This document shows positions 1-47,119 of a stretch of DNA of 47,119 nucleotides, piece by piece. Positions within the stretch are counted from its first letter, which is position 1. Every line of letters starts with the position of its first letter. The DNA comes from Oscillospiraceae bacterium. GTDB taxonomy: Bacteria; Bacillota; Clostridia; Oscillospirales; Acutalibacteraceae. The notes beneath the pieces were generated by a model. It saw only the letters and a list, made by a program, of their open reading frames with translations. It did not search any database and was not told the origin of the DNA. Both the position numbers and the translations under genes were made by a program. The DNA lies in assembly GCA_015066385.1 (NCBI GenBank), contig SVOJ01000022.1, positions 1 through 47,119 of the forward strand. The letters are read 5' to 3'.

Positions 1-89
1 CCAAAACTCGTTCGCTGTATTTCCCGATCCCTCGGTCGCTGCTCTTCGTCTTCTCAAGCTCTCTTCGGTGTGTTCCTCAGTGCTCGTTA

Positions 90-118
90 GTTATACACCT
101 TTTTCGGCCATTTGTCAA
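90..118 (-). promoter_or_regulatory. Sigma-A type promoter reading out of the left edge
   Basis: On the minus strand a perfect -35 TTGACA (113-118) is followed after 17 bp by TATAAC (90-95). Transcription would run leftwards through bases 1-85, a GC-rich stretch with small self-complementary pieces such as CCGAGGGATCGG, and out of the window. The transcribed unit cannot be identified; it could be an mRNA leader, a stable RNA or a small gene. The remaining sequence up to 284 holds only T-rich DNA and the leader of the next gene. Confidence 0.5.
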
Positions 119-284
119 GCCTTTTTTGCAACTTTTTTTATCTTTTTTTGAAGTTTTTTTTCATGCCACAAGATATTGTGCACAAAGCGTGTTTTTACCA
201 CAAAAGGAAAGATTTGCTGTGCATGTTTCACAGAAGCCGCGGGAACAATTTGGACAGAATAAATAAAAAAGGGTGTAAAAAGAC

Positions 285-995
285 ATGAAACTGAAATTGA
301 CTCGATCGCATAAAATCATTGCGTTTCTGACCGCCGCGATTCTGCTTTGCGGCAGTTGTATTTTTGCAAATAACGACTACTTTCTCTTATATAATGAAAA
401 GAATCACACGCAGGTTTTGTCGAAATACGGTTCACGCGGGGAAGAAGTGCGCAAGATTCAAAGCAAACTCAAAGAGTTGGGATATTACTCCGGATCCGTG
501 GACGGCATCTTCGGCACACGCACACAAAGTGCCGTAAAATCTTTTCAGCGAAACTGCGGCTTGTCGGTGGACGGCATAGCGGGACCTAAAACATTATTAT
601 ATTTAGGCCTTGGCGGTTCTTCGTCCTCGTCGGGGGCGTACAGTTCCAATGACGTATATCTGCTCGCCAAACTGATTGCCGCCGAAGCGCGGGGCGAGAG
701 TTACACGGGGCAGGTCGCCGTGGGGGCAGTGGTTCTCAACCGAGTTGAACACGGTTCGTTCCCCGATTCCATTTCGGGCGTAGTCTACCAGGCGGGAGCA
801 TTCAGTGCAGTCAAGGACAGCAACTGGAGCGTAACCCCGAATGCAACGGCGCAGAAAGCAGCCCGGGATGCAATCAACGGCTGGGATCCGTCGGGCGGGG
901 CTATATACTATTATAATCCCAAGACCGCAAAAAGCCAGTGGATCCGTTCGCGCCCGATCATCGCGGTGATCGGCAATCATGTATTTTGCTCATGA
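285..995 (+). CDS. sleB: Spore cortex-lytic enzyme SleB-like cell wall hydrolase
   Basis: A 236-residue secreted peptidoglycan hydrolase. A basic N-terminus and a hydrophobic segment (about 10-28) form a signal peptide or anchor. A peptidoglycan-binding type 1 domain spans about 48-108 (repeats around LKELGYYSGSVDGIFG and LSVDGIAGPKT). A Hydrolase_2/SleB catalytic domain spans about 126-236, with AAEARGE carrying the likely catalytic Glu and later GAIYYYNPKTA. This is the domain order of SleB, a lytic transglycosylase of spore cortex in germination, so it suggests an endospore-forming lineage. The start follows AAGGGTG. The gene stands alone, convergent with glyA. SleB and its CwlJ-type vegetative relatives are hard to separate, so the exact role is inferred. 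Confidence 0.85.
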   Translation: MKLKLTRSHKIIAFLTAAILLCGSCIFANNDYFLLYNEKNHTQVLSKYGSRGEEVRKIQSKLKELGYYSGSVDGIFGTRTQSAVKSFQRNCGLSVDGIAGPKTLLYLGLGGSSSSSGAYSSNDVYLLAKLIAAEARGESYTGQVAVGAVVLNRVEHGSFPDSISGVVYQAGAFSAVKDSNWSVTPNATAQKAARDAINGWDPSGGAIYYYNPKTAKSQWIRSRPIIAVIGNHVFCS

Positions 996-1075
996 CACAA
1001 CAACGAATGCATGTAACCCGGATACTTTACAAAAACAATGCGGAATAAATAATAAGCCGTGATCATACTGAAAAA

Positions 1076-1105
1076 GCGAGATCCACATTTATCTGTGGAT
1101 CTCGC
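1076..1105 (-). terminator. Intrinsic terminator of glyA
   Basis: A perfect 12-bp stem (1076-1087 with 1094-1105) with a 6-nt loop is followed on the minus strand by five T residues. It lies 36 bp beyond the glyA stop and is the only terminator-like structure between glyA and the convergent sleB. Confidence 0.85.
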
Positions 1106-1140
1106 CTTATGCACTTTTTACAGTCCTTTTATATTTTACA

Positions 1141-2391
1141 TTATTTATAGAGCGGGAATTTTTCGCAGATGGCGCAAACTTCCTCACGGATAGAGTGCGC
1201 ACTGTTTTCGAAATCGGTTGCACAACGGAAAATAAAGTCCGCAATGCGTTCCATTTCTGCTTCGCCGAAGCCTCTTGTGGTGACGGCGGGAGTGCCGAAA
1301 CGGACACCGCTGGTGATGGTGGGCTTCTGGGGGTCATTGGGAATGGCATTCTTGTTGGCGGTGATGTAGCAGGCATCCAATCGCTGTTCAAGTTCCTTAC
1401 CCGTGACATTCAGGGAACGAAGGTCGGTGAGGATGAGGTGATTGTCCGTACCGCCCGAAACCATGTCGATGCCCTTTTCGGAGAATGCCTTGGCGAGGCA
1501 GGCGGCATTGGTGATGATTTTGTGCTGATAAGCCTTGAATTCGGGCTTGAGTGCTTCACCGAAGCAAACAGCCTTTGCGGCAATGATGTGCATGAGCGGA
1601 CCGCCCTGTGTGCCGGGGAAAATACCCTTGTTGATCTTGGGAAGCAGCTCTTCCTTGCAGAGGATCAGACCGCCGCGGGGACCTCTGAGGGTCTTGTGGG
1701 TGGTGGTGGTGACAACATCTGCATAGGGCACGGGCGAGGGATGCTCACCTGCAGCAACAAGACCTGCGATGTGTGCCATATCGACCATGAAGTATGCACC
1801 GACTTCCTTTGCAATTGCGGAAAGACGGGCAAAATCGATGGTTCTTGCATAAGCGGAAGCGCCTGCGAGCAGCATCTTCGGCTTGTGCTCCTTGGCAAGG
1901 CGTTCGACCTCGTCATAATCAATGAAGCCGTTGTCGTTGACACCGTAGGAAATGAAATTATAATACATACCCGAAGCGTTGATCTTCATGCCGTGGGTCA
2001 GGTGTCCGCCTGCATCGAGTGCCATGCCGAGCACCGTGTCGCCGGGCTGCAGCAGACCTGCATAAACGGCAAGGTTTGCCTGTGCACCGGAGTGCGGCTG
2101 CACATTGGCGGCTTCTGCACCGAACAGCTCCTTTGCGCGGTTGATGGCAAGCTCTTCGGTCTTGTCCACGCATTCGCAACCGCCGTAATAGCGCTTTGCG
2201 ATATAGCCTTCGGCATATTTGTTGGTAAGCACGCTGCTCATGGCTGCCATAACAGCAGGAGAAGCAATGTTTTCGGAAGCAATCAGTTCAATATTGCGGC
2301 GCTGACGGTCCAATTCAAGATTGACGGCAGCGGCAACAGCCGGGTCATAGGAAGCAAGATATGCGCCTGCATCAAAGAAATCTGCGTACAT
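1141..2391 (-). CDS. glyA: Serine hydroxymethyltransferase
   Basis: A 416-residue cytosolic PLP enzyme that converts serine plus tetrahydrofolate to glycine and 5,10-methylene-tetrahydrofolate, the main one-carbon source for purines, thymidylate and methionine. The fold type I signature is clear: [10 protein letters not shown] near the N-terminus, [15 protein letters not shown], and the PLP-lysine motif [14 protein letters not shown]. Length and motifs are typical of bacterial GlyA. The start chosen is ATG 2391 (MYADFF) because AAGGGGAT sits at the right distance; a longer frame from 2421 has no support. A promoter and a terminator flank it, so it is monocistronic. No glycine or THF riboswitch is visible upstream. 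Confidence 0.97.
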
Positions 2392-2429
2392 AATAAATCC
2401 CCTTTTCTCTTTTATATACAATCATAGTT

Positions 2430-2458
2430 ATTGTATCAAACATGCCCCCTTATTGCAA
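2430..2458 (-). promoter_or_regulatory. glyA promoter
   Basis: On the minus strand TTGCAA (2453-2458) and TACAAT (2430-2435) are separated by 17 bp, about 40 bp before the glyA start. It fits a vegetative sigma-A promoter with a short leader. Confidence 0.6.
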
Positions 2459-2574
2459 GCAAACAAATTTTATTTGCAAAAAAACAGCAGTTTGCACAAA
2501 AGTATCTGCAAACTTTTGTTTTTAAAATGACAGTGTGTGAAAAAATTTTCAACGAAAATGTATAATATTGTACA

Positions 2575-2603
2575 TTGTGTTTAGAGTTGTTTTTTGCTAT
2601 AAT
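2575..2603 (+). promoter_or_regulatory. Aldehyde dehydrogenase promoter
   Basis: TTGTGT (2575-2580), a 17-bp spacer and TATAAT (2598-2603) with an extended TGC just before the -10. The leader to the start at 2696 is about 85 nt. An AT-rich tract with a further TATAAT lies upstream; no operator palindrome was recognised. Confidence 0.6.
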
Positions 2604-2695
2604 AATATGTAATCATTACAATGCCACCCGAATTCCAATGTTTTAATCATTTAATCTTTAAAAAGGCATTTTTCAATGCAACCGGAGGAGAAACA

Positions 2696-4162
2696 ATGAC
2701 CCGCGAACAGATCCACGCAATAACAGAGCAGCAAAGACAGTTTTTCAAGAATGGCGGAACAAGAGAGGTCAACACAAGAATCAGCTATCTAAAAAAAATC
2801 AAAAAATACATCGTTGAGCACGAGGCAGAGATTGCAGCGGCGCTTAAAGAGGATCTCGGCAAAAGTCCGTATGAATCCTATCTCTGCGAAATTGCGGTGG
2901 TGCTTGCAGAAGTCAATTACATGCTCAAGCACATCCGCCGCCTTACCAGAAACAGAACCGTCATGACGCCGTTCGGTCAGCAGTTGTCGCATAGTTACAT
3001 TAAACCCAAGCCCTACGGCACGGTGTTGATCATGAGCCCGTGGAACTATCCGTTCATGCTCACCCTGCCGCCGATCATTGATGCCGTTTCCGCAGGCAAC
3101 ACCTGCATTGTCAAGATGAGTGCATACTCCCCCGCCACAAGTGCATATGTCAAAAAAATGCTCGAAAGCATTTTCCCCAAAGAGTATGTGGCAGTCATTA
3201 CGGGCGGCAGAGAAGAAAATCAGTATCTGCTGGATGAAAAATTTGACTATATCTTCTTTACGGGCAGCAAAACTGTCGGCAGATATGTTGCCGCAAAAGC
3301 AGCAAAAACCCTCACCCCTGTGACTCTTGAGCTCGGCGGCAAAAGCCCGACGATTGTGGACGAAACCGCAAAAATAAAAATCGCTGCAAGACGGCTTGTT
3401 TTCGGTAAGGGCTTCAATGTGGGACAGACCTGTGTTGCACCCGACTATGTGTATATTCATAAAGATATCAAAGATGAATTTATTGCCTGTGTCAAGGAAG
3501 AAATTGTCCGTCAGTTCGGCGACTGCCTGCACAATGAAGACTACGGTTGCATGATCAACGAAAAGCATTTCAACCGTGTCAAGGGGCTTATTGACCCGAC
3601 AAAAGTGGTTCACGGCGGCGAAAGTGATCCTGCCACACGCAGAATTCAGTTCACGGTGATGGACAATGTCACCCGTGACGATGCGGTGATGCAAGAAGAA
3701 ATTTTCGGCCCCGTGCTTCCCTTTATGGTGTATGACGATATTGACGAGGTCATTGCCGACATCAATGCCCATGATAAACCGCTGGCATTGTATGTGTTCT
3801 CGGAAAACAAACAAACTGTTGAAAAACTTCACAACGAATGCTCCTTCGGCGGCGGCTGTGTCAACGAAACGGACATTCACGTCATCACCACAGCCATGGG
3901 CTTCGGCGGTGTCGGCGAAAGCGGCATGGGACAGTACCACGGCAAGTGCGGATTCGATACGTTTACGCATTATACGAGCATTGTAGACAAGGCAACATGG
4001 ATCGATCTCGGTCAGAGATACCAGCCATATACAAAACTGAACATCTGGTTCTCGCGAAACATGAACTTCGGTTCGACCCTGCACACCACTTTAAAGACCG
4101 ATTACGAAGCCGCTCCGAAATCATTTTTTGACCTGATCGGTTTTTACATCGGAAAGAAATAA
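2696..4162 (+). CDS. Aldehyde dehydrogenase, class 3/YwdH-like
   Basis: A 488-residue NAD(P)-dependent aldehyde dehydrogenase. Visible motifs: PWNYPF with Asn117, the nucleotide-binding region around Lys140 and FFTGS (188-192), LELGGKSP with general base Glu212, and GQTC with catalytic Cys246. The short N-terminal part and a hydrophobic C-terminal extension (after about 450) match the class 3/coniferyl-fatty aldehyde branch, which is not CoA-dependent. The start is ATG 2696, preceded by GGAGGAG; an upstream in-frame extension lacks a ribosome site. It has its own promoter and a bidirectional terminator, so the physiological aldehyde cannot be read from neighbours. Detoxification or alcohol fermentation are both possible. 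Confidence 0.93.
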   Translation: MTREQIHAITEQQRQFFKNGGTREVNTRISYLKKIKKYIVEHEAEIAAALKEDLGKSPYESYLCEIAVVLAEVNYMLKHIRRLTRNRTVMTPFGQQLSHSYIKPKPYGTVLIMSPWNYPFMLTLPPIIDAVSAGNTCIVKMSAYSPATSAYVKKMLESIFPKEYVAVITGGREENQYLLDEKFDYIFFTGSKTVGRYVAAKAAKTLTPVTLELGGKSPTIVDETAKIKIAARRLVFGKGFNVGQTCVAPDYVYIHKDIKDEFIACVKEEIVRQFGDCLHNEDYGCMINEKHFNRVKGLIDPTKVVHGGESDPATRRIQFTVMDNVTRDDAVMQEEIFGPVLPFMVYDDIDEVIADINAHDKPLALYVFSENKQTVEKLHNECSFGGGCVNETDIHVITTAMGFGGVGESGMGQYHGKCGFDTFTHYTSIVDKATWIDLGQRYQPYTKLNIWFSRNMNFGSTLHTTLKTDYEAAPKSFFDLIGFYIGKK

Positions 4163-4163
4163 A

Positions 4164-4193
4164 CGAAAAAACCGCCCTCGGGCGGTTTTTTCG
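4164..4193 (+). terminator. Intrinsic terminator after aldehyde dehydrogenase
   Basis: A GC stem (ACCGCC with GGCGGT, 4171-4186) inside A and T tracts follows directly after the stop codon. The flanking A6/T6 extend the stem, so it can work on both strands. Confidence 0.9.
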
Positions 4194-4245
4194 TTTTTCC
4201 ATTACTAAAAAGTGTGCTGATGTACAAAAACAAGGAGTGGCACAC

Positions 4246-4284
4246 AACAAAAAATCAGGTGCGGGGATTCCTTACACCTGATTT
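4246..4284 (-). terminator. Terminator of the V-ATPase operon
   Basis: A 10-bp perfect stem (4252-4261 with 4275-4284) and a 13-nt loop lie just after the atpK stop, followed on the minus strand by TTTTTTGTTG. It closes the ATPase transcript. Confidence 0.85.
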
Positions 4285-4299
4285 GCTTTATATATTTTC

Positions 4300-4725
4300 T
4301 TATCCGAGGGCAACCATGCTGAAAACAAGGGCGAACAGAGCGACGGTTTCGCAAAGACCGACAACGGTGATATACTGCGCGAAGCCTTTGCCGGTTTCTG
4401 CAAGTGCATCGGCACCTGCGGCGCCTGCTTTACCCTGCATGACAGCCGAAATTGCCATGGCAAGACCCGATGCAATGCCAAGACCGAACAGGAATGCGGG
4501 GTCGGCGGCAGAGTCCTTCATCTGATCCATCAGCAGGAAACCGTAAATGGTCTGCGTGAGAGGTGCACCTGCAAAAACGGTGAGGATGAAGGGGGCCGCT
4601 TTATTGCTCATGTAACACTTCTTCCATGCACCGATGGAAGCCTGTCCTGCAAAACCGATACCGATTGCAGAGCCGATTGCGGCAATACCCATTGCCAGAG
4701 ATGTTGCCAATAAACCTAAATTCAT
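4300..4725 (-). CDS. atpK: V-type ATP synthase subunit K (membrane rotor ring)
   Basis: A 141-residue proteolipid made of two hairpins (four membrane helices), the c-ring subunit that carries the coupling ion. The ion-site glutamate is Glu126 in helix 4 (GLCETVALF). The residues that coordinate sodium in the Enterococcus hirae NtpK ring appear in place: Thr57-Gln58 in PLTQTIYGF and Gln97 in VMQGKAGAAG. This argues for Na+ rather than H+, although the leucine backbone ligand position reads as Ala. Last gene of the operon, 19 bp after subunit I, before the terminator. Confidence 0.95.
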   Translation of the reverse strand: MNLGLLATSLAMGIAAIGSAIGIGFAGQASIGAWKKCYMSNKAAPFILTVFAGAPLTQTIYGFLLMDQMKDSAADPAFLFGLGIASGLAMAISAVMQGKAGAAGADALAETGKGFAQYITVVGLCETVALFALVFSMVALG

Positions 4726-4744
4726 AGTGATTTCTCCTTAACTT

Positions 4745-6661
4745 TTATTCTTCAAAGGGTTTGAATTTATGTCCGCTCCAGGACATATCAAGATGCGATG
4801 AAAATTCCAGTGTGTTCAGACGGATGCCGTGCACAATGACGGACAGCACATTGAGGATCATGTTCAATCCGTGGCCGAATACAAGCAGGATGATTGCAAA
4901 GATCATAAACAGGAAATTGCCCAGCAGCGGGCCTGCCAGTTCATTGACGGTGGCAGAAATTGCCGCCCCTGCAAGTCCGACCGCCCAGAGGCGGATATAA
5001 GACACAATGTCCGAGAACACGTTGACAACACCAAGCAACACCGAAACGATGTTTTTGAGGCTTGCAAGGATGGATTTGCCGAGATTTCCTTCGTAATTTG
5101 CGAACACAAAACTCATTACAAAACCTGCTATGACAAGCACAAGCGCGAGTGTTCCGACGGGGATACCGCCGATAACAAGTCCGAACGGGAACACCTCGCC
5201 ATTGACAACGAAACTCAGTACCACATAAAAGATACCGAACAGTTGCATAACAGAACCGATGTCACCGAGAATTTTAATTGATTTTCTGTTGCGTGCGGCA
5301 ACCTTGATATGTGCCACGGTCAGTTGCACGAGTGCGAGTGAGAAACAGAAGATCTGCAGATTCTGCGCGGTGGTAAGCCCCGCTTCGCCGTTTGTCCAGA
5401 ACGGATACCATATTCTGTCGGCATGCACATTGGAAATGACGGGAATCGACAATTTCTGCAACCAGACGGGAATCTGTTCGGCAGAAAGCCCGAACCATGT
5501 GCAGGTAACTGTTCCCCAAAGGATGGTGGAAAGCCCGAACAGACCGATGAGCAGAAATGCGGGGGGAATTTTCTTTTTTGCGGCGGCAGTTTTTGCCATC
5601 AGAATGCCTGTGACGGCACAGATGAAAAGACCGTAGCCGCCGTCACCGAAGATGATACCGAAGAAAATGAGGATGAAGCCCAAAAACCAACCCGAAATAT
5701 CGTATTCAAAATAGCCGGGCACGGTGCCGAGAAAATCAGTCAACGGATAAATGAGGCTGACGAATTTATTGTTTTTCAGTTTGGTGGGGACATTGTCTTC
5801 TTCGGTGGGGTCTTCGGACAAAAGGCCCCATGCGTTTTCCCTTGCGGTCTGCTGCAGACGGGGAAGATTTTCTTCTTCCACGAAACCCGTGAAATAACTG
5901 ACACTGACTTCATTTTTACCATCAGCCGACAGCCGCTCGTTTGCCATGCCTGCGGCGTGCTGCTCGAATTCCATTTCTTTTTCGCAGATCTTGATTGCGT
6001 TTTTGATGGAGGTTTCGCAGTCGGCAAAGGAAAAAACCGTTTCATCAATTTCCCCGATGCGCTGTTGCAGGTCTTCGGTTTTTTGTTTTATTTCGTCCGT
6101 GGACAAGGCGGGCATTGCAAGGCTGTATCTGCGGATTGCCGCCGTTTCGTCCGTGTCTTCCCCGTCCTTTTGGATGAGCAGGAAACGGACGGAGGTTTTT
6201 GTTTTTTGTAAAGCAAGGGTCTTTACATCGTCGCTTAACGCTTCGTATTCCTCTTTGGGCATTTCATAAAGCGAAAGAAGCAAGCCTTTTTCTGCAAGCT
6301 GTGCGAAATCGGCGGGGTCAATTTCGCCCCAGTCCTTCAGGCGGTCAAGCTCGGCAGTAAGGCTGAGCCGATCGGCAACACACTGCTTTTTTTCTTCTTC
6401 AAGGGCAACGATTTCCCGTGCTGCAACAAGCGTCTGCGTGCAATCAAGGGCACGATCCCCTGCTTTTTTGATCTTTTTTTCCGAAATGCCGTAAAGCGCG
6501 CGTTCAAGCAGATTTATTTTCTCCTTGATGTCGTCAATCTTTTTGTCTGTGCCATCGGATTCTTCGATGTGCACAATGCCGAGACTGCGCAATTTTTTGA
6601 GCGTTTCGGTCTTTTTATCCCCCATGATGATGAGAGAAACTTTTTTCATCGGCACAATCAT
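4745..6661 (-). CDS. atpI: V-type ATP synthase subunit I (stator/ion channel)
   Basis: A 638-residue a/I subunit. The first ~320 residues are a charged, largely helical cytoplasmic arm; the rest has about seven to eight membrane segments, including FGHGLNMILNVLSVIVHG. The helix with SYIRLWAVGLAGAAIS carries the arginine expected to face the rotor glutamate. ATG 6661 is chosen because GGAGGTG lies at normal distance and the ATG overlaps the atpD stop by 4 nt (ATGA); a frame opening at 6685 would overlap atpD more and lacks a ribosome site. It forms the stator contact and the ion half-channels next to the K ring. Confidence 0.94.
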   Translation of the reverse strand: MIVPMKKVSLIIMGDKKTETLKKLRSLGIVHIEESDGTDKKIDDIKEKINLLERALYGISEKKIKKAGDRALDCTQTLVAAREIVALEEEKKQCVADRLSLTAELDRLKDWGEIDPADFAQLAEKGLLLSLYEMPKEEYEALSDDVKTLALQKTKTSVRFLLIQKDGEDTDETAAIRRYSLAMPALSTDEIKQKTEDLQQRIGEIDETVFSFADCETSIKNAIKICEKEMEFEQHAAGMANERLSADGKNEVSVSYFTGFVEEENLPRLQQTARENAWGLLSEDPTEEDNVPTKLKNNKFVSLIYPLTDFLGTVPGYFEYDISGWFLGFILIFFGIIFGDGGYGLFICAVTGILMAKTAAAKKKIPPAFLLIGLFGLSTILWGTVTCTWFGLSAEQIPVWLQKLSIPVISNVHADRIWYPFWTNGEAGLTTAQNLQIFCFSLALVQLTVAHIKVAARNRKSIKILGDIGSVMQLFGIFYVVLSFVVNGEVFPFGLVIGGIPVGTLALVLVIAGFVMSFVFANYEGNLGKSILASLKNIVSVLLGVVNVFSDIVSYIRLWAVGLAGAAISATVNELAGPLLGNFLFMIFAIILLVFGHGLNMILNVLSVIVHGIRLNTLEFSSHLDMSWSGHKFKPFEE

Positions 6662-7290
6662 AACGAATACACCTCCGTAGTACAAGCGGCATCGTCACGA
6701 GCGGCGATTTTGCGTTTTGAAATTTTGGAACGCACAACGGCACTGACCTGTTGGTCTGCCAGATAAACGGATATTTTGCGGATATTTGCCTGTGTTTCGG
6801 GAATTTTGACCTTTTCAAACAGGTTGACCCTTTGCGAGGTAGCAAGCAGCTCTTTGTTCAAAAGCCTGACCTGCTCGTCGAGCACGTCCGCCTCTAAATC
6901 AAGTTCAATTGCTTTTTCCATGTGATTGGCGGCAAGATCGACCCACAGCGGGGTTTCATACAGATCGTAGTCCCCGCGTGCGAAGTCTGCACCCTCATAA
7001 ACGGGAATGGTGACACCTGCAATATTTCCCTCACCCTTGCGGATGTTGCTGACGGTGATGATACCGTCGGGAAAGGCATCCTGCTCGCTGAACACGGCAA
7101 TCCACGAGGAAAAGCCTTGTTCGAGGGCTTCTCTTTGGGCTCTGACCGCCTTGGCCTTCGCTTCGATGGTGCGGATTTCGGATTGCAGCTGTTGCTTTTT
7201 GAGTGTCAGAGTCGGCAAATATCTGCGGTACATTTTCAGGGCATCCTTTTGTACCTTTAACTCATTTTTGGTTAATTTGATTTTTGCCAA
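6658..7290 (-). CDS. atpD: V-type ATP synthase subunit D (central stalk)
   Basis: A 210-residue central shaft subunit, equivalent to gamma of F-type enzymes. It has long N- and C-terminal coiled-coil helices (about 1-60 and 130-190) with a middle segment, and the family start KLTKNELKVQKDALKMYRRYLPTL. It couples catalysis in A3B3 to rotation of the K ring. It lies 13 bp after atpB and its stop overlaps the atpI start. No separate F subunit gene, the usual partner on the shaft, is present in this operon. Confidence 0.94.
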   Translation of the reverse strand: MAKIKLTKNELKVQKDALKMYRRYLPTLTLKKQQLQSEIRTIEAKAKAVRAQREALEQGFSSWIAVFSEQDAFPDGIITVSNIRKGEGNIAGVTIPVYEGADFARGDYDLYETPLWVDLAANHMEKAIELDLEADVLDEQVRLLNKELLATSQRVNLFEKVKIPETQANIRKISVYLADQQVSAVVRSKISKRKIAARDDAACTTEVYSL

Positions 7291-7303
7291 AATACCGTCC
7301 TCC

Positions 7304-8599
7304 TTAATTGACCGGCCAGAATTCGGCGGTCAGGTCGGACTTGATACCGGTTTCGTCCCTGTCAAAGCATTCGGACAGAATTTTCCAGCCCGTGTCGAGG
7401 GATTCCTCCAGTGTCATGTTGACGGAAAGATCCATCAGCCTGTTTTCAAACAGAAGACCGTATTTCAGCAGTTTTTCATCCCAACGGCTCATGGCAAAGC
7501 CCATGTTTTTCTTTTCAAGCGTTTCTCTGTATGCAGAATACAGACGGATCATGGCATCCATGAGTGCACGGTGATCCTTACGGGTCTTGCCGTTGACATT
7601 CTGCTTGAGTCGCGAAAGCGAACCGAACGGCTCGATTCTGCCGCCTTTGAGGTAATACTGTCCTTCGGTGATATAACCGGTATTGTCGGGAACGGGGTGT
7701 GTAACGTCGTCCCCGGGCATAGTGGTAACGGCAAGAACGGTAACAGAGCCCGAATTTGCAAAGTCAACCGCCTTCTCGTAGCGGGAAGCAAGCTGTGAAT
7801 ACAAATCACCGGGGTATCCGCGGTTGGAGGGCACCTGCTCTTGCGTGATGGCGATTTCCTTCATGGAGTCGGCAAAGTTGGTCATGTCGGTCAGAAGCAC
7901 CAGAACGTCCTTGTCCTGCAAAGCAAACTGTTCGGCAACCGCCAGTGCCATGTCGGGAATCATCATGCATTCAACCGTGGGGTCGGATGCGGTATGGATA
8001 AACATAACGGTTTTGCTCAGAGCGCCGCCGTTGGAAAGTTCTTCTTTGAAATAAAGGAAATCATCGTATTTAAGACCCATGCCGCCCAGCACGATGACAT
8101 CGGCATCTGCCTGTAAGGCAATGCGGGCAAGAAGCTGGTTGTAAGGCTCGCCCGAAATGGAAAAAATCGGGAGCTTTTGCGACACGACAAGGGTATTGAA
8201 CATGTCGATCATGGGAATATTGGTGCGCATCATGCGGTTGGCAAGAATACGCTTGGTGGGATTGACGGACGGTCCGCCGATGGGCTTCATGTTGTCGGCG
8301 AGAGCGGGGCCCTTGTCACGCGGTTCACCCGAGCCATCGAAAATGCGGCCGAGCAGATCTTCGCTGAACGAAACACGCATTTCATGGCCCAAAAAACGAA
8401 CTTCGTCGCCCGTGGAAACACCCTGACCGCCTGCAAACACCTGCAGAGAAACCAGATTGCCGTCAATTTTGTTGACCTGTGCGAGGGATTTGCCGAAACG
8501 GGTGGTGATCTGTGCCAATTCCTGATAGCGTACGCCGTCAGCACGCACGGTAATGACGTTGCCCGTAACGGATTCGATTTTATTATAAACTTTGCTCAT
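7304..8599 (-). CDS. atpB: V-type ATP synthase subunit B (non-catalytic)
   Basis: A 431-residue non-catalytic nucleotide-binding subunit of the A3B3 head. It has the family features [18 protein letters not shown]-type P-loop remnant, [12 protein letters not shown], and [17 protein letters not shown]. Start: GTG 8605 overlaps the atpA stop (GTGA), but ATG 8599 is better spaced from AAAGGCGG and is used here; the difference is two residues. Translation is probably coupled to atpA. Confidence 0.95.
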
Positions 8600-8601
8600 T
8601 T

Positions 8602-10371
8602 TCACACACCGCCTTTCAACAAACGCTCGGCTTCGTTTCCTATTTTGCCGTTGCCGTCGGCATAGATCATTTCAATTTCGTTTTCCGCGTCGGTAAAGGC
8701 TTCACTCTTGAATGCGGTATAATTCCAGTCAATGAATTTCTGACGCAAACGGTTAAAGAAGCTGCGTGCACTGTCTTTGTCAGCGAGTGCATATTCACTG
8801 CCGAGCACAACAATGAGTTTGTCAGTTACATAACACTGACGCTCCTTGGAGGTATCGGCATCGGTCAAATCAAAGGAGTTCTGCTGCAGATACACGGCAT
8901 CGAGCATTTCGGATTTGAGATACACGATATAGTCATCAAGGCTTGTGCCTTCTTCACCGACAACCTTCATCATCGAGCCGATTTCATCACCGTGCATAAG
9001 AATATTCTTACAGAATGCACTTTTTTCGGGTTCGGTGACGGTTTTGTATTTAGACCAGGAGATCAGCGGATCAATGGCGGGGTATTTTCTTGCATCCGAG
9101 CGTTCACGGGAAAGACCGTGGAACGCACCGACCACCTTGAGGGTTGCCTGTGTGACGGGTTCTTCAAAGTTGCCGCCTGCGGGGGAAACCGTGCCGCCGA
9201 TGGTAACCGAGCCCTTGCTGCCGTCGGGCAGAAGCACACAGCCCGCACGTTCATAGAACGCGGCAATGTAGGATTCAAGATAAGCGGGGAAGGCTTCTTC
9301 GCCGGGGATTTCTTCGAGTCTGCCCGACATTTCGCGCATTGCCTGTGCCCAACGCGAAGTGGAGTCGGCCAGAAGCAAAACATGCAGCCCCATCTGACGG
9401 TAATATTCAGCCATCGTCACGGCGGTGTAAACCGATGCTTCACGGGATGCGACGGGCATGGACGAGGTGTTGCAGATGATGATGGTGCGTTCCATGAGCG
9501 ACCGTCCCGTTCTGGGGTCAATCAGTTCCGGGAATTCGGTGAGGGTTTCCACCACTTCGCCTGCACGTTCACCGACAGCCGCAATGATCACAATATCCAC
9601 ATCCGCATATTTGGAAGTGGTGTGCTGCAGAACGGTTTTGCCTGCGCCGAAGGGGCCGGGGGTGCAGTAGGTGCCGCCCTTTGCGACGGGAAAAAACGAG
9701 TCGATCAGGCGGACCTTGGTTTCCATGGTTTCGGTGGGTGCAAGGCGCTCGGTGTAGCACTTGACGGCACGCTTGACGGGCCAGCGGAAGGACATGGAAA
9801 CGGGAATTTCTCTGCCGCGTTCATCGCAAAGCACGGCAACGGTTTCGTTGATGGTATATTCGCCTTTTTCGGCAATGGATTTGAGGGTATAGGTTCCGAG
9901 CAGATTGAAAGGAACAAAAATCTTGTGTGTGAACGGGCCTTCGGGCACAGTGCCCAAGTACTCGCCTGCGCGAAGTGCGGCACCGACCTTTGCGGTGGGG
10001 GTGAATTCCCATTTCTTTTCCGCATGCAGGCCGTCTGCATAATTGCCTCTTTCAAGGAACCAGCCTGCCTGTTCGGCAAGCACGGGCAGCGGATTCTGCA
10101 GGCCGTCATAAATCTGCCCCAAAAGCCCCGGTCCTAACTGGGCAGACAGCATTTCGCCCGTGAATTCAACTTCGTCGCCGCAACGGATGCCGATCGTCAT
10201 TTCATAAACCTGTATCTGTGCGATGTTGCCACGGATACGGATGACTTCGCTTTTGAGCTTTGTGCCGTCCACATGCACATAGCAGATTTCGTTCATCGAA
10301 ACATTACCTTCGAATCGGACGGACACAAGGTTACCGTTGATACTGACAACCTTACCTTTGTTTTCGGTCAT
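8602..10371 (-). CDS. atpA: V-type ATP synthase subunit A (catalytic)
   Basis: A 589-residue catalytic ATPase subunit. The N-terminal beta barrel (about 5-70) is followed by the non-homologous insertion typical of V/A-type A subunits, the Walker A motif GPFGAGKT (239-246), the catalytic glutamate region AAVGERAGE, and [21 protein letters not shown]. The C-terminal helical domain is complete. The start overlaps the stop of the DUF2764 gene by 4 nt (ATGA), which supports both the start and co-translation. Confidence 0.97.
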
Positions 10372-10925
10372 TGAAGAACCTCCGTTCTCTCTCCATGTAT
10401 GATAGAGTTGTAAATCGTTCTGTATGCGTTTTCGCCTGTGCGGGTATCAAACTGTCGGATACGTTCAAGCAGTCGGAGTTTTAAAGAAAAATAGAACACA
10501 AATTCCTGCGAAAATGCATCTGTCGGACGAAGCGATTCAAGAAAATCAAGCCGCCGGCGGTTCAGGAATTTTTCCGCATCCATGGGGTTTTCGATTTCGA
10601 TTGCCGTGCGTGCCGCCTGCTGAACCGCTGCGGGGAATGCCTGCAGTTCGCAGTCGAAGGGCTTGTTCATTTTGTCTGCACGCAGTTTGCCGAGAGCCAG
10701 ACGAAGCATGCGTTCATTTTCGAGCCACTGCGATACCACCGCGGATGCTGTTTTTTCGCCGTCACGAGGGGGATTGAGCGTTATTTTTGCCATTTCCGCA
10801 AGTGCTTTTTTGTTCAGCAATTGCTCACAAAGCTGTAAAAAACGGTCATGCGTAATGGGTAAATTTGCATTTTCGGCAAGTCCGTCCAAAGACGGCAACT
10901 GCGAAATAAGATAATATTCAGCCAT
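10368..10925 (-). CDS. DUF2764 family V-ATPase operon protein
   Basis: A 185-residue soluble, helical protein beginning MAEYYLISQLPSLDG. The YYLIxxLPxL start, length and place between subunits E and A identify it as DUF2764, a family found in the V-ATPase operons of chlamydiae, spirochaetes and Bacteroidetes. It occupies the place where other operons have subunit C and F genes. A role as a small C-like socket is plausible from position and helical content, but nothing in the sequence proves it. It starts 2 bp after the atpE stop and overlaps atpA. Confidence 0.75.
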   Translation of the reverse strand: MAEYYLISQLPSLDGLAENANLPITHDRFLQLCEQLLNKKALAEMAKITLNPPRDGEKTASAVVSQWLENERMLRLALGKLRADKMNKPFDCELQAFPAAVQQAARTAIEIENPMDAEKFLNRRRLDFLESLRPTDAFSQEFVFYFSLKLRLLERIRQFDTRTGENAYRTIYNSIIHGERTEVLQ

Positions 10926-10927
10926 AC

Positions 10928-11536
10928 TTATTCAGCCTCTTTCAGAAGTGCCGTTACGCGGGGGCTGAGATAAGCCGACAGCAGCTCGGTGACAGCTTCG
11001 GCGGAATAATCATAATACACCGCACCGTTGTTGACGGCAATGCGGAAACCGCCGTCCATGCGGTCATTGGCCTTGAGGGTCACACCCTCACCGAGTTTCG
11101 CCTTGAGCGCACACAGCAGTGTGTTTTCCATCTTTGCAAGGTCGTCACTGCCCAGAATCACGGCAAGATCATCCGCTTCGGGCTTGCCTGCCCAATTGGA
11201 CACAGCATGCACGATGAGGGATGCAAAATCATCCGATGTATAAACAGCATTCACGTTTTTGCCGACAAGAGCGGTCAGTTCTTTTGCAACGCTTTCTCTG
11301 AACGAGATAAGAAGATTGCGGCCCGCCTGACGAAGGGCATCTTCGCCCGATTTCACGGTTCTTTCGGTTTCCGCTTTTGCATCCGCAATCATTTTGTCTG
11401 CCTGCGATTTGGCTTCGGAAATGATTCTTGCGGCCTGCACCTCTGCCCCGTTGATGATGGCCGCGGCCTTGTCTTCGGCGGCAGTCACACCATCTTTTTT
11501 GATTTGTTCAATCAGTTCCTGCAATTGTATTTCCAT
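10928..11536 (-). CDS. atpE: V-type ATP synthase subunit E (peripheral stalk)
   Basis: A 202-residue peripheral stalk subunit. A long charged helix (about 1-85, with Ala-rich heptads such as AKSQADKMIADAKAETERTVK) leads to a compact C-terminal domain that binds the top of the A3B3 head. It is the first gene of the operon. AAGGAG lies before the ATG, and a promoter with a leader of about 157 nt lies upstream. No subunit G/H partner for the stalk is encoded in the operon. Confidence 0.88.
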   Translation of the reverse strand: MEIQLQELIEQIKKDGVTAAEDKAAAIINGAEVQAARIISEAKSQADKMIADAKAETERTVKSGEDALRQAGRNLLISFRESVAKELTALVGKNVNAVYTSDDFASLIVHAVSNWAGKPEADDLAVILGSDDLAKMENTLLCALKAKLGEGVTLKANDRMDGGFRIAVNNGAVYYDYSAEAVTELLSAYLSPRVTALLKEAE

Positions 11537-11624
11537 GGTAATTCTCCTTTAAGATAACGGGTGTAATCCAACCCGAATACTTTCAGTTTTGCCGCCTTGG
11601 CAGTGTTTTTTACGGATCTTTTCC

Positions 11625-11669
11625 GAAAAAAACAAAAAAGAACCAACATCCTCTGCAGACAGCTGGTTC
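11625..11669 (-). terminator. Terminator-like hairpin in the V-ATPase leader (possible attenuator)
   Basis: On the minus strand GAACCAGC pairs with GTTGGTTC (11640-11669, one G-U pair), directly followed by TTTTTTGTTTTTTT. It starts about 25 nt after the predicted transcription start and about 90 nt before atpE. No minus-strand gene lies upstream that it could end, so it would act on the operon's own transcript. A second small stem (TGCC with GGCA, near 11590-11602) follows in the leader. Confidence 0.6.
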
Positions 11670-11700
11670 CGTTCATGTATTATTTATTCTTTCGTGCAAT

Positions 11701-11728
11701 ATTATAGCATATCCTGCGCTGTTGTCAA
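11701..11728 (-). promoter_or_regulatory. V-ATPase operon promoter
   Basis: Minus strand: TTGACA (11723-11728), a 16-bp spacer, TATAAT (11701-11706), with TGC before the -10 (extended -10). Both hexamers are full consensus. The region from here to 11897 is AT-rich DNA between divergent units; I see no gene or other element in it. Confidence 0.85.
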
Positions 11729-11897
11729 GGCAGGAGGGCGCAAAAAGGACCACAAAAAAGGCCACTCCAAAAAAAATATTTTCGTACACAATGAATACTT
11801 TGTCGCCCAAAGCAAGCCTTTGTCCTTCTTTTTTCTTTCAGAAAAGAGGTTCTTAATACCCCCGACTCGCGGGTTGTCCGCTTTTGCAATCGGCGCA

Positions 11898-11925
11898 TTG
11901 ACTTTTTTTATGTTACGGGTATAAT
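11898..11925 (+). promoter_or_regulatory. Radical SAM gene promoter
   Basis: TTGACT (11898-11903), a 16-bp spacer and TATAAT (11920-11925). The start codon used here (11985) gives a leader of about 53 nt. It is divergent from the ATPase promoter. Confidence 0.7.
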
Positions 11926-11984
11926 TTATATTGTATATATCCTCACGTCATATATATCCCATACGGTCAGAGAGGTTGTTGCTT

Positions 11985-13889
11985 GTGAAAAATGTATATT
12001 TTGTCCAGCCCAGCGCAATGCTGAACAAGTCTGTGTATCTTCCTTATGCAGCAGGCTGTATTGCCGCGTATTCCTTTGCAAAACAAGACATCAGAAATGA
12101 ATACAGGCTGTGTGATTTCATTTTTATGAAATCACCCATACAGGATGTAATCAGCACACTGGACAATCCTTTTGTGATCGGTTTTTCGTGCTATATGTGG
12201 AATATTGATTACAACCTCTCGCTGGCAAAAGCCGTGAAAGAAAAGTGGAAAGACTGCATAATTGTACTCGGCGGTCCGCAAATTCCGGACGATTTTGACG
12301 TGCTTGCACAGAATCCCTTTGCAGATATTCTCATACACGGCGAAGGGGAACATAGTTTTTATGAGCTGCTCAAAGCCCTTGCCGACGGCGAAGACCTGCA
12401 GAATGTGCACAATATTTCCTATCGCAGTGCACACGGATTGAGCCGCACACAGACACTGCTGATCCCTTCGTTGGAAGATTTTGTAAGCCCCTATGCCGCG
12501 GGCTTGTTTGACCGTATCACCGAAAACCCCGCACACAAAGACCTGCAGTTTGATGCAGTGCTTGAAACCACACGCGGTTGTCCGCACAAATGTATTTATT
12601 GCTGTTGGTCGGGCATGGAGGGTAAATTCCGTCAGTTCCCGACACAAAGAGTAAAAGACGATTTAAAATGGATGGCAACTCACAAGGTTGCGTTCTGCAT
12701 CTGCGCCGACTCCAACTTCGGGATTCTTGACAGGGACGAAGAAGTGGCATCTTATATAATTGAACTGAAAAAAGAATATGGCTATCCGCAGAAATTTGAA
12801 ACCACCGCAACCAAAAACAAGAGCGATCTGACATTCAGAATCAACAGCAAACTTGAAAGTGTGGGCCTGAACCGCGGCATTTCGCTTGCCATTCAGAGTT
12901 TTTCGCCCGATGTGTTGAAAATCATCGGCAGGCAGAACCTCTCCTTTGATGCTTTCTCAAAAGAACTCGAACGCTACCGTAACAGCGGTATGTTCACCTA
13001 CACAGATCTGATTCTGGGACTTCCGGGCGAAACGCTGGACAGTTTCTGCAGAGGGCTGTTCAACATCATTGAAGCGGGACAGCACGATTCCATCAATATC
13101 AACCGCTGTGAACTGTTGCCGAACACCATCATGTATCGCAAAGAGTTTGTTGAACAATACAAAATCAGAACCATCTCCTCGCGCCTTTGTCAGAACCACA
13201 GCAGAATCAACGAAAATGACGAAACCGGTTCCCGTTCCGATGTGGTTGTGGAAACAAGCACCCTACCCGAATCAGACTGGCGCACGGCTCTGCGCATTTC
13301 CACCTGCGTGCAGGGCTTTCATTGCTTCGGCCTGCTGAAATTTTTTGCCATTTATCTGCGAAAAGCCAAAAACATATCCTATTATGACTTTTATATGAAT
13401 CTTTATGATTGGATCGAGCACAAGAGTGTTTTTGTTAAAAACACCCTCGACACAGTCTGCGAAAGCATAGATCGTTTTCTTGCAAAAAAAGGCAATCTTT
13501 CTTTTTCCGATACTCGCTTCGGAGATATCTATTGGGATTTTCAGGAAGGCTTGTTTTTGCTTTGTGCGGCGGATGCCGAACGCTGGCGCACGGAGATAAG
13601 ATATTTCCTTTCACCGTACTTTGATGACCAATCCCTGTTTGAAGATCTGTTCAATTACCAGCAGGAATGTATTGCCCTGCCAAATCAAACGGACAAGCAA
13701 CTCACCTGCAAGTATGACTGGAAAGAGTATTTTGAAAAGACCTTCGACAAAAACTTTACACATCCCGTAAAGAAAGTCTGCAATTATAAAATTGCCGCGC
13801 CGAACATAAACGACTGGGAGAATTACTCAAAAGAAATTGTCTGGTACGGCAAGCGAAGCGGAAAATTCATCAACAAAATCAGCGAATAA
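11985..13889 (+). CDS. B12-binding domain radical SAM protein
   Basis: A 634-residue protein with an N-terminal cobalamin-binding-like Rossmann domain (about 1-130, with VIGFSCYMWN and IIVLGGPQIPD) and a radical SAM barrel whose cluster motif is Cys199-x3-Cys203-x2-Cys206 (CPHKCIYC). The C-terminal ~200 residues are helical and not recognised. Families of this layout perform C-methylation or ring rearrangements; the substrate is unknown. The conserved frame starts at GTG 11985, preceded by AGAGAGG, rather than at the ATG at 11931, which lies on the predicted transcription start. It is monocistronic with no biosynthetic neighbours, so no pathway can be assigned. Confidence 0.85.
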   Translation: MKNVYFVQPSAMLNKSVYLPYAAGCIAAYSFAKQDIRNEYRLCDFIFMKSPIQDVISTLDNPFVIGFSCYMWNIDYNLSLAKAVKEKWKDCIIVLGGPQIPDDFDVLAQNPFADILIHGEGEHSFYELLKALADGEDLQNVHNISYRSAHGLSRTQTLLIPSLEDFVSPYAAGLFDRITENPAHKDLQFDAVLETTRGCPHKCIYCCWSGMEGKFRQFPTQRVKDDLKWMATHKVAFCICADSNFGILDRDEEVASYIIELKKEYGYPQKFETTATKNKSDLTFRINSKLESVGLNRGISLAIQSFSPDVLKIIGRQNLSFDAFSKELERYRNSGMFTYTDLILGLPGETLDSFCRGLFNIIEAGQHDSININRCELLPNTIMYRKEFVEQYKIRTISSRLCQNHSRINENDETGSRSDVVVETSTLPESDWRTALRISTCVQGFHCFGLLKFFAIYLRKAKNISYYDFYMNLYDWIEHKSVFVKNTLDTVCESIDRFLAKKGNLSFSDTRFGDIYWDFQEGLFLLCAADAERWRTEIRYFLSPYFDDQSLFEDLFNYQQECIALPNQTDKQLTCKYDWKEYFEKTFDKNFTHPVKKVCNYKIAAPNINDWENYSKEIVWYGKRSGKFINKISE

Positions 13890-13984
13890 ATCTGAAATTC
13901 AAAAGAACCGTCAACCACCCCGCCGGAGCGCAATTGGCCGATCAAAATTCTCCAAATTTCCGCGCGGAATCAAGAAAATCCCAC

Positions 13985-14013
13985 TTGATAAACCCATATT
14001 TTAGTGGTATACT
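13985..14013 (+). promoter_or_regulatory. Promoter of the dehydrogenase/malic enzyme operon
   Basis: TTGATA (13985-13990), a 17-bp spacer and TATACT (14008-14013); a second TATAAT overlaps at 14013. The ribosome site GGAGGAA follows about 30 nt later. Confidence 0.7.
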
Positions 14014-14055
14014 ATAATTGCATAAAAATGGAATAAAAAACGGAGGAATCTGACT

Positions 14056-15168
14056 ATGCCCAAAGTAATTGTCGACTGGAAAACCATTAACGATTTCGTT
14101 ATTGATGCATTCAAAGGTGTCGGTGTTCCCGCTGAAGATGCCGCTATTGTTGCAGATGTTCTTCTTGAATCCGACCGCAGAGGCATCGAATCCCACGGTG
14201 TAAACCGTTTCAAACCTGTTTATATTGACCGTATCAATGACGGCATTCAGCAGCCCGTCACCAATTTTGAAATCATTCGTGAAACCCCTTGCACCGCAGT
14301 TGTGGACGGCCATGACGGTATGGGTCAGGTCATCGGCTACAAGGCCATGAGCATGGCAATCGAAAAGGCAAAGACCTACGGCATGGGCATGGTTGCAGTG
14401 CGCAACTCCACCCACTACGGCATTGCAGGGTATTATGCTTCCATGGCTGCAAAGGCAGGCTGCATCGGCATCACAGGCACCAATGCCCGTCCGTCCGTTG
14501 CTCCCACCTTCGGTGTGGAAGGTATGTTCGGTACCAACCCGCTGACCATCGGCATCCCCACCGATGAAGATTTCGATTTCGTCATCGACTGTGCAACCTC
14601 CATTACCCAGAACGGTAAAGTTGAATATTATGAAAGAATCGGCGAAGACGTGCACCCCGGCACCATCATCGGTCTGGACGGTGAAGAAATCTCCGGCGAT
14701 GCAGGTGTTGCCCTCAAGAAGATCCGCAACGGCACGGCAGCACTGACCACTCTCGGCGGTATCGGCGAAGCTCTCGGCGGCTACAAGGGCTACGGCTATG
14801 CAATGGTCGTTGAAATGCTCTCCGCAATTCTGCAGGACGGCAACTACGGCAAGGCTCTCGACGGCAAGGGCGAAAACGGAGAAAAAGTGCCTTATCATCT
14901 GGGTCATTTCTTCATTGCCATCGACACGGGCCACTTCCTCGGCGAAGAACTCACCCGTGCAAAAGCAGGCGAGATCATCCGCTCTGTTCGTGCTTCCAAG
15001 AAAGCTCCCGGACAGGACAGAATCTTCTCCGCAGGCGAAAAAGAATGGGATGTATGGCTTTCCAGAAAGGATTCCGGTGTGCCCATCAACGAATCCGTGC
15101 AGGCTGAAATCTGCAAAGTCCGTGACGATCTTGGTCTTACCAAGTATGTATTCCCCTGGGAAAAGTAA
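14056..15168 (+). CDS. Ldh2-family malate/L-lactate dehydrogenase
   Basis: A 370-residue NAD(P)-dependent 2-hydroxyacid dehydrogenase of the Ldh_2 (YiaK/ComC/malate) family, which is unrelated to classical LDH/MDH. The signature GIESHGVNRF carries the catalytic His47; other family blocks are VRNSTHYGIAGYYA, TGTNARPSVAPTFG and GGYKGYGYAMVVEMLS. The substrate is not fixed by the fold, but the next gene, 14 bp downstream in the same operon, is malic enzyme, so malate dehydrogenase is the best guess. L-lactate or ureidoglycolate are the alternatives. The ribosome site GGAGGAA is strong. Confidence 0.88.
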   Translation: MPKVIVDWKTINDFVIDAFKGVGVPAEDAAIVADVLLESDRRGIESHGVNRFKPVYIDRINDGIQQPVTNFEIIRETPCTAVVDGHDGMGQVIGYKAMSMAIEKAKTYGMGMVAVRNSTHYGIAGYYASMAAKAGCIGITGTNARPSVAPTFGVEGMFGTNPLTIGIPTDEDFDFVIDCATSITQNGKVEYYERIGEDVHPGTIIGLDGEEISGDAGVALKKIRNGTAALTTLGGIGEALGGYKGYGYAMVVEMLSAILQDGNYGKALDGKGENGEKVPYHLGHFFIAIDTGHFLGEELTRAKAGEIIRSVRASKKAPGQDRIFSAGEKEWDVWLSRKDSGVPINESVQAEICKVRDDLGLTKYVFPWEK

Positions 15169-15182
15169 GAGAGGTATAAAAA

Positions 15183-16352
15183 ATGGATTATTTGACCGAA
15201 TCACTCAAAAAGCATGCTGAATGGAAAGGCAAACTTGAAGTTGTTGCCCGTGCAAAGGTAGACGATAAAGAAAAACTCTCCCTTGCCTACACCCCCGGTG
15301 TTGCACAGCCCTGCCTTGAAATCCAGAAAGATATCAACAAGAGCTATGACCTGACCAGAAGATGGAACATGGTCGCTGTTATCACCGACGGTACGGCTGT
15401 TCTCGGTCTTGGCGACATCGGCCCCGAAGCCGGCATGCCCGTCATGGAAGGCAAGTGCGTTCTGTTCAAGGAATTCGGCGGTGTTGACGCCTTCCCGCTT
15501 TGCATCAAGAGCAAGGATGTAGATGAAATCGTTCGCACCTGCCAGCTCATTTCCGGCTCCTTCGGCGGTATCAACCTCGAAGACATCTCCGCTCCCCGTT
15601 GCTTCGAAATCGAAGAAAAACTCAAGGCTTGCACCGATATTCCCATTTTCCACGATGACCAGCACGGCACCGCCATCATCTGTGCAGGTGCACTTGTCAA
15701 CGCACTCAAGCTCGTCGGCAAGAAGTTTGAAGACTGCACAGTTGCATTCTCGGGTGCAGGTGCTGCAGGTGTTGCAATTGCAAAACTGCTGAAAAAGTTC
15801 GGTGTCAAGGACATTTTCGTATGTGACCGCAAGGGTATCATTTGTGATGGTGATGACCTCGCTCCCGGCAAGCAGATGATCGCTGATTTCACCAATGCAG
15901 AGCATCGCAGAGGCACACTTGCCGATGCTATGAAGGGCACTGACATTTTCGTCGGTGTTTCCGCCGCAGGCGTTGTCACGCAGGATATGATCAAGTCCAT
16001 GAACAAGGATGCCATCGTTCTTGCCATGGCAAACCCCGTTCCCGAAATCATGCCGGACCTTGCCAAAGAAGCAGGTGCAGCCGTTGTCGGTACCGGCAGA
16101 AGCGACTTCCCGAACCAGATCAACAACGTGCTTGCATTCCCCGGTATCTTCAGAGGTGCTCTGGATGTTCGTGCATCCGAAATCAACGAAGAAATGAAGG
16201 TTGCCGCCGCTTTGGCACTGGCAGGCCTTGTTTCCGACGAAGAACTCACCGCTGATTATATCATTCCCCACGCATTCGACGAACGTGTCGGTCCCACCGT
16301 CGCCGCCGCTGTTGCAAAGGCAGCAAGAGATACAGGCGTTGCCCGCATCTGA
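15183..16352 (+). CDS. NAD(P)-dependent malic enzyme
   Basis: A 389-residue cytosolic oxidative decarboxylase, malate to pyruvate plus CO2. It shows LAYTPGVAQPC with active-site Tyr36, the metal-site region GDIGPEAGMPVMEGK and HDDQHGTA, and the dinucleotide fold GAGAAGVAIAKLL. The length is that of the short bacterial type, with no phosphotransacetylase fusion. NAD or NADP preference cannot be read safely. With the upstream dehydrogenase it would link oxaloacetate, malate and pyruvate, either for growth on malate or for NAD(P)H balancing. The ribosome site is AGAGAGG, and a strong terminator ends the operon. Confidence 0.94.
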   Translation: MDYLTESLKKHAEWKGKLEVVARAKVDDKEKLSLAYTPGVAQPCLEIQKDINKSYDLTRRWNMVAVITDGTAVLGLGDIGPEAGMPVMEGKCVLFKEFGGVDAFPLCIKSKDVDEIVRTCQLISGSFGGINLEDISAPRCFEIEEKLKACTDIPIFHDDQHGTAIICAGALVNALKLVGKKFEDCTVAFSGAGAAGVAIAKLLKKFGVKDIFVCDRKGIICDGDDLAPGKQMIADFTNAEHRRGTLADAMKGTDIFVGVSAAGVVTQDMIKSMNKDAIVLAMANPVPEIMPDLAKEAGAAVVGTGRSDFPNQINNVLAFPGIFRGALDVRASEINEEMKVAAALALAGLVSDEELTADYIIPHAFDERVGPTVAAAVAKAARDTGVARI

Positions 16353-16367
16353 GTTTAATAAAAGAGA

Positions 16368-16395
16368 GCCGTCCTCACACGAGGACGGCTTTTTT
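16368..16395 (+). terminator. Terminator of the malic enzyme operon
   Basis: A perfect 9-bp GC-rich stem (GCCGTCCTC with GAGGACGGC, loop ACAC) is followed by T6, 16 bp after the malic enzyme stop. Confidence 0.95.
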
Positions 16396-16450
16396 GAATG
16401 CAAAATGAAGAGTGCAAAAGTTTCGACCTTCGGCGAAATTATAAATTATT
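16396..16450. repeat. Possible dispersed intergenic repeat fragment
   Basis: The stretch ATGCAAAATGAAGAGTGCAA, with an internal near-repeat of TGCAAAA/TGAAGAG, is followed by a TTTCG-CGAAA inverted pair and an AT-rich end. It resembles short non-coding repeats scattered in some clostridial genomes. Only one copy is in the window, so the call is tentative. Confidence 0.25.
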
Positions 16451-16482
16451 TAATGAACCGAATCTGTCGAAATGCACGGGAA

Positions 16483-18048
16483 TCATCTGAAAAGATTCCT
16501 GATTTTTTCAAAAAAGGATCTGAAGAATGCCGCAATACGTGCAAAGAATCCTCTGATGCCGCTGGCGTTGCCGCTGTCGGCATTTTCGATATTGTTTTCC
16601 GCTGTCAAAGGCACCAGAACACTTCCTCTGCTGTCATAGAGCATGAACTGAGGATAACGGTTTGACTGCGAAACCGTCGGCTGACGTTCGCAGGATACCA
16701 GCGCCAAACATAATTCTTGTAATGAGGAAGGCATGTTTGCGTGTCGGCAGTTCTTCACGAACCATGTGGAGTCGGGATAAAGGCAGGTGGAAGCATCGAT
16801 GCAATTGTCAGGGGAAATATAGGCACCGTTGCCTTTTGCTGTTGCATCTGCGATATATGCCTGCGGAAGCGTATCGCCGAAATCAGCGACGGTTGCCCCC
16901 AGAGATGAATCCGCAAGCGTGGACAGGCCGTCTGTCTGTGCATTCATATACTCTGTACACAAGGGGGTGATCATGTATCCGTATTTTGCAACACAGGAGA
17001 ACATGGTTCCCGCATCGGTATAACTTTTGAGGATTTCATCCACTCTGCTGCCTGCCCTGGTGTGATAATTCTCTATTTTTGCAATCAGGCCCGCATATTC
17101 CTCTTCTCTGCCCGTGAAAACATATTCTTTGGCTTGCTCAAACTTATCGGGATCAATCATAGCCCAGAATGAAGGCATGTTACCGTAGGTGTTCAAGATC
17201 ATTTCCGGCATGAGCTGCTTTTCGACTTTGGCATATATCTTATTGAAAAGATTTGCAGCAGGGGTCAGGGCATTCATTGCATTCATAACCTCGACAATGG
17301 AACCGGTGAGGTCATCAAGCGTATCCTCGGATTTTTTTGAATTCAGGAACGCTTCCAGTGCGTGCACATCCAGGGAGATCTCGCCTGTGAAAAAGGCTGT
17401 GATGCCGCAAAGACCATACACCGAAGGCCATACAAAGAGAATATGGTTGATATAAGAAGGATCACCGTATTCTTCAAGATAAGCAAGTGCAATATTGGAG
17501 CCTTCGCATCTGCCTAAGATATTGACCTTTTCGGCTCCTGTGACTTCCATGACACACTTGACGTAAGCATCAAGGATTTTTGCGTTTTCATACGGATCCA
17601 GACGGTAATCGTACTCGAATCTGTATGTGTCAAGCCTGTATGTGTAATCCATGAAGGTCAGTTTTTTGACTGTGGTTGTATCAAAGGGGAAGATGATGCC
17701 GGAGTTATCCTTTACATCGCCGTTGTTGTCAAGCACCACATTTTCAAACATGGGCGCAATCAGATCGTTCAGGGTTTTGCAGTATTCGTTCCACTGTTCA
17801 CTGATAATCAGCGGTGCGAGTTTGCCTGCAAATTCCGGAACATTGATTGAAAGATTCACTTTGATGTTCTGCGGATTTTCGGAAGACACATCGTCAACCA
17901 GTGTATCTTCATTTCTTCCGGGTATATAAATGGTGGGATATTTGCTTCCCTGTGCAGCAACGCAGGGGAATGCAAATGCGGGAATCAGAATGAAGCAAAC
18001 CAAAAGAGCGCTGATCATTCTTTTGGAGAAATTGTTTTTTTGTTTCAT
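16483..18048 (-). CDS. Secreted alpha/beta-hydrolase-like protein with Cys nucleophile elbow
   Basis: A 521-residue exported protein. The signal peptide is residues 1-32 (cleavage after CVAA). The lipase/acyltransferase-like start YIPGRNED (about 41-48) could supply the oxyanion hole. The nucleophile elbow reads VNILGRCEGSN, so the usual Ser is Cys181 (codon TGC). A C-terminal His436 (KNCRHANM), preceded by Asp residues 414-426, could complete a triad. Residues about 498-521 form an amphipathic Phe-rich helix (FFARIAAFFRSFFEKIRNLF), like tails on other secreted proteins here. It follows two CxxC-repeat genes on the same strand by 140 bp. The substrate is unknown. Ribosome-site sequence before the ATG is weak. 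Confidence 0.7.
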   Translation of the reverse strand: MKQKNNFSKRMISALLVCFILIPAFAFPCVAAQGSKYPTIYIPGRNEDTLVDDVSSENPQNIKVNLSINVPEFAGKLAPLIISEQWNEYCKTLNDLIAPMFENVVLDNNGDVKDNSGIIFPFDTTTVKKLTFMDYTYRLDTYRFEYDYRLDPYENAKILDAYVKCVMEVTGAEKVNILGRCEGSNIALAYLEEYGDPSYINHILFVWPSVYGLCGITAFFTGEISLDVHALEAFLNSKKSEDTLDDLTGSIVEVMNAMNALTPAANLFNKIYAKVEKQLMPEMILNTYGNMPSFWAMIDPDKFEQAKEYVFTGREEEYAGLIAKIENYHTRAGSRVDEILKSYTDAGTMFSCVAKYGYMITPLCTEYMNAQTDGLSTLADSSLGATVADFGDTLPQAYIADATAKGNGAYISPDNCIDASTCLYPDSTWFVKNCRHANMPSSLQELCLALVSCERQPTVSQSNRYPQFMLYDSRGSVLVPLTAENNIENADSGNASGIRGFFARIAAFFRSFFEKIRNLFR

Positions 18049-18068
18049 GTTGTGCCCCGAAGTATATG

Positions 18069-18104
18069 GTATATTTTCAGCAAGAAATTCAGGTGAAAAT
18101 ATAC
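18069..18104. repeat. 11-bp perfect inverted repeat upstream of the hydrolase gene
   Basis: GTATATTTTCA (18069-18079) and its exact complement TGAAAATATAC (18094-18104) flank a 14-nt spacer, 21 bp before the start at 18048. No T tract follows, so an operator or an mRNA leader hairpin fits better than a terminator. Confidence 0.5.
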
Positions 18105-18188
18105 CCGACTGTCCTTTCTTCGATCATTTTAAAATTTCTCCAAGTGCCTTCTGCAAAGAAGACACCCGGAGAAAAAAATCATTGGATA

Positions 18189-20852
18189 TTACAGGAACAT
18201 TGTGAAAATTTTGATAGCTTTAATAACTTCCGTAAGTTTTGTAATAAGTGGGGTGAATTCACCGAGTTTGTCGAACAATTTTATCAGGAATTCCAGTATT
18301 TTAATCGTGAATCTGACAGTACTGCTGATGATTGTGGCCGGTTTGCCGGTCGTCTGGGTTTCACCGCAGTAAATACAGGATCTGGTTTTGCTGCCCTCTT
18401 CAATGATGTCGCCGTCATTGTTTGTGAAATACTCACCCCAGACGTGCTTGGAAATTTCCATAACGCCGCATTCGGAGCAGGATCTCATATGGGTAGACTT
18501 GCCTTCGCTGGCCCATTTGCCCAGTGTGTGGCCGTAAGGAGCCACAAAGGAATCCGAATACGTATACGAACATACAGTGCACTTGTGTGTCTTGAAGCCT
18601 GCAGTGGTGCAGGTTGCTTCAACGGATTCAATCGTTTCGTAGTCGCAATTTTCCGTATACTCATAGTGGCATCTGGAACAGGATCTGGAATGCGTACCAT
18701 TGTCTTCTGTGTAGAAGTCACTGTAAATGTGCCCCAAAGCGGGAATGGTTTCGGTGATGTAAACCGCATTGCAGATACCGCATACAATACCCTTTTCGCC
18801 GTCTGCCGTGCAGGTGGGCTGCAGCAGGGTTACATTGTAGCCGTTTTCATGGCCATGGAGTGTGAATACGGTTGTTTCAAGAACCATGGAGCATCTTGTG
18901 CAGTAACGCCCCATCTGGCCGTCATGATCGGCTGTTGCTTCAAAGTCGATCTTCCATACACCGTCATCGTGGCCGAGTGCTTCGATTGTTTCTGTTTCGA
19001 TAATCTGTCCGCAACGGGTACAGGATTTTGCGCGCTCACCTTCAAATTCACAGGTGGGATCCTTTGTTGTCTTCCACACGCCTTCATCGTGGCTGAGGGC
19101 TTCTGTCACAAAGCTGTCAATCACTTCACCGCATTGGTCACAGACGCAGATATCTTCGCCTGTAAGACCGCAGAAGGGAGCAATGCTTGTCATCCGGATA
19201 CCGCTTGCATGACCTGTTGCATCAATGGCTTTGGTTGCAACAACCGCACCGCAGTCACCGCAGAAAGCGGAACTCTCCCCGGATTCGGTGCAGGTGGGTT
19301 GCAATGTTGTTACCCAGGTTACGGTTTCGGAATGGCCCGCAGGAATGATTTCGGTATCATAACATGCCAGGCAGAATTTACAGAAAGAGCCTTTCGCACC
19401 TTCGGTTGCACAGGTTGCATCACGCACAACCGCTTCATAACCGAACTGGTGTGTATGCTTTGAAAAGGTGCCGGTTTCGGTCTTATTGCCGCAGGTTGTG
19501 CAATACATTACCCGCTGACCGTCATGGTCTGCCGTGGCTTCCTTTTCAACGATCCACACGCCGTTGTGGCCTGTTTTCGGAATCGGTTGGGAAGCAATCA
19601 CGGTGTTGCAACGTTCACAGATCTGCACCAGTTCGCCGTCTTCCGTGCAGGTTGCCTGATGACCGACAACCCATGCGCTGTTTTTGTAATCGTGATTCAG
19701 CGCTGCTTTTGTGCTTTCGGTATAGATATCACCGCATCTGCACATCATGCAGGTCAGACCCTCTGTTGTGCAGGTGGGAGCAATCACATGCGGCACCCAT
19801 TCGTGATGATGAGGAATGACAAGAGTAACAGTACCGCTTGTGCTGACAATATTCATTTCACCGGTTGCAGCAGCTACCATATCCTGTGAATTGGAAGGAA
19901 GGTAAATTTCCACCACATCAGGTTCACAACTATTGATGGTGTAATTAAGTTTATAAGTGCCTTCCTTTGCATAGCGATAAGGAACAGAGATATGCAGCGC
20001 AGAACCATCATGTACAAAGGATGCACCTTGAATACCTTCAATTGCATTTGTTGATGCAAACAGACCGTTGACATCAGGAATGCTGACTTCCACGGTCTTG
20101 GTCGCATCGTTTACCTGCATCGTAAAGGTTGCGTCTTTGATACTGGGATCAAGATTGGGAGTTGCATTTTTAACATTTTCTTCAATCTGTCTATAGTATT
20201 TGTCAATATCTGCTTTAAGCGGATTGTTTGATTTGACACTATGGTCATAAATAGACACATAACCGGCGGGAACGGTTAGATGATTAAAGTCTGCATCTCT
20301 TTCACCGGAAACCAATTCCCTGACAAGAATCTGCGTAGCATATGCATAGCAATAACGATAACGATGATCGGAATTATTCAAAAGGTTATCCCAATTGGTT
20401 ATGTTACTACCGTTGTGATGATATCCGTAACCAAGAACGCTTCTGAGCAACTTTTTCATTTGTGCGCCGCTCATTTTTACCTTGGTTACATTCTTCTCCT
20501 CAAGCAGATTTGCTGCAATTGTTGCACATGCGGCATCTTCATCTGTTGTGTTGATATTTGCATTTGGGTCAACGCTTGTTCCCAATTCGATACAGTAAGC
20601 AAGTTTGCTGTATCCATCAAGCGTAAACAGCGGATTGCGAACACTTATTGTATAGGAATTGCCGGTTACACAAGTACCTGACTGCAAGCCAAACCCCTCA
20701 TAAGAAAAACACGGGTCATCAGCACGCGGAAAGCTGACTTCTTTTGTGTACACTGCAAATGCCTCAAACGGGAATGCTGCAAAGCAGGTTGCGATCATCA
20801 GCACTGACAGAATCAGTGACATGATTTTTTTTGCTGTAGATTTACTTTTCAT
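18189..20852 (-). CDS. Secreted thioester-domain adhesin with CxxC/His repeat array
   Basis: An 887-residue exported protein. Signal peptide 1-33. An N-terminal domain (about 40-250) resembles surface thioester (TQXA) domains: Cys87 in KLAYCIELG and Gln174 in AYATQILVRELVSG sit where the Cys-Gln thioester forms, although the usual Trp after TQ is replaced by Arg. Such domains bind host amines covalently. Residues about 350-830 hold about eleven 41-residue modules with the pattern ATCT-x2-G, CxxCG and a closing GH, a possible zinc-like C3H set. The C-terminus (about 845-887) is an amphipathic helix. No LPxTG. The ribosome site AGAGGT is upstream; the next gene upstream ends 49 bp away, so co-transcription is likely. 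Confidence 0.7.
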   Translation of the reverse strand: MKSKSTAKKIMSLILSVLMIATCFAAFPFEAFAVYTKEVSFPRADDPCFSYEGFGLQSGTCVTGNSYTISVRNPLFTLDGYSKLAYCIELGTSVDPNANINTTDEDAACATIAANLLEEKNVTKVKMSGAQMKKLLRSVLGYGYHHNGSNITNWDNLLNNSDHRYRYCYAYATQILVRELVSGERDADFNHLTVPAGYVSIYDHSVKSNNPLKADIDKYYRQIEENVKNATPNLDPSIKDATFTMQVNDATKTVEVSIPDVNGLFASTNAIEGIQGASFVHDGSALHISVPYRYAKEGTYKLNYTINSCEPDVVEIYLPSNSQDMVAAATGEMNIVSTSGTVTLVIPHHHEWVPHVIAPTCTTEGLTCMMCRCGDIYTESTKAALNHDYKNSAWVVGHQATCTEDGELVQICERCNTVIASQPIPKTGHNGVWIVEKEATADHDGQRVMYCTTCGNKTETGTFSKHTHQFGYEAVVRDATCATEGAKGSFCKFCLACYDTEIIPAGHSETVTWVTTLQPTCTESGESSAFCGDCGAVVATKAIDATGHASGIRMTSIAPFCGLTGEDICVCDQCGEVIDSFVTEALSHDEGVWKTTKDPTCEFEGERAKSCTRCGQIIETETIEALGHDDGVWKIDFEATADHDGQMGRYCTRCSMVLETTVFTLHGHENGYNVTLLQPTCTADGEKGIVCGICNAVYITETIPALGHIYSDFYTEDNGTHSRSCSRCHYEYTENCDYETIESVEATCTTAGFKTHKCTVCSYTYSDSFVAPYGHTLGKWASEGKSTHMRSCSECGVMEISKHVWGEYFTNNDGDIIEEGSKTRSCIYCGETQTTGKPATIISSTVRFTIKILEFLIKLFDKLGEFTPLITKLTEVIKAIKIFTMFL

Positions 20853-20901
20853 AATTATTTTACCTCTGTTTCAAAAGGATTTCAATGCAGAAAAGCAATC
20901 G

Positions 20902-22695
20902 TCAGCTGTTGAAATCAAAGCCCGAATCAATGTCGGAATCGCTGTCGGAATCAATATCGGAATCGCTGTCAACCGAGGGAACATCCGTTGCGTTATCGTT
21001 GTCAGGCTGACCGACAATGATGGTGATATTGAAGATTTTAGCGAAGAAGGCCTTGATCTTTGCAATGAAAAGATCGAACTTGCTGGTGTTTTCTGCGGTA
21101 ACGGTCTGGCTTGCACCGCAAAGAGAGCAGTAGCGGGTCTTTGTGCCGTCATCGCAAAGGGTGTTGTCGTTGTTGAAGATCCAATTGCCCCATTCGTGAA
21201 TCTGTGTTTCTTCGATGCCGCAACGGGTGCAGGTTCTTGTGTGGGTGGTATCGTCCTGATTGTCAACCCATTCTGCCCAGTCATGGCCGAGAGGATCGGT
21301 TTCATCAGCGACATAGGTGTGGTCGCAGACACTGCAGACATAGGTGGTGTAGCCGCCGAGAATGCAGGTGGGAGCCGTTACGGTTGCAACATAGGTGCAG
21401 TTTGCAGTCTGCACATCGTGGCAACGATCGCAGGAGCAGGAGTGCGTGCCGTTGGTGTTCATATACCAATCGGTATAGTTGTGACCGATTGCAGGGATCA
21501 CTTCTGTGTCATAAGCTGCGCCGCAGATTGCGCAGAACAGGCCCATTTCACCGTCCGTGGTGCATTCGGCAGGAAGGATGGTTTCCTTGTGGCCGAGGGT
21601 ATGTTCATGAAGAGTATAGGTCTTTTCATCAAGCAGAGCGCCGTCACGGGTGCAACGAAGGGTCATCAGGCCGTCATGTTCGGGTGTGGCTTCATAAGCG
21701 ATGGTCCATACACCGTCATCATGACCGAGCGCTTCAACAGCTGCGGATTCAATTTCAAAGCCGCAACGGGTGCACTTTCTTACCTTTTCACCATCAAGAA
21801 TGCAGGTGGGGTTCTTGGTGGTGATCCATACGCCGTCATCGTGACCGATGGCAGCAATTGCTTTTGTTTCAACTGCTTCACCGCACTTGGTGCAGACTTT
21901 TGCAGCTTCGCCTTCTGTTGTGCAGGCAGCGGGGACTGTTGTGACCCATACACCGCTGTCATGACCGGCAGCAGCAATGCCCTTGGAGCCGGTTACTTCA
22001 CCGCAGACAGCACAGTAACCGATTTCGGTACCCTTTGCAGTGCAGGTTGCGGGGATGGAAGTTGCCCACACGCTGTCAGCAGCGGAGGTGTGGCCTGTTG
22101 CTGCAATGGCAGTTGTGTTATAGCAAGCATTGCACTTGCTGCAGAAATCACCCGAAAGACCGCTTTCGGAGCAGGTTGCTGCTCTTACAACAGCGTTGTA
22201 GCCGAATGCATGGGCATGTGCGGAGAAATCTTCCTTGGCGGTGATAACGCCGCACTTTGTGCAATAGGTAGCAATTTCGCCCTTGTGTTCGGGAGCGGGT
22301 TCGGTAACAACAACTTTAACGGTTGCGGAATGACCTGTTGCAGCAATCTCTTCCTTTGAAAGAACAGCACCGCAATCCTTGCAGATCGTTACCTTTTCGC
22401 CTTTTTCCGTGCAGGTGGGCGCAATCGTTGTGACAACAACAGTGCCCGTTACGGCACCGTGACCGCGTGCGGCAATAGCCTCATTCACAGAGTAGCCGCA
22501 GGTCAGACACGAATACTGTCTGTAGCCGGGTGTGACGCAGGTGGCAGGATGATAATGCTCAACAAGATTAACACCGCTGCCGCAGATCGGACATTCTTGT
22601 GCGGCACTTGCAGGGATCATTGCCACTGCAAATGTGCTCATAAGCATCATAAGTACCAGTACGCATGAAAGAACTTTCTTAACTGTTGATTTCAT
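20902..22695 (-). CDS. Secreted CxxC/His repeat protein with acidic tail
   Basis: A 597-residue exported protein. Signal peptide about 1-29, then directly CPICGSG. About eleven modules of ~41 residues follow, each ATCT-x2-GE, CxxCG, then GH, with order and odd members matching the array of the downstream protein module by module. An amphipathic segment KFDLFIAKIKAFFAKIF precedes an acidic Ser-Asp tail (about 575-597) encoded by a 24-nt tandem repeat. No thioester domain and no sortase motif. ATG 22695 is chosen because AAGGAGGA lies 8 bp upstream; a frame opening at 22731 has no such site. Function is unknown; a structural or binding surface protein is likely. Confidence 0.75.
   Translation of the reverse strand: MKSTVKKVLSCVLVLMMLMSTFAVAMIPASAAQECPICGSGVNLVEHYHPATCVTPGYRQYSCLTCGYSVNEAIAARGHGAVTGTVVVTTIAPTCTEKGEKVTICKDCGAVLSKEEIAATGHSATVKVVVTEPAPEHKGEIATYCTKCGVITAKEDFSAHAHAFGYNAVVRAATCSESGLSGDFCSKCNACYNTTAIAATGHTSAADSVWATSIPATCTAKGTEIGYCAVCGEVTGSKGIAAAGHDSGVWVTTVPAACTTEGEAAKVCTKCGEAVETKAIAAIGHDDGVWITTKNPTCILDGEKVRKCTRCGFEIESAAVEALGHDDGVWTIAYEATPEHDGLMTLRCTRDGALLDEKTYTLHEHTLGHKETILPAECTTDGEMGLFCAICGAAYDTEVIPAIGHNYTDWYMNTNGTHSCSCDRCHDVQTANCTYVATVTAPTCILGGYTTYVCSVCDHTYVADETDPLGHDWAEWVDNQDDTTHTRTCTRCGIEETQIHEWGNWIFNNDNTLCDDGTKTRYCSLCGASQTVTAENTSKFDLFIAKIKAFFAKIFNITIIVGQPDNDNATDVPSVDSDSDIDSDSDSDIDSGFDFNS
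20923..20970. repeat. 24-nt tandem repeat encoding Ser-Asp-Ile tail
   Basis: Two adjacent 24-nt units (20923-20946 and 20947-20970), identical at 22 of 24 positions, encode SDSDIDSD-type acidic residues at the C-terminus of the repeat protein. Length variation by slippage is likely. Confidence 0.8.
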
Positions 22696-22843
22696 CTTGA
22701 AATCCTCCTTCTTTAATTTTCTGTTACACAATTCCCTTTTGAAGATAAAAAAAGGCGGAAAAATGAAACTGTTACACTTAAAAATTGTGCTAACATTTTA
22801 ATTTATCCACCGAAAAATTGATTGTGTAATAGAAATTACTTGA

Positions 22844-22872
22844 ATATTAACATATATTTCCAAAAAAATCAA
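22844..22872 (-). promoter_or_regulatory. Promoter of the secreted-repeat operon
   Basis: Minus strand: TTGATT (22867-22872), a 17-bp spacer and TAATAT (22844-22849), with TGT before the -10. The leader would be about 140 nt. The interval 22696-22979 otherwise holds AT-rich DNA and the long hairpin listed next. Confidence 0.45.
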
Positions 22873-22911
22873 TAGTTTTTTGTATGCGAAGTGAGGAGTT
22901 TTATTTTATAT

Positions 22912-22966
22912 TCCCACTTTTTTTCGTGAAAGGCCTTATTTTTGGTCTTCACGGAAAAAAGTGGGA
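22912..22966 (-). terminator. 24-bp near-perfect hairpin after the Stn-type operon
   Basis: Arms 22912-22930 and 22948-22966 pair over 19 bp with one G-U; five inner pairs extend the stem to 24 bp around an 8-nt loop. It lies 14 bp after the stop of the last oxidoreductase gene. No long T tract follows on the minus strand, so it may act as mRNA 3' end protection or as a terminator by its A/T-rich arms. Confidence 0.6.
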
Positions 22967-22979
22967 TTTCAATTTGATT

Positions 22980-25013
22980 TTATTTTTTGAGAACACGTAA
23001 GGCACCGGTGGGGCAGGCATGGGCACACAGCAGGCAGTCAGTGCACTGTGCAATGATTGTTTCATCCCTGCATTCGGGGCGGATGACGGTGGTGAAACCT
23101 CTGCCGACAAGGCCTAAAAGCTCTTTTCCCGTTGCCGCACAGGCACGCACGCAATTGTTGCACAGAATACACTTGTTCTGATTTCTTTCAATCACAACAA
23201 GTCGTTCTTCGGTGAAGCAGGGGTGGTATTCGCCATCCAATTTTTTGCAATCAATATCGAATTTGTCGGCATAGTGGATGAGTCGGCAATGACCGTAATC
23301 GTGGCAGCCGCATTCCAGACAGCGTTTTGCCTCTGCCATCGCCTGTTCGGGGGTGAAACCGAGGTTGACTTCTTTGAAATCGTGCTTTCTTTCGTCGGCA
23401 CTGCGGTGGGGCATGACGGCACGGCTCATTTTTTCACGGTCGGAGAAATCAAGCGAAGACTCCTTGCGTGCGGACAGCACCGGTTCTTTATAATTCCATT
23501 CATAACCACACAGGTAAGCATCAATCGCTTTGGCGGTTCTGCCGGCTTCGGCAATCGCCTGAATGGCAATGGATGCCCCCTTGTTGGTGGCATCGCCCAC
23601 GGCAAACACACCGTCAAGGGCGGTCAATCCCGTTTTGTCATCGGCGGCAATGGTGCCGCGGTTTGTAAGGGGCAGATCTTCAAAGCCTGCGGGGTCATTC
23701 TTCTGCCCGACAGCAATGATGACGGAATCAAGATCGAGGGTGACAAACTCACCCTCCACGGGTACGGGGGCACGTCTTCCCTTTTCATCGGGTTCACCCA
23801 ACTGCATGACCTGCAGTTTCACACCCGTTACCTTGCCGTTTTCACCGAGAATTTCGGCGGGGTTGGTAAGATATCGGAACACAACACCCTCTTCTTCGGC
23901 TTCTTTGATTTCAATATCTTCGGCAGGCATTTCGGCTCTTGTGCGGCGGTAGATGATGCTCACTTCCTCGGCACCCAGACGCACGGCGGTACGGCAGGCA
24001 TCCATGGCGGTGTTGCCGCCGCCGACAACGGCTGTCTTTTTGCCGATGGCGGGTTTTTCGCCCAATGCAACGGCACGAAGGAAATCAATACCGCCGAAAA
24101 CACCGTCAAGATCTTCGCCTTTACAACGAAGGGCACTGCTTTTCCATGCACCGTTGGCAATAAGGATACAATCATGCTTCGCACGCAATTGGGCAACGGT
24201 TGCATCTTTGCCGATGGTGAAATTGTTGACAAGGGTAACACCCAAATTTTCAATTTCTTCGATTTCACGGTCGAGAACGGCTTTGGGCAGGCGGTATTCG
24301 GGGATTCCGTAGCGAAGCATACCGCCCATGTGGGGCATTTTGTCATACACCGTCACGGCATGACCCGACAAAGAGAGGTAATAAGCCGCCGTAAGCCCTG
24401 CGGGGCCGCCGCCGATGATGCCGACGGTTTTGCCGCTGTTTTCTGCTTTTTCGGGAATGACTTTTGTGCCTTTTTTGTAAATTTCATCCGCGGCAAATGC
24501 CTTTAAAAATGCAATGGAGATAGGTTCTTCCACCTTTTGCCTGCGGCAGGCGGTTTCACAAGGATGCGGACAGACTCTGCCGATGGAGGCGGGAAGCGGA
24601 ATTTTTTCGCGGATAGTGGACACAGCCCCCGCAAAATCCCCCTCGCCGATCTGACGGATGTATTTCTGACAATCCGTATGTGCGGGACAGTTGATTCTGC
24701 ACGGTCCCAGACAGTCGGCATCGTGGTCGCTCATAATCAGTTCAAACGCGATATTACGCACCTTACGCACCTTTTCGGAGTCGGTGTGAATGACCATTCC
24801 CTCGCTGACGGTGGCAGAGCAGGCACGCAGCAGTTTGGGCATATTTTCAGCCTCGACCACGCACACACCGCATGCACCGTAGGGGGCATATTCTTTCATA
24901 AAGCAAAGAGTGGGGATGTCGATGCCGTTTTGTGCGGCAACCGAGAGGATCGTCTGCCCTTTTTCGGCAATACAAGGCTTGCCGTCAATGCTGAGATTCA
25001 CTTTTTCAGCCAT
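22980..25013 (-). CDS. NuoG/GltD-like FAD, Fe-S subunit of a Stn-type transhydrogenase
   Basis: A 677-residue cytosolic flavoprotein. An N-terminal [2Fe-2S] domain as in NuoG (about 1-80, with GACGVCVVE) leads to cysteine blocks CLGPCRINC and RVCPHPCETAC of the GltD/NfnB type. FAD is bound at GIIGGGPAGLTAAYYLS and a second dinucleotide at AVVGGGNTAMDACR with IIYRRTRAEMP, the pattern of NADPH sites in GltD. Two C-terminal [4Fe-4S] ferredoxin motifs follow (CILCNNCVRAC and CTDCLLCAHAC). No H-cluster motif, so it is not a hydrogenase. This composition matches the large subunit of the Sporomusa-type Nfn (Stn) bifurcating transhydrogenase. Its start overlaps the preceding gene by 8 nt. Confidence 0.82.
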   Translation of the reverse strand: MAEKVNLSIDGKPCIAEKGQTILSVAAQNGIDIPTLCFMKEYAPYGACGVCVVEAENMPKLLRACSATVSEGMVIHTDSEKVRKVRNIAFELIMSDHDADCLGPCRINCPAHTDCQKYIRQIGEGDFAGAVSTIREKIPLPASIGRVCPHPCETACRRQKVEEPISIAFLKAFAADEIYKKGTKVIPEKAENSGKTVGIIGGGPAGLTAAYYLSLSGHAVTVYDKMPHMGGMLRYGIPEYRLPKAVLDREIEEIENLGVTLVNNFTIGKDATVAQLRAKHDCILIANGAWKSSALRCKGEDLDGVFGGIDFLRAVALGEKPAIGKKTAVVGGGNTAMDACRTAVRLGAEEVSIIYRRTRAEMPAEDIEIKEAEEEGVVFRYLTNPAEILGENGKVTGVKLQVMQLGEPDEKGRRAPVPVEGEFVTLDLDSVIIAVGQKNDPAGFEDLPLTNRGTIAADDKTGLTALDGVFAVGDATNKGASIAIQAIAEAGRTAKAIDAYLCGYEWNYKEPVLSARKESSLDFSDREKMSRAVMPHRSADERKHDFKEVNLGFTPEQAMAEAKRCLECGCHDYGHCRLIHYADKFDIDCKKLDGEYHPCFTEERLVVIERNQNKCILCNNCVRACAATGKELLGLVGRGFTTVIRPECRDETIIAQCTDCLLCAHACPTGALRVLKK

Positions 25014-26769
25014 TGTATTCGCCTCCGTTCTTTGTGACTGCTTTCACGGGGCAGACCGTGAAGCAGACCCCACATTTGATACATTTTTCGGGGTCAATGG
25101 TGTGCGGTTGCTTGCGTTCACCCGTGATGGCATGAACGGGACATTTCTTGGCACAAAGACCGCAACCGATACATTTATCTTTGTTAACGGCAAACGAACG
25201 CAAGGCAACACATTCGTCTGCGGGACATTTCTTTTCTTTGATGTGGGCAACATATTCGTCACGGAAATAGCGGATGGTGGTGAGAACAGGGTTGGGAGCC
25301 GTTTGTCCCAGACCGCACAGGGCACCGCCACGGATTCCTTCGCAAAGATCTTCGAGCAGTTCAATGTCACCCTCTTGTCCTTCTCCGTTGGTGATGCGGG
25401 TAAGGATTTCGAACATTCTGCGTGTGCCGATGCGGCAATGCACACATTTTCCGCAGGATTCCTTGGTGGTGAAATCAAGGAAAAACCGTGCCATGTTGAC
25501 CATGCAGGTATTCTCGTCCATAACGACCATACCGCCCGAGCCCATGATTGCACCCGTTGCAGAGAGGGCTTTATAGTCAATGACCGTGTCGAGCAACTCT
25601 TCGGGGATGCAACCGCCGGACGGGCCGCCGAGCTGAACGGCTTTGAATTTTTTATTGTCACGGATGCCGCCGCCGATGTCGTAAATGACCTCGCGCAAGG
25701 TCAATCCCATGGGGATTTCCACAAGCCCGCCGCGTTTTATTTTACCTGTCAGTGCAAAAACTTTCGTTCCCTTGCTGTGTTCGGTACCCATGGCGGCAAA
25801 AGCCGCACCGCCGTGATTGATGATCCATGCCACATTGGCAAAGGTTTCAACGTTGTTGATGTTGGACGGCTTGTCTTCATAGCCTTTTTGTGCGGGGAAG
25901 GGCGGTTTCAGACGGGGCATACCCCGTTTGCCTTCGAGCGATTCGATGAGGGCGGTTTCTTCACCGCAGACGAATGCACCCGCACCCGCTTTGATACGTA
26001 CATGGCAACTGAAAGAAGAACCGAGAATGTTTTCGCCGAGAAAACCTTTTTCTTCGGCATCCCTGATGGCTTTCTGCAGACGGATGATGGCAAGCGGATA
26101 TTCTGCACGCACATACACGAAGGCTTCTTTTGCACCGATGGCATAAGCGGCAATGAGCATACCCTCCAGAAGTGCGTGGGGGTCGCTTTCGATGACGGCT
26201 CTGTCCATAAAAGCACCGGGGTCACCCTCGTCGGCATTGCAGATGAGGTATTTTTCGTTCCCCGCACTCTGACGAGCGGCATTCCATTTGAACCAGGTCG
26301 GAAAACCTGCACCGCCTCTGCCTGCAAGACCGGATATTTTGATTTCTTCAATGACTTCTTCGGCTGTCTTGGCAAGGACTTTTTTGAGTGCCTTGTAGCC
26401 GTCGAAAGCAATATAGGCATCAATATTTTCAGGGTCGATCAGTCCGCAGTTGCGAAGAGCAATACGGGTCTGTTTTTCAAGAAAAGAGTTGTCTTCTTCG
26501 CTGACGGTCAGGCGGTCGAGCAAAGAAAGATCTTCCGTTTTCACGGCTTGGGCAATGGCTTCGCAATCCGATTCGCTCACACGAACAAGGCGACGAAGCA
26601 AAATGCCGTGTTCATAAATATCCACAATGGGTTCCAAAAAGCACATACCGATACAGCCCGCAATACCGAGTTCGCAAGCGGTGTCGGCAAGAAGATTTTT
26701 GAGTGCGGATTCAATTTTCAGAGCACCTGCGGCAATACCGCAACTGCCCTTGCCGATGACAAGTTTCAC
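25006..26769 (-). CDS. NuoF/HydB-like NADH-binding FMN Fe-S subunit
   Basis: A 587-residue subunit. An N-terminal thioredoxin-like [2Fe-2S] domain (Cys10, 32, 39, 43) precedes the NuoF core with the FMN/NADH signature GRGGAGFPTWFKWNAARQ and NADEGDPGAFMDR. A [4Fe-4S] site follows (ESCGKCVHCRIGTRRM plus a later Cys in GGALCGLG), then two C-terminal [4Fe-4S] ferredoxin motifs (CIGCGLCAKKC and CIKCGVCFTVC). This is the architecture of HydB of bifurcating hydrogenases and of the NADH module of Stn. It starts at GTG 26769, overlapping the NuoE-like stop by 4 nt (GTGA) after an AGGGGG ribosome site. Confidence 0.9.
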   Translation of the reverse strand: MKLVIGKGSCGIAAGALKIESALKNLLADTACELGIAGCIGMCFLEPIVDIYEHGILLRRLVRVSESDCEAIAQAVKTEDLSLLDRLTVSEEDNSFLEKQTRIALRNCGLIDPENIDAYIAFDGYKALKKVLAKTAEEVIEEIKISGLAGRGGAGFPTWFKWNAARQSAGNEKYLICNADEGDPGAFMDRAVIESDPHALLEGMLIAAYAIGAKEAFVYVRAEYPLAIIRLQKAIRDAEEKGFLGENILGSSFSCHVRIKAGAGAFVCGEETALIESLEGKRGMPRLKPPFPAQKGYEDKPSNINNVETFANVAWIINHGGAAFAAMGTEHSKGTKVFALTGKIKRGGLVEIPMGLTLREVIYDIGGGIRDNKKFKAVQLGGPSGGCIPEELLDTVIDYKALSATGAIMGSGGMVVMDENTCMVNMARFFLDFTTKESCGKCVHCRIGTRRMFEILTRITNGEGQEGDIELLEDLCEGIRGGALCGLGQTAPNPVLTTIRYFRDEYVAHIKEKKCPADECVALRSFAVNKDKCIGCGLCAKKCPVHAITGERKQPHTIDPEKCIKCGVCFTVCPVKAVTKNGGEYNG

Positions 26770-27194
26770 TGTTTTTCCCCCTTTCGGATTTCACGCAGAA
26801 TTTCCACCGCTTTGGCGGGGGTGAGCGAGCCGTAGGTGTCGTCGTTGATCATCATGGCGGGGGAAAGACTGCAACAACCTAAACATGCCACCGTTTTCAG
26901 CGAAAACAAACCGTCTTCGGTGGTGCCGCCGTCAGAGATACCGAGTTCTTCGCAGATGGCTTTTTCAATGCCGTCCGCCCCGTTGACGTGGCAGGCTGTG
27001 CCCTTGCAGAGCATGATGAGATATTTGCCCACGGGTTGCAGGCGAAATTGCGTGTAGAATGTGGCAACACCGAGCACACGGGCGGGAGAATTGCCCGTTT
27101 CTTCGGCAATTTTATACAGTTCATCCATCGGCAGGTAGCCGAGCTGCTCCTGCTTTTCCTGTAAAACAGTGATTAAAGATTTTTTTTCAGACAT
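26766..27194 (-). CDS. NuoE/HydC-like [2Fe-2S] thioredoxin-fold subunit
   Basis: A 142-residue small subunit that passes electrons with the NuoF-like partner. The four [2Fe-2S] ligands are visible as CKGTAC and CLGCC. It is at the short end of the family, with the N-terminal helical part (YLPMDELYKIAEETG) present but trimmed. First gene of the three-gene operon; the stop overlaps the next start. The upstream DNA holds a 17-bp perfect inverted repeat. Confidence 0.9.
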   Translation of the reverse strand: MSEKKSLITVLQEKQEQLGYLPMDELYKIAEETGNSPARVLGVATFYTQFRLQPVGKYLIMLCKGTACHVNGADGIEKAICEELGISDGGTTEDGLFSLKTVACLGCCSLSPAMMINDDTYGSLTPAKAVEILREIRKGEKQ

Positions 27195-27240
27195 AAAATT
27201 TTCCTTTTTGTTCCTCTCTCTTATGCAATGCTTATTATGG

Positions 27241-27283
27241 TAAATTACGGTTTATCGGGAAATGTTCGATAAACCGTAATTTA
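27241..27283. repeat. 17-bp perfect inverted repeat between kinase and Stn-type operon
   Basis: Arms 27241-27257 and 27267-27283 are exact complements around a 9-nt loop. It lies 5 bp after the kinase stop and 46 bp before the NuoE-like start, so it may end the kinase transcript or act as an operator. The right arm shares TAAACCGTAATTTAT with 32465-32479. Confidence 0.7.
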
Positions 27284-27288
27284 TTTTC

Positions 27289-29469
27289 TTAATACGGGGC
27301 AATATAGGTCAGGCAGGTATCTTCATACTCTGCATCTTCGACACTTTCGATGATGATTTTTACATAATCCGTCTCGACAGGATTTTCAAACACAATGCAC
27401 TGTACCGTATTTCTTTTTTCGGTATCAAAAACGCTCAGCGTGGTTTCACAGCTCCATCCGTCGGCAAATTCCAGACGCAGTTTCTTGGCTTTTGCGTTGT
27501 TTTCATACTGCCATTCGGTACCGACGTAGCCGTTTATGAACTGCAGTCCGCGCAGGATTTGTTTGCCCGGCAGACGAAGCAGAAGCCATTCGCCCGTACC
27601 GTCGGAAGCACTGTTTTCACACCAACAGGAATTATCATTGATCAACACATTGGATGCTTCATAGGTGTACTCGCCATACGGCGGCAGCACGGAACTTGCC
27701 TGCGCGCTGATAAAATATGTTGCAGTTGCCAATGTATCGGATGCTTCCGTTGTGTCGGTCTGCGTCTGTTCGGTTATATATTTACTCAATATCCAACCGC
27801 TTTTCACGCCATCATGGTTGCCGGAAAATTCACAATAAACATAACCGTTTGTAGCGGTGTCGGGGTAATAGGTCAACGTTTCACCCTCGGAAAGAGTCGT
27901 CAGGTGAGTCGATGCGTAGGCAGGCTCACTGCGGACGTTCAGTCCCGCGTCCGAGGGGGTATCGTCGGACACAACACCCGTCTTTTTGCTGTCGGAGGAT
28001 TGCGTTCCTTGCGGGGTCACATATTTACTCAAAACCCAACCCTTGTACCCGTTATATTCGATGTAGACCCAGGATTCCCCGTTGTCGGAATAGCCGAGAA
28101 TCGTCACACTTGACTCATCGGGTACCGTTGTGATCAGATCATATTCTCTTGCCGGGCCACGACGCATATTCAGTGCTTCCCCGTCATATTCGTCATCCAC
28201 ATCGGCGAACGCTGCGATACCTGCGACAGTGATATCCGGTTCGATTGTTACGGGTTCGGTGGCAGAGACGGGTTCGGTGGCAGTAGCTTCTGTGGCAGTG
28301 GTGGCATCGGTGGCAACGGGTGTGCTTTCTTGCCCGACGGATGGTATTTCATCAGATTTGTTCAAAAATTTGACACCCAACAAACTGCATCCCAAAATCA
28401 GAACCGCCACCGCAACGCACAGACCGATTATTTTGCCGGAGACGGCTTTTTTCGGTGCGGAACGGTCGTTCACATTACGCTCGGTTTGTTTGCGGTTACG
28501 GGATTTTTTCGGTTTTTCTGCGTATACATCAAAATTTTTGTACGCAGTGGGCACATCCAGCAGGGCAAGTTCCGCCTTTCTGAGATCTTCAAGCATCTGC
28601 GTTGCGGATTCATAGCGGTCCTGCGGATTGAATGCGCAGGCTTTGAGCACAATTTTTTGCAAGACCTGACTGCCGTGGGCGGGCGCGGGCAACGCTTCGC
28701 CTGCCATGCGGCGTTTTCTTGCCGCTTCCGTATTCTGCATGCCGATACCGGTTTTGCTTTTTTCGGCAAAAGGAACGACGCGGTCATTGAGCATCCAATA
28801 CAGCACGATGCCCAGAGAATAAATATCAGCCCTGCTCCCGTAAGCCTGCCCGAAGAAAACCTCGGGTGCCATATAGTTGAAAGTGCCGATTGCCGTACCT
28901 TTTTCCGTTGCTTCCATCTCTCTGGCTATGCCGAAATCACCCAACTTGTAATCTCCGTTGGGCGAAATAAAAATATTCTGGGGTTTTATGTCCCTGTGCA
29001 CAATATTGTGCTTTTTGCATAGTTCCAGGGCTTTACACATATCGATCCCCAGGCGCAGAACCGTTTCTTCGGGGATGTCGGATGCAAGCACATCTTCCAG
29101 CGGCTTCAGCAGTTCCATACGGATGAATATATCCCAGCCGATATCGTCTTCATGCGGCATATAATGAATATCCTTGCAATTGACAACATTGGCGCTGCCG
29201 TCAAGTTTGCGCATCAGGGAATATTCTTCCGTAATGTTCTTACAGGATTCCCTGTAGTTTGCGGCAATGTTTTCTTTTGTATAACCCGAACGGTAGAGCC
29301 TGTCGATCTCGGACTTCTTTTTCGGCAGTTGCATAACCTTCATCGCCGCTGTTTCCGATTGTCCGTTAATCAGTTTTCGCTGAATTTCGTAAACCGTTCC
29401 GAAACTGCCGCTGCCGATTTCTCGGACTGTTTCCCAGCCTTCCCAGGGAGTTTTTTGCAAATTTTCCAT
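27289..29469 (-). CDS. Membrane Ser/Thr protein kinase with SH3 and glycan-binding-type ectodomain
   Basis: A 726-residue Hanks-type kinase. Cytoplasmic domain about 12-300: glycine loop GSGSFG (19-24), Lys44, HRD 158-160, DFG 178-180, APE 201-203, all intact. A basic linker, one membrane helix (about 345-367) and a Thr/Glu-rich spacer follow. Outside are two bacterial SH3 domains (about 428-485 and 505-566) and a C-terminal beta domain (about 583-726) resembling the NADase-type glycan-binding/discoidin-like module. There are no PASTA repeats, so it is not PrkC-like. It would sense wall or glycan ligands and phosphorylate unknown targets. No partner phosphatase is adjacent. It lies 30 bp after rsmI with its own AAAGGA site. 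Confidence 0.88.
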   Translation of the reverse strand: MENLQKTPWEGWETVREIGSGSFGTVYEIQRKLINGQSETAAMKVMQLPKKKSEIDRLYRSGYTKENIAANYRESCKNITEEYSLMRKLDGSANVVNCKDIHYMPHEDDIGWDIFIRMELLKPLEDVLASDIPEETVLRLGIDMCKALELCKKHNIVHRDIKPQNIFISPNGDYKLGDFGIAREMEATEKGTAIGTFNYMAPEVFFGQAYGSRADIYSLGIVLYWMLNDRVVPFAEKSKTGIGMQNTEAARKRRMAGEALPAPAHGSQVLQKIVLKACAFNPQDRYESATQMLEDLRKAELALLDVPTAYKNFDVYAEKPKKSRNRKQTERNVNDRSAPKKAVSGKIIGLCVAVAVLILGCSLLGVKFLNKSDEIPSVGQESTPVATDATTATEATATEPVSATEPVTIEPDITVAGIAAFADVDDEYDGEALNMRRGPAREYDLITTVPDESSVTILGYSDNGESWVYIEYNGYKGWVLSKYVTPQGTQSSDSKKTGVVSDDTPSDAGLNVRSEPAYASTHLTTLSEGETLTYYPDTATNGYVYCEFSGNHDGVKSGWILSKYITEQTQTDTTEASDTLATATYFISAQASSVLPPYGEYTYEASNVLINDNSCWCENSASDGTGEWLLLRLPGKQILRGLQFINGYVGTEWQYENNAKAKKLRLEFADGWSCETTLSVFDTEKRNTVQCIVFENPVETDYVKIIIESVEDAEYEDTCLTYIAPY

Positions 29470-29499
29470 TATGCCATATCCTTTATCGTTGTTTTTTAT

Positions 29500-30324
29500 T
29501 CAGGAAATCAAAGCTTTGTAAATATCTCCTTTTTTGGAGCCGGTCAATCTTGCTGCCTGTTTGGCGGCTTCGCTGGCGGAAAGCCCCTGCGCCACAAGAC
29601 TTTTTGCAAGTTCGACGGGATCTTCGGATTGTTCTTCGTCGATTTCTTTTACGGTTCTGGCTTCGATGATGAGCACATACTCCCCTTTCGGCTTGACCGT
29701 TTCGTATTTTTCGGCGGCTTCTTTCAACGTGGTGCGTTCCACGGTTTCGTGGATTTTGGTAATTTCTTTCACAAGCGCGATCCGGCGATCACCCAAAGCT
29801 TCGTACATATCCCTGAGTGTGGCGGGCAGCTTGTGCGGCGCTTCGTAAAACACCATGGTGCGCGTTTCCGTCACAAGGCTCGCAAGATGCTCGCGGCGGT
29901 TCTTTTTTGTAACGGACAGGAATCCTTCAAAAGTGAATCTTGCCGTGTGCAGACCCGACAGTGCAAGGGCAGTGACCACTGCACTCGGCCCGGGTACACT
30001 TGCCACAGGCACGCCGTTTTCGTGGCAGGAATTAACAAGGTCTTCCCCGGGATCGGAGATGGCAGGCATACCCGCATCGGTCACCAGCGCACAGGTTTCG
30101 CCCGCAAGAAGCCTTTGCAGGATCTGCTCGCCTGCTTCTTTCCGATTGTGCTCGTGGTAGGGTACGAGTTCATTTTTAAAATCAAAACAGGTCAGCAGTT
30201 TGCGGGTCACTCTTGTATCCTCGGCGGCGATAAAATCACAATTTTTCATCGTTTCAAGTGCACGGGGGGACAAATCCGAGAGATTTCCGATGGGGGTGCC
30301 GACAATATATAAAGTTCCGGCCAT
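29500..30324 (-). CDS. rsmI: 16S rRNA (cytidine1402-2'-O)-methyltransferase
   Basis: A 274-residue SAM-dependent tetrapyrrole-methylase-fold enzyme that 2'-O-methylates C1402 in the ribosomal P site. Motifs: YIVGTPIGNLSDLS at the N-terminus, AAEDTRVTRKLL, and VTDAGMPAISDPGEDL with VPGPSAVVTALA. The C-terminal helical part (SASEAAKQAARLTG) is complete. It starts 2 bp after the GH36 stop, with GTGAGGA inside the GH36 end as ribosome site, so the two are co-transcribed. Confidence 0.95.
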   Translation of the reverse strand: MAGTLYIVGTPIGNLSDLSPRALETMKNCDFIAAEDTRVTRKLLTCFDFKNELVPYHEHNRKEAGEQILQRLLAGETCALVTDAGMPAISDPGEDLVNSCHENGVPVASVPGPSAVVTALALSGLHTARFTFEGFLSVTKKNRREHLASLVTETRTMVFYEAPHKLPATLRDMYEALGDRRIALVKEITKIHETVERTTLKEAAEKYETVKPKGEYVLIIEARTVKEIDEEQSEDPVELAKSLVAQGLSASEAAKQAARLTGSKKGDIYKALIS

Positions 30325-30326
30325 GG

Positions 30327-32315
30327 TTATTCCTCACTGATTGCGTTGTGTTTGTAGAACCAGATTTCACCGCTTCGTTTCTGCAGGTGGAAATTAAGTC
30401 CTTTTTCGAGTTGAGTTGAGGTCAGAAGAATCGTTTCCCCCGAAACGGCATTCACAAAGCGATATTTGCGATTCGGATGCACAACGGGGTGCACGGTGAA
30501 GCGCACATCCTCTGCCTGTGTGTTGCGGATGATCTGCACAAAACCCTCGCACAAGTTTTCATCGTCAAACTGGTGCGCATACCATGCGGTCGGGTCGTTG
30601 TTGCATTCGGTCAGCGGGTAGTAATCGCCCGACAGTTCAAGTTGTGCAGCCTTGCGCCAGATGGGAATCATTTTGCGGGTCAGTTCAAACTTTTCTTCAC
30701 TGTCATTATATTCAAGCATGGTCGTCATGGCGGGTGCCATGGCGGAGTGATAAGCAAATTCATCTATAGGACGGTTGACTTCGGGTTCATAACCGCCATC
30801 GGCATTGTCGCCGCTCATGGCATGGGAACGGAAATAGGGAATCCATTCAAACATCTGACGGTACTGCTTTTGTTTGAGAACATGATTGCGAAGCCCCACG
30901 TCCGTGTACTGCAAGGGTACACTACGGCGCATTACATCGAGGTCATTTCTTGTACCGCCCGAAGCACACGAGTCGATGAGTAGTCCGGGATTGCGCTCTG
31001 AAAGAGAATCCCACAACTGCAACATACCCTGCGTGTGCAGGTTTTCGAGCATGCCCTTTCTGCCGGGCTCGTCATGCTGTTTCCAATACGGCAGGGGTGC
31101 GAAATTGAAGTCCTGACGGTAAATGTTGACACCGTAATTTTTGATAAGGCCGTCCAGAAGGTCGGTCATGTAAGCAAGACAATCGGGGTCGGCATAGTTG
31201 ACAAGATAATTTTCATGATCGTTGCCGTCCTTGTCGGTCAGGTTGAGAAGCCATTCGGGATGCTCCTTGAACAGCTTCGTGTTTTTGCGGCAACGTTCGG
31301 GCTCAAACCACAAAAGAAGTTCCATGTTGTGTTCGCGGCAGAGTTTGCCGACGGGAGCGAGCCCTGCGGGAAGTCTTTGTGTATCTGCCTGCCATGTGCC
31401 CGTGGTCGGCCAGTCGCCGTCGCAGGGATACCAACCCGCATCGATCCACCATGCATCGAGGTCAATGCCTCTGCGGGCATATTCATTGATGGCGCGCAGT
31501 TGGTTTTCTTCGGTGATGCCCGTGAATTCAGGCATGTCGTTGATGGCGAATGTGTGCGCAAAAAGTTTGGGACGGATAGGATTGCCGTCCTTTTCACGCG
31601 GAAGAATATGGCGCATATACCACCGCCGCCAGAGATTACGACCGCGATTTTCATCACCGTCAAAACAGAGCATGGTAAGACGCGGTGTGCGGATGCTTTC
31701 GCCCGGATACAGAACCGCATCAAATTCCTGCTGACAGACACGGAACACAACACCGTCCTCATCGGGTGCAAACACGCATTCCCACTGTGCGGGCCAACCC
31801 ACGGCAATGTTGATGCCGTATGTGTCGAAATCGAGTGTCATATACGGAAAAGCCCCGAAACAACTTCTGCCGCCTTGCGGAGAAAGGGTGATTTTTTCGT
31901 TGACAATATCAGTATTCCATGAATATCCGTTCTTGGTGCAGTCGTCGCCGTTGCCGTGGCGCAGGGTCGGATGCGATCCCATCAGTTTGCCGAAAATCAT
32001 GGGCTTTGCAATCGGAAGACTGTTTTTGCGGGAACGATTTGTGAAAGTGAAGCACCACTCGCAGACAGGAAAATCGAGATAACGGGTGTATTCCCCGCGG
32101 ATCTCCAGTCCGTTTTTGTCGATCCCCGAAACGGTAGTGCGCACAAGTTCGGACGAAATGCGTTCTTTGTGCACCACGGCTTTGAACGCATCGGGCAGAC
32201 CGAAAACCTTGTTGCCGTCATAGGTAAATGCAAGGGGAAGCGAAGCGACATCGGTAAAGCTGAGAAGCTTCCCTGCCAGTGCCATATCCCGCGCGGTCGG
32301 ACAATTTCTGTTCAT
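30327..32315 (-). CDS. GH36 alpha-galactosidase
   Basis: A 662-residue glycoside hydrolase family 36 enzyme without signal peptide, so it acts on alpha-galactosides (melibiose, raffinose-type sugars) after uptake. The N-terminal beta-supersandwich leads to a TIM barrel with WWIDAGWY, WFEPER, nucleophile Asp402 in YRQDFN, and acid/base Asp458 in SCASGGTRND. ATG 32315 is chosen because GGAGGTG lies 7 bp upstream; a TTG at 32321 is too close to that site. First gene of a transcript with rsmI and the kinase. No sugar transporter or regulator is adjacent. Confidence 0.9.
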   Translation of the reverse strand: MNRNCPTARDMALAGKLLSFTDVASLPLAFTYDGNKVFGLPDAFKAVVHKERISSELVRTTVSGIDKNGLEIRGEYTRYLDFPVCEWCFTFTNRSRKNSLPIAKPMIFGKLMGSHPTLRHGNGDDCTKNGYSWNTDIVNEKITLSPQGGRSCFGAFPYMTLDFDTYGINIAVGWPAQWECVFAPDEDGVVFRVCQQEFDAVLYPGESIRTPRLTMLCFDGDENRGRNLWRRWYMRHILPREKDGNPIRPKLFAHTFAINDMPEFTGITEENQLRAINEYARRGIDLDAWWIDAGWYPCDGDWPTTGTWQADTQRLPAGLAPVGKLCREHNMELLLWFEPERCRKNTKLFKEHPEWLLNLTDKDGNDHENYLVNYADPDCLAYMTDLLDGLIKNYGVNIYRQDFNFAPLPYWKQHDEPGRKGMLENLHTQGMLQLWDSLSERNPGLLIDSCASGGTRNDLDVMRRSVPLQYTDVGLRNHVLKQKQYRQMFEWIPYFRSHAMSGDNADGGYEPEVNRPIDEFAYHSAMAPAMTTMLEYNDSEEKFELTRKMIPIWRKAAQLELSGDYYPLTECNNDPTAWYAHQFDDENLCEGFVQIIRNTQAEDVRFTVHPVVHPNRKYRFVNAVSGETILLTSTQLEKGLNFHLQKRSGEIWFYKHNAISEE

Positions 32316-32353
32316 ACACAAGCACCTCCGGAAAAAGTGGAATCAAAAAACAG

Positions 32354-32396
32354 ATATAATCCATTATATTATAAAATATCTTTGTTACAATGTCAA
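32354..32396 (-). promoter_or_regulatory. GH36 operon promoter with overlapping palindrome
   Basis: Minus strand: TTGACA (32391-32396), a 17-bp spacer, TATAAT (32368-32373); both hexamers are full consensus. The 16-bp palindrome ATATAATCCATTATAT-like sequence (32354-32369) covers the end of the -10 and the start site and could be an operator. The remaining interval to 32541 is AT-rich and holds one copy of TAAACCGTAATTTAT. Confidence 0.75.
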
Positions 32397-32541
32397 CCAA
32401 GACCGAAAAATCTGTCGGAAAGAAAAAAGGAAGAAAAAAGGAATGTAAATTCCTGCAACGCAAGTAAACCGTAATTTATCATCCATGATCGTTCCCGTTC
32501 CCTTTTTTTATCCATGTTTTCTCTCCTTTTTTATACAAATC

Positions 32542-32570
32542 TTGCTTTTCTTTTTCCGTTATGGTATACT
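32542..32570 (+). promoter_or_regulatory. mnmG promoter
   Basis: TTGCTT (32542-32547), a 17-bp spacer and TATACT (32565-32570); CGGAGG and the mnmG ATG follow within 33 bp. Confidence 0.65.
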
Positions 32571-32602
32571 GATTTGTTGTAATCTTTTTTCGGAGGCATA
32601 TT

Positions 32603-34471
32603 ATGGATTTTTTTGCCGGAAAATATCAGGTCGCCGTCATCGGTGCAGGGCATGCGGGCATCGAAGCCGCCCTTGCCGCCGCACGATTGGGCTGTAAGAC
32701 CGTCTGTTTCACCGTCAACCTCGACTGGGTCGGCAATCTCCCCTGCAATCCGTCCATCGGCGGAACAAGCAAGGGGCATCTTGTGCGTGAAATTGATGCA
32801 CTGGGCGGTGAAATGGGAAAGGCTGCCGATGCCACACTCATTCAGAGCCGTATGCTCAACGTCGGCAAAGGTCCTGCCGTACATTCCTTGCGTGCACAGA
32901 TCGACCGACGTGCTTACAGCGGCTACATGAAACATTGCCTTGAACAGCAGGAAAATCTTGACCTTGTGCAGGCAGAAATCGTTTCGCTTGCCAAAACCGA
33001 TAACGGCTGGGAAATGCACTCCGAACTCGGTTGCGTATATACCGCCGATTGCTGTATTCTCGCAACGGGCACCTTCCTTGACGGCAAAATTTATGTCGGT
33101 GAACACATCAGAAGTTCCGGCCCTGACGGGATGTTCCCCGCTGTGGCACTGTCGGGATCACTCAAGCAGATGCAACTCCCCTTACGTCGCTTCAAAACAG
33201 GAACGCCGAGCCGTGTCAACCGCCGTTCCGTAGATGTTTCCACCCTCGAAGTGCAGTACGGCGACGAAACAGTAGTCCCCTTTTCCTTCGATTGCCCGAA
33301 ACTGCCCGAAAACAAAGAAGTCTGCTATATTACATATACAAACCTTGAAACAAAGCGTATCATCATGGAAAATCTGCACCGTTCTCCCCTGTTCGGCGGC
33401 ATGATCGAGGGAGTCGGTCCGCGTTACTGCCCCAGCATTGAAGACAAAATGGTACGCTTTGCCGAAAAAGAAAGACATCAGATCTTCATTGAACCCTGTG
33501 GTCTGAATACGGAAGAACTGTATCTGCAGGGCCTTTCGTCTTCCCTGCCCGTGGATGTACAAGACGCTTTTCTGCGTACCATTCCGGGGCTTGAAGATGT
33601 AAAAGTCATGCGTAATGCCTATGCCATTGAGTACGATTGTACGGACCCGCTTGCCCTGAAACCAACGCTTGAATTTTTGGATTTTGACGGTCTTTTCGGA
33701 GCGGGACAGTTTAACGGCTCATCCGGTTATGAAGAAGCCGCCGCACAAGGTCTTGTTGCAGGTGTAAATGCCGCACACAAAATATTGGGTAAAGATCCCT
33801 TTATTTTGGAACGTTCGGGATCGTATATCGGCACATTGATTGACGATCTTGTGACCAAGGGCTGCAATGAACCGTACCGCATGATGACCTCACGCTCGGA
33901 ATACAGACTTGTTTTGCGACAGGACAATGCTGACCTGCGACTGACCGAAAAAGGGTATGAAATCGGACTGATTTCCGAGGCAAGATACAATGCTTTAAAG
34001 CACAAAATTGAATTGATTGAACAAGAACGGCACCGTGTGGAAAACACCATCATTTCACCGAGTAATGCACTCAACGAAGTGCTTGTTTCACGTGAAACAT
34101 CTGCCATTCAATCGGGTGCAAGGCTGTCCGATCTGATCCGCAGACCACAGTTAAACTACAAGGTGCTTGCACCCTTCGACACAAAACGACCCGATCTGCC
34201 GTATGAAATCTTTGAGCAGGTGGAAATCGACCTGAAGTATGAGGGTTATATCAAACGGCAGTATGCAGACATTAAAGAACAACAACGACTGGAAGGGAAG
34301 TTACTCCTAGAAGATCTTGATTACAGTAAAATTATCAATCTGCGTACGGAAGCGGCTGAAAAGCTGCAGAAGATCCGTCCGCACAGTATCGGGCAAGCTG
34401 CCCGTATTTCAGGTGTCAGCCCCGCAGATATTTCCGTGCTGATGATCTATCTTGCAAAAAACGGCAAATAA
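32603..34471 (+). CDS. mnmG: tRNA uridine 5-carboxymethylaminomethyl modification enzyme MnmG
   Basis: A 622-residue FAD enzyme that works with MnmE to modify U34 in the wobble position of several tRNAs. The FAD-binding motif is VAVIGAGHAGIEAALAAAR (11-29), followed by the family block NLPCNPSIGGTSKGHLVREIDALGG. GLFGAGQFNGSSGYEEAAAQG is the second MnmG/GidA signature. Length is full. A parS site lies inside the coding region at 34084. First gene of the mnmG-rsmG-noc-soj-spo0J cluster. mnmE, the usual upstream neighbour, is absent here. Confidence 0.97.
   Translation: MDFFAGKYQVAVIGAGHAGIEAALAAARLGCKTVCFTVNLDWVGNLPCNPSIGGTSKGHLVREIDALGGEMGKAADATLIQSRMLNVGKGPAVHSLRAQIDRRAYSGYMKHCLEQQENLDLVQAEIVSLAKTDNGWEMHSELGCVYTADCCILATGTFLDGKIYVGEHIRSSGPDGMFPAVALSGSLKQMQLPLRRFKTGTPSRVNRRSVDVSTLEVQYGDETVVPFSFDCPKLPENKEVCYITYTNLETKRIIMENLHRSPLFGGMIEGVGPRYCPSIEDKMVRFAEKERHQIFIEPCGLNTEELYLQGLSSSLPVDVQDAFLRTIPGLEDVKVMRNAYAIEYDCTDPLALKPTLEFLDFDGLFGAGQFNGSSGYEEAAAQGLVAGVNAAHKILGKDPFILERSGSYIGTLIDDLVTKGCNEPYRMMTSRSEYRLVLRQDNADLRLTEKGYEIGLISEARYNALKHKIELIEQERHRVENTIISPSNALNEVLVSRETSAIQSGARLSDLIRRPQLNYKVLAPFDTKRPDLPYEIFEQVEIDLKYEGYIKRQYADIKEQQRLEGKLLLEDLDYSKIINLRTEAAEKLQKIRPHSIGQAARISGVSPADISVLMIYLAKNGK
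34084..34099. promoter_or_regulatory. parS centromere site 1 (inside mnmG)
   Basis: Exact 16-bp palindrome TGTTTCACGTGAAACA, the ParB-binding consensus conserved across bacteria. It is embedded in mnmG codons (VSRETSA). Confidence 0.95.
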
Positions 34472-34495
34472 ATTATAGAGAAAAGGGAAGACCCT

Positions 34496-35206
34496 ATGAC
34501 GATTTCCAAAGAACTCCTGTTTTCATCGTGTGCCGAGTTCGGCGTGCAGGTCGACGATGCCTGTGCCGACCGTCTGGACACCTACGCAAAACTTTTGATT
34601 GAATATAATGAAAAGGTCAACCTGACCGCCATCACACAGCCCGATGAAATTGTAAAAAAGCATTTTGCAGACAGCCTGTTGTTGTTGCGTTTTGTGGACA
34701 TTCAAAAGGGGACACGCTATGCCGACATCGGCACAGGCGGTGGATTTCCCGGCGCGGTGCTGCTGTGTGCCGTACCCGATGCACAGGCAGTGCTTGTGGA
34801 TTCCATCAACAAAAAACTGGATTTTATCCGCTTTTTACTGCGCGAACTCGGTCTGCAGGCAGAAGTTCTGACCGCAAGAGCCGAAGAATTGGGCAGAAAA
34901 GGGGAGTACCGTGAAACATTTGACGTGGTTACAGCCCGTGCCGTGGCACAGCTCAATCAATTGAGCGAATATTGCATGCCACTCGTAAAAGTCGGCGGTG
35001 TATTTGCTCCGATGAAAGGAAAACTGGAAGCAGAAGAACAGCAACGCGGGTTCGGAGCCATTGCGAACTTAGGCGGCAAGGTAGAACAGAACATTGAATT
35101 GTCGCTTGACGGTGCACAACGACATATCGTAGTTGCAAAAAAGATATCGCAAACGCCGACAAAATATCCGCGTAATCAGGCACAGATTTCCAAAAAGCCG
35201 TTATAA
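34496..35206 (+). CDS. rsmG: 16S rRNA (guanine527-N7)-methyltransferase RsmG
   Basis: A 236-residue SAM-dependent methyltransferase acting on G527 of 16S rRNA. The N-terminal block YNEKVNLTAI and SAM motif ADIGTGGGFPGAVLL, then VDSINKKLDFI and VTARAVAQLN, are all family-typical. It starts 24 bp after mnmG with AAAAGGGAAG upstream, in the classical gidA-gidB order. Confidence 0.97.
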   Translation: MTISKELLFSSCAEFGVQVDDACADRLDTYAKLLIEYNEKVNLTAITQPDEIVKKHFADSLLLLRFVDIQKGTRYADIGTGGGFPGAVLLCAVPDAQAVLVDSINKKLDFIRFLLRELGLQAEVLTARAEELGRKGEYRETFDVVTARAVAQLNQLSEYCMPLVKVGGVFAPMKGKLEAEEQQRGFGAIANLGGKVEQNIELSLDGAQRHIVVAKKISQTPTKYPRNQAQISKKPL

Positions 35207-35255
35207 ATTGATGAAACCATCAAAATAATACAGCATGCTTCGCTGAAATATTCAT

Positions 35256-35321
35256 AAAGAATGTGGTATATTTCCTTTGCAAGGAAAGGACAAGCCCTTG
35301 CAAGATACCGCATTCTTTTTT
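35256..35321 (+). terminator. Structured terminator between rsmG and noc
   Basis: Outer arms 35256-35269 and 35305-35318 pair over 14 bp (one G-U) and are followed by a T run to 35321. Inside are two smaller hairpins (TTCCTT with AAGGAA, and a CAAG/CTTG pair), giving a three-way-junction shape rather than a simple loop. The noc ribosome site TTGGAGA begins 3 nt later, so it could end the mnmG-rsmG transcript or control noc. Confidence 0.7.
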
Positions 35322-35336
35322 ATTTGGAGAAAAAAT

Positions 35337-36170
35337 ATGCCGCAAAACAACCTTGCACGCGGCGGACGTGTGTTTCCGATCGGAGTGGAGAAAATCATTC
35401 CGAATCCGCACCAACCGCGAAAACTGTTTCGTGAAGATGAGTTGCAAGGACTTGCACAATCCATTGCAGCAAACGGCGTTTTGCAACCCTTGTGTGTAAG
35501 ACCGTCAGGGGAGTGCTTCGAATTGATTTCGGGAGAACGCAGACTGCGTGCTTCCATCATGGCAGGCTTAAAAACCGTTCCGTGTATCATCTGTGATGCA
35601 AGTGACAAAGACAGTGCTGTTTATGCACTGTTGGAGAACATTCAACGGTCCGACTTGCATTTTTTCGAAGAAGCAGAAGCCTTGCAGTGTCTGATTACAC
35701 AACACTCCATCTCACAGACAGATGCGGCGGCCTTGCTGGGAAGATCCCAAGCGGCGGTTTCAAACAAACTGCGGCTTTTACGGATACCCGCCAATATAAG
35801 AGAACAGATCCGACGCGGCGGTCTATCGGAGCGTCATGCACGGAGTCTGTTGCGATTTCAGACAGAAGATGCAATGAAAAAAGCACTGCGCCAGATCTTT
35901 TTGCAGAATATGTCAGCAGAACAGGCAGAAAAAAATCTGACAGCCGATGAAAAGGAATCACCGCAAGAGGAAAAACAGCGGGGAAGACGTGACAATCAGC
36001 GGCAAACAGCAGTGTTTAAAAACATCCGCATTTTTCTGAATACATTCAATCATGCGGTGGATATCATGCGCGATGCAGGTATCAACGCAGGAACAGACGA
36101 GGAGGAAACCGACGACTATTACATTTTCACCGTAAAAATCCCGAAAACAAATGACATTCGGGAGCCTTAA
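35337..36170 (+). CDS. noc: Nucleoid occlusion protein Noc (ParB family)
   Basis: A 277-residue ParB/Noc CTPase and DNA-binding protein. The CTP box GERRLRAS and ENIQRSDL are intact; the helix-turn-helix is SQTDAAALLGRSQAAVSNKL. At the positions that set DNA specificity (Caulobacter ParB numbering) it has Gln173, Lys179, a basic 184 and Arg201, the Noc type, while the downstream ParB has Arg173 and Gly201. The N-terminal amphipathic membrane helix of Bacillus Noc (FSRFFG-like) is not seen; the protein begins MPQNNLARGGRVFP. ATG 35337 follows TTGGAGA. Upstream in-frame codons lie in a terminator and are not used. Place in the gene order also fits Noc. Confidence 0.85.
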   Translation: MPQNNLARGGRVFPIGVEKIIPNPHQPRKLFREDELQGLAQSIAANGVLQPLCVRPSGECFELISGERRLRASIMAGLKTVPCIICDASDKDSAVYALLENIQRSDLHFFEEAEALQCLITQHSISQTDAAALLGRSQAAVSNKLRLLRIPANIREQIRRGGLSERHARSLLRFQTEDAMKKALRQIFLQNMSAEQAEKNLTADEKESPQEEKQRGRRDNQRQTAVFKNIRIFLNTFNHAVDIMRDAGINAGTDEEETDDYYIFTVKIPKTNDIREP

Positions 36171-36215
36171 TCTTATCTTCCACATCCATATCTTTCTCTT
36201 TCACACCCCATATCC

Positions 36216-36255
36216 AACACAGGCAGGCGGCAGAAATGCCGTCTGTCTGTGTTTT
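36216..36255 (+). terminator. Intrinsic terminator after noc
   Basis: A 17-bp stem with two G-U pairs (36216-36232 with 36237-36253), a GAAA tetraloop and following T residues, 46 bp after the noc stop. It separates noc from soj. Confidence 0.93.
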
Positions 36256-36265
36256 AACGCAAAAA

Positions 36266-36281
36266 AGTTTCACGTGAAACA
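36266..36281. promoter_or_regulatory. parS centromere site 2
   Basis: AGTTTCACGTGAAACA, differing from the parS consensus only at the first base. It lies in the noc-soj intergenic region. Confidence 0.9.
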
Positions 36282-36308
36282 TTTTCTGTATTCTGCCTTT
36301 GTACAATG

Positions 36309-36324
36309 TGTTTCACGTGAAACA
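36309..36324. promoter_or_regulatory. parS centromere site 3
   Basis: Exact parS palindrome TGTTTCACGTGAAACA, 43 bp from site 2 and just upstream of the soj promoter, so ParB binding could also affect soj-spo0J expression. Confidence 0.95.
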
Positions 36325-36338
36325 TTTTAATTTTAGAG

Positions 36339-36367
36339 TTGATTTTTACATCACATTGCTATATAAT
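36339..36367 (+). promoter_or_regulatory. soj-spo0J promoter
   Basis: TTGATT (36339-36344), a 17-bp spacer and TATAAT (36362-36367), about 50 bp before the soj start and 15 bp after parS site 3. Confidence 0.75.
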
Positions 36368-36416
36368 AAGGATTATTATAATAAATATAATACATTATAT
36401 ATAAAGGAGGTTGCGT

Positions 36417-37184
36417 ATGGCAAAAACAGTGTCCATTCTCAACCAGAAAGGCGGGGTCGGTAAAACCACAACAGCTGTAAACCTTGCCGCCGCCATCGGA
36501 ATTGAGGGTAAAAAAACACTGCTTGTTGACATTGATCCGCAGGGAAACTCTACAAGCGGCTTCGGAATCAACAAAAGAGATATCAAACAATCCTCTTATG
36601 ACGTGCTGACAGGGAAGTGCTCCGCAGAAGAAGCCATTCTTCGCACAGAATTTGAAAATATAGACATCATGCCGTCCAATATGAACTTAGCGGGTGCGGA
36701 AATCGAAATTATTGAAATTGCAAATCGCGAAAGCCTGTTAAAACGTGCTTTGGCTCTTGTCTGGGAGAAATACGACTATATTTTCCTTGATTGTCCGCCG
36801 TCCTTGGGCTTAATTACATTAAATGCCCTGACCGCATCCGACACCTTTATGGTGCCCATTCAGTGCGAATACTACGCTCTGGAAGGTCTTTCACAGCTTA
36901 TGGCAACCGTCCGTCAGATCAAAAGGCTGTACAACCCCTATATTGATTTAGAGGGCGTTCTGCTCACCATGTATGACGGCAGACTCAATCTCACCCAGCA
37001 GGTGGTGGAGGAAGTCAAGAAATTCTTCCCCAAAAAGGTCTACACCACCGTTATTCCCCGCAATGTGCGTCTTTCGGAAGCCCCTTCATTCGGACAGCCC
37101 GTTATGTATTATGACCGTTCCAGCAAGGGCAGTGTGGCATATTGCGACCTTGCAAAAGAATTTTTAGGAAAACAGAACAAATAA
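36417..37184 (+). CDS. soj: Chromosome partitioning ATPase Soj/ParA
   Basis: A 255-residue ParA-type deviant Walker ATPase that binds the nucleoid and moves ParB-parS complexes. The deviant Walker A KGGVGKTT and the block VDIDPQGNSTSGFG are clear, as are FLDCPPSLG and RNVRLSEAPSFG. ATG 36417 is used: AAAGGAGG lies 6 bp upstream, while a TTG at 36411 abuts it. It lies 18 bp before spo0J. It lacks an N-terminal DNA-binding extension, as in chromosomal Soj. Confidence 0.96.
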   Translation: MAKTVSILNQKGGVGKTTTAVNLAAAIGIEGKKTLLVDIDPQGNSTSGFGINKRDIKQSSYDVLTGKCSAEEAILRTEFENIDIMPSNMNLAGAEIEIIEIANRESLLKRALALVWEKYDYIFLDCPPSLGLITLNALTASDTFMVPIQCEYYALEGLSQLMATVRQIKRLYNPYIDLEGVLLTMYDGRLNLTQQVVEEVKKFFPKKVYTTVIPRNVRLSEAPSFGQPVMYYDRSSKGSVAYCDLAKEFLGKQNK

Positions 37185-37202
37185 AAAGGAGGACCCCGTT
37201 AT

Positions 37203-38066
37203 ATGGCAACAAAAAAAGGCGGTCTCGGCAAGGGAATCAGTCAACTTTTTGTTGAAAATGCCCCCGAAGATGCACTCACCGACGGTGCCGTGACCCTGCC
37301 CATCGGCGATATTGACCCCGACCGAAACCAACCGCGTACTAATTTTGATGATACAGCTCTGCAGGAATTGGCAGATTCCGTTGCCGCACACGGCATTCTG
37401 CAACCCATTCTGGTCCGTCCTCAGTCAGACGGCTCTTACCGCATCGTAGCAGGCGAACGCCGTTACAGAGCGGCCCGTATGGCAGGCCTGACGGAAGTGC
37501 CCGTCGTAATCAAAGTGCTTTCCGATGCAGAAGCCGCCGCCATTGCATTGATTGAAAACCTGCAGCGTGAAGACCTCAATCCCATGGAAGAAGCCATCGG
37601 CATCAAGAGATTGATGGATGAATTCGGCCTTACACAGAATGAAGCGGCTGAACGCCTGTCCAAATCACGTCCCGCCGTGGCAAATGCACTGCGTTTGCTG
37701 CAGTTGCCCGAAGATTGCATTGAACTTGTGGCAGACGGCACACTTTCCGCAGGGCATGCAAGAACCCTTTTAGGGCTTGAAAACAAAGAAATGATCTACG
37801 AAGTCGCACTCACCGTGTCCGAAAAGGGATTGAGTGTGCGTGATACCGAAAAACTGGTCAAAAAACTCAATAAACCCGCCAAGGAAACCGAAACACCGCC
37901 CATTGCACACTATCACAGTGAAGTGGCACTGTCTTTGAGCACGGTTCTGGGCAGAAAAGTCAACATTGTCACCGCAAAGGGAGCAGGGAAGACCGGCGGC
38001 AAAATTGAATTTGAATTCTTTGATGACGACGATCTGCAAAAGATAGCAAAATTATTTGATAATTAA
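37203..38066 (+). CDS. spo0J: Chromosome partitioning protein Spo0J/ParB
   Basis: A 287-residue ParB CTPase clamp that loads at parS. A basic N-terminus (TKKGGLGKGISQLF) with a Lys/Arg-rich start can stimulate Soj ATPase. CTP motifs are GERRYRAARMAG and ENLQREDLNPMEEA; the helix-turn-helix is TQNEAAERLSKSRPAVANAL, with the ParB-type Arg173 and Gly201 (LSAGHARTLL). The C-terminal dimer domain is complete. It has an AAAAGGAGGA ribosome site and lies 15 bp before serS. Confidence 0.96.
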   Translation: MATKKGGLGKGISQLFVENAPEDALTDGAVTLPIGDIDPDRNQPRTNFDDTALQELADSVAAHGILQPILVRPQSDGSYRIVAGERRYRAARMAGLTEVPVVIKVLSDAEAAAIALIENLQREDLNPMEEAIGIKRLMDEFGLTQNEAAERLSKSRPAVANALRLLQLPEDCIELVADGTLSAGHARTLLGLENKEMIYEVALTVSEKGLSVRDTEKLVKKLNKPAKETETPPIAHYHSEVALSLSTVLGRKVNIVTAKGAGKTGGKIEFEFFDDDDLQKIAKLFDN

Positions 38067-38081
38067 GAGGAGATAAAACCT

Positions 38082-39368
38082 ATGATTGATATTCGTTTTT
38101 TGAGAGAAAACCCCGAAATCGTAAAGCAGAACATCCGCAACAAGTTCCAGGATGATAAACTTCCCCTTGTGGATGAAGCGATTGAATTAGATGCCGAAAG
38201 CCGCCGCATCAAGGGTCTTGCAGACTCGCTGCGTGCAGACCGCAACCGTTTTTCCAAGCAGATCGGCGGTCTGATGGCACAGGGCAAACGTGAAGAAGCG
38301 GAAGAAATGAAGAAAAAGGTCACCGAACAGTCCGCAGCTTTGGCGGAAGCCGAAAAGCAGGAAGCGGAACTGTCCGAAAAACTCATGCAGATCATGATGG
38401 TGATTCCCAATATCATCGATCCCTCTGTCCCCATCGGCAAGGATGACAGCGAAAATGTGGAAGTGCAGAAATACGGCGAACCCCTCGTTCCCGATTTTGA
38501 CGTGCCTTACCACACCGATATCATGGAAAAATTCAACGGCATTGACATTGATGCCGCAGGCCGCGTTGCCGGCAACGGTTTCTATTATCTCATGGGCGAC
38601 ATTGCAAGACTTCATTCCGCTGTTATCAGCTATGCAAGAGATTTTATGATCGACCGCGGTTTCACCTATTGCATCCCGCCCTTTATGATCCGTTCCAACG
38701 TCGTCACGGGCGTTATGAGTTTTGCCGAAATGGATGCCATGATGTATAAAATTGAGGGCGAAGACCTCTATCTCATCGGCACCAGTGAACACTCCATGAT
38801 CGGTAAGTTCATTGACCAGATCATCCCCGAAAACACCCTGCCGCAGACACTGACAAGCTACTCTCCCTGTTTCCGCAAGGAAAAAGGTGCACACGGCATT
38901 GAAGAACGCGGTGTTTATCGTATTCATCAGTTTGAAAAGCAGGAAATGATCGTTGTCTGCAAACCCGAAGAAAGCCCGATGTGGTTCAATAAGCTGTGGC
39001 AGAACACGGTCGATCTGTTCCGTTCGCTCGATATTCCCGTACGCACACTCGAATGCTGCTCGGGCGACCTTGCCGACCTCAAGGTCAAATCCATCGACGT
39101 CGAAGCATGGAGCCCGCGTCAGAAGAAGTATTTCGAAGTCGGTTCCTGCTCCAACCTCGGTGATGCACAGGCAAGAAGACTGAAAATGCGTGTCAAAGGC
39201 AAAGACGGCAACTACCTGCCCCATACTCTGAACAACACCGTTGTGGCTCCGCCCAGAATGCTCATTGCCTTCCTTGAGAACAACCTCAACGCCGACGGCA
39301 CGGTCAACATCCCCGAAGCATTGCGTCCTTATATGGGCGGCAAAGAAAAGCTCATCCCCACAAAATAA
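38082..39368 (+). CDS. serS: Serine--tRNA ligase
   Basis: A 428-residue class II aminoacyl-tRNA synthetase that charges tRNA-Ser. An N-terminal coiled-coil arm (about 28-105) binds the long variable arm of the tRNA. The catalytic domain shows motif 2 with SPCFRKEKGAHG and motif 3 in NNTVVAPPRMLIAFLENN. It has a GAGGAG ribosome site, lies 15 bp after spo0J and is followed by a terminator; no T-box leader precedes it. Confidence 0.97.
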   Translation: MIDIRFLRENPEIVKQNIRNKFQDDKLPLVDEAIELDAESRRIKGLADSLRADRNRFSKQIGGLMAQGKREEAEEMKKKVTEQSAALAEAEKQEAELSEKLMQIMMVIPNIIDPSVPIGKDDSENVEVQKYGEPLVPDFDVPYHTDIMEKFNGIDIDAAGRVAGNGFYYLMGDIARLHSAVISYARDFMIDRGFTYCIPPFMIRSNVVTGVMSFAEMDAMMYKIEGEDLYLIGTSEHSMIGKFIDQIIPENTLPQTLTSYSPCFRKEKGAHGIEERGVYRIHQFEKQEMIVVCKPEESPMWFNKLWQNTVDLFRSLDIPVRTLECCSGDLADLKVKSIDVEAWSPRQKKYFEVGSCSNLGDAQARRLKMRVKGKDGNYLPHTLNNTVVAPPRMLIAFLENNLNADGTVNIPEALRPYMGGKEKLIPTK

Positions 39369-39376
39369 AACAATAC

Positions 39377-39408
39377 AGGACAGGAACACATTCCTGTCCT
39401 TGTTTTGA
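39377..39408 (+). terminator. Terminator after serS
   Basis: A perfect 10-bp stem (39377-39386 with 39391-39400), loop CACA, followed by TGTTTTG. It closes the soj-spo0J-serS transcript. Confidence 0.88.
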
Positions 39409-39425
39409 TGAATTGGAGTTTTGTT

Positions 39426-40091
39426 ATGAAAAAGATAATTTCTTTTTTATTATGCGTTATTTTGCTCATTTTTAGCATTATATATGTTACAGCAAACACA
39501 AAAACCCATGAACAGATTGCAGATGAAATCATTGAAGTTGCCCGTGCCGAAGTCGGCTACTACGGCGACGGCTCAAATAAATTCAACGAATGGTACTACG
39601 GCGCGCCGTCCGGTGCGGCATGGTGTGCGGTGTTTCTCGGCTGGTGTGCCGATCAGGTCGGTGTGCTGAACACGGCTGTTCCCAAACGTACAACCTGTGC
39701 AGGCATGATGGATTGGTACAAGGCAAAAGGGGAGTACCATACCGTAAACAGCGATTATGTGCCGCAAAAAGGCGATATCGTGTTTTTTGACACCGACGGC
39801 AGCGGTATTTCACACCATGTGGAATTCGTGTCCGAAAACGATTATTTCACGGACGAAAACGGCAAAACCTGCATTTACACCATCGGCGGCAACGCATCGG
39901 ATGCCAATTTTGAAGGCCGGGATAATGTCATTGAACGTTTCCGCACCATCGACCGTGAAAATGCCGTGGTGATGGGATATGCGCATCCGTCCTATGTGCA
40001 GGAAAAACAAAACACACCGAATTTCTTTGAAAAACTGCGTGCATTCTTTGAACGGATCATCGAATTTTTCCGCAATTTATTTACTAAATAA
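39426..40091 (+). CDS. Secreted CHAP-domain peptidoglycan hydrolase
   Basis: A 221-residue exported protein. Signal peptide about 1-24. A CHAP/NlpC-like amidase domain (about 30-190) has nucleophile Cys67 in AAWCAVFLGWC and His131 in SHHVEFVSE, the expected Cys-His pair, with GDIVFFD between. The last ~24 residues (about 198-221) form an amphipathic, Phe-rich helix with FFEKLRAFFERIIEFFRNLF, like the tail of the 16.5 kb hydrolase. It probably cleaves stem peptides or cross-bridges of peptidoglycan. ATG 39426 is used because TTGGAG precedes it; no separate promoter is obvious after the serS terminator. Confidence 0.85.
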   Translation: MKKIISFLLCVILLIFSIIYVTANTKTHEQIADEIIEVARAEVGYYGDGSNKFNEWYYGAPSGAAWCAVFLGWCADQVGVLNTAVPKRTTCAGMMDWYKAKGEYHTVNSDYVPQKGDIVFFDTDGSGISHHVEFVSENDYFTDENGKTCIYTIGGNASDANFEGRDNVIERFRTIDRENAVVMGYAHPSYVQEKQNTPNFFEKLRAFFERIIEFFRNLFTK

Positions 40092-40101
40092 TAATAAATT
40101 G

Positions 40102-40130
40102 TTGCAAATGCTGAAATGATATGGCATAAT
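40102..40130 (+). promoter_or_regulatory. Promoter of the cohesin-like/dockerin gene
   Basis: TTGCAA (40102-40107), a 17-bp spacer and CATAAT (40125-40130), 55 bp before the start. A small GATAT/ATATC palindrome overlaps the -10. Confidence 0.5.
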
Positions 40131-40184
40131 ATCATAGAAAAGAGGAATTTTTTTCCTTTTATCCACTCGGAAAGGATGTTGGTT

Positions 40185-43025
40185 ATGAAAAAGTTTACAA
40201 GTATTCTCCTTTCACTCCTGTTGGTGTTAGCGGCACCGCTCAGCATTTTTGCGGGTACTGACCTGCCCGATACGAACGGAGCATTTGCACCTGTTGCAGA
40301 TGCAGCTATAGCCACGCCTGGATATGGCGATGTAAAAATTGAAACCGATTGGGTGATTGATGCCAAAGGTTGCATTGCCGTCAAGGTATATTTCGTGGAT
40401 GCAATTGACCTCATGTCATGGGATATGAAACTTACCTATGATGCCGATATTTTCGATTTTGCCGACAAAGCGGGCGGTGCGGATGCACAGCAGGTGCAGA
40501 ATTATTGCATTTCGGATTATAATACATTTGTTGACCACTACAATGACTTTACCGACGGCGAAATCAGAGTCAGCGGCTATTTCAAGGAAGTTCTGTGGTC
40601 TGCGGAAGATTTTCTTGCGGCATCCCTCCCCGGCAAAGAATGCATTGTCAACGATGAAAAGTTTGAAGCCGTTGTTTTTTATCTTAAAGTGGAAGATAAA
40701 GCCGCTTTTGATGCACACGCCACAACAATCAGCATCGAAGGCAGTATGACATTTCGCTCTGTCGGTGATTCCTTTCACGAAGTACACTCTGTCGGTGATT
40801 CCATCACCAAATCCGCCACAATTCTTTACGGCGATGTTGACGGCGACGGTTATCTGTCTGCGGAAGATGCAAGACGGACACTGCGCGCGGCTGTCGGACT
40901 CGAAGCACTGACAGAAGTACAGGAATATGCCGCGGATACTAACAGAGACGGCAGAATCGCAGCAGACGATTCAAGACTCACTCTCCGCGCCGTTGTCGGG
41001 CTTGAATATATTGATAATATCGCTCCGCATATACCGATTTTAGCCCCGTCGGATGATCCGTCCGCACCGTGGGTAACCATCGAAACTGATTGGGTCATGA
41101 ACTACGACCAAACCATCGCAGTAAAAGTTTATTTTGAAAATGCGATTGGTCTCAACTCCTGGGATCTTCTGCTTACCTATGATGCCGATATTTTCGATTT
41201 TGATGAAAAAGCGCTCGGTGCAGATGCAAAGCAGGTGAAGTATTATTGCATTTCGGATTATAATACATTTGATGACTTCTACAATGACTTTACTGACGGC
41301 GAAAACAGAGTCAGCGGCTATTTCAAGGAAAATCTGTGGACAGCAGAAGAATTCCTTGCAAATTCCAACCGGGACGGCGACTGCATTGTCAATGATGAAA
41401 AATTTGAAGCCGCTGTTTTCTATCTTGAAGTAGAAGATCCGGTTGCTTTCAATTCCGAAGAAATCACCATCCGTGTCAAAGGCAATCTTCGTACCGGTGA
41501 CACGATTGTCGGCACAGCAGATATCATTGAAAAAACAGGCTGTCCGCACCGCGAAACTCATACAACTACAACGCCTGCTTCTTGTATTTCAACGGGTATA
41601 ACAGAAACTATCTGTCTGGATTGCGGAGAAATCACATATACGGAATCCCTGCCCGTTGACCCCGATAACCATGTCAACTTACGAGAAAACCCCACTTTCC
41701 CCGCAACCTGCATAAGCACCGGAACAAAATCTTCTGATTGCACAGCCTGCGGTGTAACCATATACGAACCCCTGCCCATTGACCCGGATAACCATGTCAA
41801 CTTACGAGAACGCCCTATTGCCCCCGCAACCTGCATAAGCACCGGAACAAAATCTTCTGATTGCACAGCCTGCGGTGTAACCATAACCGAAATCCTGCCC
41901 GTTGACCCGCATAACCATACAGGTGAAACCGAAATCCGCAACATCTCCATTCAACCAACAGACAGATTGCCCGGCGTGGGTGAACTCTGGTGTCTTGACT
42001 GCGGACAGATGATCAATGCCACTGAACCGATCCCGCCGCTTGATTGCATCGGCTACGGTATGTGCGGTGACAACCTGCACTGGGTTCTCAAAACGGACGG
42101 CACGATGTATATTTTCGGCACGGGGGAAATGTACAATTATGCGGGCAAAGGAAACCCCGACTGGCATATGTTTGTGACTTCCATTAAAAAGGTGATTATT
42201 GAAGAAGGCGCAACAACAATTGGTGATTATGCATTTCAAGACAAGGCAACAACACTGACACAAGTCACCATCCCGGACAGCGTGACAAGCATCGGCGATT
42301 ATGCATTTTCTTATTGCGGCGTCCTTGAAAGTGTGAACTTTGGTGAAAACAGTCAGTTGAGAACCATTGGTGTAAATGCCTTTGCCGGCTGTTCCGCACT
42401 AACCGATTTTGAAATTCCCGACAGTGTCGAGACCATCGGACAATGTGCGTTCCAAGGCTGTTCCGCGCTGACCGGAATTACCTTTCCCGACAGTCTGACC
42501 ACCATTGTTTACGGCACCTTCGCCGAGTGCACTTCCCTTGCAGAAATCAACCTGCCGGAAACGGTAACATCAATCGGAAACTATGCATTCGCCGACTGCA
42601 CTTCACTGGGTGAAATCATCATTCCCGTCGCTACAGAAAATATTGGTGCATTTGCTTTCGTTAACTGCAGTGCGCTGACCGGAATTACCATCCTCAACCC
42701 CGATTGCGAAATTTATGACAGTGCGGATACCATTCCCCAAACAACAATCATCAGAGGTTATCTTGCCTCCGGTGCACAGGCGTATGCCGAAAAATATGAC
42801 CGCATTTTTGAGCCGATCGATTCGCATATTCTGATGGGCGACATTGACAATGACGGCAATATCACCGCAGGGGATGCAAGACTTGCCCTGCGCGCTTCGG
42901 TCGGGCTTGAAATGCTCACTACCCGACAAAAACATATCGGTGACGTTGATAAAGACAATATCATCACCGCGGGCGATGCAAGACTGATCCTGCGCTGGAG
43001 TGTCGGCATGCTGGAAGACAGATAA
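40185..43025 (+). CDS. Secreted cohesin-like, dockerin and LRR surface protein
   Basis: A 946-residue exported protein. Signal peptide about 1-23. Domains: cohesin-like beta sandwich (about 48-190, with SWDMKLTYDADIFDF); internal dockerin (213-278, loops DVDGDGYLSAED and DTNRDGRIAADD); a second cohesin-like module (297-436) strongly similar to the first; a CxxC-type region (453-610) with a near-exact 41-residue duplication; BspA-type LRR_5 repeats (about 625-875, e.g. VTIPDSVTSIGDYAF); a C-terminal dockerin (882-946) ending LEDR. Carrying both partner modules suggests a scaffold or polymer; the cohesin call rests on sequence pattern only. ATG 40185 is chosen for the AAAGGAT site 7 bp upstream. 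No sortase motif. Confidence 0.75.
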   Translation: MKKFTSILLSLLLVLAAPLSIFAGTDLPDTNGAFAPVADAAIATPGYGDVKIETDWVIDAKGCIAVKVYFVDAIDLMSWDMKLTYDADIFDFADKAGGADAQQVQNYCISDYNTFVDHYNDFTDGEIRVSGYFKEVLWSAEDFLAASLPGKECIVNDEKFEAVVFYLKVEDKAAFDAHATTISIEGSMTFRSVGDSFHEVHSVGDSITKSATILYGDVDGDGYLSAEDARRTLRAAVGLEALTEVQEYAADTNRDGRIAADDSRLTLRAVVGLEYIDNIAPHIPILAPSDDPSAPWVTIETDWVMNYDQTIAVKVYFENAIGLNSWDLLLTYDADIFDFDEKALGADAKQVKYYCISDYNTFDDFYNDFTDGENRVSGYFKENLWTAEEFLANSNRDGDCIVNDEKFEAAVFYLEVEDPVAFNSEEITIRVKGNLRTGDTIVGTADIIEKTGCPHRETHTTTTPASCISTGITETICLDCGEITYTESLPVDPDNHVNLRENPTFPATCISTGTKSSDCTACGVTIYEPLPIDPDNHVNLRERPIAPATCISTGTKSSDCTACGVTITEILPVDPHNHTGETEIRNISIQPTDRLPGVGELWCLDCGQMINATEPIPPLDCIGYGMCGDNLHWVLKTDGTMYIFGTGEMYNYAGKGNPDWHMFVTSIKKVIIEEGATTIGDYAFQDKATTLTQVTIPDSVTSIGDYAFSYCGVLESVNFGENSQLRTIGVNAFAGCSALTDFEIPDSVETIGQCAFQGCSALTGITFPDSLTTIVYGTFAECTSLAEINLPETVTSIGNYAFADCTSLGEIIIPVATENIGAFAFVNCSALTGITILNPDCEIYDSADTIPQTTIIRGYLASGAQAYAEKYDRIFEPIDSHILMGDIDNDGNITAGDARLALRASVGLEMLTTRQKHIGDVDKDNIITAGDARLILRWSVGMLEDR
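40335..41510. repeat. Duplicated cohesin-like module coding repeats
   Basis: DNA coding for the two cohesin-like modules (about 40335-40754 and 41073-41510) is homologous, with long identical patches such as GATGCCGATATTTTCGATTT and the codons for YCISDYNTF. The similarity points to an internal duplication inside one gene. Confidence 0.75.
41648..41893. repeat. 123-nt tandem coding repeat
   Basis: Two adjacent units (41648-41770 and 41771-41893) are almost identical and encode 41-residue CxxC-type modules with PATCISTGTKSSDCTACGV. The period equals the module length in the repeat proteins at 18-22.7 kb. Confidence 0.85.
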
Positions 43026-43171
43026 AAAAACATACAGAACAAAAACAGGACCGAGTGCAAATTCCCCTGTGCTTTTTAAATTACGGTCCGCCAAAAAATA
43101 AATTGATTTTCAGCAAAAAATAATTTTAAAATAAATTTGTATCAAATTTCCTTTTTTGAGGAGAAAAGCTT

Positions 43172-46100
43172 ATGAAAAAAACGAATAAAACTTTGCGTAA
43201 AGTCATCAGCATTGTGTCGGTTGCCGTTCTGCTTTGCACTGCGACACCCGTGCACGGTTTTGTTGGGACAACCGCAGAGCCTGTTTTTGCACAACAAGCC
43301 AAAGCAACTGTTGTTTTTGACGATTCGGATATTGTTGAAAGCGGTGCCTGCGGCACAGGGGTGACATACGAAATCGACGGCAATGACACAATCCGTATAG
43401 CAGGCTCGGGCAAAATGACCGTCCGCAACTGGAGTACGGATATCAGGAATGCCATCATTGGTGACGGTGTTAAAAACATCATTGACCGTGCCTTTATCGG
43501 TTGCGAAGACCTGGAGTCGGTTCAGCTCGGAAAAAGTGTACGCGAAATCGGCGACAGTGCATTTGAAAATTGTTTATCGCTGGAAAGCATTGTCTTTCCC
43601 GATTCACTTGAAAGCATCGGCTCATATGCATTTCTGCGAAGCGGACTGTCCGACGTGATCCGTCTTCCTTCCAATGTGGAAGACATCGGCACGGGTGCTT
43701 TCCTGTTCTGCATGCCGACTGCTTTTGAAGTTGCACAGGACAATACCGACTACAGTGCCAAGAACGGAATACTGTATAACAAGAATCAGACCGTTCTGCT
43801 GTATTACCCCGCAGGCAGCACGGCGACTTCCTTTACTGTTCCGTCCACGGTGCGTTGCATCAGCGAATCGGCTTTTCAGTACAGTTATAATCTGGAAGAA
43901 GTTGTGATGTCTGATTCTGTCACCATGCTCGGAGCAGGCGCATTTCTCAACTGTACCGCTCTTGAAGAAGTGACCATTTCCGGGAATCTGCTTTCCGTTG
44001 CGGAAGTCGCTTTTTCCGGCTGTTCCTCTTTGACATCCGTGAACATACCCGAGGGTGTGCGTGAAATTGCCGACTCTGCATTTTATCATTGTCCTTCGCT
44101 GGAAAGTGTTTCTTTCCCGACCGGCATCACAACAATTGCTGCGGATGCATTCGGCGATTGCGAATCCCTGAAAAATGTTTCATACGGCGGTACACAGCAA
44201 CAATGGGAAGATGTTTCAATTGCAGACGGAAACGATATGCTGACAAATGCCTCCATGACATTCGGTACGGTTGTGACTGTACTTGATGCGGGCAGTTGCG
44301 GTGAAAACGTCAGATGGCAACTGGAAACGGACGGCACGCTGACCATTTCGGGATCAGGCCCCATGGAAGACTACGCATATAAGTCTTCCCCCCTGTATGA
44401 ACACACAGACCGTATCACGTCCGTTGTTATTGCAGACGGTATTACAACGATCGGTAATTACTTATTTGAGTACTGCGGTAATCTGGCAAGTGTAACCATT
44501 CCCGACAGTGTAAAAAGAATCGGTGAATACGCATTCGATGAATGCGTTGCGCTTCGCATGAACAGCATTCCCGCAGGGGTTGAAGAAATCGGTTACGGTG
44601 CCTTTTTCGGTTGTGATTCGCTGACAAACATTACCATCCACGCAGGCGTGAAAAAAATCGAAGATTCGGCATTTGCAATGTGTCAGCAGCTACATACCAT
44701 TCATGTGGACAGTAAAAACGAGAATTATCAGTCAGCAGACGGGATTTTATATGACAAGGGTATAAATACCATTCTTTTCTACCCGCTTTCCAGAAGCGGC
44801 TCGTCCTTCTCCATTCCCGACAGCGTTGAAATAATCGGTGATTGGGCGTTCGGCGGTGCCTTTGAACTGCAAACTGTGGACATTCCGGACAGCGTGACCG
44901 AAATCGGATTCGGTGCATTCCAGAATGCAGGTAAATTAAAAAACATTGTCATCCCCGCATCTGTCACAACCATCGAGGCTTATTCAATTGCAGGATGCCG
45001 TAATCTTACAACGGTCACTTTTGAAAAAGGAAGCCGGATTTCCCTGATCGAGGAGGGTGCGTTTTCCACAGTACCGTCCCTGCGCACAGTTTACTTCGGC
45101 GGTTCGCAGACGGCATGGAATGCAATTGAAATCGAAGACGAAAACAACGCTCTTCTGAACGCAACCATTTATTTCGACAGTGAGGCGGCAGAATGCACAC
45201 ACACATGGGATAATGGTGTTGTCACCACACAACCTACCGCAACAAGCGATGGTGTGAGAACTTACACCTGCACAAAATGCGGCGCAAAACGCACACAGAC
45301 CATTGACAGATTGCAGAAGCAGTGGTCCAAAAACACGCAGTATTCTTTCTCAAACTCCTCTGCACATTTCACAACGGACAGATATACCATTCTCGATTCC
45401 GATTTTGAAATTCTGAGCAATTATATCAGACAATATTATGAAGCGGATTACGCACAACAGTTGATCAACGCCATTGCAGATTATGTTTCCAATGAAGATT
45501 GGGGAGGCTCCTGCCATGGTATGGCTCTGACTTCACTGCTTGATTACCACGGCAAGATCGAAATGGAAAACTATGATCCCGATGCCGATACGCTGTATGA
45601 AATCGACTCCCCGCGCAACAACGAAAAGGTACAGAGTGCCGTCAACTATTATTACCTTACCCAGTTCCTCGGTTTCCTGAATGATAACTATTATGCCTAT
45701 TATCAGAACAGCGATGCGAACTGGACCGAAGGCCTCATCACCCTTGTGCGTCACACACAAAAAACACAGCTTGTGCTGTTCGGCTATTGGTTTGCAAGCG
45801 GCGGCCATTCCATTGTAATTAAGGGCTATGCGGGCAAAGACAAAGACGGCAATCATATTCTTACCGCTTACGACAATCGTTTCCCCGAACAGGATGTGCA
45901 GGTTGTGGTATCTGCGGACTATTCGTCCTGCACAGTGAAAACACCCTATGCCAATGAAGAAACCTTTGCCATTGATATGTATATGAGCCTGGAAGACTTT
46001 GACATGGTGGATATTGACGGACCTGCCAATAACGGTGTGATTAATTTTGAAAAGCAGGCAAAAACAGCCGCCACAACAGATATTTCCGTTGTGGTCAACG

Positions 46101-46825
46101 GTGATATGACCATCCGCAATAAGGAAAATGAATTCATCCGCATTGCAAACGGCAAAGTGGAAAGCACCATGAATGTCATTAACACACGTATGATCGTTTC
46201 TGCAACGGCTGACGGCAATCCTGCACCCGTGCGCCTGATCTTTACCGTCAGCGAATCGGAACATTTCTCCTTTACTTCCGACAGTGACGAACTGATCGCC
46301 AATATCCGTACCAAAGATTCTTATGCCGGCATCAGCGCAACGGATGCCTATGCCGCCACCATTTCAACCAAAAACGGTATCTCCGTCAGCGGTTCGGATG
46401 CAGAATATACCATCCATCAATCTGTCGGCAATGATGATGCAGGCTTCGATATGATGTGTGTCAAGGGTGTTTCAACAGGCTCCACGGTTGTCAATTATGA
46501 AGATGGTTTTGCCTTTGTATCAGGCAGTAAGGAGTCATTCACAGTCGGCAAATACACAGGCATTGACTACGAAGAAAACACATTCAACACCAAAACAGGG
46601 TCGGCAACAGTGAAGATGGAAAGCACATTCATCCTCGGTGATGTTAACCGTGACAGAAATATTTCGGCATCGGATGCCAGACTTGCCCTGCGCGCCTCGG
46701 TCGGTCTCGAAACCTTAACGCCCGCACAGACAGCCGCCGCCGATGCAACCGGTGACGGAATCCTTGCCGCAGGCGATGCAAGACTGATCCTGCGTTGGAG
46801 TGTAGGGCTGTTGGAAGACCGATAA
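43172..46825 (+). CDS. Secreted LRR protein with papain-like domain and dockerin
   Basis: A 1217-residue exported protein. Signal peptide about 1-38. Two blocks of BspA-type LRR_5 repeats (about 45-370 and 375-670), each opening with an ESGACG or DAGSCG segment. One CxxC-type module (675-715). A domain at about 720-960 looks like a papain-fold cysteine peptidase: Cys781 in GGSCHGMALTS, His879 in GGHSIVIKGY, Asp901/Asn902 in AYDNRFP. A beta-rich region follows (about 960-1145), then a dockerin (1154-1217) nearly the same as that of the upstream protein and ending LEDR; its first loop lacks the usual Gly (DVNRDRN). It has a GAGGAG ribosome site. Peptidase activity is inferred from motif order only. 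Confidence 0.75.
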   Translation: MKKTNKTLRKVISIVSVAVLLCTATPVHGFVGTTAEPVFAQQAKATVVFDDSDIVESGACGTGVTYEIDGNDTIRIAGSGKMTVRNWSTDIRNAIIGDGVKNIIDRAFIGCEDLESVQLGKSVREIGDSAFENCLSLESIVFPDSLESIGSYAFLRSGLSDVIRLPSNVEDIGTGAFLFCMPTAFEVAQDNTDYSAKNGILYNKNQTVLLYYPAGSTATSFTVPSTVRCISESAFQYSYNLEEVVMSDSVTMLGAGAFLNCTALEEVTISGNLLSVAEVAFSGCSSLTSVNIPEGVREIADSAFYHCPSLESVSFPTGITTIAADAFGDCESLKNVSYGGTQQQWEDVSIADGNDMLTNASMTFGTVVTVLDAGSCGENVRWQLETDGTLTISGSGPMEDYAYKSSPLYEHTDRITSVVIADGITTIGNYLFEYCGNLASVTIPDSVKRIGEYAFDECVALRMNSIPAGVEEIGYGAFFGCDSLTNITIHAGVKKIEDSAFAMCQQLHTIHVDSKNENYQSADGILYDKGINTILFYPLSRSGSSFSIPDSVEIIGDWAFGGAFELQTVDIPDSVTEIGFGAFQNAGKLKNIVIPASVTTIEAYSIAGCRNLTTVTFEKGSRISLIEEGAFSTVPSLRTVYFGGSQTAWNAIEIEDENNALLNATIYFDSEAAECTHTWDNGVVTTQPTATSDGVRTYTCTKCGAKRTQTIDRLQKQWSKNTQYSFSNSSAHFTTDRYTILDSDFEILSNYIRQYYEADYAQQLINAIADYVSNEDWGGSCHGMALTSLLDYHGKIEMENYDPDADTLYEIDSPRNNEKVQSAVNYYYLTQFLGFLNDNYYAYYQNSDANWTEGLITLVRHTQKTQLVLFGYWFASGGHSIVIKGYAGKDKDGNHILTAYDNRFPEQDVQVVVSADYSSCTVKTPYANEETFAIDMYMSLEDFDMVDIDGPANNGVINFEKQAKTAATTDISVVVNGDMTIRNKENEFIRIANGKVESTMNVINTRMIVSATADGNPAPVRLIFTVSESEHFSFTSDSDELIANIRTKDSYAGISATDAYAATISTKNGISVSGSDAEYTIHQSVGNDDAGFDMMCVKGVSTGSTVVNYEDGFAFVSGSKESFTVGKYTGIDYEENTFNTKTGSATVKMESTFILGDVNRDRNISASDARLALRASVGLETLTPAQTAAADATGDGILAAGDARLILRWSVGLLEDR

Positions 46826-46933
46826 AAATATACCTGCATCGTCAGTTTTACAGCACCTCGCCGGCATGCGTTCACTACAAATTAAACCGCAAATTCGTGC
46901 GCTAAAACGTAATTTTTCATCCCGCACCCGATA

Positions 46934-46970
46934 AACAACCCCTTGCTCAGTGAGCAAGGGGTTGTTTTTT
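46934..46970 (+). terminator. Terminator between the LRR gene and the peptide gene
   Basis: A 15-bp perfect stem (46934-46948 with 46952-46966) and T-rich 3' side serve the LRR gene on plus; the same hairpin follows the minus-strand peptide gene by about 13 bp, so it can act for both. Confidence 0.92.
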
Positions 46971-46979
46971 GCATTGCAA

Positions 46980-47119
46980 TTACCAGCGATAACGAACGAC
47001 TACACAGTAGGGGCCGTAGTGATAATGGGTGTAGCGCACGGGAGGACGGCGATGACGATAGTAAAAGTGGCCGCCGGCGACGTTGTCAAGATCTTCTTCG
47101 TTGAGCTGATCGTTTTCCT
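46980..47119 (-). CDS. Partial double-glycine leader peptide (RiPP/bacteriocin-like precursor), C-terminal end
   Basis: The stop TAA is at 46980-46982 and the frame is open to the window edge; at least 45 codons are visible and the start is outside. The leader end reads DQLNEEDLDNVAGG, the classical double-glycine cleavage motif of Nif11-type and bacteriocin leaders (acidic, Leu at -12/-7 and Val at -4). The 29 residues after GG begin HFYYRHRRPP and are rich in Tyr, His and Arg, with a single Cys and a Trp as last residue. It would be cut and exported by a peptidase-containing ABC transporter, which is not in this window. Modification enzymes, if any, must lie to the right. A structural false match is possible, as it is short and incomplete. 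Confidence 0.6.
   Translation of the reverse strand, partial: ENDQLNEEDLDNVAGGHFYYRHRRPPVRYTHYHYGPYCVVVRYRW

Follow-up and report, generated by a model that had tools for sequence, protein, structure and literature searches.

Dispersed Nif11-like precursor genes of an Oscillospiraceae bacterium share an ECF-like promoter motif that may link them to a sigma factor-encoding NHLP exporter operon

The stretch of DNA analysed here (the window) was 47,119 nucleotides long and represented the entire contig C37 of an Oscillospiraceae genome (G000) which, like all of the assemblies analysed, was a draft. The right end of the window was found to carry the 3′ part of a Nif11-like GG-leader precursor gene on the minus strand (46,980 bp–47,119 bp); the peptide frame was truncated by the contig end and closed with a stop codon at 46,982 bp–46,980 bp. 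Translation of the minus strand between 47,117 bp and 46,983 bp revealed the final 16 residues of the leader, ENDQLNEEDLDNVAGG (47,070 bp–47,117 bp), with a double-glycine motif at their end, followed by a 29-residue core, HFYYRHRRPPVRYTHYHYGPYCVVVRYRW (46,983 bp–47,069 bp). This core contained seven Tyr, one Trp and one Phe (the split was counted by eye), four His, one Cys and one Thr, and its K+R−D−E charge was +6. A sequence-only reading had described a minus-strand GG-leader frame running off the right edge and a 29-residue core with nine Tyr/Trp-type aromatics and one Cys; the frame was present, spanning 47,117 bp–46,980 bp including the stop codon, and the counts agreed. As the identical core was encoded at two other places in the genome, on C15 and on C33 (21,253 bp–21,567 bp), and the fragment matched a profile built from four complete copies (E 1.4e-23), it does not represent a chance frame. 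The alternative of a chance frame, or of part of a long ordinary protein, was ruled out by the complete copies, which were 106–110 residues long.

A terminator-like hairpin of 16 pairs with a loop of 3 (46,933 bp–46,967 bp) was located between the peptide gene and the convergent gene of a dockerin-like protein. It was also present in the C33a and C15 copies; one hairpin was found in this region, compared to a mean of 0.6 in shuffled sequences. By eye, 40,116 bp–46,825 bp of the window encoded two large secreted proteins, both with leucine-rich-like repeats and, at the C terminus, dockerin-like repeats, and 32,603 bp–39,368 bp encoded mnmG, rsmG, two ParB-like genes, a ParA gene and serS, a block that looked origin-proximal.

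The DNA at the right end of the window was repeated at several places in the 3.17-Mb genome. Searching the genome with the precursor profile gave nine matches on eight contigs: five complete genes (on C51, C50 and C10 and two on C33), two 3′ halves at the ends of C37 and C15 and two 5′ halves at the ends of C3 and C52. The genome carries at least seven precursor genes, which are scattered; the breaks in the assembly fall within near-identical copies. The region shared among the copies extended from just before a −35-like block to shortly past the stop codon and, in the C33a/C15/C37 subtype, through the terminator. This shared stretch was approximately 430–500 bp, and the flanks beyond it did not align (approximately 700 bp on each side were compared where present). 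Neighbourhoods were inspected by eye for up to approximately 10 kb per side, and on one side only at the four half copies; no peptidase-containing exporter or maturase was recognised beside the copies within this range. The C10 copy had, approximately 3–9 kb upstream, the genes of a two-component system, an ABC ATPase and a large permease (L035, 155 bp–6055 bp; by eye, a response regulator, a histidine kinase, an ABC ATPase and a 923-residue permease), which is possibly an immunity-type or peptide-sensing pump. The C33a and C51 copies adjoined what looked by eye like metal-stress genes.

The complete copies were compared with the Nif11-derived peptide leader profile TIGR03798, a search which the sequence-only reading had proposed; the window fragment is linked to these scores through its match to the profile of the copies. 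Of four complete copies, all of which matched, one (C33a, 33.4 bits) scored over the curated cut-off of 32.3 bits and the other three scored below it (24.9–27.9 bits, E 2e-6 to 2e-5). When all six frames of the genome were scanned with TIGR03798, four copies were returned, one of them over the cut-off, along with one poor match; at this loose E-value the model also matched in 11 of the 14 control genomes, in each case below the cut-off. The Pfam Nif11 model matched the complete copies weakly and under its cut-off. The leader ended in an acidic ...LD.V.GG ahead of a short C-terminal core, as in Nif11-type precursors. Together with the NHLP exporter encoded by this genome, the TIGR03798 matches bear out the proposal of a GG-leader precursor of the Nif11/NHLP kind.

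Five distinct cores, four from this genome and one from genome G016, had a K+R−D−E charge of +6 to +8 and contained 3–6 His, 5–10 aromatics, 1–6 Cys and 0–3 Ser/Thr. Several Ser/Thr and Cys residues, as expected of a lanthipeptide core, were absent from the window core with its single Thr and single Cys, in agreement with the earlier view that it has too few Cys for that class. A search of the core against the PDB gave a single non-significant match (E 0.29). An antibacterial activity of the cationic peptide seems most likely. The chief alternative, metal binding, is possible, given the run of His in the G016 C77 core, which starts CYHHHHHHHRH, and the metal-stress-like neighbours of C33a and C51.

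Analysis of the regions upstream of the copies revealed a motif, TGTAACA-N14-GTGTATACA, at six of seven readable starts, five of them exact and one with one mismatch; it was absent upstream of the C50 copy. In six copies TGTAACAC...GTGTATAC started 87–98 bp upstream of the ATG. A TGTAAC block set at a constant distance from a TGTATA-like one corresponds to the architecture of ECF promoters. The motif was searched for with its spacer fixed at 14 bases and no more than two mismatches, using the reversed motif as a control. With two mismatches allowed there were 12 sites in the genome (control 1), six in G016 (control 2) and three in genome G007 (control 2); with one mismatch allowed the genome had eight sites and the reversed control none. 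Its six exact sites comprised those of five precursor genes and one approximately 320 bp before the own site of the sixth precursor. The two sites with one mismatch were that of the sixth precursor and a spot just behind the last ABC gene of an export operon on C11; G016 has a precursor at the equivalent place. The four sites with two mismatches lay before or within other genes. In G007 all three sites preceded Nif11 genes, one of which was a divergent gene (TIGR03798, 36.4 bits) that the precursor profile had not reported and that was found by the motif-only search. Two of the G016 sites preceded precursors, three preceded other genes (by eye, those of a secreted protein, a Ser/Thr kinase and an NfeD-like protein) and one was inside a gene. 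Among the 20 sites before peptide genes, out of 29 listed, columns outside the searched letters were also conserved (C8 in 16/20, T10 in 17/20, A30 in 19/20 and G36 in 17/20), while the spacer was mostly free.

A short GC hairpin was noted at the presumed 5′-end, in the first 30 or so nucleotides after the motif, at about half of the sites. Its stems varied yet paired (GGC/GCC, GGTG/CACC, AGCG/CGCT and GTAGA/TCTAC). Of the 29 sites, 21 were folded, the exclusions being C51 and C52 (near other own copies) and six sites without a precursor gene; the z score against shuffled sequences was below −1.5 in 11 of the 21, and the hairpin was absent in others.

Comparison of the C50 copy with the four other complete copies gave dN/dS ratios of 0.05–0.10 for the core and 0.08–0.11 for the leader, at dS values of 0.8–1.9 that are near saturation and exceed 1 in the core. 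The other pairs within the genome were closer and their ratios were higher and noisier, up to 0.78 for the core on 2 synonymous changes. The core is under purifying selection among the paralogues. This conservation is limited to the one genome because, against the G016 copy, the core changed more (dN 0.42–0.49) than the leader (dN 0.28–0.38). Selection bears on the reading of the copies as a repeat, selfish or decaying, that has no cellular role. A repeat would fit a shared stretch made up of just promoter, gene and terminator, the two promoter sites without a peptide gene and the spread over eight contigs. It is very improbable, however, as purifying selection acts on both leader and core among the paralogues, the frames of all five complete copies are intact, nothing else that could be recognised is encoded by the shared stretch and no relatives were found in viral contigs (600 stretches matched the pattern, 0 were confirmed) or plasmids. 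A mobile element was rejected on the extent of the copies, from promoter to stop codon or terminator, on their flanks, which did not align over the approximately 700 bp compared per side, and on this lack of viral-contig and plasmid relatives. The precursor-profile search of the genome contigs collection gave 394 stretches that matched the pattern, with 0 confirmed.

The export operon on C11 (232,425 bp–238,514 bp) opened with the gene of an ECF sigma factor, followed by those of an HlyD-like protein, of an ABC transporter with a C39 peptidase domain and of a further ABC transporter; FHA, STAS and TIR-FHA proteins were encoded downstream. The exporter proteins all scored over the cut-offs of the NHLP profiles TIGR03794 (164.9 bits, cut-off 156.2), TIGR03796 (1010.2 bits, cut-off 853.3) and TIGR03797 (789.9 bits, cut-off 709.4). 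The 174-amino-acid product of the first gene contained sigma-70 regions 2 and 4 (PF04542 and PF04545/PF08281) and matched TIGR02937 at 116.1 bits (cut-off 42.9). No anti-sigma gene was recognised by eye. The NHLP transporter had 42 ABC matches in this genome, of which only that of the C11 operon extended over the C39 part, and C18, H91 and D107 of this domain, which we take to be the catalytic triad, were invariant across three species. The nearest solved relative of the C39 domain was the LahT protease domain (6mpz, E 1.5e-52), and LahT has been described to remove Nif11-type leaders at the double Gly motif (PMC6363468). This match likewise supports the presumed cleavage of the leader by a C39 transporter.

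No precursor match was found beside the C11 operon, where there was only the motif site after the last ABC gene; a precursor did adjoin the exporter in G016 and G007. The sequence-only reading had counted the lack of a transporter or maturase within about 20 kb, together with a lack of leader homologues in related genomes, as evidence against itself. The exporter is indeed on another contig, and leader homologues exist. A 20-kb limit is misleading here because the exporter is remote, yet leader homologues, the shared promoter and co-occurrence tie the precursors to it.

Co-occurrence was analysed in 26 genomes of the genus, 12 of which, including two of the three positives below, were ≥90% complete and ≤5% contaminated. 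Precursor, exporter, orthologous sigma factor and several motif sites were found in the same three of the 26. TIGR03796 was matched over its cut-off in three genomes, and a sigma factor with 48–54% identity to that on C11 was found in two besides its own, the next best match having 31%. With one mismatch allowed, the three positive genomes had eight, five and two motif sites and the reversed control had none in all 26; the three may be close kin. Across 59 genomes the precursor profile matched in five, and the two of these outside the genus were weak leader matches.

The association was followed across NHLP exporter loci, using the best 80 of 513 confirmed loci, which are not independent of each other. 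The sigma factor was encoded within 2.5 kb upstream at 20 of these 80. The motif, with up to two mismatches, was present at 12 of the 20 sigma-bearing loci and at three of the 60 sigma-less ones (Fisher p 7e-7), and the association was retained among the best 80 (9/17 vs 3/60, p 2e-5) when the G016 and G007 loci and L168, which is from the same genome as L138, were removed. The sigma-bearing loci had 18 sites in 351 kb (control 0) compared to three in 1.08 Mb (control 3) for the remainder of the best 80. At 10 of the 20 sigma-bearing loci, among which L168 repeats L138, the motif directly preceded small genes with GG- or AA-type leaders and diverse cores. At two of the 12 motif-bearing loci (L149 and L172) it preceded no small leader gene, and eight of the 20 sigma-bearing loci in the best 80 lacked the motif, some of these being shortened by contig ends. 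Among the sigma-less matches, that of L163 was antisense inside a gene, and those of L152 and L154 preceded small peptide genes; the exporter of L152 is cut by the start of its contig, and at L154 a sigma-like match lies far downstream. L140, which has a more distant sigma factor, had by eye a variant of the motif with one extra spacer base. A C-terminal Trp, often as RW or RRW, was observed in many GG-leader peptides, those of the own copies and of L140, L141, L143, L149 and L151; those of L135, L136, L156 and L166 were without it.

Recognition of the promoter by the operon's sigma factor is suggested by this co-occurrence and by the promoter layout. The motif might instead be read by another factor, either a dimeric regulator of GTGTATACAC, which is a palindrome and would suit one, or another ECF sigma factor, with the operon's sigma factor having other targets. 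Four further sigma homologues are encoded by the genome at E ≤ 1e-10, some motif sites precede unrelated genes, and no good copy of the motif was seen by eye before the sigma operon, so that auto-regulation was not seen. The motif nevertheless has the layout of an ECF promoter and tracks the NHLP-operon sigma factor both in the genus, where 22 of the 23 sigma-less genomes also lacked it at up to one mismatch (G021 had one site), and across the best 80 of the 513 NHLP loci. We consider another factor an unlikely reader.

We consider it probable that the exporter-encoded ECF sigma factor drives dispersed promoter-precursor cassettes and that the C39 exporter cuts and exports a cationic peptide; precursors and exporter are linked by the shared promoter, the leader homologues and the co-occurrence. 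Each cassette would consist of the promoter and a Nif11-like GG-leader precursor gene, with a terminator in one subtype. The ECF sigma factor of the C11 operon would direct RNA polymerase to TGTAACA-N14-GTGTATACA, so that the precursors would be produced together with the exporter. The C39 domain would then cleave after GG, and the exported product would be a 29–33-residue cationic Tyr/His/Arg-rich peptide with a C-terminal Trp.

Whether the core is also modified by an enzyme encoded elsewhere, through radical-SAM crosslinks on Tyr, His or Arg or through Cys chemistry, bears on the nature of this product. The core is rich in aromatics, N11P leaders have been described alongside modification enzymes (PMC2887384), and in G007 the NHLP exporter and a series of Nif11 genes flank a radical SAM gene (L043, 7041 bp–8030 bp). 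A homolog of this enzyme was, however, absent from the own genome and G016 (E ≤ 1e-8), an MbnB-type iron enzyme (PF05114) was absent from the three genomes, these two being the queries of the maturase homology search, and inspection by eye of the surroundings of the copies and of the export operon revealed no maturase. Modification is a real possibility, if somewhat less likely than not.

The pairing of Nif11-derived peptides (N11P, TIGR03798) with NHLP exporters (TIGR03794, TIGR03796 and TIGR03797) was described by Haft et al. 2010 (PMC2887384), and the leader family, GG site, exporter trio and paralogous expansion are the same here. As described there, N11P/NHLP systems form clusters with TOMM or lanthionine enzymes and have hypervariable cores, and neither "sigma" nor "promoter" occurs in the main text of that paper (PMC2887384). 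In contrast, among the paralogues found here the core hardly varies, the exporter operon is headed by an ECF sigma factor and a maturase was not found. The precursors of prochlorosins are scattered genome-wide and their cores differ from one another. Prochlorosins are modified by ProcM, whereas the cores here are alike and have few Ser/Thr. The lantibiotics of actinomycetes are under ECF sigma control by MibX/PspX, which, like MbnI, act within their cluster. Unlike these, the sigma factor here belongs to the exporter operon and would act on dispersed targets. The prochlorosins of marine picocyanobacteria resemble the present system in having Nif11-type precursors that are served by one machinery, also in trans (PMC10783134), and MbnI of methanobactin operons does so as an ECF sigma factor encoded with a peptide pathway (PMC3621798). 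The lah cluster of Lachnospiraceae C6A11, the source of LahT, has its LahA precursors in a single cluster with diverse cores, unlike the scattered copies here (PMC6363468). No description of a sigma-NHLP/Nif11 wiring was found in searches of the open PMC literature.

On balance we lean towards a wider reading, in which a family of systems in gut Clostridia uses the exporter operon's own ECF sigma factor to command precursor genes anywhere in the genome through one promoter, TGTAACA-N14-GTGTATACA, with a hairpin at the 5′-end in many cases. In the present genome the local precursor would have been lost, with its promoter left behind the exporter, and replaced by dispersed cassettes with a near-constant core, which would form a dosage array of one cationic peptide and not a combinatorial library. 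Peptide mining usually searches near a transporter or maturase, neither of which was found beside the precursors here; it is the promoter pattern that links them to the presumed exporter. Because it found a Nif11 gene unreported by the precursor profile, the motif offers a direct route to precursors in many gut Clostridia, perhaps to partner genes as well, and it opens the control of NHLP systems to testing.

Two further features of the NHLP loci were observed. At L150 (14,835 bp), L152 (4716 bp), L154 (3369 bp) and L156 (14,763 bp) the motif was followed by peptides of 66–74 residues, the leader-like part of which ended in ELSEEEL..VSAA forms and not in GG; these are perhaps a further peptide class of the same regulon. 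Additionally, sigma-bearing loci often continued into STAS, TIR(-FHA), PP2C phosphatase and Ser/Thr kinase genes, as at L062 (4236 bp–7649 bp), L135 (15,533 bp–19,919 bp) and L150 (15,068 bp–17,461 bp). STAS was found at 11 of 21 sigma-bearing and 17 of 60 sigma-less loci and TIR at eight of 21 and two of 60 respectively; these genes would appear to be a signalling set.
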